Assembly (NCBI GenBank): GCA_947472765.1
Contig: CANJCM010000031.1
Coordinates: forward strand, 1-49,190
Direction: 5' to 3'
Source of the DNA: Opitutia bacterium
Lineage (GTDB): Bacteria; Verrucomicrobiota; Verrucomicrobiia; Opitutales; Opitutaceae
DNA length: 49,190 nucleotides
Shown one piece after another: positions 1 through 49,190 of the stretch; position 1 is the stretch's first letter, and the number at the start of each line of letters is the position of its first letter. The notes beneath the pieces were generated by a model that saw nothing but the letters and a program-made list of their open reading frames with translations, was not told the DNA's origin and did not search any database. A program made the translations under genes and the position numbers.

Positions 1-2033
1 AACGCCGGTTCGGCGCCCGCGGGGGTGAGTCGCCAGATGAGATTCGCATAGGACGCCGGCCATTTCGCCGGGTCGCGATCAGGCGCGGCGGCCGCCAAGG
101 CGGCGTAGATGGCCGCTTCCTTGCCGGTGCAACCCGTGCCCCACGCCTCGAGGTAGGCGCGGTCGGTGCCATCGTAGCCGCGGGCCAGGGTCAGCAGGGG
201 CTCACGCGCGCCGTCGATTTGAACATCGCGCAACGCCAGCGCCACTTCGCGGCGCACTGCCGGGGAGGGATCGCTGGCGAGCATCCGGGCGTGCTCGAGC
301 ACGCGATGCCCTACCCGACGCAGCGCGCGGAACGCCGTGATGCGCATCATGGGATCGGGCGAGGTGAGCTGGGCTTCCGTTCGCGCGAGGCCCTCGGGCC
401 CGAGCTGGGCGAGCAACCACACGCTGCGCGCCCGCACGTAAGGGTTGGCGTCGTCGAGCAGCGCCGCCACCGGGGCGACCGCCGCCGCACCCTGGGCTTG
501 CAACCGGGTGAAGCCGAGTGCGCGCACATTGACGGCGGGATTGCGCAGCGCGGCGATCTGGCCCGCCGTCGTCGCGAGATCGAATTTCGGCGCCGTCAGT
601 TTCCTGCCCTTCGGCGCGATCCGGTAAATTACCCCTGTTGAGCTCTGGTCGAGATCCTGGTGACCACCGACCCGCGGATCGAACCAGTCGGCGATGTAGA
701 TGGCGCCATCGGGTCCGACGGCCACATCCGCAGGGCGGAACCACGTTTTCAATTCCGCTGAAATCCGGCCGCGTTGCGAATCCATGCCGGCGAATTCCTG
801 CTCCTTGTTGCTCGTGAGGAATTCGAAACGGTTGAGCTTGTAGCCCGCCCCTTCCGGCTGCGGAAAGTAACCGAAGATGGTATTGCGCGCCGCCTCGCCC
901 GAGAGCAGCACGCCGCGCCACTTCTCGCCGAGGGCATCGCCTTCGTAGCTGACGATGCCGGTGGGCGCACCGTTGCCGTAGACGTCGCCGGGCGGCATCG
1001 TCCCGGGATCCTGCTGACGCCACTCGGCCACGGGCACGCCCTGGGCGGGACGCTTGTCCGCCTGCCAGGTGCGCGAGCCATCGCGCGAGAAAAAGCCGGC
1101 GTTGCCATACTCCATCAGGAAGGCGGTGCGGGCGGCGGGCGGATCGTCGTTGTCGGTCTGGAAGACGTCGCCGAACGACGTCACGGTCTGCTCGTAGCTG
1201 TTGCGGAAATTGTGCCCGATGATTTCGACGTTCGTGCCGTCGGGCTTCATCCGCACGGCGAAGCCGCCGACGTAAACGTGCCCATCGTCGCTGCGGGCAC
1301 CGGCGATCTCGATCGGCTTCCAGCCAAAGGGCTGCGGGGACGAGAAGGCGTTCGAGCGGGGATCGTACGCCCCGCCAATGCGGAAGGTCTGTCCCGAGCG
1401 GTCGGTAAAGAAGGCGCCCGTGTTGCCTTGGTTGAAATACCAGCGGCCATCGGGGCCGAACGTCACCGAGTGCAGCGAGTGGTCATGATTGCGGCCGTTG
1501 AAACCGGTGAGGAGGACGTCGCGCTTGTCGATGCGGGGATCGAACCGGCCGTCGCGATCGACATCGGTGTACACGATGAGGTCGGGTGCGTTCGAGACGA
1601 TGATCTGGTTGTCGATGACCGCGACGCCCAGCGGTGCGAGCAAGGCGGGGTCTTGAATGAAGGCCCAGCTCTTGTCGGCCTGGCCATCGCCGTCGGTGTC
1701 CTCGAGGACCATCACGCGATCGCCGGCCGAGTCGCGATTCTGGTTCCGGCGATAATTCATCGCTTCCGTCACCCAGATCCGACCCTGCGCATCGATGTCC
1801 ATGTTCGTGGGATTCCGAAACAGGGGAGCCCGCGCCCAGACGGTGATCTCGAGATCGTCGGGCAGCGCGAACATCGAAAGCGGAACGAACGGCGCCGGCG
1901 GCGCCAGCTCGGGCGGCGGCGGCGGGGTCGGCACCGGAGTGGACGGGGCCGGCTGAGCACCAAGGCCGGAACCGAGCGCGCCAAGCGCGAACGCAGTGCA
2001 CCATTGCCGAATGAACCAGGGGCGGGAACTCAT
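1..2033 (-). CDS. Sorbosone-dehydrogenase-like exported protein with HEAT repeats, 3' part beyond the window
   Basis: An open frame runs from an ATG at 2033 to base 1 without a stop, about 677 residues, so the C-terminus is missing. The N-terminus has a signal peptide (hydrophobic AFALGALGSGLGA) and then a Pro-rich linker. Residues of about 50-430 form a beta-propeller of the PVC putative membrane-bound dehydrogenase type (TIGR02604-like), with calcium-loop-like segments DTDGDGQADKS and TDVDRDGRFD and the block NRDSAGDRVMVLED. HEAT-like helical repeats follow (for example PYVRARSVWLLAQLG). Family members usually end in a c-type cytochrome domain, which would lie outside the window. By analogy it oxidises a sugar-like substrate outside the cytoplasm; the substrate is unknown. 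The protein at 19429-21957 is a paralogue with the cytochrome end intact. Confidence 0.85.
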   Translation of the reverse strand, partial: MSSRPWFIRQWCTAFALGALGSGLGAQPAPSTPVPTPPPPPELAPPAPFVPLSMFALPDDLEITVWARAPLFRNPTNMDIDAQGRIWVTEAMNYRRNQNRDSAGDRVMVLEDTDGDGQADKSWAFIQDPALLAPLGVAVIDNQIIVSNAPDLIVYTDVDRDGRFDPRIDKRDVLLTGFNGRNHDHSLHSVTFGPDGRWYFNQGNTGAFFTDRSGQTFRIGGAYDPRSNAFSSPQPFGWKPIEIAGARSDDGHVYVGGFAVRMKPDGTNVEIIGHNFRNSYEQTVTSFGDVFQTDNDDPPAARTAFLMEYGNAGFFSRDGSRTWQADKRPAQGVPVAEWRQQDPGTMPPGDVYGNGAPTGIVSYEGDALGEKWRGVLLSGEAARNTIFGYFPQPEGAGYKLNRFEFLTSNKEQEFAGMDSQRGRISAELKTWFRPADVAVGPDGAIYIADWFDPRVGGHQDLDQSSTGVIYRIAPKGRKLTAPKFDLATTAGQIAALRNPAVNVRALGFTRLQAQGAAAVAPVAALLDDANPYVRARSVWLLAQLGPEGLARTEAQLTSPDPMMRITAFRALRRVGHRVLEHARMLASDPSPAVRREVALALRDVQIDGAREPLLTLARGYDGTDRAYLEAWGTGCTGKEAAIYAALAAAAPDRDPAKWPASYANLIWRLTPAGAEPA

Positions 2034-2113
2034 GGCGGACCCAACGAAGCGCGTTGCCAAAGGCGTGGCAACGTCGTGCTGCGAACATCGGCCTGAATCG
2101 AGAGACCCATCCC

Positions 2114-2187
2114 ATGGAGGGCCGGTGCCCCCACCGGCCAGACGGCCGATCGTCCCGCAGTGGCCGGTGGGGGCACCGGCCCTCCAT
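2114..2187. repeat. Palindromic GGAGGGC element, copy 1
   Basis: Arms 2114-2140 and 2161-2187 are a perfect 27-bp inverted repeat with a 20-bp spacer. Each arm also contains a smaller palindrome (GGCCGGTGCCCCCACCGGCC). Related full copies lie at 3392-3466, 5235-5308 and 29777-29850. Confidence 0.9.
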
Positions 2188-2200
2188 CGGCAGGCGGCTT

Positions 2201-2230
2201 GAATCCTGCCCATCCTGTCATCCTGTCCAA
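2201..2230 (+). repeat. CAGGAT-type repeat, copy 1
   Basis: Reads GAATCCTGCCCATCCTGTCA and then TCCTGTCC: an ATCCTGYC unit iterated about three times at 8-9 bp. The same block recurs at 3495, 5362, 6754, 10069 and 32768, and inverted at 32993 and 38475. Confidence 0.85.
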
Positions 2231-2439
2231 TTGCCTTGGTCGAATCCCAGTCTTCCTCAGTCCGGCTCCTGTTCAAACGCCCGGGAGCATTCGTGGGCTC
2301 ACACCGTTCTAATCCAAACCTCCAATCGGTTTGAACACAGTGCCGACCCGAGGCGAACCGAGGTTCGAACCGCGGTCGCTGTCCGCGTCTCCGCGTGGGA
2401 TTGGCCCTCGCCAAATTCCGATTGCCGCATCGCTGCCTT

Positions 2440-2486
2440 CCAAACCCAAAACTCCAAACTCAGAACTCCAAACTCAGAACCCAAAA
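2440..2486. repeat. 7-bp degenerate tandem repeat, AACTCCA family
   Basis: Runs of AACTCCA/AACTCAG with a period of 7 bp just upstream of the DUF1080 gene. The same family recurs at 7422-7478. Confidence 0.7.
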
Positions 2487-2605
2487 CACCCGCCCGCCCC
2501 GCAGACGCACATTGCCATTGCCCCTCCGCCTGCGGCCGGGATGAATTCCCACGCACAAACCCCTCCCGCAGCTCTGCCGGTCTTCTCTCCCTCCCCACCC
2601 CTCCG

Positions 2606-3301
2606 ATGAAACTCCGCTTCCTCGCCTTGCTCCTCGCCGTTGCCGCCGGCCTCGTCTCCGCGCGCGCCGCCGACAATGAACTCACTGCCGCCGAGAAATC
2701 CGCCGGCTGGACCCTTCTCTTCGACGGCAAGACGCTCAAGGGCTGGCGCCCGTTCGCGGGCAAACCTGCGGGCGGCTGGGAGGTCCTAGACGGCACCATG
2801 CACGCGATCGCCAAGGTCCCGGGCGTCGAACTCGTCACCGAGAAGAAGTACGACAACTTCGAGTTTTCCTGGGAATGGAAGCTCCCGCACGCCGGCAACA
2901 ACGGCGTGAAGTACTTCGTGACCGAGGCCCGGCCGAAGGCCCCCGGTCATGAGTATCAGATGCTCGACGATAAAAATCACCCGGATGCCAAGTTCGGGCC
3001 CATCCGCCAGACTGGCTCATTCTACTGCGTGCTCCCGCCCTCCGCCGACAAACCCTACCGCGAACCCGGCAACTGGAACCAATCGAGGCTCGTCGTGCAG
3101 GGGAAAAAAGTGGAGCACTGGCTGAACGGCAAACTCGTCCTCACCTACGAGACCGGCAGCGAAGCCGTGAAAGCCGGCGTCGCCACCAGCAAGTTCGAAA
3201 AGGAACCGGGCTTCGGCGAAAAAATCGCCGGTCACCTGATGCTCACCTACCATCAGGACGATTGCTGGTTCAAGAACCTCAAGGTTCGCGAACTGAAGTA
3301 A
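2606..3301 (+). CDS. DUF1080 protein, 3-keto-disaccharide (3-ketoglycoside) hydrolase-like
   Basis: This is an exported 231-residue protein. I start it at the ATG at 2606 because MKLRFLALLLAVAAGLVSA is a clear signal peptide and everything upstream is repeat DNA. The rest is one DUF1080 jelly-roll domain: WTLLFDGKTLKGWRPF near residue 33, then NNGVKYFV, PGHEYQMLDD, WNQSRLVVQGKKVEHWLNG and a C-terminal YHQDDCWFKNLKVREL. Some DUF1080 members cleave 3-keto-glycosides made by a sugar 3-dehydrogenase, and others remain unassigned. A longer paralogue is at 33137-34186, and a candidate 3-dehydrogenase complex is at 22573-25169. The substrate cannot be told from the sequence. The gene stands alone between repeat clusters. 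Confidence 0.9.
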   Translation: MKLRFLALLLAVAAGLVSARAADNELTAAEKSAGWTLLFDGKTLKGWRPFAGKPAGGWEVLDGTMHAIAKVPGVELVTEKKYDNFEFSWEWKLPHAGNNGVKYFVTEARPKAPGHEYQMLDDKNHPDAKFGPIRQTGSFYCVLPPSADKPYREPGNWNQSRLVVQGKKVEHWLNGKLVLTYETGSEAVKAGVATSKFEKEPGFGEKIAGHLMLTYHQDDCWFKNLKVRELK

Positions 3302-3391
3302 TTCGCCGCCGGCTCCAATCGGTTTTGAACACGGAGCCAATCCGAGACCAACCCGAGGTCGTGCCGAGGTACGGGAACGACGACCTTCTCC

Positions 3392-3466
3392 ATGGAGGGC
3401 GCGTGCCCTCACGCGCCAAACGGCTTAACGTCCTGCCTCCGGCCGGTGAGGACACCGGCCCTCCAT
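3392..3466. repeat. Palindromic GGAGGGC element, copy 2
   Basis: The outer ends ATGGAGGGC and GCCCTCCAT are inverted. The left arm core (GCGTGCCCTCACGC) and right arm core (CCGGTGAGGACACCGG) differ, so each arm is its own small palindrome. Compared with copy 1 the arms have changed independently. Confidence 0.85.
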
Positions 3467-3494
3467 CGCAGGGGTGAGTCTCGTGTCCGCAATT

Positions 3495-3527
3495 TGAATC
3501 CTGCCCATCCTGTCATCCTGTCCAAAC
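3495..3527 (+). repeat. CAGGAT-type repeat, copy 2
   Basis: Same block as at 2201-2230, again placed just after a GGAGGGC palindrome. It ends about 10 bp before the stop codon of the convergent gene. Confidence 0.85.
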
Positions 3528-3537
3528 CGAACCGCCT

Positions 3538-5133
3538 TCACCGCAGCACGAGATTCCGCCACAGCGCATTCCCCGGTTGGCGGTTCGGCACCAGCACGCG
3601 TTGATACAGACGAAGTGTCGTCTCGCGGCCGGCGAATTCCTTCAGGTCGACTTCGACTTTCCTCCACTCCCGGTCGGCAGAGTTCGAGGCGATCACGTCT
3701 TTGAAGAGCACCGTGTTGCCGGCATACACCGTCAGCTCCCAGGCCCGGCCCGGTTCGGCGCCGGCGTCGAACGTCAGCCGCGGGGCCGCCGTCAGCGTGG
3801 TGGTCCGCCGCAGGAGACAGGCGCGCACTTCGTCGCGCGGATAGCTGGCTAGGATGTCGCCGTCGAGGTGCGTGATCCCGCGGATGCCCGCCATGCCGCC
3901 GCCCGCCCCGCCGAACCCGGCGCGCTCGAGCGTCCAATCCGGATTCCAAAACTGCGTGAGGTCGGCGAGCGTGAAGCGCTCCGCCGGCTGCTGCACCACG
4001 GCCTGCGCCGGGATGCGAAACGCCCCGCCCGTCAGCGCCACCTGATTCGCCGCCAGAATTTTTTCTCCGATCGTCGCCGTCCGCCGGGCAAGCCCCGAGA
4101 GGCTTTCATCCACGGCCGGCGTGAACTCCTCCACGCTGCCCATGCCTTTGCCGACGATCCGATCATGGAACTGCGCGACCAGCGCGGCCGGGAGCGCCTT
4201 CATGCCATGCATCGCGGCAATCACCGAGGCGGCGTTGGCCGCATTGCAGTCGGCATCGGTGAAATCCGCTGCGCGGGCGATCAGGTTGATTGTCGTCCAG
4301 AAAACGCCGCGCCCGAACCACAGCCCGGCCGCGACGATCCCGCCATTGGACACGGCGTTGTTCGTCGCGGGATATTCGAGGTGCCAGCGATCTTCGACCG
4401 CGGCGACAATCTCCGGAAAGGTCCGGCCCGCGTCGGCCAGCGTGATGACAAGCTCGATGCTCTGGCGATACGGCGAACTCGGATGGAGGATTTTCACCGC
4501 CTCGCGAATCACGGCCTGGGGATCCGTTTGCGCGAAGCCGAGACTGATCATGGCGGCGGTGAACACGGCCCCGTCCGTGCCCTCGGCGAAGCCGTTGACG
4601 TGGCCGAAATCCCGGGCCATCCGCGCGGCGACATTGGGCAGGCCCGGGGCCAGCGCCCCGTAAAGATCGCTGCTGAATTGCGGCCCGAGCGTGAACCAGA
4701 GCTTGTTGTAGCGTGGGTGTCCGCAGTCCGGGGCCTTGATGCCCTTGGCGAGATTGAAGCGGGCCTGCTCGCTCGAGCCCCACGAACCGCAGCGGTTCTC
4801 GGCCCACTGCTGGCCGAGCTGTTCAACCGTCAGGCCGATGCCGTGTTTCTCGAACGCGCGCACCGCCGCCATTTCGTAATACCAGTCGTCGTCCACCGGC
4901 GCGAAGGTCGCCGGCTGGCCCCGCCAGCGCATCGGGTGCTGATCGATCGGGAGCACCGAAGCGGTCTTGTGCTCGAACTCGAGCGCCACCAGCACCGCAA
5001 TGATCTGCCCGGCCCAGATGGCGTGAACCCGGTCGACATAGTCCTCGCGGCTGAGCACGAGCTCGGCGCGGGCGGGCAAAAGGGCGCCGAATCCGACGGC
5101 GAGGAGCAGGAGCGACAGGGATATTTTCTTCAT
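3538..5133 (-). CDS. Exported ADP-ribosylglycohydrolase-family protein with C-terminal jelly-roll-like domain
   Basis: This is a 531-residue protein. I use the ATG at 5133 because it gives a signal peptide (KKISLSLLLLAVGFGALLPARA); a longer upstream frame exists. Residues of about 30-400 show the ADP-ribosylglycohydrolase pattern. The first acidic cluster is PVDDDWYYE (Asp81-83), and the C-terminal metal motif is DADCNAANAASVIAAMHG (Asp293, Asp295). Family members hydrolyse ADP-ribose bonds with two Mg2+ ions. Export from the cytoplasm is unusual, so a different N-glycosidic substrate is possible. Residues of about 440-531 look like a beta-rich carbohydrate-binding or NPCBM-like module (ELTVYAGNTVLFKDVI). 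The gene stands alone, with a GGAGGGC palindrome and a CAGGAT repeat on each side. Confidence 0.8.
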   Translation of the reverse strand: MKKISLSLLLLAVGFGALLPARAELVLSREDYVDRVHAIWAGQIIAVLVALEFEHKTASVLPIDQHPMRWRGQPATFAPVDDDWYYEMAAVRAFEKHGIGLTVEQLGQQWAENRCGSWGSSEQARFNLAKGIKAPDCGHPRYNKLWFTLGPQFSSDLYGALAPGLPNVAARMARDFGHVNGFAEGTDGAVFTAAMISLGFAQTDPQAVIREAVKILHPSSPYRQSIELVITLADAGRTFPEIVAAVEDRWHLEYPATNNAVSNGGIVAAGLWFGRGVFWTTINLIARAADFTDADCNAANAASVIAAMHGMKALPAALVAQFHDRIVGKGMGSVEEFTPAVDESLSGLARRTATIGEKILAANQVALTGGAFRIPAQAVVQQPAERFTLADLTQFWNPDWTLERAGFGGAGGGMAGIRGITHLDGDILASYPRDEVRACLLRRTTTLTAAPRLTFDAGAEPGRAWELTVYAGNTVLFKDVIASNSADREWRKVEVDLKEFAGRETTLRLYQRVLVPNRQPGNALWRNLVLR

Positions 5134-5234
5134 GGGAGAAGCGGCCACTTGGGTCCGGCCCACCAGCCGAACTGAGCGCTCCACCCCAACGGGCGCGCCG
5201 GAATCGCTCAATCCTTAATGGCTTCTCACACTCT

Positions 5235-5308
5235 TGGAGGGCGGGTGCCCTCACCCGCCAGATGCCTAACACTCCTGCCCCTGGCCGGTGGGGGCACCGG
5301 CCCTCCAT
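5235..5308. repeat. Palindromic GGAGGGC element, copy 3
   Basis: The left arm is TGGAGGGCGGGTGCCCTCAC onward. The right arm 5282-5308 is identical to the right arm of copy 1. The outer 9 bp are inverted and each arm carries its own inner palindrome. Confidence 0.85.
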
Positions 5309-5361
5309 GGCTCTCCGCGTCTCGGCGGTTCCCCGTGAGTAGTTCGGTGCGATTGGGATCG

Positions 5362-5392
5362 GAATCCTGCCCATCCTGTCATCGTGTCCAAA
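5362..5392 (+). repeat. CAGGAT-type repeat, copy 3
   Basis: Same block as copy 1 with one change (ATCGTGTCC in the third unit), again about 55 bp after a GGAGGGC palindrome. Confidence 0.8.
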
Positions 5393-5530
5393 TGCCTTGG
5401 TTGGATCCCGGTCTTACTAAAATCGTCTCCCGTCCAAGCGCTCGGGAGCAGTCGTAAAGTCGCACCGTACGATCCGATCCTCCCATGGGAATCTTGTCGC
5501 CACGGGCGCCGCTTCCTCTGAAACGAAACG

Positions 5531-6487
5531 ATGGCGCGTCGCTCCTCTGTTTCCGGTTCCATCCCGCGTGCGTTCCGTCGCACGACGGCGTTCCTCGTCG
5601 CGAACGTGGTCCTCTGGGCGGTCATCGGCGGGTGGTACCTCTTTCAGCCGGCGCCGCGCCAGCAGGAGATCTCGCACCTCGTCGGCAACCTGTTCGACGA
5701 GCGGAAGCAGATCACCGCCTTCGATGTCGCGTGGGACTTGTGGCAGATGTACGGGGGCGACGACTTCGTCCGAGCGACGTTGCCCGGCGATCGCACCCAT
5801 CTTTATGGCGGCGTCCCCCAACCCGTGAGTTTCTCCGGCGGCAACATCCGGGTGCTGGCCAACACGGGCTATGTCGTCGGCTACAGCGATGCACTCGGCA
5901 ACCCGGTGTGGGCGGCGTACCGGTTGAAGGATGTGCCGCCTGCGAGCGCGCCGCCCCGGCCGGATTCCTTCACCGTGGATCGACGGACCGCGGCGCGGAT
6001 CGAACCGGGCGACTATGCCCGCAGCGACTACGACCGAGGCCACCTCGCACCGAACTACGGGATCGCGACTCGTTACGGCAAGCAGGGGCAGGAGGAAACG
6101 TTTCGCATGTCGAACATCACGCCGCAGAAGCACGGCCTGAATGCCGGACTCTGGAAGAGCCTCGAGGAAAAAATCGCCACCAGCTACCCCGGGCGCTTCG
6201 AGGAAGTCTGGGTGCTGGCCGGCCCGGTGTTCGGAACGAACCCGGCCAGGTTGAAACAGCGCGTGGCCGTGCCGGACGCGTTCTATATGATCATCGTGGA
6301 CGAAAGCGACGGACGGGTCCGCACGCAGGCCTTCCTCTTTCCGCAGGAGCCGGGCCGCGCGGAACTGGATCGCTACCTCGTCACGATCGACGAGATCGAG
6401 CGCCGCACCGGTCTGGATTTCCTGCCCGCGTTGCCGGATGACGCGGAGACGGCGCTGGAGTCCCGGCTAGCGGCGCGGGCTTGGTAA
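5531..6487 (+). CDS. Membrane-anchored DNA/RNA non-specific endonuclease (NucA family)
   Basis: This 318-residue protein has one N-terminal membrane segment or uncleaved signal (FLVANVVLWAVIGGWYLF, residues 21-38), so the nuclease domain should sit outside the cytoplasmic membrane. The beta-beta-alpha-metal nuclease motif is clear: YDRGHLAPN with DRGH at residues 168-171 (His171 the expected general base), then MSNITPQKHGLN (193-204), where Asn195 and the later Asn bind Mg2+ in the family. YVVGYSDALGNPVWAAYRL (about 114-132) is the usual start of the domain. It cuts DNA and RNA without sequence preference, for nutrient scavenging or defence. No inhibitor gene is adjacent. Confidence 0.9.
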   Translation: MARRSSVSGSIPRAFRRTTAFLVANVVLWAVIGGWYLFQPAPRQQEISHLVGNLFDERKQITAFDVAWDLWQMYGGDDFVRATLPGDRTHLYGGVPQPVSFSGGNIRVLANTGYVVGYSDALGNPVWAAYRLKDVPPASAPPRPDSFTVDRRTAARIEPGDYARSDYDRGHLAPNYGIATRYGKQGQEETFRMSNITPQKHGLNAGLWKSLEEKIATSYPGRFEEVWVLAGPVFGTNPARLKQRVAVPDAFYMIIVDESDGRVRTQAFLFPQEPGRAELDRYLVTIDEIERRTGLDFLPALPDDAETALESRLAARAW

Positions 6488-6817
6488 GGTGACGGAGCGA
6501 GTTCGGAGTTAAACACGCAGACGCCACGCGGCAAAGGGGCACTAGAATTTAGGCCGGCGTTCACCGCTGGGCCGGTTCGCCACGTGCACTGGTGCCCGTC
6601 CAAGCCGTACCGGCGGGCGCGGAGCCCTACACCCATTCGAACCTTTGACTCGAATCCCCGATCCGTTTGCACACAGAGGCCATCTGAGGCGAACAGGATT
6701 CCAACCAAGACCGCACTGCGCGTCCCAGCGTGCCCGCCTCGGTCGGAGCAGATCGAATCCTGCCCATCCTGTCATCCTGTCCAAATCCGATCAGTGGTTC
6801 CTGCCTGGATTTGCTTA
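6488..6817. other. Gene-free stretch with half repeats
   Basis: Holds a half GGAGGGC-family palindrome (AGGCCGGCGTTCACCGCTGG, 6551-6573), a diverged TTGAACACGGAG half element (GATCCGTTTGCACACAGAGG, about 6660) and a CAGGAT repeat (6754-6785). No gene seen. Confidence 0.6.
6754..6785 (+). repeat. CAGGAT-type repeat, copy 4
   Basis: Same GAATCCTGCCCATCCTGTCA block as the other copies, placed just past the stop of the small membrane-protein gene. Confidence 0.85.
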
Positions 6818-7060
6818 CTATTCCCGACTCCGGCGCAACCGTTCGAGATCCTGTTCCTGCCTCGCCTTGGTGGGAAAGAATGAGGTCAGCGGCTCGACCA
6901 GCGGCGTCAAAAATCGCGGCTCGTTCCGATAGTACACCATCGTCAGGAAGAGCACCGTGCCGGTGAACAGAGCGGCGATGTACGGTGCATACTCGTTGAT
7001 TTGTCGCAGCCCGCGCCAGAGTCGGATCAGGACAACAATCGCAACCACTCCAATCGCCAC
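6818..7060 (-). CDS. Small two-helix membrane protein, possibly 5'-truncated by a repeat
   Basis: An 80-residue frame with a GTG start at 7060 reads two likely membrane helices (AIGVVAIVVLI, then YIAALFTGTVLFLTMVYY) and a charged C-terminus (KARQEQDLERLRRSRE). AAGGAAACC lies upstream as a weak ribosome-binding site. The frame continues upstream without a start through a 20-bp tandem duplication and meets a TAG inside the MITE arm at 7133-7135. Either the GTG is the true start, or the repeat removed the original 5' end. I do not recognise the family. Composition and frame length support coding only moderately. Confidence 0.45.
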   Translation of the reverse strand: MAIGVVAIVVLIRLWRGLRQINEYAPYIAALFTGTVLFLTMVYYRNEPRFLTPLVEPLTSFFPTKARQEQDLERLRRSRE

Positions 7061-7087
7061 GTTGATCCAGGTTTCCTTGGGGACGCA

Positions 7088-7128
7088 CCAGATCCTGACG
7101 GGGTCAGACCAGATCCTGACGGGGTCAG
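7088..7128. repeat. 20-bp tandem duplication at the MITE edge
   Basis: CCAGATCCTGACGGGGTCAG occurs at 7088-7107 and again at 7109-7128 with a period of 21 bp. The second copy overlaps the first bases of the MITE arm. It looks like a by-product of element insertion or slippage. Confidence 0.8.
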
Positions 7129-7211
7129 GGCGCTACATGTTAATTCAACACCGGACGGACCGCCTCCGGCCGTGATCTATCGTTAGAATTAACATGTAGC
7201 GCCCTGACCCC
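7121..7211. repeat. MITE/REP-like element, GGGGTCAG family, copy 1
   Basis: Two perfect 26-bp inverted arms, 7121-7146 and 7186-7211, beginning GGGGTCAGGGCGCTACATGT. The 39-bp centre contains its own hairpin (CGGACGGACCGCCTCCGGCCG). It has no coding capacity. Related copies start at 8972, 11408, 12501, 14334, 16517 and 39901. The design resembles REP sequences moved by IS200-like REP-associated tyrosine transposases; none is encoded here. Confidence 0.85.
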
Positions 7212-7421
7212 CGGCGAGGCTACGGCGGGCAGTATTGCCGAGTACCGAGTGCCAAATGCCGAATTACCGGCGGACGTACTCGCGAGTTAATGACCAGACC
7301 TGACCGCAAAGCACTGAGTAAAGACCGCCACGCTCACCTATAGGGCCGGCGTTCACCGCCGGGCCTCTCATGACGGGCTCCTCGCTCGCACCTGCAGCGC
7401 TTCAGCACGGCCCACCGCCAG

Positions 7422-7478
7422 TTCGAACTCCAAACTCGAAACTCCGAACTCCAAACTCCGCCCCAAACTCCCAACCCG
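7422..7478. repeat. 7-bp degenerate tandem repeat, AACTCCA family
   Basis: Reads AACTCCA, AACTCGA, AACTCCG, AACTCCA, AACTCCG in 7-bp steps. It ends about 8 bp before the stop codon of the ceramidase-like gene. Confidence 0.8.
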
Positions 7479-7486
7479 CCACGCCC

Positions 7487-8884
7487 TCACTCCTTCTTCC
7501 CCGGCACCAGCACGCGTCGGATCGCGTCGAGCATCGGCTGCTCCGATCCGGGCGCGACCCAGCTCCAGTCATCGAGGTTGAAATCCTTCTCGGCCCACGC
7601 GCGTTCGATCGGGAAATAGCCCGTCGCCGCTTCGCCGAAGCCGGCCACCATAACGAACGAGTCGGGCCGCATCTGCTGCGCCGCGAGCTGGTACTCGACG
7701 TACATCTCTCCCGGCAGCAGGAGCAACTGGGCCGGCCCAAAGTCGATCAACGGCACATCGAGCTCGTGACCGGCGTCCGTGCGCTGGCGCCAGCTCAGGC
7801 CCATGGCGGCGAGGCTGCGCTCGTGAGGCGGCGTGGCCGGGGTCAGCTTCGCTTCCAATTCGGCGATCGAGAAACCCGCGTCGGTGCGGGGCTCGATGCG
7901 GACCTTCGTCGAGCGAAACTCCATTTTCGTCAGCGGCGCGCGCTGCGTGGCCTGCCAGGCGCCGAGCAGGCCCGCATACAGGCGGCCCGCCAGGAGCGGG
8001 CGAATCATACGGGTGCCGTCGTTGTACTTGCCGGCGGTGACATTCCCACTGGCGCCACTGAAATAGATTTGGAAGCAGCCGGGCGTGTCCTGCTGCCGCC
8101 GGTCGCGGGCGATCCCAACGAAGTCCGCCGAGATTTCGCCCGTGCGGTAATAGCTCATCGGATGCACCGCGTAGGTGCTCAGCGCCACGACTGCTTCGTC
8201 GCCCGCCCAGAGCGTCAAGGTCTTCACCCACGGATCGATCGTCCCCTCTTCGCCCTCGCGCGCCAGGACGTTTTTCGCCGCCGCGCTGGTGCGGTTGTAG
8301 GACACGGTTCCGTCCGGCAGATGGTAGCGCCGGTTCGAGGCAATTCGCTCCACCTTCGCCTGACCGATCCCGAGCCCGGTGATAGGCCGGCTTTTGGGCA
8401 GGGCCTCGCGAACGGCCCGGCCGACCCGCTGCACCGCCTCCTCATGAAAGGCCAGGTCGCAGATGCTGTTGTCCAACCCGTGCGCCGCCATCAGCCGCTG
8501 CGCCGTGAGATCGACCACCGGCGCCTCATGCTGGTGCACGGAGCTCACCAGCACGCGATCCGGCGTCGTGCCCGCCGCGGCCGCCAGCACCTCCCGCCAG
8601 CGCGTGTAGGCGTCGTTGCGGATCTCGCACCAGTCCACCGACACGAACACGATCGGCGACCCGCCGCCGAGCAGCACGACGCCCTTGGCGTAGAGCGGGT
8701 CAATGACCGACGAGGAATAAAAATTACCGCCGCCGATCATCGCGTGGCCCGGCGGGATCGTCACGTCGGCGGTGAAGCTCGCGACGGCGAAACCGGCGCC
8801 GGCGGCCCGGACGGCAGCGGCGCCCAGCACAAGCGCGGCGAGCGACAGCAGGGCGGAACGAAAGGGCACAGCGAAGACGTTCAT
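7487..8884 (-). CDS. Exported neutral/alkaline ceramidase-like protein
   Basis: This 465-residue protein has an N-terminal signal peptide (SALLSLAALVLGAAAVRA). The mature start GFAVASFTADVTIPPGHAMIG is the usual opening of neutral ceramidase-like proteins, which read roughly DITPPLG. A zinc-site-like VHQHEA follows (His117, His119), with a further conserved segment YAVHPMSYY near residue 247 and GASGNVTAGKYND near 282. True ceramidases split ceramide into sphingosine and fatty acid. The many PVC relatives are uncharacterised and shorter than the roughly 650-residue bacterial enzymes, so the substrate is open. The gene stands alone with MITE-rich flanks, and its start context is ACCCATG with no clear ribosome-binding site. 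Confidence 0.75.
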   Translation of the reverse strand: MNVFAVPFRSALLSLAALVLGAAAVRAAGAGFAVASFTADVTIPPGHAMIGGGNFYSSSVIDPLYAKGVVLLGGGSPIVFVSVDWCEIRNDAYTRWREVLAAAAGTTPDRVLVSSVHQHEAPVVDLTAQRLMAAHGLDNSICDLAFHEEAVQRVGRAVREALPKSRPITGLGIGQAKVERIASNRRYHLPDGTVSYNRTSAAAKNVLAREGEEGTIDPWVKTLTLWAGDEAVVALSTYAVHPMSYYRTGEISADFVGIARDRRQQDTPGCFQIYFSGASGNVTAGKYNDGTRMIRPLLAGRLYAGLLGAWQATQRAPLTKMEFRSTKVRIEPRTDAGFSIAELEAKLTPATPPHERSLAAMGLSWRQRTDAGHELDVPLIDFGPAQLLLLPGEMYVEYQLAAQQMRPDSFVMVAGFGEAATGYFPIERAWAEKDFNLDDWSWVAPGSEQPMLDAIRRVLVPGKKE

Positions 8885-8971
8885 GGGTGCATCCAGTCGA
8901 ACGAATTTCCCGCGGCGGGCGAGGCGAACCGGGATACGGGCCCAGGACCTTCGCCATGGGAGCGACCGGAC

Positions 8972-9062
8972 GGGGTCAGGGCGCTACATGTTAATTCAAC
9001 ATCGGACCTACCGCCTCATCCGGCTCGAACTCGGGAAAATTAACTTATCACGCCCTGACCCC
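8972..9062. repeat. MITE/REP-like element, GGGGTCAG family, copy 2
   Basis: The left arm 8972-8997 is identical to that of copy 1. The right arm (ending CGCCCTGACCCC at 9062) has changed in the middle, TTAACTTATCA replacing TTAACATGTAG. Same 91-bp length as copy 1. Confidence 0.8.
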
Positions 9063-9079
9063 GTACGTTCAGCCGCTTC

Positions 9080-9118
9080 CCGCCCTCAACTCTCAGCTCT
9101 CAACCCTCATCCTTCACC
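9080..9118. repeat. 7-bp degenerate tandem repeat, TCTCAAC family
   Basis: CTCAACTCTCAGCTCTCAAC and the following bases step at about 7 bp. It ends just before the stop of the next gene and is the reverse complement of the GTTGAGA array at 9968-10000. Confidence 0.65.
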
Positions 9119-9129
9119 TCGATCTCCCC

Positions 9130-9897
9130 TCACCGCCGGTAGTCGGCACCTTTCGCATCAATCACCCGGCGCAGGGCGTCCCACTCCGGCACGCCGTACT
9201 CCGGAGTCGCCCGGGCTCCTTTATAGCGGGCCGCGGCCGCCGCGACGATCGCGGGCTCCATCATGATCGGCGGCTCGCCCAGCGTCCGCGCGATCAATTC
9301 CAATTCGCAGGCTCGTTCCAGGAGGTAGAGTCGCCGCAACGTCCCGGGGATGGTGGCACCCACGGTCATCAACCCGTGATTCTGCAGGATCACGCACCCG
9401 CCCTGCTGGCAGCTCACGCCGAGCGCGTCGCACTCCTCGCGCGTCGCGGGCATCCCGTAAGGGTGATACACGAGATCGTCGTACACATGCAGCGCGTCCT
9501 GGCTGATTGGACGCAGCCCGCGCCGGACCAGCGACACGCCAGCGCCGGCCCGGGTGTGCGTATGCATCACACAATTCACATCCGGCCGCGCTTTGTACAC
9601 GCCGCTGTGAATCGTGAATCCGGCCGCATTGTAGCGACCCTGGCGCGACCCGATCACCCGCCCCTCGAGGTCCATCTTCAGCAGACCCGAGGCCGTAATC
9701 TCGTGGAAGAGGTCGCCGTGATGATTGATCAGGAAAGTTCCCGGCTCGCCCGGCACGCGCACCGACATGTGAGTTTCGAGCAGATCCGTCCAGCCGAGGT
9801 GCTCGACGATCCGATACAGTGCCGCGAGATCGCAACGCGCCTCCCACTCGGCCGGGCTTAGATCGGGGCGGGGGCTGGGAGTGGCGGCGGTCGTCAT
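9130..9897 (-). CDS. Class II aldolase/adducin family protein
   Basis: This is a 255-residue cytoplasmic protein. Its fold signature is complete: HMSVRVPG near residue 43, LINHHGDLFHEITASGLLKMD, AGFTIHSGVYKARPDVNCVMHTHT (zinc ligands His112 and His114) and NHGLMTVG (His174). The Glu used as general acid/base in L-fuculose-1-phosphate and L-ribulose-5-phosphate enzymes is not at its expected place (AAGFTIH instead), which fits the large adducin-like subgroup of unassigned function. The next gene upstream on the same strand is the enolase-superfamily dehydratase (starting at 11335), so a sugar-acid route is possible. The 200-bp gap full of repeats makes cotranscription doubtful. Confidence 0.85.
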   Translation of the reverse strand: MTTAATPSPRPDLSPAEWEARCDLAALYRIVEHLGWTDLLETHMSVRVPGEPGTFLINHHGDLFHEITASGLLKMDLEGRVIGSRQGRYNAAGFTIHSGVYKARPDVNCVMHTHTRAGAGVSLVRRGLRPISQDALHVYDDLVYHPYGMPATREECDALGVSCQQGGCVILQNHGLMTVGATIPGTLRRLYLLERACELELIARTLGEPPIMMEPAIVAAAAARYKGARATPEYGVPEWDALRRVIDAKGADYRR

Positions 9898-9967
9898 GCG
9901 TTAGGATTCAACCGGCATCACGAAACCAGCCCGCTCCCATTCGCAAGGTCGGAGTTGGGGGGTCGCT

Positions 9968-10000
9968 GAGTTGAGAGCTGAGGGTTGAGAGTTGAGAGTG
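9968..10000. repeat. 7-bp degenerate tandem repeat, GTTGAGA family
   Basis: Reads GTTGAGA, GCTGAGG, GTTGAGA, GTTGAGA in exact 7-bp steps. The same family is at 29671-29726. Confidence 0.8.
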
Positions 10001-10068
10001 GCAGAGCGGATTGCTCGACGAGCACTCGTCGTGGCTTCGCGTGATCTGGTTCCCGCCCGGCACGGTTC

Positions 10069-10100
10069 GAATCCTGCCCATCCTGTCATCCTGTCCAAAC
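10069..10100 (+). repeat. CAGGAT-type repeat, copy 5
   Basis: GAATCCTGCCCATCCTGTCA block identical to the other copies. It ends about 6 bp before the stop of the dehydratase gene. Confidence 0.85.
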
Positions 10101-10105
10101 CCCAC

Positions 10106-11335
10106 TCACCAATTCGTCATCGAGCCGTCGGGTCGACGGAAGATCTGAATCGGCTGGCTGCGGGTCGTGAACTCGGCGGTCTGCTTCAGCCTGGTCGCGT
10201 CGAAGGTCACACCCAGGCCGGGGCGGTCGTTGGGCCAGAGCTTGCCGTCCTTGAAGTCGAAGTGTTCGGGCAGATACGGAATCTGCAGCGGGTACGAGCC
10301 CGCGAGTTCCATGAGCACCGGTCCGGAAAACGCCGTACAAACGTGCACCAGGGCCGCTTCGGAAACCGGACCCGTGAAATGCGGCGTCAACCCGACGTAG
10401 TGCGTCTCACACATCGCCGCCTGTTTAACCAATTCGGTAATTCCGCCGCAGTTGGGCAGGCTGGTGCGGTTAAAATCGATCAGGTGCTGTTCGACCAATT
10501 CGTTGAACTCCCAGCGGGTCCCGAATTGTTCGCCGACCGCAATCGGAACCTTCACGAGCTTGCGGAGCTCGCGATAGACGCCGGCATTCTCCGAGCGCAC
10601 CAGGTCTTCGCAGAAGTAGGGTTCGAGCGGTTCGAGCAGCGTGCTCAGACGCACCGCGTCCGCGAAATCCAGCCGCGTGTGATAATCGATGCACCAGTCG
10701 GCGTTCGGCCCGATGGCATCGCGAATGACGGCACAGTCCTCCGCCGTCTTCCGGACCATTCGCTGGGAGTTGAAAGGGGCCTGGCCACCGGGGGCGGACA
10801 CCGAAACGCGGAAGGCCCGGAAGCCGGCGGCGATCGTGGCCTGGGCCGTTTCGCGCAAGCTGGCCTTGGCGGGAATGAATCCGGTCGAGTAGCACTCGCA
10901 ATGTTCGCGGGACTTGCCGCCGAGCAACTGCCAGACGGGCACGCCCAGGGCCTTTCCCTTGATGTCCCACAACGCCATGTCGAGTGCGCCCATCGCGTGG
11001 AGTTTCTCGCGACCCGCCGGGTAGAACCGGCCCCGAAACATGAGCTGCCAGCAATGATCGATGCGCGTCGGGTCCTCGCCAATCAGCATCTCGGCACATT
11101 CCCGGATGGTATCGACGGAGCCGCCTTCACCGATGCCCGTGATGCCCGCATCGGTCTCGATCGTCACAATGTGAAAACTCTGGGCGAACATCGGCCGACT
11201 ATACGGGGATTCATAAAAACGAATCCGCGTAATCTTCAACGGCGCCGGCGCCGCGAGGGCGTCGAGATACGACGCACCGAGCATCGTGGCAGCAAAGCCC
11301 TGCAGGGAAGTCTTGAGGAAATGGCGGCGTTCCAT
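10106..11335 (-). CDS. Exported mandelate racemase/muconate lactonizing (enolase superfamily) sugar-acid dehydratase-like protein
   Basis: This is a 409-residue protein. I choose the ATG at 11335 because it begins with a Tat signal (MERRHFLKTSLQGFAA). The barrel carries the three acidic Mg2+ ligands of the superfamily: Asp217 in CIDYHTRLD, Glu243 in YFCEDLV and Glu269 in AVGEQFGTR. His319 in LTPHFTGP sits where D-galactonate and D-mannonate dehydratase-like members keep their catalytic His. MGALDMALWDIKGKALGVPV is the typical N-terminal lid signature. It probably dehydrates an acid sugar to a 2-keto-3-deoxy acid. A Tat signal on this usually cytoplasmic enzyme is odd but occurs in PVC bacteria. 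The substrate is not readable. Confidence 0.88.
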   Translation of the reverse strand: MERRHFLKTSLQGFAATMLGASYLDALAAPAPLKITRIRFYESPYSRPMFAQSFHIVTIETDAGITGIGEGGSVDTIRECAEMLIGEDPTRIDHCWQLMFRGRFYPAGREKLHAMGALDMALWDIKGKALGVPVWQLLGGKSREHCECYSTGFIPAKASLRETAQATIAAGFRAFRVSVSAPGGQAPFNSQRMVRKTAEDCAVIRDAIGPNADWCIDYHTRLDFADAVRLSTLLEPLEPYFCEDLVRSENAGVYRELRKLVKVPIAVGEQFGTRWEFNELVEQHLIDFNRTSLPNCGGITELVKQAAMCETHYVGLTPHFTGPVSEAALVHVCTAFSGPVLMELAGSYPLQIPYLPEHFDFKDGKLWPNDRPGLGVTFDATRLKQTAEFTTRSQPIQIFRRPDGSMTNW

Positions 11336-11407
11336 GGCGGCGGTGGGTTTGGGGTTCGGGGCAAGTTGGAGGAAACCCGCGACAACTTGCAACGGCAGCG
11401 ACCGGAC

Positions 11408-11487
11408 GGGGTCAGGGCGCTAGATGTTAATTCCGCTTTCATCCGCGTCTATTTCTCCAGGAAAATTAACATGTAGCGCCCTGACCC
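11408..11487. repeat. MITE/REP-like element, GGGGTCAG family, copy 3
   Basis: Left arm 11408-11433; right arm ending ATGTAGCGCCCTGACCC at 11487. The centre (CGTCTATTTCTCCAGGAAAA) is shared with copy 5 at 14334-14413 and partly with copy 4. Confidence 0.8.
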
Positions 11488-11525
11488 TCTCTGGACCGCA
11501 CCGCTGCGATCCCGGCGGCCACCCC

Positions 11526-12002
11526 TCAAAACTCCGCCGGCCAGGTGCGACCCCGGCGCAGCCAGTGCCCGCGCAGCGTGGTCGCATGGTGCTGCAGCAC
11601 GACCTGCACGATCATGGCGTCGTCGAGCAGGCCCACCTCCGGAACGGAATCCGGGATGCGATCGAATCCCTTCAGGAAATACAGCAGTGCAAACGCCGCC
11701 TCGCAATGGGCGGGCGTGCTCTTGTGTCCATCAGTGGCCGCCTCCTCGAAATAGGTCGCCAGCATTTCGAGCCGGTGCTGCAGGTGCCCGGACTCCTTCA
11801 ACGCGGCGATTTTCTTGTGCAGGGGCTTGCGCAGGCGCAGGAGCGCGGCGATCGCCTCCGGGGTTACGAGCGCGGCGCCGCGCTCAACATAGGCGGCGAC
11901 ACCGGGTACGTCGTCGTGGGAGTTGGCGGAGAGATGGCGGTCGAGGGGGTCAGGAATGGAGCTGGTTTTTGCGTTCATGGGAGCAGGATTGGTTTGAGCC
12001 AT
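11526..12002 (-). CDS. DUF1232 (YkvA-like) small protein
   Basis: This 158-residue protein starts at the ATG at 12002, 16 bp after the HPF stop; a second ATG lies at 11978. The C-terminal half has the DUF1232 signature AFALLYFLKGFDRIPDSVPE followed by GLLDDAMIVQVVL. In the family this is a hydrophobic segment with the D-x-IPD-x-x-P turn. Function is unknown; members are thought to be membrane-associated. The middle (RLRKPLHKKIAALKESGH) is basic and helical. The tight spacing makes an operon with hpf likely. It is longer at the N-terminus than the usual roughly 100-130-residue members. Confidence 0.8.
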   Translation of the reverse strand: MAQTNPAPMNAKTSSIPDPLDRHLSANSHDDVPGVAAYVERGAALVTPEAIAALLRLRKPLHKKIAALKESGHLQHRLEMLATYFEEAATDGHKSTPAHCEAAFALLYFLKGFDRIPDSVPEVGLLDDAMIVQVVLQHHATTLRGHWLRRGRTWPAEF

Positions 12003-12018
12003 GGGAATCGGGACGAAC

Positions 12019-12363
12019 TCACCACCCACGAGCGGTGCGCGCGGCGCTGGAAAGCTGGAGCTGGCTCCGCCGCCGGGCGCGGCGACGGCCCTCGCGGGCG
12101 GCGATCTGGCCCTCGATGGCATCAAGCGCCTTCTGCACGGCGTTCCGGAGGGTGTGGTCGCAGGCCACGGCGTGCAGGTCGGGCCCGGGCACCCGCAGCT
12201 GAATGCTGGCCTGGTAGCGCGGGCTGCCCTCCCGGTGGTCGGCGAGCCGGACCGCCGCCTCCTCGATGCGCTGGCGGTCGGCCAGCGCGATGAGACGGGA
12301 TTCGATCAGGAAGGAGAGCGCGGCGGAGCTGCGGGTGTTACCGGGCTGGATGTTGAGTTTCAT
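12019..12363 (-). CDS. hpf: HPF/RaiA-family ribosome-associated protein
   Basis: This 114-residue protein shows the short HPF pattern: MKLNIQPGNTRSSAALSFLI at the N-terminus, RYQASIQLRVPGPDLHAVAC in the middle, and DHTLRNAVQKALDAIEGQI with a basic tail (EGRRRARRRSQLQ). Short HPF proteins bind the 30S decoding region, dimerise or silence ribosomes and lower translation in stationary phase. The gene is first in a two-gene unit with the DUF1232 protein, whose ATG lies 16 bp downstream. An AT-rich upstream region with palindromes (12398-12436) is the likely control region. The C-terminus is compact, without the long-HPF dimerisation domain. Confidence 0.8.
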   Translation of the reverse strand: MKLNIQPGNTRSSAALSFLIESRLIALADRQRIEEAAVRLADHREGSPRYQASIQLRVPGPDLHAVACDHTLRNAVQKALDAIEGQIAAREGRRRARRRSQLQLSSAARTARGW

Positions 12364-12397
12364 CGCGCCAAGGTAGCAGCCTTTGCCGAGTTCGAAT

Positions 12398-12436
12398 AAT
12401 ACTCAGTTTGACACTAAGTCTTAGCTTAAAGCTAAG
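12398..12436 (-). promoter_or_regulatory. Candidate promoter/operator upstream of hpf
   Basis: This is an AT-rich island in GC-rich DNA, 35-75 bp upstream of the hpf start. It holds the 17-bp palindrome CTTAGCTTAAAGCTAAG (12420-12436) and a neighbouring imperfect repeat ACTCAGTTTGACACTAAGT (12402-12420). On the minus strand TATTAT could serve as a -10 box. No regulator is identified. Confidence 0.4.
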
Positions 12437-12500
12437 TGGTAGGTTCGATCCGGGAGGGCTGGATTATCAGCATCGGCGCTATTTCTGGGAGCAACCGGAT

Positions 12501-12805
12501 GGGGTCGGGGCGCTGGATGTTAATTCATCACCGCCATTCCGCGTTCGATGCCTTCCGCAGCCGAGATCTGCTAAACTTGTGGGCCCCAACGGCCCTCCAG
12601 ATCGGCGGCACCGCCGTCATTCGCGTCTATTTCTCCGGAAACATTATTGAGTCTCGCGCAATGGGCTGACGCATCTTGCACGCCAATCCTTCCGCTGCTC
12701 ACGCAGCGGGCCACGACTGAAACGTAGTCCAGCCCGTGAGGGCGAGGATTCGAAACGTGATGTCAGGCTGCTAGACGAGCCTCAATAACATGTCGGGCCC
12801 TGACC
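12501..12805. repeat. Degenerate, enlarged MITE, GGGGTCAG family, copy 4
   Basis: The left end GGGGTCGGGGCGCTGGATGT and the right end AATAACATGTCGGGCCCTGACCCT are about 305 bp apart instead of 70-160 bp. The interior includes GCGTCTATTTCTCCGGAAA, related to copies 3 and 5. It could be an old copy with a later insertion. Confidence 0.55.
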
Positions 12806-12919
12806 CTCTTTCGGCCGCACCCGGATTTGCCGCCAGCAACAGACAGGTTGGGAATGCCAGGGAAGTGATTTCGAATCGACCACCCCGGAGCGAACCGCTG
12901 CAAACCAGCTCGCGTCGGC

Positions 12920-14167
12920 CTATCCGCGAACGGCGCCACCCGCTGGCACGTGATGAGCGGGCGGCAACTTCCGATTCAGAACCTCGTTGAGCTTCTGCAG
13001 CAAGGTGCGGTCGATGGTCGGGAGAGTTGCGGGCGGGGCCGGAGGAACGGCGGAGGCGACGGGATCGCGATTGGCCCGGGCCGGCGCGGTCGCACCAGGC
13101 GAAGCGGGGGCGCCTCTCGCTGTGCCCGGAGCGGACACCGGCAGGCTTGGCACGGCGGAATCCACCACCAAGACGAGGCTCTGCAGCTCCGGATTGTTGG
13201 GATCGCGATTCAATGCGTCCTGAAACCAGGCTTTCGCCGCCGCCCGATCCCCGTGCATCACGGCCTGAAATCCCTTGTGCACCCGGTCATTAACTCCCAA
13301 CGGAGCGCTCGAGAAGACTTCGGTGATACCAGCGTCCACCTCGCGCGGCAGCCCTGAATTCAGATTCGCGGCGTTTACCACCTGGGGATCGGCGGATGCC
13401 TGGGCCACCGGTGACGTGACAGAGCCTGCGACTGAAGCGGCCGAAGTCGAAACCACCACGCCGCCGTTTCCACCGCCGCCCGGCGAGCCGCCTGTATTGC
13501 GACCATCGAAGCCCGGGGCACCCGATGGCAAGGCGGCAAGGGACTGGGTGATCTTTCCGGCGGAAGCCTTCATTTTCTCCGCGGCGATCTTTTCCCGTTT
13601 CTGCTCTTCCAATTCAGTCTGCCGCTTCGCCGCCGCTTCTAACTTCTGTTTCGCTGCCGCTTCCGACTTCTGCTTCGCCGCCAGCGCCTCCGCGGCCGCG
13701 ATCGACTCGGTCTCATGTGCGAGCTTGGTCTGGGCGTAAGCCAGATTTTTTTTGATCACCGGACTGTCCGGATCTTTCTTGGCTGCTTCCTTGAGGAAGC
13801 CCACCGCCTTCTTCCAATCATACTGATAAGGGGCCTTCACCCCTTCGTCGTTCGCCACGCGCGCTTCCTCCAGGCGCTTCGCCTTGGCTTTGGCCCGGGC
13901 CTTGCCGATGGACGTCCAGATGCTTTCGGTACCAGGCGGAAGTCCATTGCCCGTCTTTTGGCTTCCGGTGCCACTGCCTCGCGCATCGTCCGGGCTCTTG
14001 TCGACGGCCCTGACTCCCGTCTTCGGATCAATATAAACATCCCCTTTCGCCGCAAAAATCAAAGGCGTGTATTGACCGATCCCGGCGACGAGGAGCAGGA
14101 GCCGAATTTCCCGGCCTCCGTGGGCGAACCTTCCGCTGCGATTCAGGGAGCGAGTGGGCGTGTTCAT
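12920..14167 (-). CDS. Exported Ala/Lys-rich coiled-coil protein with TPR-like ends
   Basis: This 415-residue protein starts at the ATG at 14167; a TTG lies three codons upstream. A signal-like hydrophobic segment (IRLLLLVAGIGQYTPLIFAA) precedes AKGDVYIDPKTGVRAVDKSP. Residues of about 85-150 look like one tetratricopeptide unit (WKKAVGFLKEAAKKDPDSPV, then KKNLAYAQTKLAHETES), followed by a charged helix rich in AAKQK/KLEAAAKRQTELEEQ that should form a coiled coil. A Gly-rich linker and a second TPR-like unit (AVMHGDRAAAKAWFQDALNR) follow, ending in a Pro/Ala-rich tail. No catalytic motif is visible and the family is not recognised. A scaffold or tethering role in the envelope is a guess. Confidence 0.65.
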   Translation of the reverse strand: MNTPTRSLNRSGRFAHGGREIRLLLLVAGIGQYTPLIFAAKGDVYIDPKTGVRAVDKSPDDARGSGTGSQKTGNGLPPGTESIWTSIGKARAKAKAKRLEEARVANDEGVKAPYQYDWKKAVGFLKEAAKKDPDSPVIKKNLAYAQTKLAHETESIAAAEALAAKQKSEAAAKQKLEAAAKRQTELEEQKREKIAAEKMKASAGKITQSLAALPSGAPGFDGRNTGGSPGGGGNGGVVVSTSAASVAGSVTSPVAQASADPQVVNAANLNSGLPREVDAGITEVFSSAPLGVNDRVHKGFQAVMHGDRAAAKAWFQDALNRDPNNPELQSLVLVVDSAVPSLPVSAPGTARGAPASPGATAPARANRDPVASAVPPAPPATLPTIDRTLLQKLNEVLNRKLPPAHHVPAGGAVRG

Positions 14168-14565
14168 GGGAATCAATAGAACCTTCGCACTCTGTCGCCG
14201 ACGATTCGGCGACCGTGGGGCGACCCGCTGACCATCAGCGTGGATGGTGACAAGTGGGCAGCGCTATACAGCGAATCCCCGTACTGGATGACAAGCCCCT
14301 TCAGAGCGACCGGACGGAGGCGAAGAGCCGGTTGGGGTTAGGGCGCTGGAGGTAAATTCCGCTTTGATCCGGGTCTATTTCTCCAGGAAAAATAACCTAT
14401 ATCGTCCTGACCCTCTCCGAGCCGCCGCGAGCGAGTGGCCGGAAGCCTTCGAGAATGCCGAATTCGTAGTGCCGATTTGAGGTCGTCGCTAACGAACAGG
14501 CCGGTCGGCACCGCCTTCGGATTTGTTCAATTCGCCACTCGGCACACGGCATTACCGGCACCCGC
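14168..14565. other. Gene-free stretch with MITE copy 5
   Basis: Holds the MITE at 14334-14413 and short traces of the GCCGAAT heptamer family near 14455 and 14525. No gene seen. Confidence 0.6.
14334..14413. repeat. MITE/REP-like element, GGGGTCAG family, copy 5
   Basis: Diverged copy: the left arm reads GGGGTTAGGGCGCTGGAGGT and the right arm AATAACCTATATCGTCCTGA. Its centre matches copy 3 almost exactly and the length is 80 bp, as in copy 3. Confidence 0.7.
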
Positions 14566-16137
14566 TCACTGCCGGGCGAGATTCGCGCGGCCGCCGCGGA
14601 GGACATACTTCTGGACCTTGCCCGTGGCGGTCTTGGGCAGCTCGGCGATGAAATCGAAATCGTGCGGCACCTTGAAATGCGCCAGGTGATCGCGACAGAA
14701 CTGCCGCAACGACTCCGAAGTGGTCACGGCCCCGGACTTGAGGACGACGAACGCCCGCGGCGTCTCGCCCCACTTCTCGTGCGGCAGGCCGACGACGGCC
14801 GCCTCCTGAACCGCGGAATGCCGCAGCAGCGTCGCCTCGACCTCGACCGAGGAGATGTTTTCGCCGCCACTGATGATGATGTCCTTCCAACGGTCCCGAA
14901 TCTCGAGATAGCCGTCGGGGTGCACGACGGCGGCGTCACCGGTGTAAAACCAACCGCCGCGGATCGCTTTCGCCGTGGCCTCGGGGTCGCGATAGTAGCC
15001 ACGCATGACGGCGTTCCCGCGGATGATAATCTCGCCCATCGTGATGCCATCTTTGGCCACCTCGCGGCCTTGATCATCGACGACCCGGACCTCGGCATTG
15101 GCGAGGTACTCGACGCCCTGACGGGCCTTGAGGGCCGCCCGCGCCGCGGCGTCGAGCTGCGCATGCTCGGGAAGCGCCTCGTTGATCGTGACGATCGGTG
15201 AAACCTCCGTGAGTCCGTAGATGTGCGTGATCTCCCAGCCCAGTTCGCCCTCGACCCGCTCGATGGTCGCGGCGGCGGGTGGAGCGCCAGCCGTGAAGAC
15301 GCGGACGCCACGCGGCGCCCCGGCGCGCGCTTCCCCGGGAGCGTTGGCGATGCTGATCAGGACGGTCGGGGCCGCGCAGAAAAGCGTGATGCCTTCGCGG
15401 GCGATGGTTTCGAAAATCACGCGCGGATCGGCCTTCGGGATGCAGACATGCCGGCCGCCGACCGCGGTGATCGCCCACACAAAGCACCAGCCGTTCGCAT
15501 GAAACATGGGCAGCACCCACAGGTAGCGATCCGCCGCCGTGACGTGCGTATGCATGAGGTGCCCCATGATGTTCAGCGCCGTGTTGCGGTGCGTGACCAT
15601 GACACCCTTGGGATTCGCCGTGGTGCCGCTCGTGTAATTCAGCGCGACGAGATCGGTCTCGGCGATCTCCACGGGGGCAAAGTCGACCGAGGACTCCGCG
15701 ACCGCGGCCTCGTAGTCAGTCCAGCCCGCCTTCTGCCCCGAGAAGGCAATGAACTGTTCCACCCCCGGCACCTGGTCGCGGATCGAATCGACGGCGCCGA
15801 GGTAGTCGGCATGCACGCAGACGATCCGGGCGCCGCTGTGATTCAGGATATAGGCAAAGTCGGAGGCGGTGAGCCGGAAGTTGATCGGGACGATGACCGC
15901 CCCGGTTTGCGGCACCGCGTAGAACGCCTCGAGGTGTGCGTGAGTATTCGGTGCAATCGTCGCGACGCGGTCGCCGGGCTTGATCCCGAGTTTCTGCAGG
16001 GCCGACGACCAGCGGTCACACCGCGCAAAAAATTCGCGGTAAGTGAAGCGGCGGCCGCCATCGATCACGGCCTCGCGATCAGCGTAGAGCCGCCGGGCAC
16101 GGCGGGCAAAGTCGAGGGGTGAAAGCGGGGTTTCCAC
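14566..16137 (-). CDS. Fatty-acyl-CoA ligase (AMP-forming, ANL superfamily)
   Basis: This 523-residue cytoplasmic enzyme activates a fatty or aromatic acid to its CoA thioester via an acyl-AMP. Core motifs are all present: the P-loop YTSGTTANPKG at residues 168-178, the adenine-binding IYGLTEVSPI, the hinge region YTGDAAVVHPDGYLEIRDR, KDIIISGGENISSVEVE, and the catalytic lysine in ELPKTATGKVQK (about Lys507). The sequence is closest in style to AlkK/medium- and long-chain acyl-CoA synthetases. It begins with a GTG at 16137, and no better start is seen. It stands alone between repeat-rich gaps, so the pathway is not given by context. Confidence 0.92.
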   Translation of the reverse strand: METPLSPLDFARRARRLYADREAVIDGGRRFTYREFFARCDRWSSALQKLGIKPGDRVATIAPNTHAHLEAFYAVPQTGAVIVPINFRLTASDFAYILNHSGARIVCVHADYLGAVDSIRDQVPGVEQFIAFSGQKAGWTDYEAAVAESSVDFAPVEIAETDLVALNYTSGTTANPKGVMVTHRNTALNIMGHLMHTHVTAADRYLWVLPMFHANGWCFVWAITAVGGRHVCIPKADPRVIFETIAREGITLFCAAPTVLISIANAPGEARAGAPRGVRVFTAGAPPAAATIERVEGELGWEITHIYGLTEVSPIVTINEALPEHAQLDAAARAALKARQGVEYLANAEVRVVDDQGREVAKDGITMGEIIIRGNAVMRGYYRDPEATAKAIRGGWFYTGDAAVVHPDGYLEIRDRWKDIIISGGENISSVEVEATLLRHSAVQEAAVVGLPHEKWGETPRAFVVLKSGAVTTSESLRQFCRDHLAHFKVPHDFDFIAELPKTATGKVQKYVLRGGRANLARQ

Positions 16138-16236
16138 TGCGAGGTAACGGCGGTGTCAGCAACGTGCCGGTCCCCACTACGGAAACCCGGCGGAGGGACG
16201 GCCAGATCAAAATCGAGCGGTTTCGAACGCATCCGG

Positions 16237-16374
16237 CCTCGGTGTTCCTCGGATTGACTCCGTGTTCAACACGCTCCGAAGGCATCGTGAAGCACCGCCA
16301 TTCGAGCCCTCATTCCAATCTCTCCGGGATCAATCCAAGCCCCAATCGGTTTGAACACGGAGTCGACCCGAGGG
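16237..16374. repeat. TTGAACACGGAG palindromic element, copy 1
   Basis: The left arm reads CCTCGGTGTTCCTCGGATTG then ACTCCGTGTTCAA. The right arm TTTGAACACGGAGTCGACCC is its approximate inverse. The centre (GAAGCACCGCCATTCGAGCC) is nearly identical to that of copy 2, about 550 bp away. Confidence 0.85.
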
Positions 16375-16380
16375 CGGTCA

Positions 16381-16416
16381 ATGCCGATTGCCGAGTGGCG
16401 AGTGCCGAATTGGAGG
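16381..16416. repeat. 7-bp degenerate tandem repeat, GCCGAGT family
   Basis: ATGCCGATTGCCGAGTGGCG and the bases after it step at 7 bp. Located right after the palindromic element, as in the other composite copies. Confidence 0.75.
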
Positions 16417-16516
16417 AGGAGCGAACGTTGGACGTACCGTGATCGTCCCCCGATCCCTCTCTGCGTCCTCCCTTAACCTCCGCGCCCTCTGCGTTCCCGG
16501 TTCGACCAATCGAAAT

Positions 16517-16679
16517 GGGGTCAGGGCGCTAGATGTTAAATCTATAACCGAATTCAGCGCGCGCTGACCTTCTCGCCCAACCCGTCGCATGTCGTTGATT
16601 CGAAGCCCCTTCAAGATCAGTGGTCGCCGCCATCCGCGCCCAGGACGCAAGAAGATTTAACATGTAGCGCCCTGACCCC
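16517..16679. repeat. MITE/REP-like element, GGGGTCAG family, copy 6
   Basis: The arms 16517-16542 and 16654-16679 form a 26-bp inverted repeat with one mismatch (GCTAGATG against GCTACATG). The 111-bp interior is unlike the other copies and non-coding. Confidence 0.85.
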
Positions 16680-16788
16680 CTACGAACCCCCGACCCCCTA
16701 CGAACCCCCGTGATCGTCCCCCAATCCCGCTCTGCGTCCTCCCTTAACGTCCGCGCCCTCTGCGTTCCCGGTTCGGCCGCCTTGGTTG

Positions 16789-16937
16789 CCCTCGGTGTTC
16801 CTCGGATTGACTCCGTGTTCAACACGCTCGGAAGGCATCGTGAAGCACCGCCATTCGAGCCCTCATTCCAATTTCTCCGGGATCGATCCAATTCCCAATC
16901 GGTTTGAACACGGAGTCGAACCGAGACGAACCGAGGG
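16789..16937. repeat. TTGAACACGGAG palindromic element, copy 2
   Basis: Same layout as copy 1, with a fuller right arm that ends ACCGAGGG. It is preceded by a CTCTGCG-type stretch (from about 16733) and followed by a GCCGAGT heptamer array (16943-16976), the standard composite order. Confidence 0.85.
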
Positions 16938-17111
16938 AGGCTCAATGCCGATTGCCGAGTGGCGAGTGCCGAACTGGGCGACCGCGGACGTCGGTTCTTC
17001 CGCGCCTGCTTCCCGCGATTTCCCTTTGCCGAAAACGCCGGCACACTACGCTCCGCCGCGACGCCGAGGCAGTGGCCGGTTCCGCGTCAATTTTCCCACG
17101 ATCCGACACGA

Positions 17112-18788
17112 ATGAATTCCCCTTCCCACCCCTCTTCCGCTCGCGGCTTTCTGGATCGGTGCCCGCCGATGGGGCGGCGGCGTTTCCTGCAGTCGATCGG
17201 GGTGGGCGCAGGCGCGATGCTCCTTCATCCCGGGCTGCGGGCGGCGGGTGCTCCATTGCCGCCGGCGGCTCGCACGCTGGGACGCGCGCTGCAGCTGGCG
17301 GGCGAGTGCTCGCTGGCCTGGCTCGACCCGCAGCATGAATACTTCCCGTGGGGCGGCTACGAGGTGGCGCACGATGTCGGCCGCTGGTGGAACGCGCTCC
17401 CCCGCCTCGAAGCCGCGACCGGCTTCGTGATTCCTCCGCCCCTCGAGGCCGCCATGCTGACCAATTTCTGGCGGCTGACTAAAAACGAGGACGGCCTGCT
17501 GCTCAACGATCCGCTGATCGAGTCGCTGCGCGGGAAAAAGGATCGGATCAACCTGCACAATCTCCGGGAGGGTCTGCTGGCTTACGCCGCTCTCGTGAAC
17601 CACCGACACAACGCGTGGGCGCGGGAGCGGGGCGGCGTCCTGGTCCGAACGATGGCCGCCGGATTGCTGGCCAATGGCGGCCTCGACACCCACAAGCTGA
17701 AGTCGCTCGCCCGAATTCCCCTCAGTCCGGACAAAATTCAAATCCAGCCGGCTGACCCGAATGCCTGGTACGACTGCACCGGCTCCACCGGGCGGGCGCT
17801 GGAAGCGCTGGTTGTTTTTCATGATGTCACGGGCGATGCCGCAGCGTGGGCCCTCGCGGGACGCCTCGCCGAAATCCTCGATCTCAACCTCCTGACCGAG
17901 GACGGCGCGGTGCGGCCCGAAATCGTGGCGCCCGGCAACATTGGCCACGACCACAGTTACCAGGGTACGTTGCGTGGGCTGCTGCTCTACGGTTTGCGGT
18001 CCGGAAACACCCGCCTCGTCGAACGCGTCCATGCGACCTTTCGCCACGGCGTCCTGCGCACGCTGGTTTCGGAATCCGGCTGGAGTCCCCACGACTTGGG
18101 CACGCTGCGCTTTCCCAACGACGACGGCGATCCGCTCGCGGAAAGCGGCAGTTGCTCCGACGCCGTACAGCTGGGCCTCTGGCTCGGGTTGAACGCCGGC
18201 CACGTGGAGTGTCTCGACGACGTCGAGCGCCTCATCCGCACCCGACTCCTGCCGGAGCAGATCACCGATTCAGAAGATCCGCGCCAGCGCGGAGGCTGGG
18301 GCGTGCATCGCGAGCCGCACGGCCGGAGCAGCACGTTCGATGTCTTCGCCTCGGTCCTGGCCACGCTCGTCGATGTGCAGCAGGCGGCGGTCGAGGTGCG
18401 CGGCCCGGCCACCTGGGTCCACTTCAACCTGGCCTTGGAAACTCCGTCGGCGCGGGTCGAGGAACAGCGCCGCGACGGGACGACCAGCGTGCGGGTCACG
18501 TCGTCGCGTGGGAATGAACTCTACGTGAGAATTCCAGGATGGGCCCCGCGCGAGTCGGTGCGGGTCACGGTCAGCGGCGATCCGCATCCGGTCCAGTTCG
18601 CCGGAACCTACCTGCACCTCACGGGCGGCAACTACCGCGCCGGCGCTCCCGTCGAGATCGCGTACGATCTCCCACGGAGGGAATCGATCGAGGTCATGCC
18701 GGTCAGCGGGAAGAAATACGTGCTCACGTGGCGGGGCGATGAAGTCGTCGCCTGCACGCCCCCGGTCGCAATCTGGCCGGCGGATTAG
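17112..18788 (+). CDS. Tat-exported GH127-like (six-hairpin) putative glycosidase
   Basis: This 558-residue protein starts at the ATG at 17112, giving a Tat signal (MGRRRFLQSIGVGAGAM at about residues 20-36). The body is an alpha-rich (alpha/alpha) barrel-like sequence with conserved-looking blocks YFPWGGYEVAHDVGRWWNAL and YDCTGSTGRALEALV. The C-terminal beta part has LYVRIPGWAP (about residues 470-479), a hallmark of GH127 beta-L-arabinofuranosidase-like and related DUF1680 proteins, followed by AGAPVEIAYDLP. The catalytic Cys/Glu zinc site of GH127 is not evident to me, so the reaction is uncertain. It would act on plant-type polysaccharide fragments outside the cytoplasm. No partner gene is adjacent. 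Confidence 0.65.
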   Translation: MNSPSHPSSARGFLDRCPPMGRRRFLQSIGVGAGAMLLHPGLRAAGAPLPPAARTLGRALQLAGECSLAWLDPQHEYFPWGGYEVAHDVGRWWNALPRLEAATGFVIPPPLEAAMLTNFWRLTKNEDGLLLNDPLIESLRGKKDRINLHNLREGLLAYAALVNHRHNAWARERGGVLVRTMAAGLLANGGLDTHKLKSLARIPLSPDKIQIQPADPNAWYDCTGSTGRALEALVVFHDVTGDAAAWALAGRLAEILDLNLLTEDGAVRPEIVAPGNIGHDHSYQGTLRGLLLYGLRSGNTRLVERVHATFRHGVLRTLVSESGWSPHDLGTLRFPNDDGDPLAESGSCSDAVQLGLWLGLNAGHVECLDDVERLIRTRLLPEQITDSEDPRQRGGWGVHREPHGRSSTFDVFASVLATLVDVQQAAVEVRGPATWVHFNLALETPSARVEEQRRDGTTSVRVTSSRGNELYVRIPGWAPRESVRVTVSGDPHPVQFAGTYLHLTGGNYRAGAPVEIAYDLPRRESIEVMPVSGKKYVLTWRGDEVVACTPPVAIWPAD

Positions 18789-19428
18789 GCGGCGGGCCGC
18801 CAGGGGAATGCCGATTGCCGAGTGGGGAGTGCCGAATTGGGGCACAGCCGCAAAACGTTCAGACGTTATCTTGGAGCACCGACACTAGATTCGCCGTCCC
18901 GACCTTCCCGGAATTCGGCACTCCCCATTCGGCAATCGGCACTCTCCGCCCTCTGCGACTTCTCTTAACCTCTGGCCCTCTGCGTCCCGGTTTGGCGGCC
19001 TTGGGTTGGCCTCGGTATTCCTCGGTTCGTCTCCGTGTTAAACAGGCTCGGGCGGCATCATAGCCGCGAAGCCGTATGAGCACTCATTCCGAATTCTCGG
19101 CAATCGATCCAAGGCCCCAATCGGGGTTGAACACGGAGCCGACCCGAGACGAGCCGAGGGAATCGAAATGCCGATTGCCGGGTGGCGAGAGCCGAATTGG
19201 AAACGGGCCAGCTGTCAGGAGGATCGCGCCTGATCCCCTGATTCACCACTGCGTCCTCCCTTAACCTCCGCGCCCTCTGCGTTCCCGGTTTGGCGGCCTT
19301 GGGTTGGCCTCGGTATTCCTCGGTTCGTCTCCGTGTTCAAGTGCTCGGGTGGCATCACATCCGCACCGGCCGACAAGCCACCGTCCCGACCTTCCCCAAT
19401 CCGGCACTCGCCACCCGGCAATCGCCAT
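18789..19428. other. 640-bp gene-free repeat block
   Basis: Holds TTGAACACGGAG copy 3 (19010-19160), GCCGAGT heptamer arrays (18808-18840, 18909-18948, 19167-19200, 19395-19430) and an 84-bp CTCTGCG-type direct repeat seen at 18976-19059 and 19272-19355. No gene. Confidence 0.7.
19010..19160. repeat. TTGAACACGGAG palindromic element, copy 3
   Basis: The left arm CCTCGGTATTCCTCGGTTCG and the right arm TTGAACACGGAGCCGACCCG are roughly inverted around a 70-bp centre. A left-half copy follows at about 19309-19352. Confidence 0.8.
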
Positions 19429-21957
19429 TCACTTCGCCTTCATCGCCAGGAGCTCCGTCTCGGTGAACGGCTCGCTGCGGAGGATGATGTATTCGCGCAT
19501 CGCATTCACGGTCGCCGGGCTCACCGCCGGAGCTTCGTGGCCCCAACTGCGGCGAATGTAGGTCAGCGCCGCCGCCAGCGTCTCGCTGCCCAGCATTTCC
19601 AGCGGCGGCATCGTGACATTCGTCTTTCCGACTTTTCCCTTCAGGACGATCCGAGCGAGAAATTCATCCGGTCCCAGCACCCACGGCGAGTTGACCAGCG
19701 GGGCCGCCACGCCGGGCAGGCCACGGCCGTCGGGCTGGTGACACGCCACGCAAATTGTCCCGTACGCCACGCGCCCTTTTTCGAAGAGCACCTGCTCCGC
19801 CGCCGTCAGTGGGGGCGCCGAGTTATGCTTCCCGGGCCAGGTCAAACGCGCCATCAACTCGCCCGCGCTCTCCGCAATTTCCGGATCCGCCGACTTGGCC
19901 GCCGCCATCATCACGGTGGGAGCAGCGTCGACCTGACGAAGACCGGACATCCCGATGCCCCGCAGCAGGGCCCGGCGTTGCCACAGCGGACCGTTGTCAC
20001 CGCCCGCGAGCGCGAAGAGCCGGTTGACCTCGGCCGGCCGCGCGCCCTGCGCCACCGCCGCCGCCAGCAAGTGCAACACCTGCGGATAGCCTTCGCCCGC
20101 GTCCCGCCACTCGGGCGATCCGATGATGCTCTCGAGGAAAGTCAGCTCCCGGCCGGACAGGCTGCTCACCGCCGACGCCGCGAGAAAGGGCGCGCTCGCG
20201 TCGCGGCGCAACAGGCCGGCCAGCGTCGCGTCGCGCACCGCCGGGGGCGCTTCGGCCACGGAAAGTGCGAGTTGCACCCGCACTTCGCGCGAGGGATCCG
20301 AAGCGTGCTTGAGCACCTGCTCTGTCAGCCCAGCCAGCCGCGCGGCGAGAAAGGGTTCGCTGAGCCGAATCGCAGTCGTGCGGATCTTCACCGCCGGATC
20401 GTCGAGCAGCGGGGCAAGGATCTCCGGCTCGATCGCCCCCAGTCCTTCCATCGTCCAGAGCGCCTTCAAGCGGACGACCTCGCCCGTCTGCCGCGCGAGA
20501 GCCAGTTCGCGCAGTTTCGGCACCACGGACTTGTCGCCCGTCTCGACGAGCAGGCGCTGCGCGGTGTCGCGCCACCAGCCGTTGGGATGCGACAGCGTGG
20601 CCACGAGTTCGGCGGGGGTCGCCCGCGAGAGCGCCGGCGCCGGACCGGCCGGCTTCCCCTCATGCACGACCCGGTAGATGCGGCCATAGCCGACACCTTT
20701 GTCGAGGCCGCGCTCGAGAATCTGCCGGCGCAGGAATGACGTCATGTACTGCCGGTGCTGCAAAATGCCGCGATAGAGATCGACCACGTAAAGGGTCCCA
20801 TCGGGCGCCGTGTAAACATTGGCGGGACGGAAACGCTCATCGCTGGAGCGGAGAAACTCGGAGCTGTTATAGGCATTGCGGCCGCGGAGGATGCCGTCCG
20901 CTTCCGTCATGATCGAACGCCGCACCAGGTTGCCCGCGGGCTCGGCGTTGAAATAGTTGCCGTTGAATTCTGCAGGGAAATTGTCGCCGCGATAAATCAT
21001 GGGGCCGCAGGCGGCGTCGAAGTTGCGCATCGTCCCGTCGGGGCGCAGCCGGCCTTCCCAGTATCCGCGGTTCACGCCCGGATTCGGTCGCGACGGCCAG
21101 ACCTCCTGAACGCTGTTGACCTGATAATTCACGCCAGTGGCCGGACTGCCGGCGCGGGGCGAGAGCACGAGATTCGGGTTCCGCGCGGGATAATGCGGCG
21201 GGATGAGATCGGCGCGGAAATGATCCTCGTTCGAATTCGTATAGAGCCGGCCCCAGTCATCCATCCCCTGCCCCCACTGGCCGCGCAGCGTCACCGGGGA
21301 ACTAATCCACTTGCCGTCCTGCAGGCGGAAACGCCGGTCGTAGCCCGAGCCGACCAGCCAGTTGTCGAGTCCCCAGATCAACGCGTTGGCGCCGAGTTCC
21401 GGGTTGCGATCCGGCAATGAAAAATCGGTGGCGATCGCGGTCTTCTCGTCGGCCTTGCCGTCGCCGTCGGTGTCGCGCGTGAACCAGAGGTTGGGCGGGT
21501 CGCCGATCAGGACTCCGCCGCGCAGCACCTTGATCGTCCGCGGGAGCCCGAGCCCCTCCATATAGACGGTGCTCTTGTCCATCCTGCCGTCCTTGTTCGT
21601 GTCCTCGAGGACGACGACGCGGTTGATGCGCTGGTTCTCACCCTTGCCGTCGACGTCCGGCATGTAACTGCGCATCTCGATCACCCAGAGCCGGCCATCG
21701 GGATCGAAGTCGAGCGCGACGGGCTCGTGAATCAGGGGCTCCGACGCCACCAGTTCGATGCGAAATCCCGGCTGCAACTTGAAGGTCTGGAGCGCCTCCT
21801 GCGGTGAAAGCACGGGGGCGGGACGAACAAACTCGGGGTTCGGCGGCTTCTGCTCCATGCCCGGGGTATCGCGCTGGTCGCCCATCTGGGCCGCCAGCGG
21901 CAAAGTCGAAAGAGTGGCGAACAACGTGACCAGGACCTGGCGGACGACAGCATTCAT
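19429..21957 (-). CDS. Sorbosone-dehydrogenase-like protein with HEAT repeats and C-terminal cytochrome c
   Basis: This 842-residue exported protein has a signal peptide (VLVTLFATLSTLPLAAQ). Residues of about 60-430 form the six-bladed propeller of the PVC dehydrogenase type, with VALDFDPDGRLWVIEMRSYM, DTNKDGRMDKS and DTDGDGKADEKT. Residues of about 450-700 hold HEAT-like repeats. The C-terminal cytochrome c domain has the haem site CVACH at 736-740 and an axial-ligand candidate Met in TMPPLEML. It probably oxidises a sugar or sugar alcohol and passes electrons to its own haem and then to the respiratory chain. The quinone or metal cofactor is not certain, because many family members lack clear PQQ ligands. 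It is a full-length paralogue of the gene cut off at base 1. Confidence 0.88.
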   Translation of the reverse strand: MNAVVRQVLVTLFATLSTLPLAAQMGDQRDTPGMEQKPPNPEFVRPAPVLSPQEALQTFKLQPGFRIELVASEPLIHEPVALDFDPDGRLWVIEMRSYMPDVDGKGENQRINRVVVLEDTNKDGRMDKSTVYMEGLGLPRTIKVLRGGVLIGDPPNLWFTRDTDGDGKADEKTAIATDFSLPDRNPELGANALIWGLDNWLVGSGYDRRFRLQDGKWISSPVTLRGQWGQGMDDWGRLYTNSNEDHFRADLIPPHYPARNPNLVLSPRAGSPATGVNYQVNSVQEVWPSRPNPGVNRGYWEGRLRPDGTMRNFDAACGPMIYRGDNFPAEFNGNYFNAEPAGNLVRRSIMTEADGILRGRNAYNSSEFLRSSDERFRPANVYTAPDGTLYVVDLYRGILQHRQYMTSFLRRQILERGLDKGVGYGRIYRVVHEGKPAGPAPALSRATPAELVATLSHPNGWWRDTAQRLLVETGDKSVVPKLRELALARQTGEVVRLKALWTMEGLGAIEPEILAPLLDDPAVKIRTTAIRLSEPFLAARLAGLTEQVLKHASDPSREVRVQLALSVAEAPPAVRDATLAGLLRRDASAPFLAASAVSSLSGRELTFLESIIGSPEWRDAGEGYPQVLHLLAAAVAQGARPAEVNRLFALAGGDNGPLWQRRALLRGIGMSGLRQVDAAPTVMMAAAKSADPEIAESAGELMARLTWPGKHNSAPPLTAAEQVLFEKGRVAYGTICVACHQPDGRGLPGVAAPLVNSPWVLGPDEFLARIVLKGKVGKTNVTMPPLEMLGSETLAAALTYIRRSWGHEAPAVSPATVNAMREYIILRSEPFTETELLAMKAK

Positions 21958-22049
21958 GGAGAAGGCCGCACTGTCGTGGGCGCGGAACTAAAGACAAAGA
22001 AATTTGCGGGGCTCTGCCGCCGGACGCCAGAGCCTCGTGCCGAGGCGAC

Positions 22050-22247
22050 TTACCGCCGGCCCCGGAGTCCGCCCATCAGGTAGATGACGAGGCAGATCAC
22101 GAGAATCAGACCGACGCCGCCTCCGCCATACGAAGGGCCGCCGATATAAAAGCCGCCACCGCCGAACAGGAGGAGAAGAATGATTACCAGCAACAGGGGA
22201 TTCACGCTGAGGTTGGTATCCCCAGTCACCACCGGGTTCCCTCGCAC
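22050..22247 (-). CDS. Small Gly-rich two-helix membrane protein, DUF3309-like
   Basis: This is a 65-residue protein. It has a Leu/Ile helix (NPLLLVIILLLLFGGGGFY), a Gly/Pro/Tyr loop (GGPSYGGGGVG), a second helix (LILVICLVIYLMGG) and an RGRR end. This layout matches DUF3309-type small proteins, widespread and of unknown role, perhaps in envelope stress. It sits 90 bp downstream of the dehydrogenase start on the same strand, so it is not obviously in an operon. An 11-residue polar N-terminus precedes the first helix, and a shorter start is possible. Confidence 0.65.
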   Translation of the reverse strand: MRGNPVVTGDTNLSVNPLLLVIILLLLFGGGGFYIGGPSYGGGGVGLILVICLVIYLMGGLRGRR

Positions 22248-22572
22248 GGCACGAAAGTCCGGAGGTGTCCTTCGCGTAAGCCCATCAATCCGGAACGACG
22301 CAGTTAAATGTAGCAGCCGGCGCTCGCCGCCGGGCCGCTTCGCGAGTGAAACCAGTGGCCTGCCGACGAGCGGCAGCTACCCCTTACGGTATTCGTCCTC
22401 GACCAACTCCACGGGATCAGGGGACGTGTCGTTGAAATGACTGGGCCGGGCGCGCACGAGGCACGCCCCTACAAATAGCGCCGTTCGGAACGTCGGGCCG
22501 AACTCCCCCACTCGGCACTCGCCACTCGCCGTTGGGCATTCCCGCGCGCTCGTTGCCGGGCACGCGAACCGT
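22248..22572. other. Gene-free stretch
   Basis: Contains a half GGAGGGC-family palindrome (GCCGGCGCTCGCCGCCGGGC, about 22317-22336) and a GCCGAGT heptamer array (about 22505-22545). On the minus strand 22378-22440 reads an open tail (SPDPVELVEDEYRKG then stop), perhaps the end of a lost gene cut by a repeat. Confidence 0.5.
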
Positions 22573-24105
22573 TCAGACCAGCACCTTGTTCTTGAGATGA
22601 TCCGACAGGCGCAGCGCGACGGCCACGACCGTCAGCGTGGGATTCACCGCCCCGCTGGTCGTATAGACGGCGTCGCCGGCGACGAAGAGGTTCGAAAGAC
22701 CGTGCACCTTGCAGTTGGCATCCACGACACCCTGCTTCGGGTCGTCGTGCATCCGTGCGGTCCCCATGTGGTGCCAGCCGGCGGCGAGGATGCTCGGCCA
22801 GCTGTCATCGTCCTTGTCCAGCAGCCAGTCCATCATCTGGACCCGGCCGAGTCCGGCGCGGCCCATTTCCTGGCCGAGCAACTCGTAGAAAATGCGGATG
22901 GATCGCTTGTCGAGTTTGGTGAACTTCCACCGTAGGTTCGCCAGCGGCATGCCCAACTCGTCCTTCTCGGTGCCCAGCACGATCCGCGACTCGGGATTCG
23001 GCGACTGCTCCTGGCGCGTGGTCAGGATGTAAGAAGTCTCGGGCGGCAGCGGACCGCTGACGGCCTGACTCTGGGACTTGCCCTTCCGGGACCGCACATT
23101 GGCGACCGCATCCGGCGAGAACGTCGCGAAGCGGCTCTGTTCGCGGCCGGTAATCACGCCGGGGCTGAGTGACGCCGTCCCATTCAGAATCTTGTGCTTC
23201 CGCTGCACCTCGGCTGTCAGCGCGAGTTCCGCGCGCGCGCGAACCGGACCGGCGGCGGGAATCGTATAGAGCCGGAACGGCTGCGGCTTCTCGAGCGAGA
23301 GCTGCGCCGCCATGATCTCGAAGTGCTCCTGGAAGAAGCGGCCGACGAGGTCGTTTTGATTGCCGATGCCATTCGGCGCGCGGCTGTTTGACGCCAGCAG
23401 CAGGCGGGCATTGTGAATCGTGCCGCACGCCATGACGTAGTGCTTGGCGCGCACCTGGTGCTCCCGGCCTTCAATCGTCTTCACCCGCAGTCCCTCGATC
23501 GCGGTGATGTCCCGGTTCGGCACGACCTCCACGACCTTCGCATACGTATAGAGCCGCACGTTCTCCGCCTTGAGGATTGGGTCGCGATACAGCGTGCCCA
23601 TCCGGGTCGGCGGACTGAACTGCCACATCTTCGGATAAATCACTTTTCCATCGAGCGGCAGCCGTTTGACCTCGGGATCCTGCTTCTCGAAGTACTCGGC
23701 GCCGTACTCGTACGGCCCCAGTTCAAGCAGCTTGTTCGCCCGGGCGTAGAACGGATCCATCTGCGCCTTGGTGATCGGCCAGCCGCTGTGCGGGACCCAG
23801 TCGCGCTTTTCGAAATCGATCGGATCGAACGTCGAGCAGTATCCCGCCCAGTGTCCGGTCGTGCCGCCGAAATAGTGCAGCCGCGCCGCGTGCAACGGAT
23901 AGTAGGGCCGATCCAGGGACTCACCCTTGTAGAGCGCCTGCATGCGCGCCTCGACGTCGAAGCCGCCGCCCTCGAGCATGATCACGTTCCGGCCCGAGCC
24001 AATCCACTCAAGCGCCATGCTGATGCCGGCGGCGCCGGTGCCGATGATGCAAAGATCGCCCTCGATCAGGGAATTGTTGTCCAGCGTGCGCGCGTCGATG
24101 TGCAT
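22573..24105 (-). CDS. GMC-family FAD oxidoreductase, large subunit of a sugar dehydrogenase
   Basis: This 510-residue flavoprotein has the N-terminal FAD-binding motif CIIGTGAAGISMALEW (Gly22, Gly24, Gly27) with VIMLEGGG at the end of the second strand. The C-terminal GMC signature has the catalytic His pair GWHHMGTARM (His445/446) and Asn488 in GAVNPTLTV. It lacks a signal peptide, as expected for large subunits that ride through Tat with a small subunit, and that subunit is encoded 28 bp upstream. With the divergent cytochrome c it matches the three-part layout of membrane FAD-dependent sugar dehydrogenases, including glucoside/lactose 3-dehydrogenases and gluconate 2-dehydrogenase. The substrate is inferred only from context (DUF1080 enzymes in the same window). 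Confidence 0.9.
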   Translation of the reverse strand: MHIDARTLDNNSLIEGDLCIIGTGAAGISMALEWIGSGRNVIMLEGGGFDVEARMQALYKGESLDRPYYPLHAARLHYFGGTTGHWAGYCSTFDPIDFEKRDWVPHSGWPITKAQMDPFYARANKLLELGPYEYGAEYFEKQDPEVKRLPLDGKVIYPKMWQFSPPTRMGTLYRDPILKAENVRLYTYAKVVEVVPNRDITAIEGLRVKTIEGREHQVRAKHYVMACGTIHNARLLLASNSRAPNGIGNQNDLVGRFFQEHFEIMAAQLSLEKPQPFRLYTIPAAGPVRARAELALTAEVQRKHKILNGTASLSPGVITGREQSRFATFSPDAVANVRSRKGKSQSQAVSGPLPPETSYILTTRQEQSPNPESRIVLGTEKDELGMPLANLRWKFTKLDKRSIRIFYELLGQEMGRAGLGRVQMMDWLLDKDDDSWPSILAAGWHHMGTARMHDDPKQGVVDANCKVHGLSNLFVAGDAVYTTSGAVNPTLTVVAVALRLSDHLKNKVLV

Positions 24106-24133
24106 GGGATGTTTTTCGGAGTGGTGAAAATTC

Positions 24134-24511
24134 TCATTCTTGCTGCAGCGAATACAAGGCGCACTGCCGCGCCTCGGTCACGGAGAGGATCCAACCGTGA
24201 ACATTCACGGTCCGCCCCCCGGCAAAGTCATCCTGCACCTGGGCGCCGAGCCGGGTGCCCAGCGCCACGGGTACCATGCCGCCCGGCGCGCCGAGAATCG
24301 CATCGGCGAGGATCTGCGCGTCGTCCTCGTGCGGCGCCAATTCCCGATAACTGCGGCCGATGGCGCTCACTGTCTGCTCATCGTGCAGAAAGGCGAGGAG
24401 GTGGGGATTGGCGGTCGGCGCGGGAAGCGAGGAGGCGGTACGGGCCGTCGCGGGCAAGACCAGGCCGGCGGCACCGGCCGCGGCCAGTCCGAGGAATTCT
24501 CGTCTTTTCAT
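24134..24511 (-). CDS. Tat-signal small subunit of the GMC dehydrogenase
   Basis: This 125-residue protein opens with a Tat signal (MKRREFLGLAAAGAAGLVLP). The mature part is small and helical and ends VNVHGWILSVTEARQCALYS, a C-terminal pattern I associate with small subunits or chaperones encoded beside GMC sugar dehydrogenases. Its expected job is to export the folded flavin subunit and hold it at the membrane. The stop is 28 bp before the GMC start, so the two are an operon. The gene faces away from the cytochrome c gene across a 106-bp gap that should hold both promoters. Confidence 0.8.
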   Translation of the reverse strand: MKRREFLGLAAAGAAGLVLPATARTASSLPAPTANPHLLAFLHDEQTVSAIGRSYRELAPHEDDAQILADAILGAPGGMVPVALGTRLGAQVQDDFAGGRTVNVHGWILSVTEARQCALYSLQQE

Positions 24512-24617
24512 GGGAGGTTATTCTGTCCGCCGGTCCGGCACGTCAACGCTACTTCCTGCCGACGACCGAGCATTTGGGATTTGACCGGCGATCGGACCCC
24601 GCTGACATGCCCGCCTT

Positions 24618-25169
24618 ATGTTTCTCCGCACCCGTCCGCCGCAGTGGCCAGGCCTGACGCTTGCTTTCGTGTCGGTGGCCGCGCTTGCGCTGGCGTTCGC
24701 CGGCGGCTGCGCGCACTCGAGCGCCAATGCGCCGGTGGCCGCGGCTGTCGCCGCGCCGCAACCTGCCACCGCGACGCCGACCACCACGCCCGGCGATCCT
24801 GACGTCGGCGCGGCCGTCTACGCCCGCATCTGCCTCGGCTGCCACCAATTCAACGGACAGGGTCTACCCGGTGCCTTCCCTCCCCTCGCCGGTTCGCCGC
24901 TCGTCACCGACGCCGATCCGGGAAAAGTGATCCGCATCGTCCTGCACGGGCTGCAGGGTCCGATTCAGGTCAAGGGCACGACCTTCAACAGCATCATGCC
25001 CCCGCCCGCGCCGGCTCTCACCGACCAGGATATCGCCGACGTGCTCACCTACGTCCGCAGCGACTGGGGCAACGAGGCCGCGCCGGTCACGGTCGAAGCC
25101 GTCACCGCGATCCGCGCCCAAGGCGCGCGCACCACGCCGTGGACCTGGGCGGAGCTGGAGAAACTCTGA
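24618..25169 (+). CDS. Lipoprotein cytochrome c, electron acceptor of the GMC dehydrogenase
   Basis: This 183-residue protein has a lipoprotein signal whose lipobox ends LAFAGGC (Cys31), so it should be lipid-anchored at the outer face of a membrane. After an Ala/Pro/Thr linker comes a single class I cytochrome c domain: CLGCH at residues 72-76 and an axial Met at about 127 in NSIMPPP, followed by LTDQDIADVLTYVRSDWG. It is divergently placed next to the Tat small subunit and GMC genes. It would take electrons from the flavin and pass them to a terminal oxidase. Its C-terminal domain resembles the cytochrome end of the protein at 19429-21957. Confidence 0.88.
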   Translation: MFLRTRPPQWPGLTLAFVSVAALALAFAGGCAHSSANAPVAAAVAAPQPATATPTTTPGDPDVGAAVYARICLGCHQFNGQGLPGAFPPLAGSPLVTDADPGKVIRIVLHGLQGPIQVKGTTFNSIMPPPAPALTDQDIADVLTYVRSDWGNEAAPVTVEAVTAIRAQGARTTPWTWAELEKL

Positions 25170-25285
25170 CGACGGATCGGAATGCCGATTGCCGAGTGGC
25201 GAGTGCCGAATTGGGGAAGAGCCGAATGTCGGGGCTACCGCGCTCCATCCCCTGATCCCCCTCTGCGTCCTCTCTTAACCTCTGC

Positions 25286-25410
25286 GCCCTCTGCGTTCCC
25301 GGATCGGCGGCATTGGTTGCCCTCGGCGTTCCTCGGGTTGACTCCGTGTTCAAACGCCCGGGTGTCATCGTAAACGCGAAGCCCTTCGAGCCACCCTTTC
25401 GCCTTTCCGC
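25286..25410 (+). repeat. 125-bp direct repeat, left copy
   Basis: Near-identical to 27101-27225 (6 mismatches, no gaps by eye). It spans a CTCTGCG stretch, a left half of the TTGAACACGGAG element and a unique tail (GAAGCCCTTCGAGCCACCCT). The two copies flank the beta-propeller gene. Confidence 0.85.
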
Positions 25411-25452
25411 CATTCGCCACTCGCCATTCGCCACTCGGCATTCGGCATTAGG
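25405..25452. repeat. 7-bp degenerate tandem repeat, GCCGAGT family
   Basis: Inverse orientation: CATTCGCCACTCGCCATTCG and so on in 7-bp steps, running on from the left direct repeat. Confidence 0.8.
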
Positions 25453-25558
25453 CAATCCCCGCCCCATTCGGCTCATCCTGCCCCAAAAAGCCATTTCACG
25501 GTGGCGGTCGGCGGCGTGCCGTTTATGCCGTAGGCAGAACCCTCAACCCCTCCCCTCG

Positions 25559-26980
25559 ATGAACCCCGACCCTGCCTTCCCGCCCCACGTCGCCTCGCGA
25601 TCGAAATCACGCTCCCATGGCGTCCGCGTTCTCTTCCTCGCCGCCGCCGGTGCGTTGCTGGCCGCGACAGGCACGAGCCGGGCTGCGAATGCCGGGACGA
25701 CGCCCGACGGCGTTCTGCTCGAGAATGCGCGTAACACTCTCGAGCGCCCCTATCGCCAGGCGGGGCCCTCCGATCCTCGCGAGCGCGGCCCGCAAGTGGC
25801 CCACGGCTTCGGCAAGCGCGATCGCCGCTTGCTCTACATTGCGCTGCCGGGCGGCACGTCGGGCGGGCAGGTTTCGCCACAGTTCACCGGCACAGGCATC
25901 GTCGTCCTCGATCTCGATCCCGCGGGCGAGGGCAAAGGCCCGGCGGAAGCGGGCGGGCCGCGTCCGAGCCTCCAATTCATCAAACGCATTCCCACCTGGG
26001 ACGTCGCAGCGAGCACGAGCCCCGAGGAGGTCGCCGGCATCTGCGCGAGCCCCGCGACCAACATGGTTTACCTGAGCACCCGCGGCCATCTGGCCGCGTT
26101 CGATTTGGCCACGGACAAAAAAGTCTGGGAGCAAACCTACGACGGCCACGCGGCGGAACGCGCTGAGGTCACGCCCGACGGCAAGACGTTGATCGTGGGT
26201 TCCGACCTGCAGGATTACTGGTACGTCGTCGATGCCCAGACCGGAAACTTGAAGGGCAAGATCGAGGCCCCGATGAGCAACAAGGCGCACAACATGGGCC
26301 TGAGCGCAGATGGGAAGACGGTCTTCATGGCGCCGAACGGGGTCACGATGACGATCGGCGACGTCCCCAGCATGAAGGCCACGAAGACGATCACGTTTTC
26401 CGATCACGTCCGGGTGTTCGTGATCAACCACGACGCCACGCGGGTCTACGCCAACCTGAACAATCTCCTGGGCTTCGAAATCGCAGATGTGAAAACCGGC
26501 AAGGTGATCAAGCGGATCGAAGCCCCGGCCGAGATGTGGAAGGCCAAGTGGCAGGACTTGAGCCAGAAGTTCTACGGCCACAGCGGCCCGGTACACGGCA
26601 TCGCATTCACACCGGACGAAAGCGAAATCTGGGTGGCTGATAACATCAATTACCAGATCCTCGTGTACAACAACACGGGCGAATGGCCGGTGCTGGAGCG
26701 GACCTTCAAGACGACGGCGTCGGCCTGCTGGATCACGATGGGCATCGACGGACAGTACGCGTACCTGTCGTCCGGTGACGTGGTGGATGTGAAGACCCAC
26801 ACGATCATCGGCCAGATGAAGGACGAATACGGCCGGCAGATGCGCAGCGAGAAGTACCTCGAGATGACCTTCTCGAACGGCAAGCTGCAGCGCACGGTTT
26901 CCCAATTTGCCGAAGGCATCCCCAGCGCCGTCGCCGCGCGGCTGGCCGCCGGGAAGTCCGGCGCCGCGCCGGCGAAGTAG
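25559..26980 (+). CDS. Exported YncE/YVTN-type beta-propeller protein
   Basis: This 473-residue protein starts at the ATG at 25559, with a twin-basic region and hydrophobic core (RVLFLAAAGALLAATGTSRA). The body is a beta-propeller of about 40-residue repeats with typical blade phrases: MVYLSTRGHLAAFDLATDKK, AEVTPDGKTLIVGSDL, NMGLSADGKTVFMAPNG and GIAFTPDESEIWVADN. Such YVTN/YncE-like proteins bind or display something at the cell surface or in the periplasm. No catalytic residues are evident. The gene is alone and is flanked by near-identical 125-bp direct repeats. Confidence 0.8.
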   Translation: MNPDPAFPPHVASRSKSRSHGVRVLFLAAAGALLAATGTSRAANAGTTPDGVLLENARNTLERPYRQAGPSDPRERGPQVAHGFGKRDRRLLYIALPGGTSGGQVSPQFTGTGIVVLDLDPAGEGKGPAEAGGPRPSLQFIKRIPTWDVAASTSPEEVAGICASPATNMVYLSTRGHLAAFDLATDKKVWEQTYDGHAAERAEVTPDGKTLIVGSDLQDYWYVVDAQTGNLKGKIEAPMSNKAHNMGLSADGKTVFMAPNGVTMTIGDVPSMKATKTITFSDHVRVFVINHDATRVYANLNNLLGFEIADVKTGKVIKRIEAPAEMWKAKWQDLSQKFYGHSGPVHGIAFTPDESEIWVADNINYQILVYNNTGEWPVLERTFKTTASACWITMGIDGQYAYLSSGDVVDVKTHTIIGQMKDEYGRQMRSEKYLEMTFSNGKLQRTVSQFAEGIPSAVAARLAAGKSGAAPAK

Positions 26981-27100
26981 CACAGGACGCGCCGGCGGCG
27001 GAATGCCGAGTGGCGATTGCCGATTGCCGAGTGGCGAGTGCCGAATGGGAAACGAGCCGACTGTCAGTCGCATCGCGCTCGATCCTCTGAATCACTCCGC

Positions 27101-27225
27101 GCCCTCTGCGTTCCCGGTTTGGCGGCATTGGTTGCCCTCGGCGTTCCTCGGATTGGCTCCGGGTTCAAACGCCCGGGTGTCATCATAAACGCGAAGCCCT
27201 TCGAGCCACCCTTTCGCCTTTCCGC
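27101..27225 (+). repeat. 125-bp direct repeat, right copy
   Basis: Same orientation and length as 25286-25410. Changes include GGTTTGG for GGATCGG and CTCCGGGTTC for CTCCGTGTTC. Confidence 0.85.
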
Positions 27226-27328
27226 AATTCGGCATTCGCCACTCGGCATTCGCCACTCGCTAATTGGCATTCGGCCTCCGCGCTTCCCAATTCGGCATTC
27301 GCCACCCGGCACTCGGCACTCCTCCCGT
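27222..27328. repeat. Longest 7-bp degenerate tandem repeat, GCCGAGT family
   Basis: About 107 bp reading ATTCGGC, ATTCGCC, ACTCGGC, ATTCGCC, ACTCGCT and so on in 7-bp steps, broken once by CTCCGCGCTTCCC. Confidence 0.8.
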
Positions 27329-27432
27329 TTCTTAACTCTTCCCTCTTAATTCTCACTTTGCTCTGATCCGCCCGTCGCCCCCGATCCCCTTTCGCGGCGC
27401 GATCCTCCAGCAACCCCTGACCCCTGCTCATC

Positions 27433-28158
27433 GTGTCACCGTTCCTCGCCGAACTTCTCGGCACTGCCATCCTCATCATCCTCGGCAACGGCGTCGTCGC
27501 CAATGTCGTGCTCCATCGCACCAAGGGCCAGAACAGCGGCTGGATTGTCATCGCTGCTGGCTGGGCCCTGGCCGTCACCGTCGCGGTGTACGCCGTGAAT
27601 TCGTTCAGCGGCGCACATCTCAATCCCGCCGTCACCATCGGGCTGGCGACGATCGACAAATTTCCCTGGGCGCAGGTCCCGGTGTACGTCTTCGCGCAGA
27701 TGGCGGGCGCGTTTCTCGGCGCGGCCATCGTCTGGCTCGCCTATCTGCCGCATTGGGAGGTCACGCCGGATCAGGGCGGCAAGCTCGCCGTCTTCAGCAC
27801 CGGACCCGCGATTCGTCACCCCGTCGGCAATCTCATTTCCGAAATCGTCGGCACCGCCGTGCTCGTCCTCGGCGTGCTCGCGATCCTGCGGCCGGAAAAT
27901 CTGGTCGCGAACAGCGGCTTCGACAAGGGCTTCGCCCCGGCGCTCGTGGGCATGCTGGTGGGCTCGATTGGACTCTCGCTCGGCGGCACCACCGGCTACG
28001 CCATCAACCCGGCCCGCGACCTCGGGCCGCGCCTCGCCCACGCGCTGCTCCCGATTCACGGCAAGGGCTCCAGCGACTGGTCCTATGCGTGGATTCCCAT
28101 CGTCGGTCCGCTCATTGGCGGCGTCCTCGGCGCGGCGATCTTCAAGGCCTGCTGGTAA
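27433..28158 (+). CDS. glpF: Glycerol uptake facilitator (MIP family)
   Basis: This 241-residue channel with six membrane helices has a GTG start at 27433. It carries both half-helix NPA boxes: HLNPAVT (residues 64-66) and AINPARDLGPR (192-194). The Asp after the second box (NPARD) is the mark of glycerol-conducting aquaglyceroporins rather than water-only aquaporins. It lets glycerol diffuse across the inner membrane, where the kinase encoded 24 bp downstream traps it. No glycerol-3-phosphate dehydrogenase or glpR-like regulator lies in the window. The glpF-glpK order is the common bacterial one. Confidence 0.95.
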   Translation: MSPFLAELLGTAILIILGNGVVANVVLHRTKGQNSGWIVIAAGWALAVTVAVYAVNSFSGAHLNPAVTIGLATIDKFPWAQVPVYVFAQMAGAFLGAAIVWLAYLPHWEVTPDQGGKLAVFSTGPAIRHPVGNLISEIVGTAVLVLGVLAILRPENLVANSGFDKGFAPALVGMLVGSIGLSLGGTTGYAINPARDLGPRLAHALLPIHGKGSSDWSYAWIPIVGPLIGGVLGAAIFKACW

Positions 28159-28182
28159 CCCACCCCCACCCGACTCCCCGCC

Positions 28183-29670
28183 ATGAAACACATTCTCGCC
28201 CTCGACCAGGGCACGACCAGTTCGCGCGCCATCGTTTTCGATCACCACGGCGCGATCATCGCCACCGCGCAGCAGGAGTTCCGGCAAATCTTCCCGCAGC
28301 CCGGCTGGGTCGAGCACGATGCCAACGAGATCTGGGCGTCACAGTCCGGCGTCGCCGCCGACGCGCTCAACAAGGCGAACCTCTCCGCGAGCGACATCGC
28401 CGCGATCGGCATCACCAATCAGCGCGAAACCACCGTCGTCTGGGATCGCGCCACGGGGCAGCCGATCTGCAACGCGATCGTCTGGCAGGATCGCCGCACC
28501 GCCGGCGCCTGCGATCGGCTCCGCAAGGCCGGCCATGCCGCGATGATCCGGCGCAAGACCGGCCTCGTCATCGACGCGTATTTCTCCGGCACCAAGCTGC
28601 AATGGATTCTGAAGAACGTCCCGGGCGCCATGGCTCGCGCCCGCGCCGGACAACTCGCGTTCGGCACCATCGATTCGTGGCTCGTCTGGAATCTCACCGG
28701 CGGACGCGTCCACGTCACCGACGTGAGCAACGCCTCGCGCACGATGCTCTTCAACCTGAAGACCTGCGACTGGGACGACGAACTGCTGAAGCTGTTTGGC
28801 ATCCCGCGTTCGCTGCTGCCGACGGTGCGTGACTCCAGCGAAGTCTATGGCGACTGCACGCTCTGGGGCGGTGCGATTCCGATCGCCGGCATTGCAGGCG
28901 ACCAGCAGGCCGCACTCTTCGGTCAGGTCTGCACGCGTCCCGGCATGGTCAAGAACACCTATGGCACCGGCTGCTTCATGTTGATGAACACCGGGACGAA
29001 GCCGATCGTATCGGGGCACAATTTGCTCACGACCGTGGCATGGCGGGTCGATGGACGCACCGAATACGCGCTGGAGGGCAGCATCTTTATTGCCGGCGCC
29101 GTGGTGCAATGGTTGCGCGACGGACTCGGCCTTGTGAAGACGGCGGCCGAGATCGAGGCGCTCGCGGCGCAGGTGCCCGACAACGGCGGCGTTTACCTGG
29201 TGCCGGCGTTCGCCGGACTCGGCGCGCCGCACTGGGATCAATATGCCCGCGGCCTCGTTGCCGGCATCACCCGCGGCACGAAGTCCGCCCACCTCGCGCG
29301 GGCGGCGCTCGAGGGCATCGCGTATCAGGTGCACGACGTGCTCCTGGCGATGCAGTCCGACTCCGGCATCAAGTTGAAGGAACTCCGCGTCGACGGCGGC
29401 GCCTGCGCGAACAACCTGCTGATGCAGTTTCAGGCCGACCTGCTCGGCGTGCCCGTGGTGCGTCCCCGGGTTTCGGAGACGACCGCGCTCGGCGCCGCGT
29501 ACCTCGCCGGCCTCGCCGTCGGCTATTGGAAGAACACCGCCGAGATCGCCGAGCAATGGCAGGCGGATCGTCGCTTCATCCCCGCGATGAAGTCGCCGCA
29601 GCGCAAAAAGCTCCTCGCCGGCTGGACGAAAGCCCTCTCGCGCGCGAAACGCTGGGACGACGCGGAGTAG
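28183..29670 (+). CDS. glpK: Glycerol kinase
   Basis: This 495-residue FGGY-family kinase has the usual length for GlpK. The N-terminus [19 protein letters not shown] is the phosphate-binding signature, followed by [27 protein letters not shown]. The C-terminal half has [45 protein letters not shown] and [20 protein letters not shown]. It phosphorylates glycerol to sn-glycerol 3-phosphate with ATP. It is the second gene of a clear glpF-glpK operon, 24 bp after glpF. All expected segments are present and I see no disruption. Confidence 0.97.
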
Positions 29671-29726
29671 TTGAGGGCAGTTGAGAGTTGAGAGATGAGC
29701 GATGAGCGTTGAGAGCGGGAATTGAG
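29671..29726. repeat. 7-bp degenerate tandem repeat, GTTGAGA family
   Basis: AGTTGAGAGTTGAGAGATGA and following bases, 7-bp steps, starting right after the glpK stop. Confidence 0.75.
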
Positions 29727-29776
29727 GCGAATGGAGGGCCGGCGCTCGCCGCCGGGCCTGAACGATCCTCCTGCCC

Positions 29777-29850
29777 ATGGAGGGCGGGTGCCCTCACCCG
29801 CCAAATGACCTGCCGCCCCGCCTTGGCCGGTGAGGACACCGGCCCTCCAT
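29777..29850. repeat. Palindromic GGAGGGC element, copy 4
   Basis: The left arm 29777-29803 is the copy 3 type (GGGTGCCCTCACCC core) and the right arm 29823-29850 is the copy 2 type (CCGGTGAGGACACCGG core). The outer 9 bp are inverted. Confidence 0.85.
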
Positions 29851-30157
29851 ATAACACAGCCCACCGTTCCCCTTCATCGCAACCCCCTCTTTCGGGCCCC
29901 CGGCCCGATCTCTCCTCGCTCGATCCAAACCCCAATCAGTTTGAACACGGAGTCGACCCGAGACGAGCAGAGGGAAAGGGAGTGCCGAATTCCAAACCAT
30001 GCTGGTATGAGCCCGAGGCCATGAAGCGAGGAAAGTTTCGCGTCTCCGCGTGAGCGATTCGCGCCTGCTTCAATTCGCGGTGGGATATTCGGAACTCGAA
30101 GTTCCCCCAATCCCAGCCCCGGATCACTGTCTCGTCGATCCGCGGCCCGTACGACCC

Positions 30158-30811
30158 TCAATCGATCACGCCCTTGACCACCTGGAATGCCTCGAAGGCC
30201 CGGCCTTTGAAGCCTTCGACGTAACTTTGCAGCGCCCACCACCGGGCCCGCGTCTCGACACTGTCGAGGACCATGTACGCCTTGTTCTGCTGGGACATGT
30301 GCAGCGCCACCGCCTGCTTCTTCAAATCGAGATACGCGGTGATATCCACAAAGAGGTTGGGGGCAAAAGGCCCCGGATGCGTCGGCGGCTCCGCGAACAG
30401 GCACCACTTGACCCGCTGGTTGCGCCGCACGGAATTCATGACGGCATTCGAAAGCGCAAAGTGATCCTGGTGCCCTTCGCCCACGGGCTGCGGATAGTGC
30501 GTGATCACAATATGCGGATCGAGGTCACGGAGATAGCGATCGATCAGCGAAACCAACTCGGTGTTGCAGACCAGATGACCGTCCGGGAAGTCCTCCGAGA
30601 TCATCATGTAGTCAGCCAGCAGCGAGGCCTGCAGTGTCTCGCTGATCCGCTCGGCCGCGAGGGCCGAGTTGGTGCGGGTGCCGCGCGTCGCCACCAGCAC
30701 ATGCACTTCCGCACCTTCCTTCATCCACCTGGCCAGCGTGCCGAAGCAACAAAGCTCCGCGTCGTCCGGATGCGCAAAAGCCGCGAGTACTTTCTTGCCC
30801 TGGAGCTGCAT
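30158..30811 (-). CDS. PIG-L (LmbE-like) family zinc deacetylase
   Basis: This is a 217-residue enzyme. The zinc-site motif AHPDDAEL (His14, Asp16, Asp17) is near the N-terminus and GEGHQDHFAL supplies the second His (His117), the full ligand set of the family. Members remove N-acetyl groups from GlcNAc-linked sugars, for example in bacillithiol, mycothiol or glycolipid synthesis. Without a neighbouring glycosyltransferase the substrate is unknown. There is no signal peptide, so it acts in the cytoplasm. It starts 3 bp after the stop of the STAS gene, which makes the two translationally coupled. Confidence 0.9.
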   Translation of the reverse strand: MQLQGKKVLAAFAHPDDAELCCFGTLARWMKEGAEVHVLVATRGTRTNSALAAERISETLQASLLADYMMISEDFPDGHLVCNTELVSLIDRYLRDLDPHIVITHYPQPVGEGHQDHFALSNAVMNSVRRNQRVKWCLFAEPPTHPGPFAPNLFVDITAYLDLKKQAVALHMSQQNKAYMVLDSVETRARWWALQSYVEGFKGRAFEAFQVVKGVID

Positions 30812-30814
30812 CGG

Positions 30815-31186
30815 TCAGCTTGCCGCAGCGAGCGCTGCTTCGACGGAGTCCGCCCAGGTGAAAAGCGCCTCGGTCCGCGTCACACGGAAGACCGAGATCA
30901 CCGTATCGACCGGCCGCACCAGCATGAATGCATTTTTCCGCGGCGCCGCCTTGAGTCCGCCAATCAAAGCGCCGAGTCCGCTTGAGTCGATGAACGCCAC
31001 CGTGGACAGGTCGAGGATGATGCGTCCGGGGCCGGCACGTAGACGCTCCTGGAGGTATTTTTTCAGCGCAAACGCGTTGCGCGCTTCCAAGCGAGAATCA
31101 ACGACCCGGCACAGACAATCGCTGCCGTGAATCTCTTCCCGCACAGTGAACACTCCGGTAGAGGCAGGAAAACTGAGCTCGGCCAT
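30815..31186 (-). CDS. STAS-domain anti-sigma factor antagonist-like protein
   Basis: This 123-residue protein starts at the ATG at 31186 and is a single STAS domain. The phosphorylation loop reads FIDSSGLGALIGG, with Ser68 in the place of the regulated Ser of SpoIIAA/RsbV. The N-terminal strand is FTVREEIHGSDCLCRVVDSR and the last helix is LFTWADSVEAAL. Such proteins bind an anti-sigma kinase when unphosphorylated and free a sigma factor, but no kinase or phosphatase is encoded nearby. It is first in a two-gene unit with the PIG-L gene, an unusual partner. Confidence 0.85.
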   Translation of the reverse strand: MAELSFPASTGVFTVREEIHGSDCLCRVVDSRLEARNAFALKKYLQERLRAGPGRIILDLSTVAFIDSSGLGALIGGLKAAPRKNAFMLVRPVDTVISVFRVTRTEALFTWADSVEAALAAAS

Positions 31187-31610
31187 CACGGCAGGTATGA
31201 TTAGGCCTATTTCCGTGGCAATCCCTTTAAAACGAAGCGGCTGGGGCACGACAAATCGTGGCTCTGAGCACCGATTCGTACGGGCGAGAGGTGAGTTTGG
31301 TCTTCGAGGTTTGCAGTTTCGGTCCTTCCGTTTTGCACGGAGCCAACCCAGGCGCACGGAGGCATTGCACCTGTTTTGAACCCCAATCCCGAAACCCAAC
31401 TCCGCGTCTCCATCCCGCCGCGCCAGCCATCACCACTGCTTCAATTCGCGTCGAGCCATCCAGAAATCCAAACTCCAGATTCAGGCCGCCCGTCCAACGG
31501 CCCCGGAACTCCACCACCGTGGCCGCTCCCGTGGCGGAGCTTGCGATACACCGCACTTTTCCATTTCCGAGCTTCACCCCCGATCGTCGTCCCGGGCGAA
31601 CGCTCCCGCC
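31187..31610. other. Gene-free stretch between divergent genes
   Basis: No repeat of the main families and no convincing gene. Promoters for the STAS operon and the zinc-ribbon gene should lie here; I cannot point to one. Confidence 0.5.
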
Positions 31611-32684
31611 ATGGCCATTCCCTCGAAATGCACCCGTTGCGGGCACCTCTATCCGAATTCGGTGCTCGTGTGTCAGCTCTGCGGCGGATCGTGCGTGCCG
31701 GATTCGACGCAGGCCCTCCGGCTCAGTCCCCGCGCCCAGTCCGCCGAATCGGTTGAAACTCCCGGACCCAGTTGCCCGTGCTGCGACGAGGCCCCGGGTC
31801 CTTACACGATCGCGCAGCAGACGCGCCACCTGAAGGAGGTTTCGCTCGTACCGCCTAAGCGCACCTATCTCGTCACGACCGTGAAGGTGCCGGGCGTATG
31901 CGGCAGCTGCCATCGCTCGCTGCAACGCAAACGGGTTTACGCCGGCGTGCTGACGACGCTGCCGCTGCCCCTCATCTTCGGCATCCTGATCATGACTGAC
32001 CAGAAGGCGTTCTTCGCCCTGCTCGTCATCTACGGAGTGTATCTCGTCACCCACCTCACCTACTCCTGGGCGGACTTCCTCCTCTACGGCCAGACGCTCT
32101 CGTGGCAGCTCAAGGACTACGTTCCCGCGAAGGAGGAGAGTTCGCCGCGTTATCCTTCCGGCTGGGCCCACGGCATTGCGCGGCTTGTGCTCTATCCCGC
32201 GGTCGTCGTCCTCCTCGCCGGACTGCTCGCTGGCGGCATCGTGATGCGTAAGCGTTCCTCCGCCGCGCAAAACGGGGCCGCACCCACTGCGGAGTCCGCC
32301 GCACCCGTCCCGGCCCAACCCGCGCGGATTGGCACCTCGCTCGAGGAAGCGCGTACGTTTTTCCGCACCGCCCAGGGCATCGCCGTCCCAATCGAAACGA
32401 AACTTGCCATCGCCTCGCGTGGTGTGCCGGCCAAGCAGAGCCGGCAGATCGAGGGCAAGAGCGCCACGGTGGTGGTCGCCTACGCCGACGAAGCGAACAT
32501 GCCGGCCGGGGCCCCGTACGAGTTGATGAACGGCGCGCGGCTGCTCGAGCACCACGGCTTCACCTACGCGGACTACCTCTCGATCGACGACCGTAAGATT
32601 CTTGTGCCGCTCAGCGACGTGCTCGCCCTCAGCCGAGAAATCACCGGCCCGAAGAAACCCCGGTCAGCGCTGAAGCAACGCTGA
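31611..32684 (+). CDS. Zinc-ribbon membrane protein of unknown function
   Basis: This is a 357-residue protein. The cytoplasmic N-terminus is Cys-rich: CTRC (7-10), CQLCGGSC (21-28), CPCC (55-58) and CGSCH (97-101), which suggests two or more zinc ribbons. Two close membrane helices follow (about 112-128 and 134-152), then a loop with YSWADFLLYGQTLSWQLKDY and a third helix (about 190-210, LVLYPAVVVLLAGLLAGGIVM). A soluble C-terminal part of about 130 residues ends in a Lys/Arg tail. I do not recognise the family. The layout suggests a sensor or assembly factor, but nothing in the context says for what. Confidence 0.7.
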   Translation: MAIPSKCTRCGHLYPNSVLVCQLCGGSCVPDSTQALRLSPRAQSAESVETPGPSCPCCDEAPGPYTIAQQTRHLKEVSLVPPKRTYLVTTVKVPGVCGSCHRSLQRKRVYAGVLTTLPLPLIFGILIMTDQKAFFALLVIYGVYLVTHLTYSWADFLLYGQTLSWQLKDYVPAKEESSPRYPSGWAHGIARLVLYPAVVVLLAGLLAGGIVMRKRSSAAQNGAAPTAESAAPVPAQPARIGTSLEEARTFFRTAQGIAVPIETKLAIASRGVPAKQSRQIEGKSATVVVAYADEANMPAGAPYELMNGARLLEHHGFTYADYLSIDDRKILVPLSDVLALSREITGPKKPRSALKQR

Positions 32685-32767
32685 GCCTTCGATCCGACTC
32701 ACGCGGAGCCGCGGAGTTTTCGGAGTGCAGCCCGGACTAAAGTCGGGAAACGCCCGCCTCGAGGTCT

Positions 32768-32810
32768 GAATCCTGTCCATCCTGTTCATCCTGTTCATCC
32801 TGTCTAAACC
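32768..32810 (+). repeat. CAGGAT-type repeat, copy 6, four units
   Basis: ATCCTGTCC, ATCCTGTTC, ATCCTGTTC, ATCCTGTCT in exact 9-bp steps, the most regular copy in the window. Confidence 0.85.
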
Positions 32811-32983
32811 CGGATTGGTCCGTCTCGGAATTCCTCGGAACACCTCCTGTCCAATCCGCCCAGGACCGTGGCGAGCCTTCCCGAACTCCGAACCCCAAAC
32901 TCGATCCGCCAATCCGTTTGAACACGGAGTCAAACCGAGACGAGCCGAGGGAAAGGGAATGCCGAATGCCGAGTGCCGGGCTT

Positions 32984-33074
32984 CCATCCATTTTTGGACA
33001 GGATGCACAGGATGGGCAGGATTCGAACCGGGATCGGAGACTCCAATTCAGCTCACGCGGAGACGCGGAGTTTT
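32984..33074 (+). repeat. 91-bp direct repeat, left copy
   Basis: Matches 38468-38558 with two mismatches in 91 bp. It starts CCATCCATTTTTGGACAGGA, includes an inverted CAGGAT repeat and continues through unique DNA (CGGAGACTCCAATTCAGCTC) to a GCGGAGTTTT end. With its partner it brackets the three-gene operon. Confidence 0.9.
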
Positions 33075-33136
33075 TTCTTAGACCGACCGGGAGCGATAGC
33101 AGGATTTTGCCAGCGTTCGAGCGAAGCGCGCCGCCG

Positions 33137-34186
33137 CTACTTCAATTCCAGGATCTTGATATTCCGAAACCAGCACTCGTCGTTGTGGTAGGTGAGCATG
33201 ATGTGCCCGGCGATCTTCTCGCCGAATCCCGGTGCATCCTTGAATTTGCTCCCGGCCAGGCCGGCCAACACCGCCGGGCTCCCGAGTTCATACGTCAGGA
33301 CGTTATGGCCATTGAGCCAGTGTTCCACGTGCCGGCCCCGCACCACGACCTTGGAGAGGTTCCAGGTGCCGACGGGACGAAGTGCGGTTCGGGTGTTCGC
33401 CGGCAGGACATCGTAAAACGCCGCCGTGAACTGCGCCGGACCCAACGGCGCGCCGGGGTAACCCCAGTCGTCAACCATCTGGTATTCGTGACCGGGCGCC
33501 GCCGGCCGATCTTCCGTCACGAAGTATTTGATTCCGCTGTTGGCGCCATTGGCCAGCCGCCACTCCCACGTGAGCTCAAAATCCTGGAATTTCGCCTCCG
33601 TGATGAGATCCCCCGGGCCGGAGGGCTTTTCCCGACCGACGCGCGGGACGGTGTGCAGCATGCCGTCGCGGATTTCCCAGGCGCTGGCCGGCAGCCCCGA
33701 CTGGCGAAAGCCGCGCCAGCCGGTGAAGCTTGCGCCATCGAAGAGGAGTCTCCAGCCGGCGGCTCGTTCCGCGTTGGTGAGCCAGTTGATCGGCTTCGAT
33801 GCAGCGGGGCCATCGGGGCCATTGATCACCGGATCCGAAATCCAGCGGGCGAGCCGCTGGTACTCCGCATTCATGTCGTAGCGGATTTCGTCGTACCGGG
33901 TCTGATCGTAGTTCGCCCGCAGATCGAAGACGCGTTTCCGGAGGAAATCCACGTTCAGCTTCGTCCCGCCGCGCACCTGGATGTCCGTGACCGAATTCAA
34001 CACCGTGTCGAAGCGCGCGAATTCCCGGTCGATTTCCCGAAAATGCGCCTGCTGTTCCTCGGTCAGCGGCGGGGGCTCGGCGGCGGATAGGTGGTGAACC
34101 ACCAAGGCACCAAGCACACAGAGAATACCGGCCAACCTCTGCGCCTTTGTGCCTCTGTGGTTCAACTGTAGCGATTGCCGCCTCAC
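33137..34186 (-). CDS. DUF1080 protein with N-terminal extension, 3-ketoglycoside hydrolase-like
   Basis: This is a 349-residue protein. A signal-like hydrophobic segment (LAGILCVLGALVVHHLSAA) is followed by a helical stretch of about 100 residues (FREIDREFARFDTVLNSVTD) that the paralogue at 2606 lacks. The DUF1080 domain then starts at WRLLFDGASFTGWRGF and shares NSGIKYFVTEDRPAAPGHEY, VVVRGRHVEHWLNG and the C-terminal YHNDECWFRNIKILEL. The expected reaction is cleavage of a 3-keto-glycoside outside the cytoplasm. Its start overlaps the DUF1552 stop by 4 bp (ATGA), so the two are translationally coupled. It is the third gene of the DUF1592-DUF1552-DUF1080 operon. Confidence 0.9.
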   Translation of the reverse strand: MRRQSLQLNHRGTKAQRLAGILCVLGALVVHHLSAAEPPPLTEEQQAHFREIDREFARFDTVLNSVTDIQVRGGTKLNVDFLRKRVFDLRANYDQTRYDEIRYDMNAEYQRLARWISDPVINGPDGPAASKPINWLTNAERAAGWRLLFDGASFTGWRGFRQSGLPASAWEIRDGMLHTVPRVGREKPSGPGDLITEAKFQDFELTWEWRLANGANSGIKYFVTEDRPAAPGHEYQMVDDWGYPGAPLGPAQFTAAFYDVLPANTRTALRPVGTWNLSKVVVRGRHVEHWLNGHNVLTYELGSPAVLAGLAGSKFKDAPGFGEKIAGHIMLTYHNDECWFRNIKILELK

Positions 34187-35520
34187 GTCGGCTCCAGGCC
34201 CTTGATGGTGCCGGTCGATGAGCCGAATTTCTCCGCCTCGATCCCCATCCGGTGGAGCATCGAGACGAAGAGATTGGACAGCGGGATGTTTCGATACCGG
34301 TCGAAGGCGATGACCTGCCCATGGCGGAAGCCGCCACCAGCGAGGATTATCGGCAGGTTCGTCGTTTCGTGCGTGTTGGAGTTTCCGAAGTTGGAACCAT
34401 ACAGGAGCATCGTCCGCTCGAGCAGCGTATCCTCACCTTCCCGCACGGCCTTGAAGTCCGCGTACAGCTTCGCGAGCAGCTTCATGTGCGACACATCGAT
34501 CGCCTTCAATTGCGCCATCCGATCCGGCTCCTGACCATGGTGCGAGAGATTGTGATAACTCTCTGTGATCGTGCTTCCCGGGACCTCAAGGACCGGGGAA
34601 CCCGCGCTATCGAGGAACAACGTGATCGCCCGCGTCGAGTCGGTCTCAAAGGCGAGTTGGGCCAGCCGATACAGCACATTCAGCTTTTCCATGTACTGCG
34701 CGGGACTGGCCGGGTCGACCGGCACCGGCGCATTAACCACCGGCTTCGGCTTATACTCCCAGCCCTTCGACGCCTGCATCTGCTTCTCGAGCGTCCGCAC
34801 GCTGGTGAAATACTGGTCCATCCGCTCCTGATCGCGGCGCGACCCCTTCGCCTCGAAACGCTTCGTCTGCTCCGCGACCGCGTCGAGCACGCTCCGCCCG
34901 CTGTCGAGTTTGCGGACCTCCGCCTCGATCTGCGCCGGCGTGCCCTGCAGGAAGAGCTGCTGGAAGACATCCGCGGCCCGCTCCTGGGGCGGGATGCCCA
35001 CGCCGTTGCCGGTGTACGAACAGCTGCGCGTCTCGCGCGTGTTCACGCCGAGGGTGATCGACGGGAACCGGGTCAGAATCCCGATTTTCTCCGCCATCGC
35101 TTGATCGAGCGAGATGGTGTTGCGAAAAGACCCGGCCCCGGGGTGCGGCGCCGCGGTGAGGAAACACTGATCCGACTTGTGCGCCCCATCGGCGCCCGGA
35201 TGATGCACCCCCATGAAAACGGTGAAGTCGCTGCGATGCTCCTGCAGCAGCTGGAGGTATTCCGACGCGACATAGTCCTTGCCGCTCCCCTGCGGGGCAT
35301 AGTGCCGCTCGAGCAGGCCGAGATTGTTGCAGATTGCGAACATTCGGCGCGGCTTGGTTTGCAGCGCCTCGCCCGCCGCGGCCGCGCGCCCGAGACCCGG
35401 CATCATCGCGTCGAGCAGGGGCAGGCCAAGGGCGATGCCCGATCCGCGCAGGAAATGGCGGCGGGACAGAGGACGACGCGTCGAGATAAATGGTCCGCAA
35501 AGTGGGGTGTTCGTTTTCAT
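34183..35520 (-). CDS. DUF1552 Tat-exported protein
   Basis: This 445-residue protein has a Tat signal (PLSRRHFLRGSGIALGLPLL). It contains the DUF1552 blocks RMFAICNNLGLLERHYAP, DYVASEYLQLLQEHRSDFTV, GVHHPGADGAHKSDQCFLT, YHNLSHHGQEPDRMAQLKAI and GSNFGNSNTHETTNLPIILA. The fold is related to alkaline-phosphatase/sulfatase-like DUF1501 proteins, but the function is unknown. In PVC genomes DUF1552 genes are almost always beside a DUF1592-type cytochrome gene, as here, so the two products likely form one extracytoplasmic redox complex. It lies 110 bp downstream of that gene and overlaps the DUF1080 start by 4 bp. Confidence 0.9.
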   Translation of the reverse strand: MKTNTPLCGPFISTRRPLSRRHFLRGSGIALGLPLLDAMMPGLGRAAAAGEALQTKPRRMFAICNNLGLLERHYAPQGSGKDYVASEYLQLLQEHRSDFTVFMGVHHPGADGAHKSDQCFLTAAPHPGAGSFRNTISLDQAMAEKIGILTRFPSITLGVNTRETRSCSYTGNGVGIPPQERAADVFQQLFLQGTPAQIEAEVRKLDSGRSVLDAVAEQTKRFEAKGSRRDQERMDQYFTSVRTLEKQMQASKGWEYKPKPVVNAPVPVDPASPAQYMEKLNVLYRLAQLAFETDSTRAITLFLDSAGSPVLEVPGSTITESYHNLSHHGQEPDRMAQLKAIDVSHMKLLAKLYADFKAVREGEDTLLERTMLLYGSNFGNSNTHETTNLPIILAGGGFRHGQVIAFDRYRNIPLSNLFVSMLHRMGIEAEKFGSSTGTIKGLEPT

Positions 35521-35629
35521 GAGCGTCAGAGGTCAGAGGGCGGAAGAAGGCGGGATTGAAGCTGTAGAAACAGGCCGTGCCGGGTGGGCGGAGCGCCGGT
35601 CCACGTTGCCGGCATCACTTGATTGGAAA

Positions 35630-38332
35630 TCATTTATTCAGGAAAACCTCACTCTGGACGACTTCGTGGATGAGGCTGCGCACGCCGAACGACCGCGCGC
35701 GGGTCTTCCTGAGCATCTCCTCGATCGCCGGTCGATCCCCGAAACGCACCGGCGAGCCGGTGGCATAGGTGACCAGCTGGCGAACAAGGTTGCGGGCGAT
35801 GATCTCCTCGTCGGCCAGGAGCAGCGACTTGAAGTCGCGCACGTCATTGAACTTCCTCCCATCCGCGAGTTCGCCAAACGGCTCCACCGGCAGCGCGTAA
35901 TGGAACGCATACGGCCAGCCGTTCTTGCCCCAGCCCGGCTCGGGGAACCGGTTGCTCGCGATGGCGCGGTAGCGCTGCCGCCAGCCGCCCAGGATGTCGA
36001 AGCTCTCGAACGCGAGCCCGAGCGGGTCGATCTTGCGATGGCAGACGGCGCAGCTCTCGTCGGCGCGATGTTTGTCGAGCTGCTGGCGGATGGTCACCGC
36101 CCCGCGGATATCCGGATCAACCGCGGGCACGGCGGCGGGCGGCGGCGGGACCTCGAAACCGAGGATATGCTCGAGCACCCACTTGCCGCGCATGACGGGC
36201 GACGTGGTCGTGCCGTTGGCGCTCACCTTGAGGATGCTGGCCTGGGTCAGGAATCCGCCGCGCTCGGTTCCCGCCGGCAGCGCCACCGGGCGCATTGCCA
36301 CGCCCTCGACCCCGTGGAGCCCATAGTGGCTGGCGAGCCGTTCGTTCAGGAAGGTGTAGTCGGAATCAACGACGTTGCGGGCCGGCAGGTCGCGGGCGAC
36401 GAGGTCGCTGAAAAACAGCCGCGTCTCGGCCTGCGCCGCCTCGACCAGCGAATCGTCGAGATAGTAGTCGTTGTACAGCTTCTCGTCCGGGGACGTCTCG
36501 TCCATTTTCCGCAGTTCCAGCCAGTAATCGAGAAACGCATCCATGAACCGGGCGGACTTCGGATGCCGCAGCAATCGCTCCGTTTCCTCGCGGAGCACCT
36601 CGGGACGGTGCAACTCGCCGCGCCGGGCGCGTTCCCGCAAGGCCGGGTCGGGCTCGGAATTCCACAGGAAAAACGCCAGCCGGGTCGCCAGCGCGAAGTC
36701 GTCGAGTTTTCCCGGCGCCTCGTCGATGTAAACGAACTCGGGCGACGACAGGATCGCCGTGTAGGTCGCGAGCATCGAATCCGCGAAGCTGAACTTCATC
36801 GCCCCGAAGTGCTGGTGGAAGAGTTTCAGGAAAATCTGGGTGTCGGATTCCAGCACCGGCCGGCGATAGGCCCGCGGCAGGAACGAGCGAATCAGCCGCT
36901 CGGCGTCGGCGCCGGGATTGGACGGGGTGACATCAAACTGCACGGCCGCCGCCGCTCCCCGTCCGCGACCCCGACCCCGCGCCGGTTCCGGCGTCGCCGA
37001 GGCTGCCGGTTCGCGCCGCTGTACGGGGAGATCCCCGAACATCAGCCGGTATCCCGCGCCGGTCTTCTCGTCGTAAAGGGGCCCCTCGACTTCCATCCAC
37101 CGGAAGGCCACGCCGGGCATGCCGTCGCGCTGCGCGAGCGGGCTGGTGTGCCCCCACGCGTTGGGCGCGGGTGATGGCCGCGGCCGGATGAGCCGGGTCG
37201 CATCCGTGATGGTCCACTCGCCGGCGTTCATCCAGATCTCGCCCAAGTCATGCACGGCGGCATCGGGCCTCAGATCGAAGGCCCCAAGCCGGCGGGCGAC
37301 TCCTCCCCCCGAATAGATGATCACCGGTTCGGAGCGTCGGCCCGGAGAGAGGTCGTCGAAGTTGGGCACATACCACCACGCCGGCTCGGCGTGGCCGCGG
37401 GGATTGGTCGGCGTCGCGTCATGGAAGTTCATCTTGTACCCGCCGGGCCCGGCCCAGACGGTGTAGCCGCTGAAGCGCATCCGATAGCGTCCCGTCACCG
37501 GCGCGGTGAAATTGCGCCAGTGCGTGAGGTAGCCGATGACGTAGTTGCTCGAGACCCAGCCTACGGCCTCCATCTCGCGGGTCTTCGGATCCGAACCGCC
37601 CACCGTGATGGGGGCCCGCCCCGCGCGCACTTCCGGTTGGGCAGAGTTGCCCAGCAGGGGGAACCAGCTGCGGTCCGGCGTGCCCGAGCCGACGCGAAAG
37701 CCCACGGTAAATTGGGTGAGGCTGTTTTCATCGCGGCCGTAGTAGCGCACGGTCTTCGTTTCCGGCTGCAGCAGCCGCGCCTTGACGACCTCCCGGAGCG
37801 CGTAGTCGGCCACGGTCATGTAACGCGCCATGTGGACGTGCGAGACATCCAGCGCCTCGCCGATCTTGTTGAATCCATTCGCCACCCCGTCCTCCGGCAG
37901 GCGGTCCTTCAGCTGCAGCCAAGGCGTGTCCAGCAGATCGCGCAGGGCGTTCTCGTATTCGTAACGATTGAGCCGCCGCCGCGTCGCCCGGCCTTCGCGC
38001 TGCACGATGGCCTGGTCCGCCGTCGTGAGCCGCGCAGCGATCGCGGCCAGGTATGCCTGCTGCTCGGCGGCCACCGGGCGCTTCTTCTCCTTCGGCGGCA
38101 TCTCGCCGGCCCGCACCCGGTCGTGAATCTTCACCCAGATCGCAAGATTCGCGGCGTCGTCCAGCGTGAAAGGCAGCGCGGTGAGATCCAGCCCGCCTTC
38201 CTTGTCCACGTCGTTATGGCAGCTTGAGCAATGCCGATCCGTGAAGGCAAACGGATCGAATTCCGCCGCGGGCGCGCGAGCGGCGAGCGCGAAGCCGGCC
38301 GCCGCGAGCGCGCCACGGACAAGACGATACAT
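35630..38332 (-). CDS. DUF1592-type multidomain c-type cytochrome (DUF1587/1592/1588/1585)
   Basis: This is a 900-residue exported protein. I choose the ATG at 38332 (signal LVRGALAAAGFALAARAPAA); another ATG six codons upstream is possible. The N-terminal cytochrome-like domain has CSSCH at residues 35-39 and MPPKEKKRP as an axial-ligand candidate. RRLNRYEYENALRDLLDTP starts DUF1587. A carbohydrate-binding-like beta insert follows, then DUF1595/1592 (FLPRAYRRPVLESDTQIFL, LATRLAFFLWNSEPDPALRE) and DUF1588/1585 with a second CAVCH at about 761-765. These proteins are abundant in Planctomycetes and Verrucomicrobia and pair with DUF1552. They are presumed to oxidise or bind polysaccharide with electron transfer, but no reaction is proved. 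Confidence 0.9.
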   Translation of the reverse strand: MYRLVRGALAAAGFALAARAPAAEFDPFAFTDRHCSSCHNDVDKEGGLDLTALPFTLDDAANLAIWVKIHDRVRAGEMPPKEKKRPVAAEQQAYLAAIAARLTTADQAIVQREGRATRRRLNRYEYENALRDLLDTPWLQLKDRLPEDGVANGFNKIGEALDVSHVHMARYMTVADYALREVVKARLLQPETKTVRYYGRDENSLTQFTVGFRVGSGTPDRSWFPLLGNSAQPEVRAGRAPITVGGSDPKTREMEAVGWVSSNYVIGYLTHWRNFTAPVTGRYRMRFSGYTVWAGPGGYKMNFHDATPTNPRGHAEPAWWYVPNFDDLSPGRRSEPVIIYSGGGVARRLGAFDLRPDAAVHDLGEIWMNAGEWTITDATRLIRPRPSPAPNAWGHTSPLAQRDGMPGVAFRWMEVEGPLYDEKTGAGYRLMFGDLPVQRREPAASATPEPARGRGRGRGAAAAVQFDVTPSNPGADAERLIRSFLPRAYRRPVLESDTQIFLKLFHQHFGAMKFSFADSMLATYTAILSSPEFVYIDEAPGKLDDFALATRLAFFLWNSEPDPALRERARRGELHRPEVLREETERLLRHPKSARFMDAFLDYWLELRKMDETSPDEKLYNDYYLDDSLVEAAQAETRLFFSDLVARDLPARNVVDSDYTFLNERLASHYGLHGVEGVAMRPVALPAGTERGGFLTQASILKVSANGTTTSPVMRGKWVLEHILGFEVPPPPAAVPAVDPDIRGAVTIRQQLDKHRADESCAVCHRKIDPLGLAFESFDILGGWRQRYRAIASNRFPEPGWGKNGWPYAFHYALPVEPFGELADGRKFNDVRDFKSLLLADEEIIARNLVRQLVTYATGSPVRFGDRPAIEEMLRKTRARSFGVRSLIHEVVQSEVFLNK

Positions 38333-38759
38333 GGGAGACCTGGGGTTCATCTCTGGGGTTGAGACTAGGGCCGTTGACACCTTGTGCGGGATCGAACGAC
38401 GGTCAACGCCATAGCCTTGGCGACGGCGCGGAGGTGGAATCGGAGCCGATAAAGGGGTCGGGCCCGCCCATCCATTTTTGGACAGGATGTACAGGATGGG
38501 CAGGATTCGAACCGGGATCGGAGACTCCAATTCAGCTCACGCGGAGCCGCGGAGTTTTGCGGATTCTCGTCGGCCGAAGATACCTTCGCTGGCCGCACGT
38601 AGCACCACGTCATGTTCGAAATGCGGAAATCCGAAGCTCGAACTCTGCCGCTCGATCCCCAGCTGCTTCCTCTGCGCCCTCCCTTAACCTCTGTGCCCTC
38701 TGCGTTCCAGGCTCGGGCCTAAATCGAAAATCGAGAATGCCGCCGGCTTGGCGGGCGGC
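38333..38759. other. Gene-free stretch with the right flank of the DUF1592 operon
   Basis: Holds the right 91-bp direct repeat (38468-38558), whose start is an inverted CAGGAT copy, and a CTCTGCG-type stretch (about 38669-38715). The operon promoter should lie between 38340 and 38460. Confidence 0.65.
38468..38558 (+). repeat. 91-bp direct repeat, right copy
   Basis: Same orientation as 32984-33074, with two base differences (GATGT for GATGC and GAGCC for GAGAC). It lies about 135 bp upstream of the operon start. Confidence 0.9.
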
Positions 38760-39779
38760 TCACCTCCACCCCAAGCCCGGCGCGACATGCTTCAGCAGCG
38801 ACTCCAGCACGTGTACGTTATATTCCACGCCCAATTGGTTCGGGATCGTGAGCAGCAAGGTGTCGGCCTCGGCGATCGCTTCATCCTGCCGCAGCTCCTC
38901 GATCAGCACATCCGGTTCGGCGGCGTAGCCCCGGCCGAAAACCGCGCGGGTTGAGTCGATGATGCCAATCTGATCCGTCTCCCGACCACCGCTTCCGAAG
39001 TAGGCGCGGTCGAGATCGTTCATCAGCGGAAAAATGCTGCGACTCACGGAAACGCGCGGCGTCCGCTTGTGTCCGGCTTCCTGCCACGCCTGGCGGTAGG
39101 CGCGGATTTGCTTCGCCTGTTGCACACCCAGCGGCTCGCCCGATTCGTCGAACTTGAGCGTCGAGCTCTGCAGGTTCATCCCGAGCTTCGCCGCCCAGAC
39201 CGCCGTCGCATTCGTCGCGGAGCCCCACCAGATCCGCTCCCGCAATCCGGCGGAGAAAGGCTCAAGCCGCAGCAGCCCCGGCGGATTGGGAAACATCGGA
39301 CGCGGGTTGGGCTGGGCGAATCCCCGGCCGCTCAGGAGCTCGAGAAACTCCTGCGCGTGACGCCGGCCCAAGGCCTGATCGTCCTCGCCCTCACGCGGCT
39401 GATACCCGAAGTGACGCCAGCCATCGATCACCTGCTCCGGCGAACCGCGACTGATCCCGAGCTGCAACCGCGACCCTGCGATAATATCCGCAGCTCCGGC
39501 GTCCTCGACCATGTAGTGCGGATTCTCGTACCGCATGTCGATGACCGCAGTGCCGATCTCGATTTTCTTCGTCCGCGCACCGACCGCGGCGAGCAACGGA
39601 AACGGCGAGGCGAGCTGCCGGGCAAAGTGGTGCACCCGGAAATAAGCGCCATCCAGCCCGAGCCGCTCCGCCTCGACCGCGAGATCGATGGACTGCAGCA
39701 GCACATCCGCCGCCGACCGCGCCGCCGACTGCGACGAAGGCGTCCAGTGCCCAAAGGACAGAAACCCGAGCTTTTTCAT
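38760..39779 (-). CDS. LLM-class (luciferase-like) flavin-dependent oxidoreductase
   Basis: This 339-residue protein starts at the ATG at 39779; a longer upstream frame is repeat-derived. The bacterial-luciferase barrel features are RSAADVLLQSIDLAVEAERL, DGAYFRVHHFARQLASPFPL, IEIGTAVIDMRYENPHYMVE with GAADIIAGSRLQLGISRGSP, and WWGSATNATAVWAAKLGMNL. Members use FMN (or F420) to oxidise small molecules with O2. It belongs to the alkanal monooxygenase-like group, and the substrate is unknown. No flavin reductase is adjacent. Confidence 0.88.
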   Translation of the reverse strand: MKKLGFLSFGHWTPSSQSAARSAADVLLQSIDLAVEAERLGLDGAYFRVHHFARQLASPFPLLAAVGARTKKIEIGTAVIDMRYENPHYMVEDAGAADIIAGSRLQLGISRGSPEQVIDGWRHFGYQPREGEDDQALGRRHAQEFLELLSGRGFAQPNPRPMFPNPPGLLRLEPFSAGLRERIWWGSATNATAVWAAKLGMNLQSSTLKFDESGEPLGVQQAKQIRAYRQAWQEAGHKRTPRVSVSRSIFPLMNDLDRAYFGSGGRETDQIGIIDSTRAVFGRGYAAEPDVLIEELRQDEAIAEADTLLLTIPNQLGVEYNVHVLESLLKHVAPGLGWR

Positions 39780-39859
39780 TCCTCCCACCGGTACCAACCA
39801 CGCGACGGAAAGCAATCGGCCGGGACGGCGCCGGAGGACGGACGATAGACTAGAGACGA

Positions 39860-39890
39860 CAGACGGCGGATGGCGGACGGCGGACGGTGG
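39860..39890. repeat. 7-bp degenerate tandem repeat, GGCGGAC family
   Basis: GACGGCGGATGGCGGACGGC and on, 7-bp steps, 10 bp before MITE copy 7. Confidence 0.75.
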
Positions 39891-39900
39891 CGTCTCCCAA

Positions 39901-39970
39901 GGGGTCAGGCCGTTACATGTTAACGGCTCCCCCCGCCGAAGACGCTGCTAACATGTAACGGCCCGACCCC
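39901..39970. repeat. MITE/REP-like element, GGGGTCAG family, copy 7
   Basis: Short 70-bp copy. The arms GGGGTCAGGCCGTTACATGT and its inverse ACATGTAACGGCCCGACCCC differ from other copies in the GCCGTTAC core, and both arms carry the same change, showing compensatory evolution of the palindrome. Confidence 0.85.
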
Positions 39971-40001
39971 TTCAGATTGCGGCCCAGCGGTCGTGTCTTC
40001 G

Positions 40002-40079
40002 GTGGCACGGGTCTCCCGACCCGTGAAGAGGGGGGATGGAATTCCTAACGGTCTCCACGGGTCGGGAGACCCGTGCCAC
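40002..40079. repeat. 24-bp perfect inverted repeat with nested palindromes
   Basis: Arms 40002-40025 and 40056-40079 are exact inverses around a 30-bp spacer. Each arm contains ACGGGTCTCCCGACCCGT, itself a 6-bp stem with 6-bp loop. Unlike the GGAGGGC and GGGGTCAG families, it occurs once in the window. Confidence 0.9.
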
Positions 40080-40378
40080 GCGGCGGCGGCGGCCGGATAC
40101 CGGGGCAGTCGGGCCCTGCTCAAACCTTCGATCCTCTGAACAGGAGGCAAACCGAGGTCGGGCGGAGTCGGTAGGCGATGGACCGGACGGCGTCCTGGAC
40201 TCGTCCGCCCTCCGGCCTCTCCCCGTCCGTCATCAGCCAACCGCGTTGTGCCGACCCCGGTGCCAACCTGAGTCAGTTTTCAGTCGGAATCCAACCGAAC
40301 CTCAACCGACTCCGCCTTCCGTCATCCGCCGTCTGGCGTCTGGCGTCTGACCCTCCTTCGCCGCTGGCTTCGGAGGGT

Positions 40379-40402
40379 GGCTTTCGCACGGGGGCGAAAG
40401 CC
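40379..40402. other. Strong hairpin, not a clear terminator
   Basis: GGCTTTCGC and GCGAAAGCC form a 9-bp stem around a 6-base loop. No T-run follows on either strand, so it is not called a rho-independent terminator. Confidence 0.5.
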
Positions 40403-40443
40403 AAAATGGGGCGGCCAACGGGACTCGAACCGATTTTGGCCGC
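40400..40443 (-). other. tRNA 3'-end-like sequence, candidate island attachment site
   Basis: The minus strand reads GGTTCGAGTCCCGTTGGCCG then CCCCA (40407-40431), matching a T-loop, acceptor strand and CCA end. The base before CCA is C, as in tRNA-His. The 8-mer GCGGCCAA upstream (40436-40443) can pair with the acceptor strand TTGGCCGC (40411-40418), so the piece folds as an acceptor/T-arm minihelix. The D and anticodon arms are absent, so this is not a tRNA gene. Such 3' ends are left by tRNA-targeting integrases. AT-richer accessory DNA starts here. Confidence 0.55.
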
Positions 40444-40659
40444 TGAAGCTAAGTCGCTTTGAAAACGCGGACTTAGTTGATTGTTAGTATTTTAGAACGA
40501 GCAAAAACAAGCACTCAAATCTCAAAAAGTGAAGCCAAAAACGCAATCTCTGGCAACCTTGTGGCAACCTAATTTGCCAAGAAACGCGCAGAGGTTGCGT
40601 GGTCCCACTTGAGTATGTGTGTGACGGATACTCATAGCATTTCACGAAGAATTGATGGC

Positions 40660-40754
40660 CTATTCAGCTTCATGCAGCGCCGCGATCAACTCATCATAAT
40701 TCAACGGTTCGTCCAGGAACATCTGCCGCATGGAAGCGTGGCAAAGGTGCTCAT
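40660..40754 (-). pseudogene. 3' remnant of an AbiEii-like toxin gene
   Basis: Directly after the DUF6088 gene, in another frame, the minus strand reads RYEHLCHASMRQMFLDEPLN and then YDELIAALHEAE and a TAG at 40660-40662. This resembles the C-terminal end of nucleotidyltransferase-type toxins that normally follow DUF6088 antitoxins. An ATG at 40754 overlaps the DUF6088 stop by 4 bp (ATGA), the usual coupling, but that frame stops after 17 codons. The bulk of the partner gene appears deleted and only its tail remains. Confidence 0.5.
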
Positions 40755-41365
40755 ACCTGATTGGCGATGGCGCGAAGATGGGGATTCATCCACGCCGGCG
40801 CGTGGCTCAGGTCGGTCAGCAGTCGTTTCCGATCCTCTGCCGAAAGAACCGTGCGCAGTCGGTCAACGCGCGCGGCTGTGACGTTCGTTTTGCCGAGATA
40901 GCGAAGGGCGGCAATAACCAGACCGCTCGTGCGACCGGCCGCAGCCATGTGGCGTGGCGCGACCTGGCGCAGCTCGATGAGCAAACGCCCCAGCTTTATT
41001 TTTCGCGCCCGTCCGCTGGTCAGGAACACCACTTTGGCCGGCACCTGTTCAGAAAGTCCGAGAAGATTGGCTGCATAGGCACCGGAAGGCTGCAGCTTCA
41101 CCTGTTCGTGAGCAGCGAGGGCCTTGGAAACAGCTTCAATGGAGGGAGCCACTTCACCCAGCAATTTGTGCGTCTGCGGGTAGTGGTAGAGCCCACGAGC
41201 GATTCGGCGGATGGTGCCAAGTTTGGCCAATCGATGCAGGGAAAGATCGACTGCCCGCCGGCTACCCAAGTCTAGGAATGCAGTTGGGGTGAACACGGAA
41301 CCCCTGCCACGTCCATAAATGCGGCTAGTGATTGCTCCTTCAATGCTTTGGGGACTGTTTGACAT
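40751..41365 (-). CDS. DUF6088 / AbiEi-like antitoxin
   Basis: This 204-residue protein has the N-terminal winged-helix of the family: IEGAITSRIYGRGRGSVFTP, then DLGSRRAVDLSLHRLAKLGT and IRRIARGLYHYPQTHKLLGE. A middle domain follows (VKLQPSGAYAANLLGLSEQV) and a C-terminal part with LRTVLSAEDRKRLLTDLSHA. In type IV-like AbiE systems the antitoxin represses its own promoter and counteracts a nucleotidyltransferase toxin. Here the partner downstream is reduced to a tail, so this is an orphan antitoxin. An 8-bp inverted repeat (GTAAGAAA/TTTCTTAC) ends 10 bp upstream of the start. Confidence 0.75.
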   Translation of the reverse strand: MSNSPQSIEGAITSRIYGRGRGSVFTPTAFLDLGSRRAVDLSLHRLAKLGTIRRIARGLYHYPQTHKLLGEVAPSIEAVSKALAAHEQVKLQPSGAYAANLLGLSEQVPAKVVFLTSGRARKIKLGRLLIELRQVAPRHMAAAGRTSGLVIAALRYLGKTNVTAARVDRLRTVLSAEDRKRLLTDLSHAPAWMNPHLRAIANQV

Positions 41366-41374
41366 GCATTACCT

Positions 41375-41402
41375 GTAAGAAAAACAGGGCGTTATTTCTT
41401 AC
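41375..41402. promoter_or_regulatory. Inverted repeat upstream of the DUF6088 antitoxin, candidate operator
   Basis: GTAAGAAA (41375-41382) and TTTCTTAC (41395-41402) are perfect 8-bp inverses with a 12-bp spacer, 10 bp upstream of the ATG. AbiEi-type antitoxins are known to bind inverted repeats in their own promoters. Confidence 0.6.
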
Positions 41403-41466
41403 GGCACGCATCGAAAGCAAGCCTTCCTTCTTGACGCTTTCCGGCGACGAACCCGCGAGCTGTGCT

Positions 41467-41486
41467 CCCCTCCTCGCCGAGATCGG
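41467..41486 (+). repeat. 20-bp direct repeat, first copy
   Basis: CCCCTCCTCGCCGAGATCGG, exactly repeated at 46272-46291. Both lie just downstream of a toxin-like gene. Confidence 0.75.
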
Positions 41487-41527
41487 CCCGCCTAATCAGA
41501 CGCTCCGGCGCTTTCGGATGCAGGAGG

Positions 41528-42454
41528 CTATTCTTCGAGTCCGAGCTTCTGTCGCAGGGCTTCTTCCGCCGCCATTCGTTTCGCCGCGTCCATCTTTCGC
41601 AAATTGTAGAGTTTCCACTGTGGCCCTGGCAGTCGTTCAATACCCGGCAATCCGAGCAACTCCCATTTCGGATCCATCCGCTTCAAGGACAGCAGAAATT
41701 CCCGCTCCGGCTTGATCAGCCCGGCATTGATTTCTGCGATCAACTGCTCGCGTGCTTCCTCCAGCGCCGCGAGCGGCACTGGATCGAGCGTCATGCCGCT
41801 GAACTGGTCGGCATACACCTGCCTTAGATCTTTCCGGTTGGGCGTAAGCAACTCGTTCATCGGACGGTCGTGGCTCGCGAGAAACACCACGAAAGCCCGC
41901 CGGATATCGTCCGTGAGGCCTTCGTTCTGAAAGAGCCCGTGGACATCGAAGAGGTCGCGCGGATGCTGCCGGTCGAGCGCCGCGCACAATTTCCCACCAT
42001 ACAAATCAGGGATGGAGACGGTCCGCATCGTGACGGATCTACCGAACAACTCGGCCGCTTTCGGCGTCAGGGTGCGATCCTCAACCGGATGAAGCGCCCC
42101 CCGTAATACAGTATTCGGCTCCACCGTGACCTCGGCTCCGCTCGACGCCCGCACCGCCAGTTTGACGACAAGCTTGTCGGTCGTTTGCCGCCGTTCGCTC
42201 ACCTGCAAACCGGGTAGCGCTCGCCGGATGGTCGCCGCGATTCGCTTTAACGCGGCGTCGATGCCGGTGAGCGTGGTCGGCCGGTCCTGGACGGGAAGGT
42301 AAACCAAATCGATGTCCACCGAGAGGCGGGGGAAGTCGCGTACGAAAAAATTGATCGCGGTCCCGCCCTTGAGGGCGAAGCACTCTTCTGCGTGGACCAA
42401 CGGCAGCACCTGTACCAGCAGGTCGGCTTGGGGAAAAAATACGCTTTTCCTCAT
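41528..42454 (-). CDS. AbiEii-type nucleotidyltransferase toxin
   Basis: This is a 308-residue protein. The nucleotidyltransferase core is clear: FALKGGTAINFFVRDFPRLS with VDIDLVYL (motif GG at 30-31 and the two metal Asp at 47 and 49). A later RTVSIPDLYGGKLCAALDRQ is followed by HPRDLFDVHGLF, the signature of AbiEii/AbiGii toxins. The enzymes transfer nucleotides to RNA targets such as tRNA acceptor ends and stop growth; AbiE systems abort phage infection. It overlaps the antitoxin gene by 4 bp (ATGA), the standard arrangement. All key residues are present, so it should be active. Confidence 0.9.
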   Translation of the reverse strand: MRKSVFFPQADLLVQVLPLVHAEECFALKGGTAINFFVRDFPRLSVDIDLVYLPVQDRPTTLTGIDAALKRIAATIRRALPGLQVSERRQTTDKLVVKLAVRASSGAEVTVEPNTVLRGALHPVEDRTLTPKAAELFGRSVTMRTVSIPDLYGGKLCAALDRQHPRDLFDVHGLFQNEGLTDDIRRAFVVFLASHDRPMNELLTPNRKDLRQVYADQFSGMTLDPVPLAALEEAREQLIAEINAGLIKPEREFLLSLKRMDPKWELLGLPGIERLPGPQWKLYNLRKMDAAKRMAAEEALRQKLGLEE

Positions 42455-43242
42455 GGGGCGTCGCTGGGCATCTCTTTCGCGGCTGGCACGGTGATTAGAT
42501 ATTTCGGGTCGAGTCGTCCGCCGGGCACGAGCACACGCTTGCCGCTACCGAGTGAGACTTTCGTGAGCTCCAACTGCTGAAACCAAGGATGCCGGTGCAG
42601 TTCTGCCAGGTGAAGGAACAGCCGCTTGACCTTAACCGAGGTGCATTTTTCCAGCAGTGTCTGGACCAAGGACGGTCGCAATGTGCCGAGCCCTTCGAAA
42701 ACGAGTTTCGCGTGCTCATAGCCGGCTTCATCCATCGTTTGGTGCAACAGGAATTCCAGGATGGCTCGTTCCGGATCCGATACCCGCACCGCAAAGCCTC
42801 CCGCCTGATGTTCGCGCAGCCCCACTTCCGGTGGCAGGAAATTGGTACGGAGATGCTTTATGCGGCCGGCCCACGGCAGGGATTTGAACCACAGGGGCAG
42901 CCTCTCGCTCGATCGGCTGAATAGATATACCGGCGCTTGATCCCCCAGCGGCAGAAAATGGGCGAGGTTGGCGAGTTCCAAGGCGGTCCGACCGCCGGGA
43001 TGAAATGTCGCGGCTTTTTGCTGTATTCCGAACACGGCCCCCAGCCAATCCGTTGGACCTGATTTTAGAGTAAAGGCCCCTTCGCCGATCCGGTGAAGCC
43101 AACCGGAAGTCGCATAGTAGTTAGCCAGCTTTCCGGATATTCCTTGGGACTTCAGCCAAGCGAGCGTCAGCACCGCCCCAGAGGGAGCGGTGATAAGGCG
43201 TTGGTTTATCTTAGGTCCGCTTTGGCTAGGTTTACTGGTCAT
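42451..43242 (-). CDS. AbiEi-type antitoxin
   Basis: This is a 263-residue protein. The N-terminal winged helix reads LAWLKSQGISGKLANYYATS then GWLHRIGEGAFTLK. The rest has the AbiEi pattern GGRTALELANLAHFLPLGDQ, then PVYLFSRSSERLPLWFK, RVSDPERAILEFLLHQTM and GYEHAKLVFEGLGTLRPSLV. It should repress the operon and counter the toxin encoded immediately downstream with a 4-bp overlap. An inverted repeat (TGAAACAAAC/GTTTATTTCA) begins 9 bp upstream of the start, in the position expected for autoregulation. With the toxin it forms a complete type IV-like system. Confidence 0.85.
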   Translation of the reverse strand: MTSKPSQSGPKINQRLITAPSGAVLTLAWLKSQGISGKLANYYATSGWLHRIGEGAFTLKSGPTDWLGAVFGIQQKAATFHPGGRTALELANLAHFLPLGDQAPVYLFSRSSERLPLWFKSLPWAGRIKHLRTNFLPPEVGLREHQAGGFAVRVSDPERAILEFLLHQTMDEAGYEHAKLVFEGLGTLRPSLVQTLLEKCTSVKVKRLFLHLAELHRHPWFQQLELTKVSLGSGKRVLVPGGRLDPKYLITVPAAKEMPSDAP

Positions 43243-43304
43243 ATCCGCGATGAAACAAACTTACGGTTTATTTCACGTCGACAGTGACTAACATTACTGG
43301 TCAT
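43232..43304. promoter_or_regulatory. Operator/promoter region of the AbiE-like operon
   Basis: TGAAACAAAC (43251-43260) and GTTTATTTCA (43266-43275) are inverted with one mismatch and a 5-bp spacer, starting 9 bp upstream of the ATG. TTACTGGTCAT occurs twice in direct orientation, at 43232-43242 (covering the start codon) and 43294-43304. Together these make a compact candidate autoregulatory site. Confidence 0.6.
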
Positions 43305-43535
43305 CATTGCAATAGGATAAACCGAGGGCATCGGGCCAAGAACCGGGCTAACAATGGCAAGTTCCGCAGGCCAGAAGGCTTTCAAACCGCCATTCCAAAC
43401 CCTGTCGATCCGGTGCGAACGCTGACTCGACCGGCGCCAGCAACGGCTGACCGGCGAGCCGAGCCAGTGCGCAGTAGTGAGTAATTGAATACCGATGAAG
43501 TCGCGTGAATTCAATCGCAACGAATCGAATCCGGC
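43305..43535. other. Short gene-free stretch before the ankyrin gene
   Basis: No recognisable gene or repeat; it separates the AbiE start region from the 3' end of the ankyrin gene. Confidence 0.5.
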
Positions 43536-44810
43536 TCATCGCTGCGACCAGTGGCGTTTCCAATATCCAGGACGCGGCGTGTCCGTGGCTGGCGAGGGAG
43601 CCGCAGGAACAGCAGGCGAATATTGATAGGCCGTGTACTGATGACGCGGAGGTTTGGTGTAACCATTGAGGACTTTGCGCACCGCCGGAGTGCGGGTGAG
43701 CTCGTACAGTTGCTCCTCCGAGATCGCCCCGTGTTCATGCAAAAGGTCGAGCATTCGAACGACGACCTTGCTTTCGCCCTGCGCCAAATCGCGGCGCAGC
43801 CATCTAATGCGTCGCTCGCTTAGCTGCCATTTTGCCCCCGCTTCGAGCACGAGTTCGAGTGATTTCATTCCACGTGGTTGGTCGTCGGCTGACGAAAATG
43901 AAGGGCGCCACATCAACGCGCTAATGAAGGAATACAGGACCGGTTCGTCATCCTCGCCCTGATCGTTGGGATCTGCGCCCTCCTCTAGCAGGCGCTCCAC
44001 CAGCTCGGGGCGCTTGCGATGAGCAGCCAGCCGGAGCAGCGAATGAAGCTTGGGCTTCGGAATGGGTCTCTTCATCACCATGGCGATGATCTCGGGTTTG
44101 TCGCCCCATAGCGCGCTTTCGAATGCCGTGTCGCCGATTCCTCTATATCGGCCTTCGTCGTAGGCCGACGATGGCACGTCTGCATGTGGATCGGCGCCCA
44201 GCCAAAGCATGAGCGCGACACCGCGGGGACTCGCTTCGGAGGTAAAGGCGTGAAGCGCGATGTCGATCTGCCGCTGCAATCCTGGAAACCGGTCACGATA
44301 TTGCTTGATGAAACCAAGGATGGGACGGCGCCCGGAACTTATGGCGCGAGCCGTCGCGTTATCGGCGCACGGATCGACTCCCGCATCAATAAAGCGGTCC
44401 ATAAGCGCCCGGTCGCACGTTTCCAAAACCGTGGCGAAATCGACTGATTTTGGATCCGCTCCAAAGCGCAGCAGCAATTCGACCATATCTGAATCTCTCG
44501 CCCGCACCGCGGACGAAATGCACTCGAAGTAATCGCCGTTGGGATTGTAGCCGTTCGCGAGCAGCAACGCCGCGAGGCTGTGGAATCGCCTTTCCACTGC
44601 GATCTGAAGCGCCGTTTGTTTTCTCTGCAGCTTACGATCTTCGGTGGGCTGCCATTGCAGCGGGCGATCCGCCCGAATCCACTCCTCCACCTCATACAAC
44701 TTCCCGGCCGCGCAGAGGGCCAACAATGGCTCCACCTCGGCGAAAGTTTCGACGGCCGGTTTAGGCCGAATTGGAAAATCTGCCGGCGAAAGTTCGCAGG
44801 GTCGTTTCAT
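43536..44810 (-). CDS. Ankyrin-repeat protein in the defence island
   Basis: This is a 424-residue protein with no signal peptide. It has degenerate ankyrin repeats, the clearest being QTALQIAVERRFHSLAALLL with ANGYNPNGD, RDSDMVELLLRFGADPKSVD, GVALMLWLGADPHADVP and KRPELVERLLEEGADPNDQG. The last 100 residues are helical (RIRWLRRDLAQGESKVVVRM) with a Pro/Ala/Tyr-rich tail. Ankyrin proteins bind other proteins, and no enzyme domain is attached. Placed between two toxin-antitoxin modules it might be a cargo gene or a defence component. No partner is coupled to it, so the role is unknown. Confidence 0.75.
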   Translation of the reverse strand: MKRPCELSPADFPIRPKPAVETFAEVEPLLALCAAGKLYEVEEWIRADRPLQWQPTEDRKLQRKQTALQIAVERRFHSLAALLLANGYNPNGDYFECISSAVRARDSDMVELLLRFGADPKSVDFATVLETCDRALMDRFIDAGVDPCADNATARAISSGRRPILGFIKQYRDRFPGLQRQIDIALHAFTSEASPRGVALMLWLGADPHADVPSSAYDEGRYRGIGDTAFESALWGDKPEIIAMVMKRPIPKPKLHSLLRLAAHRKRPELVERLLEEGADPNDQGEDDEPVLYSFISALMWRPSFSSADDQPRGMKSLELVLEAGAKWQLSERRIRWLRRDLAQGESKVVVRMLDLLHEHGAISEEQLYELTRTPAVRKVLNGYTKPPRHQYTAYQYSPAVPAAPSPATDTPRPGYWKRHWSQR

Positions 44811-45030
44811 GGTTCAGCCCGTTGAGGATGGCTGAATAAATCCCCGATCGGATCAAGTCCGGAGACGTCTCCGCACCCGAACCGGGCAGCCGCGCTGCGT
44901 TACTCGTCCGTGACAGGCGAAACCGACGAGGTGCGGTCTATTCTTCTCTCGGAACGGCGTAAGTGGCTGAGCCAAGGGCGCCTGACCATGATATGGCGCC
45001 AAGAACTTGCCTCCAGAACCGAATGCGACC

Positions 45031-45047
45031 AAGGTTGAATCAACCTT
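45031..45047. promoter_or_regulatory. Perfect palindrome upstream of the third two-gene module
   Basis: AAGGTTGA and TCAACCTT are perfect 8-bp inverses around a single A, 7 bp upstream of the ATG at 45055. It is a candidate operator for the protein encoded just downstream. Confidence 0.6.
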
Positions 45048-45054
45048 TTTAGCC

Positions 45055-45453
45055 ATGCCTAACCAACTCTCCCAATCCAAGCGTAGACAGAGCCTCGCGG
45101 AGCACACGGGGGTATTGGCTGCTCTTGCCACTATCGCCGAACACGAGGACACGACGGTCATGGATCTGCTGCGCAGTGCAGCCCGCGAGATCGTACGGAA
45201 GCGTGCGGCGCTGCCGCTGCTGGCGAAGGACGTCCGCAAGGTGGTGTGGCAGTCCGCTCCGCAACTGCCGGGGAATTTTAGAACCGCCGCCCAACTCGCG
45301 CGCTTCAAGCGTGCGCAGCGGGAATATGACCAGGTGCTGCTCGACCTGGGAATCGCCGCGCCCTCCGAAATCCAGGCCCGCAATTCGATTGTCCCGGCCA
45401 GCGAGTCGATCCGATTGATAAATTTTGACCGCGCCCATGCCGCACCCCTCTGA
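45055..45453 (+). CDS. Putative antitoxin of an uncharacterised two-gene module
   Basis: This 132-residue protein starts at the ATG at 45055; a TTG at 45007 would place the palindromic operator inside the gene. It reads TGVLAALATIAEHEDTTVMD then LLRSAAREIVRKRAALPLLA, and is helical and basic like many small DNA-binding antitoxins. I do not recognise a family. Its stop lies inside the next gene (17-bp overlap), which encodes a nucleotidyltransferase-like protein, so translational coupling is expected. The size, order, overlap and operator all fit an antitoxin-first module; the function itself is inference. Confidence 0.6.
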   Translation: MPNQLSQSKRRQSLAEHTGVLAALATIAEHEDTTVMDLLRSAAREIVRKRAALPLLAKDVRKVVWQSAPQLPGNFRTAAQLARFKRAQREYDQVLLDLGIAAPSEIQARNSIVPASESIRLINFDRAHAAPL

Positions 45454-46186
45454 AGCGGTTCCCCGCTTGCCCGGGGATTTCTCGAAGGTGCTGGCCACAC
45501 CTCAGCCGCTCCTGCTTGTCGGCGGTCAGGCCGTGAACCTCTGGGCGCTCTACTATGCGGACCGCACGCGCGACCTCGCTCCTTTCGTCTCACGCGATGC
45601 CGACGTGCTCGGCGACCGGGAGACGCTGGAAGTGCTGGGAAGGCTCGCCGGCGCCACACCGCAGTTTTTTCCGCACAAACCCCCGACGAATGAAATCGGC
45701 GTGGTCATTGCCCGCGACTCCACCGGCGCCCCGTTACTCATCGAGGTGCTCCGCTATGTAAACGGGGCCACCAACGCGGAACTCCGTGAGCCGGCCTATG
45801 AATTCGTCATCGGCGAGAACCAGGCGGTGGTGCAGACGCCCGGCCCCATCGCGCTCCTCCAGGCCAAAGTCGCCAATTTCACCGACCTTAAACAGGTCGG
45901 CCGGCAGGATGGCCGGCACGTCCTCATACTCGCGCGCGTCATGCCCGCTTACCTTGAGGATCTTCGGGCCTCTGCCTGCGCCCGCCGTATGGACGAACGA
46001 ACATTTCTGGATTTCCTGGAGCGCCTCCTTGCGGTTGTGACTTCAACGAGCGGGCGCAAGGCATTCACCGAACTGAAAATTGAACCGCGCGACATCTTCG
46101 CGGAGCTGCGCCCGGAGGGACTTTCGAAGCTCCAAGCATTTCTCGACAAACGATTGTCACGCGTGTTGCCGAATCCATCGGCATAG
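45437..46186 (+). CDS. Nucleotidyltransferase-fold protein, putative toxin
   Basis: This is a 249-residue protein from the ATG at 45437; a TTG four codons upstream is an alternative. The N-terminal core PLLLVGGQAVNLWALYYADR then VSRDADVLGD carries the GG motif (29-30) and a DxD pair (Asp54, Asp56) in the order and spacing of minimal nucleotidyltransferases. The C-terminal half is helical (IALLQAKVANFTDLKQVGRQ, then DGRHVLILARVMPAYLEDLR). The spacing is wider than in AbiEii, and the LQAKVANFTDL-type segment differs from it, so I place it outside that family. It overlaps the upstream small gene by 17 bp. It could instead be a housekeeping nucleotidyltransferase-like protein. Confidence 0.65.
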   Translation: MPHPSEAVPRLPGDFSKVLATPQPLLLVGGQAVNLWALYYADRTRDLAPFVSRDADVLGDRETLEVLGRLAGATPQFFPHKPPTNEIGVVIARDSTGAPLLIEVLRYVNGATNAELREPAYEFVIGENQAVVQTPGPIALLQAKVANFTDLKQVGRQDGRHVLILARVMPAYLEDLRASACARRMDERTFLDFLERLLAVVTSTSGRKAFTELKIEPRDIFAELRPEGLSKLQAFLDKRLSRVLPNPSA

Positions 46187-46753
46187 TCGGACATCCCAAA
46201 TCGGCTCGTCACGGCAGAGGCCACGCCCCACCCTAGAAATAGCTAGGGTGGAAGTGTTCTGCTCCGCCCTTCCCCTCCTCGCCGAGATCGGGCGTCGCCG
46301 CGATTCCTTCCGGAATCGCTCTGACGGCCCGCTTTCCCTCCGATAGCTTAAATACAGTCCAACGGGTTGGCGCCCAGAAGCCGCAATGTCCAAGGCCGCC
46401 AGAGGCGAATACGGGCACGAGGCCGCGAGGCTTGGTGAGACCACGTTCTTTTTGGACCAAAGGCGGCTTCCGCATCGGGCTTTAACACCCCGGAGGCGCA
46501 GGCAAGGAGGAACGCCGAAGGCGTAGGGTCCTTGCCGGTGGCGGAGGGGCACACAATGGAAAACCGGCTGCGGCGGACAAACCCCACGTTCGCGCCTACA
46601 ATCCCCGTAAACCACGGCCCACCCATCCCCTTTGCGTCCTGCCAAATTCCCGCCGCAAACCGATAACCGCCAATCTGAGAGAAGGCCAGCGCCCAGCCTT
46701 GGGCAGCCGCAGCGGTGATTACAAAACTCTCTCGGCCTCGAACCCAATCATCT
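46187..46753. other. Gene-free stretch before the IS66 element
   Basis: Holds the second copy of a 20-bp direct repeat (46272-46291). A minus-strand frame across it reads low-complexity Arg/Pro-rich peptide and is rejected. The 8 bases before the element (46746-46753) would be one target-site copy. Confidence 0.55.
46272..46291 (+). repeat. 20-bp direct repeat, second copy
   Basis: Exact match to 41467-41486, about 4.8 kb away, same orientation. Confidence 0.75.
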
Positions 46754-46776
46754 GTATCCGTCCGACCGAGTGCCTC
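46754..46776 (+). repeat. Left terminal inverted repeat of the IS66 element
   Basis: GTATCCGTCCGACCGAGTGC and CTC. It differs from the right end at positions 4 and 5 only. Confidence 0.85.
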
Positions 46777-46857
46777 ATTGACGCTGCGTAAGCGTGATAG
46801 CTCTGCGGCGGTTTCCCGACGTAACGGTGATATCTACGTCAGACGTGGCCGTGCGTG

Positions 46858-46877
46858 ATGGTGATAATCATCACCAT
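46858..46877. other. Small hairpin after the tnpC stop
   Basis: ATGGTGAT and ATCACCAT form an 8-bp stem with a 4-base loop, 11 bp beyond the tnpC stop in the direction of transcription. There is no T-run, so terminator function is only possible. Confidence 0.4.
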
Positions 46878-46888
46878 TCTGCTCCGAG

Positions 46889-48361
46889 TTATGCCGGCTG
46901 CCATGCCGCCGGGGTGAGCGGCGTTAGATCGTCCTGATTGGTCATGTGCGGCAGCCGGCGGAGCACGTCGCGCAGGTACGCGAGCGGGTCCTTGCCGTGG
47001 CGCTGGCACGAGACGACGAGCGAGTAGATGATCGCCGAACGCTGGCCGGCATCGGTGTGACCGATGAAGAGCCAGTTTTTCTTCCCGATCGCAGACGGCC
47101 GGATCGCATTTTCGACGAGGTTATTATCGAGCCGCGTCATCGAGTACCGCTGATGGGCGACGAGCATGTCCCAGTGTTCGAGGAGATAGGCGCACGCTTT
47201 CCCGAGCAACGAGCGGGGCAGCGCCTGAGCGCGCAGTCCGCTCGTAACGCGGCGCAACCAGCGCAATGGCCGCGCAAAGTGGCGCTGGCGCAATTCGGCC
47301 CGGCGTTCGCCGACCTTCGCTTCGTCCCACTCCCGCTCGAGTCGGTAAAGTTGAGCAATGAGTCGCAGCACCAGCTCCACGGCCTTCGGTTTCTCCGCCA
47401 TCGCTTCGACAAAGTAGCGTCGGGCATGCGCCCAGCAGCCAACCCACGCGACGCCGCGATGCGTCCGCACGTAGCTCGCGTACGCCTCGTAGCCATCCGA
47501 CTGCAAAACACCCTGGAAGCCGTCGATCAGCGACGTGAGTTCGCCGTGGCGCCGCGACAGCCGCCAGTCGAAGACGACATCGGACCCCGGGCAACTGATG
47601 ACCCAGAGGTAACCTTGCGTGGTGCCACCGCGTTTTTCATCCGGGTCATTACATCGGATCGGCGTTTCATCGGCCTGGAGGTAACCGCCGGCTAGGAGCC
47701 CGCGATGCATCTGCCGGTAAATCGGTTCGAGCCAGTTGGCCGTCGCTTCAATCCAGTCGCTCATCGTGCGCCGGCTGATCTGGGCGCCCCAGCGCTGCGA
47801 CATTTGCTCCAACCGGTACAGCGGCAGGTGATGCACGTACTTGTTGATCGCAATCCACGCGAGCAAACCCGCGGAGGCGTAGCCACCGGGGATCACCCGA
47901 GCCGGGGCCGCCGCGAGGAGCGGCGCCCGATTGCGGTCCAGCTTGTGCCGATACTTCGGCCGCACGATCACCCGCTTCACCAGTTTCGGCTCGATCACAT
48001 CGACCTCAAAAGTCCGCTCTTCGCCGATCCGTTCATACAGATCCGGATCCCGTTGCACCGCGTCCGGCACGATCTCGATCGTCTCAGCGACCGGCAGATG
48101 CGCAAAAGCCTCCGCCGGCACCTGCCGCGGTTCCTTGGTCGCCTTCGCCCGCTCGTAGGTGATCGTCTCCACCCGAGCCTCGCTCTGGGCGGCGAGCTTC
48201 TCGAGTTCCTCCAGGTGGAACCGCAGTTGCGCCTGATCGAGTTTTTCGCTCTTCGCTCCGCCAAACAGCTTCTGCTTCAGCCACGCGATCTGCGCGCGCA
48301 GCGCCGCGTTCTCCTGCCTCAGCGCTTCCACTTCCTCGAGTTGAGCCGGCGCGTTTTTCAA
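46889..48361 (-). CDS. tnpC: IS66-family transposase (TnpC)
   Basis: This is a 490-residue DDE transposase. Order: an N-terminal coiled coil (LEEVEALRQENAALRAQIAW), the LKQKLFGGAKSEK basic motif of IS66 Orf3, a zinc-finger-like region, then the catalytic core with LQADETPIRC (first Asp), VLQSDGYEAYA (second Asp) and NNLVENAIRPSAIGKKNWLF (Glu). It starts with TTG at 48361, with no better ATG nearby. The length is normal for the family and there is no frameshift, so the element could be active with tnpA and tnpB. Confidence 0.93.
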   Translation of the reverse strand: MKNAPAQLEEVEALRQENAALRAQIAWLKQKLFGGAKSEKLDQAQLRFHLEELEKLAAQSEARVETITYERAKATKEPRQVPAEAFAHLPVAETIEIVPDAVQRDPDLYERIGEERTFEVDVIEPKLVKRVIVRPKYRHKLDRNRAPLLAAAPARVIPGGYASAGLLAWIAINKYVHHLPLYRLEQMSQRWGAQISRRTMSDWIEATANWLEPIYRQMHRGLLAGGYLQADETPIRCNDPDEKRGGTTQGYLWVISCPGSDVVFDWRLSRRHGELTSLIDGFQGVLQSDGYEAYASYVRTHRGVAWVGCWAHARRYFVEAMAEKPKAVELVLRLIAQLYRLEREWDEAKVGERRAELRQRHFARPLRWLRRVTSGLRAQALPRSLLGKACAYLLEHWDMLVAHQRYSMTRLDNNLVENAIRPSAIGKKNWLFIGHTDAGQRSAIIYSLVVSCQRHGKDPLAYLRDVLRRLPHMTNQDDLTPLTPAAWQPA

Positions 48362-48417
48362 GTTTCCGCGCGAGACGTTTCTGCGCGTGCGACGTTACAG
48401 CGGAGGCAAAATATTTT

Positions 48418-48765
48418 TCACCGTTCGTACCACGGCTTGAGCGTGCCCTGTTTTAGATCCACCCCGCTCACCAGCATCGCGAGTGCCTCGGGGGCCAGAG
48501 AGATTTTGGCCCGCTCGTCGCCCGGCGCCGCCCACGAGAAGCGACCTTGCTCGAGTCGCTTCGCCAGCACCCACACGCCGGTCCCATCCCAGTAGAGCAG
48601 TTTCAGGCGCGAGCGTTCTTTATTGATGAAGGCGAACAGGGCTCCGCTTTTCGGATCCTCGTGCAGTCGTTCGCTCACGGCACTCCACAGTCCGTTGAAG
48701 GATTTGCGCATGTCCACGGGCTGCACCGCCACGTAGATTCGAATCGCAGCCGGGAACGCGAGCAT
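48418..48765 (-). CDS. tnpB: IS66 accessory protein TnpB (Orf2)
   Basis: This 115-residue protein is the usual size for the family. It reads MLAFPAAIRIYVAVQPVDMR then KSFNGLWSAVSERL, with GALFAFINKERSRLKLLYWD and GTGVWVLAKRLEQGRFSW, the recognised IS66 Orf2 signature. I start it at the ATG at 48765, 2 bp after the tnpA stop; a longer upstream frame only translates tnpA in another phase. It is required for transposition in studied IS66 members, and its biochemical role is not settled. Confidence 0.93.
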   Translation of the reverse strand: MLAFPAAIRIYVAVQPVDMRKSFNGLWSAVSERLHEDPKSGALFAFINKERSRLKLLYWDGTGVWVLAKRLEQGRFSWAAPGDERAKISLAPEALAMLVSGVDLKQGTLKPWYER

Positions 48766-48767
48766 CG

Positions 48768-49130
48768 TTACGCGCGCAACGCCCGCACCAACGCGACCAA
48801 CTCCGTCACGCGTGTCCCTCGCAACGTGGTGCCATCCGGGAAACACACTTCGAGCCGCTCATCCGCACCAGCACCCGGCACGACGAAGGGCATCCGCACC
48901 TCCGCAAACTGGACTGGTCGCCTGGCCACCGCTCCACGATCGGCCTTCGCCACCCAGCCCGCGAACGTCGCGTAGTTGATCCGTTCCCGCCTCGCGAAGG
49001 CGGCCATGGTCATCCCGCTTGCGCGATACCCTTGCACGGCCTGCGCCCTTCGTTCGGCCGGCGTCATCCGCCGTCCGCGTGCATCGCGCTTCTCGCCCGT
49101 GTCCACCACCTCCGTTGTGATCGCTCCCAT
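48768..49130 (-). CDS. tnpA: IS66 accessory protein TnpA (Orf1)
   Basis: This 120-residue protein has an N-terminal helix-turn-helix of the IS66 Orf1 type (AERRAQAVQGYRASGMTMAA, then FARRERINYATFAGWVAKAD). The C-terminal part reads FAEVRMPFVVPGAGADERLE and LEVCFPDGTTLRG, also typical. It is the first gene inside the right terminal repeat and is followed by tnpB after 2 bp, suggesting translational coupling. Confidence 0.9.
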   Translation of the reverse strand: MGAITTEVVDTGEKRDARGRRMTPAERRAQAVQGYRASGMTMAAFARRERINYATFAGWVAKADRGAVARRPVQFAEVRMPFVVPGAGADERLEVCFPDGTTLRGTRVTELVALVRALRA

Positions 49131-49167
49131 TCGCGGGAGCTTACACCACCAGCCTTCAACCCGCTAC

Positions 49168-49190
49168 GAGGCACTCGGTCGGACGCTTAC
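49168..49190 (-). repeat. Right terminal inverted repeat of the IS66 element
   Basis: Reading the minus strand from 49190: GTAAGCGTCCGACCGAGTGC and CTC. It ends flush with the window edge. Confidence 0.85.

Follow-up and report, generated by a model that had tools for sequence, protein, structure and literature searches.

Near-identical direct repeats around a DUF1592 operon in an Opitutaceae genome, and their probable origin from locally copied gap DNA with GxxExxY-type arm fragments

Insertion sequences and MITEs are organized around terminal inverted repeats with a gene between them, while REP and REPIN repeats are paired with RAYT (TnpA-REP) proteins. Intergenic repeats of the heptamer TAACTGA are present in Beggiatoaceae, Cyanobacteria, and Bacteroidetes, and a role in translational regulation was suggested in the part of the account used here (PMC4679880). 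Clusters of planctomycete-specific cytochrome c and PSD genes are known in freshwater Verrucomicrobia (PMC5615132, in the part used here). An operon with the same domain make-up and, likewise, many paralogs lies between two repeats in the stretch analyzed here, while flanking repeats are not mentioned for the described clusters in that part of the source (PMC5615132). This stretch, hereafter the window, comprises 49,190 nucleotides of contig CANJCM010000031.1 (C31) of an Opitutia bacterium (GCA_947472765.1, our G000; 157 contigs, 96% complete). Its features are listed in Table 1, where the Pfam family 3keto-disac_hyd is the former DUF1080.

Table 1. Repeats, repeat modules, and enclosed genes (window positions)
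Feature	Position	Strand	Remark
Third module B copy, left gap	32700..32716	+	
Inverted W1 word, left gap	32770..32804	-	0.2 kb from R1
R1, left 91-bp direct repeat	32984..33074	+	89/91 identical to R2
Module A of R1 (W1)	32991..33022	+	T-run + three 9-bp units
Module B of R1	33049..33070	+	CAGCTCACGCGGAGACGCGGAG
DUF1080 / 3-keto-disaccharide hydrolase-like gene	33137..34186	-	Pfam 3keto-disac_hyd
DUF1552 gene	34183..35520	-	Pfam HXXSHH
PSCyt1/DUF1592 gene	35630..38332	-	Pfam PSD4/DUF1592, PSCyt1, PSD2, PSD3, PSD5, PSCyt3
R2, right 91-bp direct repeat	38468..38558	+	89/91 identical to R1
Module A of R2 (W1)	38475..38506	+	
Module B of R2	38533..38554	+	CAGCTCACGCGGAGCCGCGGAG

R1 and R2 lie 5484 bp apart in direct orientation and agree over 91 nt, with mismatches at repeat positions 23 (C/T) and 80 (A/C). 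The match is beyond chance, and this pair was the most identical among 12 repeat pairs (≥60 bp, ≥90%) in 256 kb of the organism's own DNA. A sequence-only reading of the window had described such a same-orientation pair enclosing a three-gene operon, and our comparison bears out both points, with all three genes lying between R1 and R2. Its suggestion of a recent duplication or gene conversion was also supported: R1 and R2 differ by 2.2%, against ~11% for the rpoB region between G000 and its congener G004, and R2 is missing from the G004 operon copy. A search of the genome with the 91-mer gave at least 66 matches, namely R1 and R2 at full length and at least 64 partial matches, all inside positions 3–59 of the repeat. 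The partial count is a lower bound (40 of 131 candidates scored), and no third full-length copy was found among the candidates scored. Scatter of the 91-mer over unrelated gaps, which according to the earlier reading would make the bracketing fortuitous, was thus seen for the modules of the repeat but not for the full 91-mer. In principle, the operon could be lost through recombination between R1 and R2.

The PSCyt1/DUF1592 protein is 98% identical in G004, and the surroundings of the operon differ also in relatives without R. On one reading, R1 and R2 terminate a composite mobile unit, and recombination between the two moves or multiplies the operon; the two repeats are direct and 98% identical, the operon is common to G000, G004, and G010 while its flanks are not, and only 2 bp separate the edge of R2 from the end of the block shared with G004, where homology stops at window position 38465. 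We consider this highly improbable, because no full R was found in G004 or G010, nor at the ends of their operon copies, where a composite transposon should carry it, and because the tract recently shared with G004 opens within the DUF1080 gene, at ~33944, and not at R1 (identity 90.3% leftward and 97.1% rightward of that point). The loss of gene order is moreover general: in G004 and G010, further genes of the window are likewise found on different contigs. No transposase or recombinase was found between R1 and R2, where Pfam matched only PSCyt/PSD, DUF1552, and 3keto-disac_hyd domains. Of 15 other DUF1592 loci recovered from the genome, none carries the 91-mer; the number of loci is itself a lower bound (16 of 60 candidates scored). 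On the loci and congeners compared, R is therefore rejected as the means by which such operons spread, and it probably does not carry the present one as cargo.

R is a composite of two modules in the same orientation. Module A consists of a T-run and three 9-bp units of the ACAGGAT type (word W1), and module B is CTCACGCGGAGNCGCGGAG. W1 was found across phyla, in bacteria and archaea, often as inverted pairs and also in tandem arrays; Thiobaca trueperi DSM 13587 and Spirosoma arboris HMF4905 are among the cultured organisms that have it. Among 9-mers enriched near W1, variants of W1 itself and the T-run were foremost, and no second word co-occurring with it across phyla stood out. Six 16-mers of W1 had no match in the searched literature, while matches to six 13–14-mers concerned solely unrelated subjects. 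The RNA form ACAGGAU resembles the CsrA consensus, but the occurrence of W1 in archaea was set against CsrA-like RNA binding. Rfam recognized no RNA family in the window, and its two matches among 6 sources were both tRNAs, in L167. W1 is similar to the TAACTGA repeats in being a short-period intergenic direct repeat of distant lineages with no evident transfer mechanism, while the latter differ in word and period and, in the part of the source used here, no bracketed nuclease gene is named for them (PMC4679880).

W1-bearing segments are locally copied in the source genome. Among the extended W1 pairs examined in its DNA, 30 of 38 were local, and all 30 of these were direct, at spacings of 168 to 5484 bp; four such loci enclose genes, in one case the operon and in the others a PIN-domain gene, an Nramp-type transporter gene, and a Y1_Tnp gene.

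Following the W1 words led to GxxExxY genes (TIGR04256/PF13366) of the PD-(D/E)XK superfamily, with scores of 145 bits for TIGR04256 (cut-off 35) and 138 bits for PF13366 (cut-off 22). An E, a D, and an [E/D]xK motif are each conserved in 44/44 proteins, and these are presumably the catalytic residues. The structure model, built from 3 sequences, is of low confidence (mean pLDDT 47.7). No PDB sequence matched at E up to 1, PADLOC gave a weak Cas4 match (E 0.0088) for one of two proteins, PHROGs gave none for two proteins, and none of the 4 stretches of viral contigs that fitted a pattern was confirmed. W1 flanks six GxxExxY genes (L124, L177, L197, L320, L323, and L338), which represent four sites, L124, L320, and L323 being one site as judged by eye. 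The gene is present in 3 of 168 W1 loci, 0, 7, and 96 bp from the word, and forms the second largest cluster of W1 neighbors; the largest, with 4 loci inside 1.5 kb, was of ABC-transporter type and was put down to the commonness of such genes. Both versions of module B recur as exact copies in an array next to a GxxExxY gene of congener G010, within 0.6 kb of it: CAGCTCACGCGGAGACGCGGAG lies 513 bp (L324:988) and CAGCTCACGCGGAGCCGCGGAG 278 bp (L324:1223) upstream of the same domain, and the upstream arm of this gene shares CAGCTCACGCGGAGA with module B.

Like REP and REPIN repeats, W1 is short and scattered through intergenic DNA, where it forms inverted pairs and tandem arrays. R1 and R2 could then be ordinary intergenic repeats of this type that Y1 (RAYT-like) transposases have dispersed, in which case their association with GxxExxY would be incidental. 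The source genome has 7 Y1_Tnp matches, one of them bracketed by 109-bp direct repeats that bear W1. We nevertheless find this origin quite unlikely, because the remaining six Y1_Tnp stretches have no W1 site and Y1_Tnp counts do not track the repeat: G022 and G003, with 13 and 23 Y1_Tnp matches, gave no repeat match at E up to 1e-4. Only one Y1-like frame, 964 bp away, was seen over the 168 W1 loci (single-sequence search), whereas three of these loci have a GxxExxY gene no farther than 96 bp from the word. Unlike REP and REPIN, W1 is built of periodic units and shared across phyla and domains, and no compensatory change that would keep a hairpin stem was detected between the arms of gene-less W1 pairs (14 pairs of the same genome and 47 from elsewhere, both small samples).

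GxxExxY genes sit between inverted arms of ~30 bp, each with a T-rich end and about three 8–9-bp quasi-repeats, and the arm sequence varies between loci while matching within a locus. Of 30 GxxExxY loci, 28 had an upstream flank whose match to the reverse-complemented downstream flank of the same locus exceeded the 95% null, and in 24 of the 30 this match was better than that to the downstream flank of any other locus; by comparison, 3 of 27 window genes exceeded the same threshold. Direct matches exceeded their 95% null in 8 of 30 loci and were stronger than the inverted ones in five (L315, L316, L317, L318, and L324). Among 8 plasmid GxxExxY genes, clear inverted arms were seen at only 3. 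R resembles the GxxExxY arm type in sequence through modules A and B, but it holds arm fragments only, with no GxxExxY gene between them and no inverted pair around a gene.

One ABC ATPase–permease junction could be compared in 23 usable congeners, with arms, words, and gene remnants scored visually. It was occupied by a GxxExxY gene with arms in 8, carried gene remnants between retained arms in 2, showed inverted words but no gene in 4, and was a bare gap of 41–42 bp in 7; the other 2 were in other states. This series from occupied to empty makes mobility testable. The junction arms change in concert (agreement 0.896, reached by 0 of 2000 permutations, relatedness not removed). Such co-variation in orthologous arms is unlike the situation in gene-less W1 pairs. 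No target-site duplication was found by eye at this junction, where one is not definable at such divergence. The concerted change would also be expected if the arms were RNA or regulatory features, such as an mRNA stem, of a stationary gene and R a dispersed regulatory word, and 6 of 8 plasmid genes (the cases with annotated neighbors) are co-oriented with those neighbors; a related proposal was made for the TAACTGA repeats in the part of that account used here (PMC4679880). This explanation is unlikely in our judgment, as it is confronted by the empty, gene-less, and partly deleted sites at a single junction and by the 165 of 168 W1 loci with no GxxExxY gene nearby.

Taken together, we think it probable that R1 and R2 are locally copied gap DNA with arm fragments of GxxExxY-type elements. 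The parent elements, which are tiny and little studied, each consist of a GxxExxY gene between its inverted ~30-bp arms; they would lodge in gene junctions, and their decay would yield arm pairs that lack the gene as well as single arms. A stretch of gap DNA would have held two such fragments pointing the same way, a W1 arm as module A and a CGCGGAG arm as module B, and local copying of the kind seen for other W1-bearing segments may then have placed a copy on either side of the operon. We infer that R descends from GxxExxY elements, that these move by means of their own protein, and that the nuclease acts on the arms. Against this origin we count the small share of W1 loci with the gene, the lack of an inverted arm pair around a gene in R, the position of all 7 PF13366 matches of G000 on contigs other than C31, and genome G190, where 14 W1 words occur but PF13366 finds no match. 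The gene-less pairs without arm co-variation, the few plasmid genes with clear arms, the five loci with stronger direct flanks, the lack of a detected target-site duplication, and the low-confidence structure model also weigh on this side.

More tentatively, and with somewhat more doubt than conviction, we suggest that these genes represent an undescribed class of very small mobile elements, distributed over several bacterial phyla and possibly also archaea. In this class a PD-(D/E)XK GxxExxY gene would travel between inverted arms of about three 8–9-bp quasi-repeats; within each element the two arms would be rewritten together, possibly through a hairpin or cruciform intermediate, and remains that have lost the gene would account for the short-period words between genes that different phyla and domains have in common, both modules of R among them. 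GxxExxY loci are similar to MITEs and insertion sequences in having a gene between inverted ends, gene-less and internally deleted derivatives, and occupied and empty sites. They differ in that the arms are locus-specific yet matched within a locus and are built of 8–9-bp quasi-repeats, and also in encoding a PD-(D/E)XK protein in place of a recognized transposase, with no target duplication found. If our reading of R is right, a striking repeat bracket around an operon can be a by-product of the local copying of gap DNA. If the class is real, a single family of elements would account for a large part of the repetitive gap DNA in such genomes and for the presence of the same short periodic words in unrelated bacteria and archaea, and it would suggest a role for GxxExxY (PF13366, TIGR04256), a widespread nuclease family.

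The three-gene operon is bracketed, as the sequence-only reading had described, by near-identical direct repeats (R1 and R2, the two copies of R), between which lie three genes, all on the minus strand, that encode DUF1080-, DUF1552-, and DUF1592-type domains. Of 12 repeat pairs (≥60 bp, ≥90% identity) in 256 kb of DNA from the same genome, R1/R2 has the highest identity. When the whole genome was searched with R, no full copy beyond these two was found, while parts of R proved to be scattered, with at least 64 partial matches (40 of 131 candidates scored); a search of 27 genus genomes yielded no further full copy (no more than 33 candidates scored in any one genome).

Repeat copies around the DUF1080-DUF1552-DUF1592 operon
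Feature	Position	Description
R1	32984-33074	direct repeat, 89/91 bases identical to R2
R2	38468-38558	same orientation as R1

R is composite. Its parts are CCATCCA, module A (a T-run and three 9-bp units, GGACAGGATGNACAGGATGGGCAGGAT; the W1 word), a spacer, and module B (CTCACGCGGAGNCGCGGAGTTTT). The 16-base W1 pattern matches 12 times, with overlaps, at eight places in the window (0.01 expected), and the 17-base pattern of module B five times with ≤2 mismatches (0.27 expected); a further exact copy of module B is located in the left gap, at 32700. Because the whole spacer was covered by none of the other genome matches (40 of 131 candidates scored), R1 and R2 are duplicates of one another rather than two chance mosaics.

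It had also been proposed that R was a means of spreading the operon, of which we see no sign; R1 and R2 could, by recombining with each other in a RecA-type process, delete it. The congener G004 carries an operon copy with 96% identity over 5330 bp and G010 one with 82-84%, against a background of 88.5-89.1% and 84.7%, respectively, in the rpoB region. Homology to G004 extends from 33137 to 38465, stopping 2 bp short of R2, and both flanks of the operon are unrelated between the two genomes (the G004 contig, C475, is letter-identical to an uncultured Opitutae bin contig over the 8000 bases compared). Within this block, compared with locus L051, identity changes at 33944 from 90.3% on the left to 97.1% on the right (log-likelihood gain 32.6; largest among 300 permutations, 10.7), and a recent exchange therefore spans DUF1552-DUF1592 and begins inside the DUF1080 gene, a sign of exchange of these two genes only. 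G004 and G010 have in common the operon, an operon paralogue, and two short repeats (114 and 39 bp). Other window genes are dispersed over various contigs of both, although contig breaks in the 580-contig G004 assembly add to the apparent scatter; loss of gene order looks general, not peculiar to the DUF1592 operon. At its 5' end (34136-34159), the open frame of the DUF1080 gene reads LNHRGTKAQR over a CACAGAGG-type word; the true gene start may be further downstream, and an arm may lie within the operon.

The W1 pattern GACAGGATNNACAGGATNNACAGGAT, with 22 fixed bases, was found in at least 119 stretches of 257 Gb, where about 0.03 matches are expected on both strands by a base-count estimate. 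The matches listed cover at least 19 named phyla, including one from the Archaea, and 16 of the 19 retain one or more matches that have a T-rich 5' side and lack a long array; the carriers among them are mostly metagenome bins, and cultured ones include Thiobaca trueperi and Spirosoma arboris. W1 was also found in 49 stretches of viral contigs. In a phylum survey of 288 genomes, 28 contained W1, versus two with the reversed and one with the scrambled pattern. An inverted partner (≤2 substitutions) lies within 250 bases of 62 of 140 W1 matches. W1 matches tend to be outside long frames: of 100 matches with 600 bases on each side, 37 fall within a frame that is free of stops for ≥200 codons, compared with 83% of random positions (n = 1000). 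Some matches are tandem or coding arrays (e.g., L144 and G136).

The 119 W1 loci contain 720 open frames. Ranked by the number of loci in which a member lies within 1.5 kb of the word, the largest cluster of these was an ABC-transporter type (four loci) and the second largest the GxxExxY protein (three loci), assigned by TIGR04256 and PF13366. GxxExxY genes occur in 3 of 168 W1 loci, 0, 7, and 96 bp from the word; PF13366 matches were present in 10 of 11 chosen genomes, a biased sample, all preselected for W1 words or 91-mer matches. From 42 listed PF13366 matches we made 30 GxxExxY loci, most of which, by eye, have inverted arms of ~30 bp with a T-rich end and 8-9-bp quasi-repeats, the arm word varying by locus (ACAGGAT, CACGAAG, CACGAAA, CACTGAT, CACAGAG, CGCGGAG, ACGAAT, and others). 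Each upstream flank was scored against its own reverse-complemented downstream flank (220 bases each). The median was 20.5, whereas mismatched loci gave 8.5. The 95% null was exceeded by 28 of 30 loci (all except L317 and L327), versus 3 of 27 window genes (codon-model calls), and in 24 of 30 loci the own downstream flank outscored that of every other locus. These loci are not all independent, with L322/L329, L312/L321, L314/L336, L320/L323, and L337/L339 being orthologues by eye, and the L334 flank match is not a periodic word, also by eye. Direct exceeded inverted matching in L315, L316, L317, L318, and L324, and eight of the 30 loci exceeded the direct-match null. Three additional GxxExxY loci of this genome have matching arms (scores 21 to 34). 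Of eight plasmid-borne relatives, those of Bernardetia, Sphingomonas, and Bacteroides have clear inverted arms; none were clear in those of Fusobacteria, Persicobacter, Gemmatirosa, Treponema, and Prevotella. In plasmid loci L369-L371, GxxExxY is co-oriented in tight junctions (e.g., fabD-GxxExxY-fabG and radA-GxxExxY). A AATTGGGGTGGA- or GATTTAGGGG-like motif, seen by eye upstream of several GxxExxY genes from this genus (L312, L314, L316, L331, L333, and L375), could be a promoter or operator.

The junction of the ABC pair, of which the permease was found in 25 of 27 genus genomes and the ATPase too in 23 stretches, occurs in several states (arms, gene remnants, and words were identified by eye). 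Eight of the 23 carry a GxxExxY gene with inverted arms (gap 479-507 bp), the protein of G011 being matched only in part; G003 and G002 retain the arms with gene remnants; and G010, G020, G018, and G017 (nested) have inverted words without the gene. The junction is 239 bp in G024, with no clear arms, 73 bp in G022, and bare (41-42 bp) in seven. In 10 orthologous arm pairs, agreement between the arms was 0.896 versus 0.788 when shuffled (maximum 0.867; 0 of 2000 reached 0.896), a shuffling that leaves shared descent in place, and an A/G switch at arm positions 7, 16, and 25 is common to both arms in all 10 genomes. Unlike these, gene-less W1 pairs gave no arm co-variation.

Both modules of R are found at or near GxxExxY genes. 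Six such genes are flanked by W1 (L320, L323, and L338 among the 30, and L124, L177, and L197 by word scan), representing four sites, with L124/L320/L323 being one by eye; in L177 the gene-nearest word has the opposite direction. The module B versions of R1 and R2 differ by one base, and L324 (G010 contig C82) contains exact copies of both, upstream of its GxxExxY domain at distances of 513 and 278 bp. They lie in an array beside the gene, made up of inverted CGCGGAG pairs spaced ~240 bp apart. Among the loci examined, exact versions were found nowhere else save in the overlapping L221 and the window. The arm directly upstream of the L324 gene has CAGCTCACGCGGAGA in common with module B.

Local copying of W1 segments was seen in 349 kb of the same genome, a sample chosen in part for W1 and containing 73 W1 sites. 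Of 38 site pairs with an alignment of ≥60 bp at 85% including the word, 30 are local, in 10 contigs and all direct, and eight are far apart. Many local pairs are tandem arrays (spacing 168-362 bp); others enclose genes, namely in C63 (PIN domain), C95 (Nramp), C27 (Y1_Tnp), and C31, the window's contig (DUF1592 operon). For all repeat kinds (80%, 45 bp), direct versus inverted pairs numbered 25 versus 8 at 0.1-10 kb, 17 versus 1 at >10 kb on the same contig, and 34 versus 39 on different contigs; co-orientation along the contig may thus add to copying. Inverted W1 pairs lie in tandem arrays of period ~170-260 bp in L085 (C17:51133-51945), L087 (C44:14573-15005), and L093 (C108:19-396). In L096 (C27:38996-41032), the Y1_Tnp gene lies between 109-bp W1-bearing direct repeats (92.7%), which contain a perfect 31-bp inverted pair (L096 414-444 and 1473-1503). 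Inverted heptamer-type repeats (9089-9138 and 9950-9999) flank the window's aldolase II gene (9130-9897).

In the open-access literature searched, GxxExxY, PF13366, and TIGR04256 are hardly named and the tested W1 16-mers were not found in print, such absence being weak evidence. The closest printed analogue found there is a heptamer, TAACTGA, that occurs in Beggiatoaceae, Cyanobacteria, and Bacteroidetes; its horizontal transfer has been proposed, with the mechanism not evident (PMC4679880).

The residues E, D, and [E/D]xK are retained in all 44 GxxExxY proteins, which belong to the PD-(D/E)XK superfamily. The concerted change of the arms suggests that the putative movement of GxxExxY elements would pass through a paired intermediate, a hairpin or cruciform, which the nuclease would cut. 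GxxExxY-type elements would enter gaps and then decay to arms, and a segment carrying one arm of each type, W1 and CGCGGAG, would have been copied locally, giving direct repeats on either side of the operon; because R1 and R2 differ by 2.2%, we place this copying after the split from G004. This chain of element entry, decay, and local copying is the most likely origin of R.
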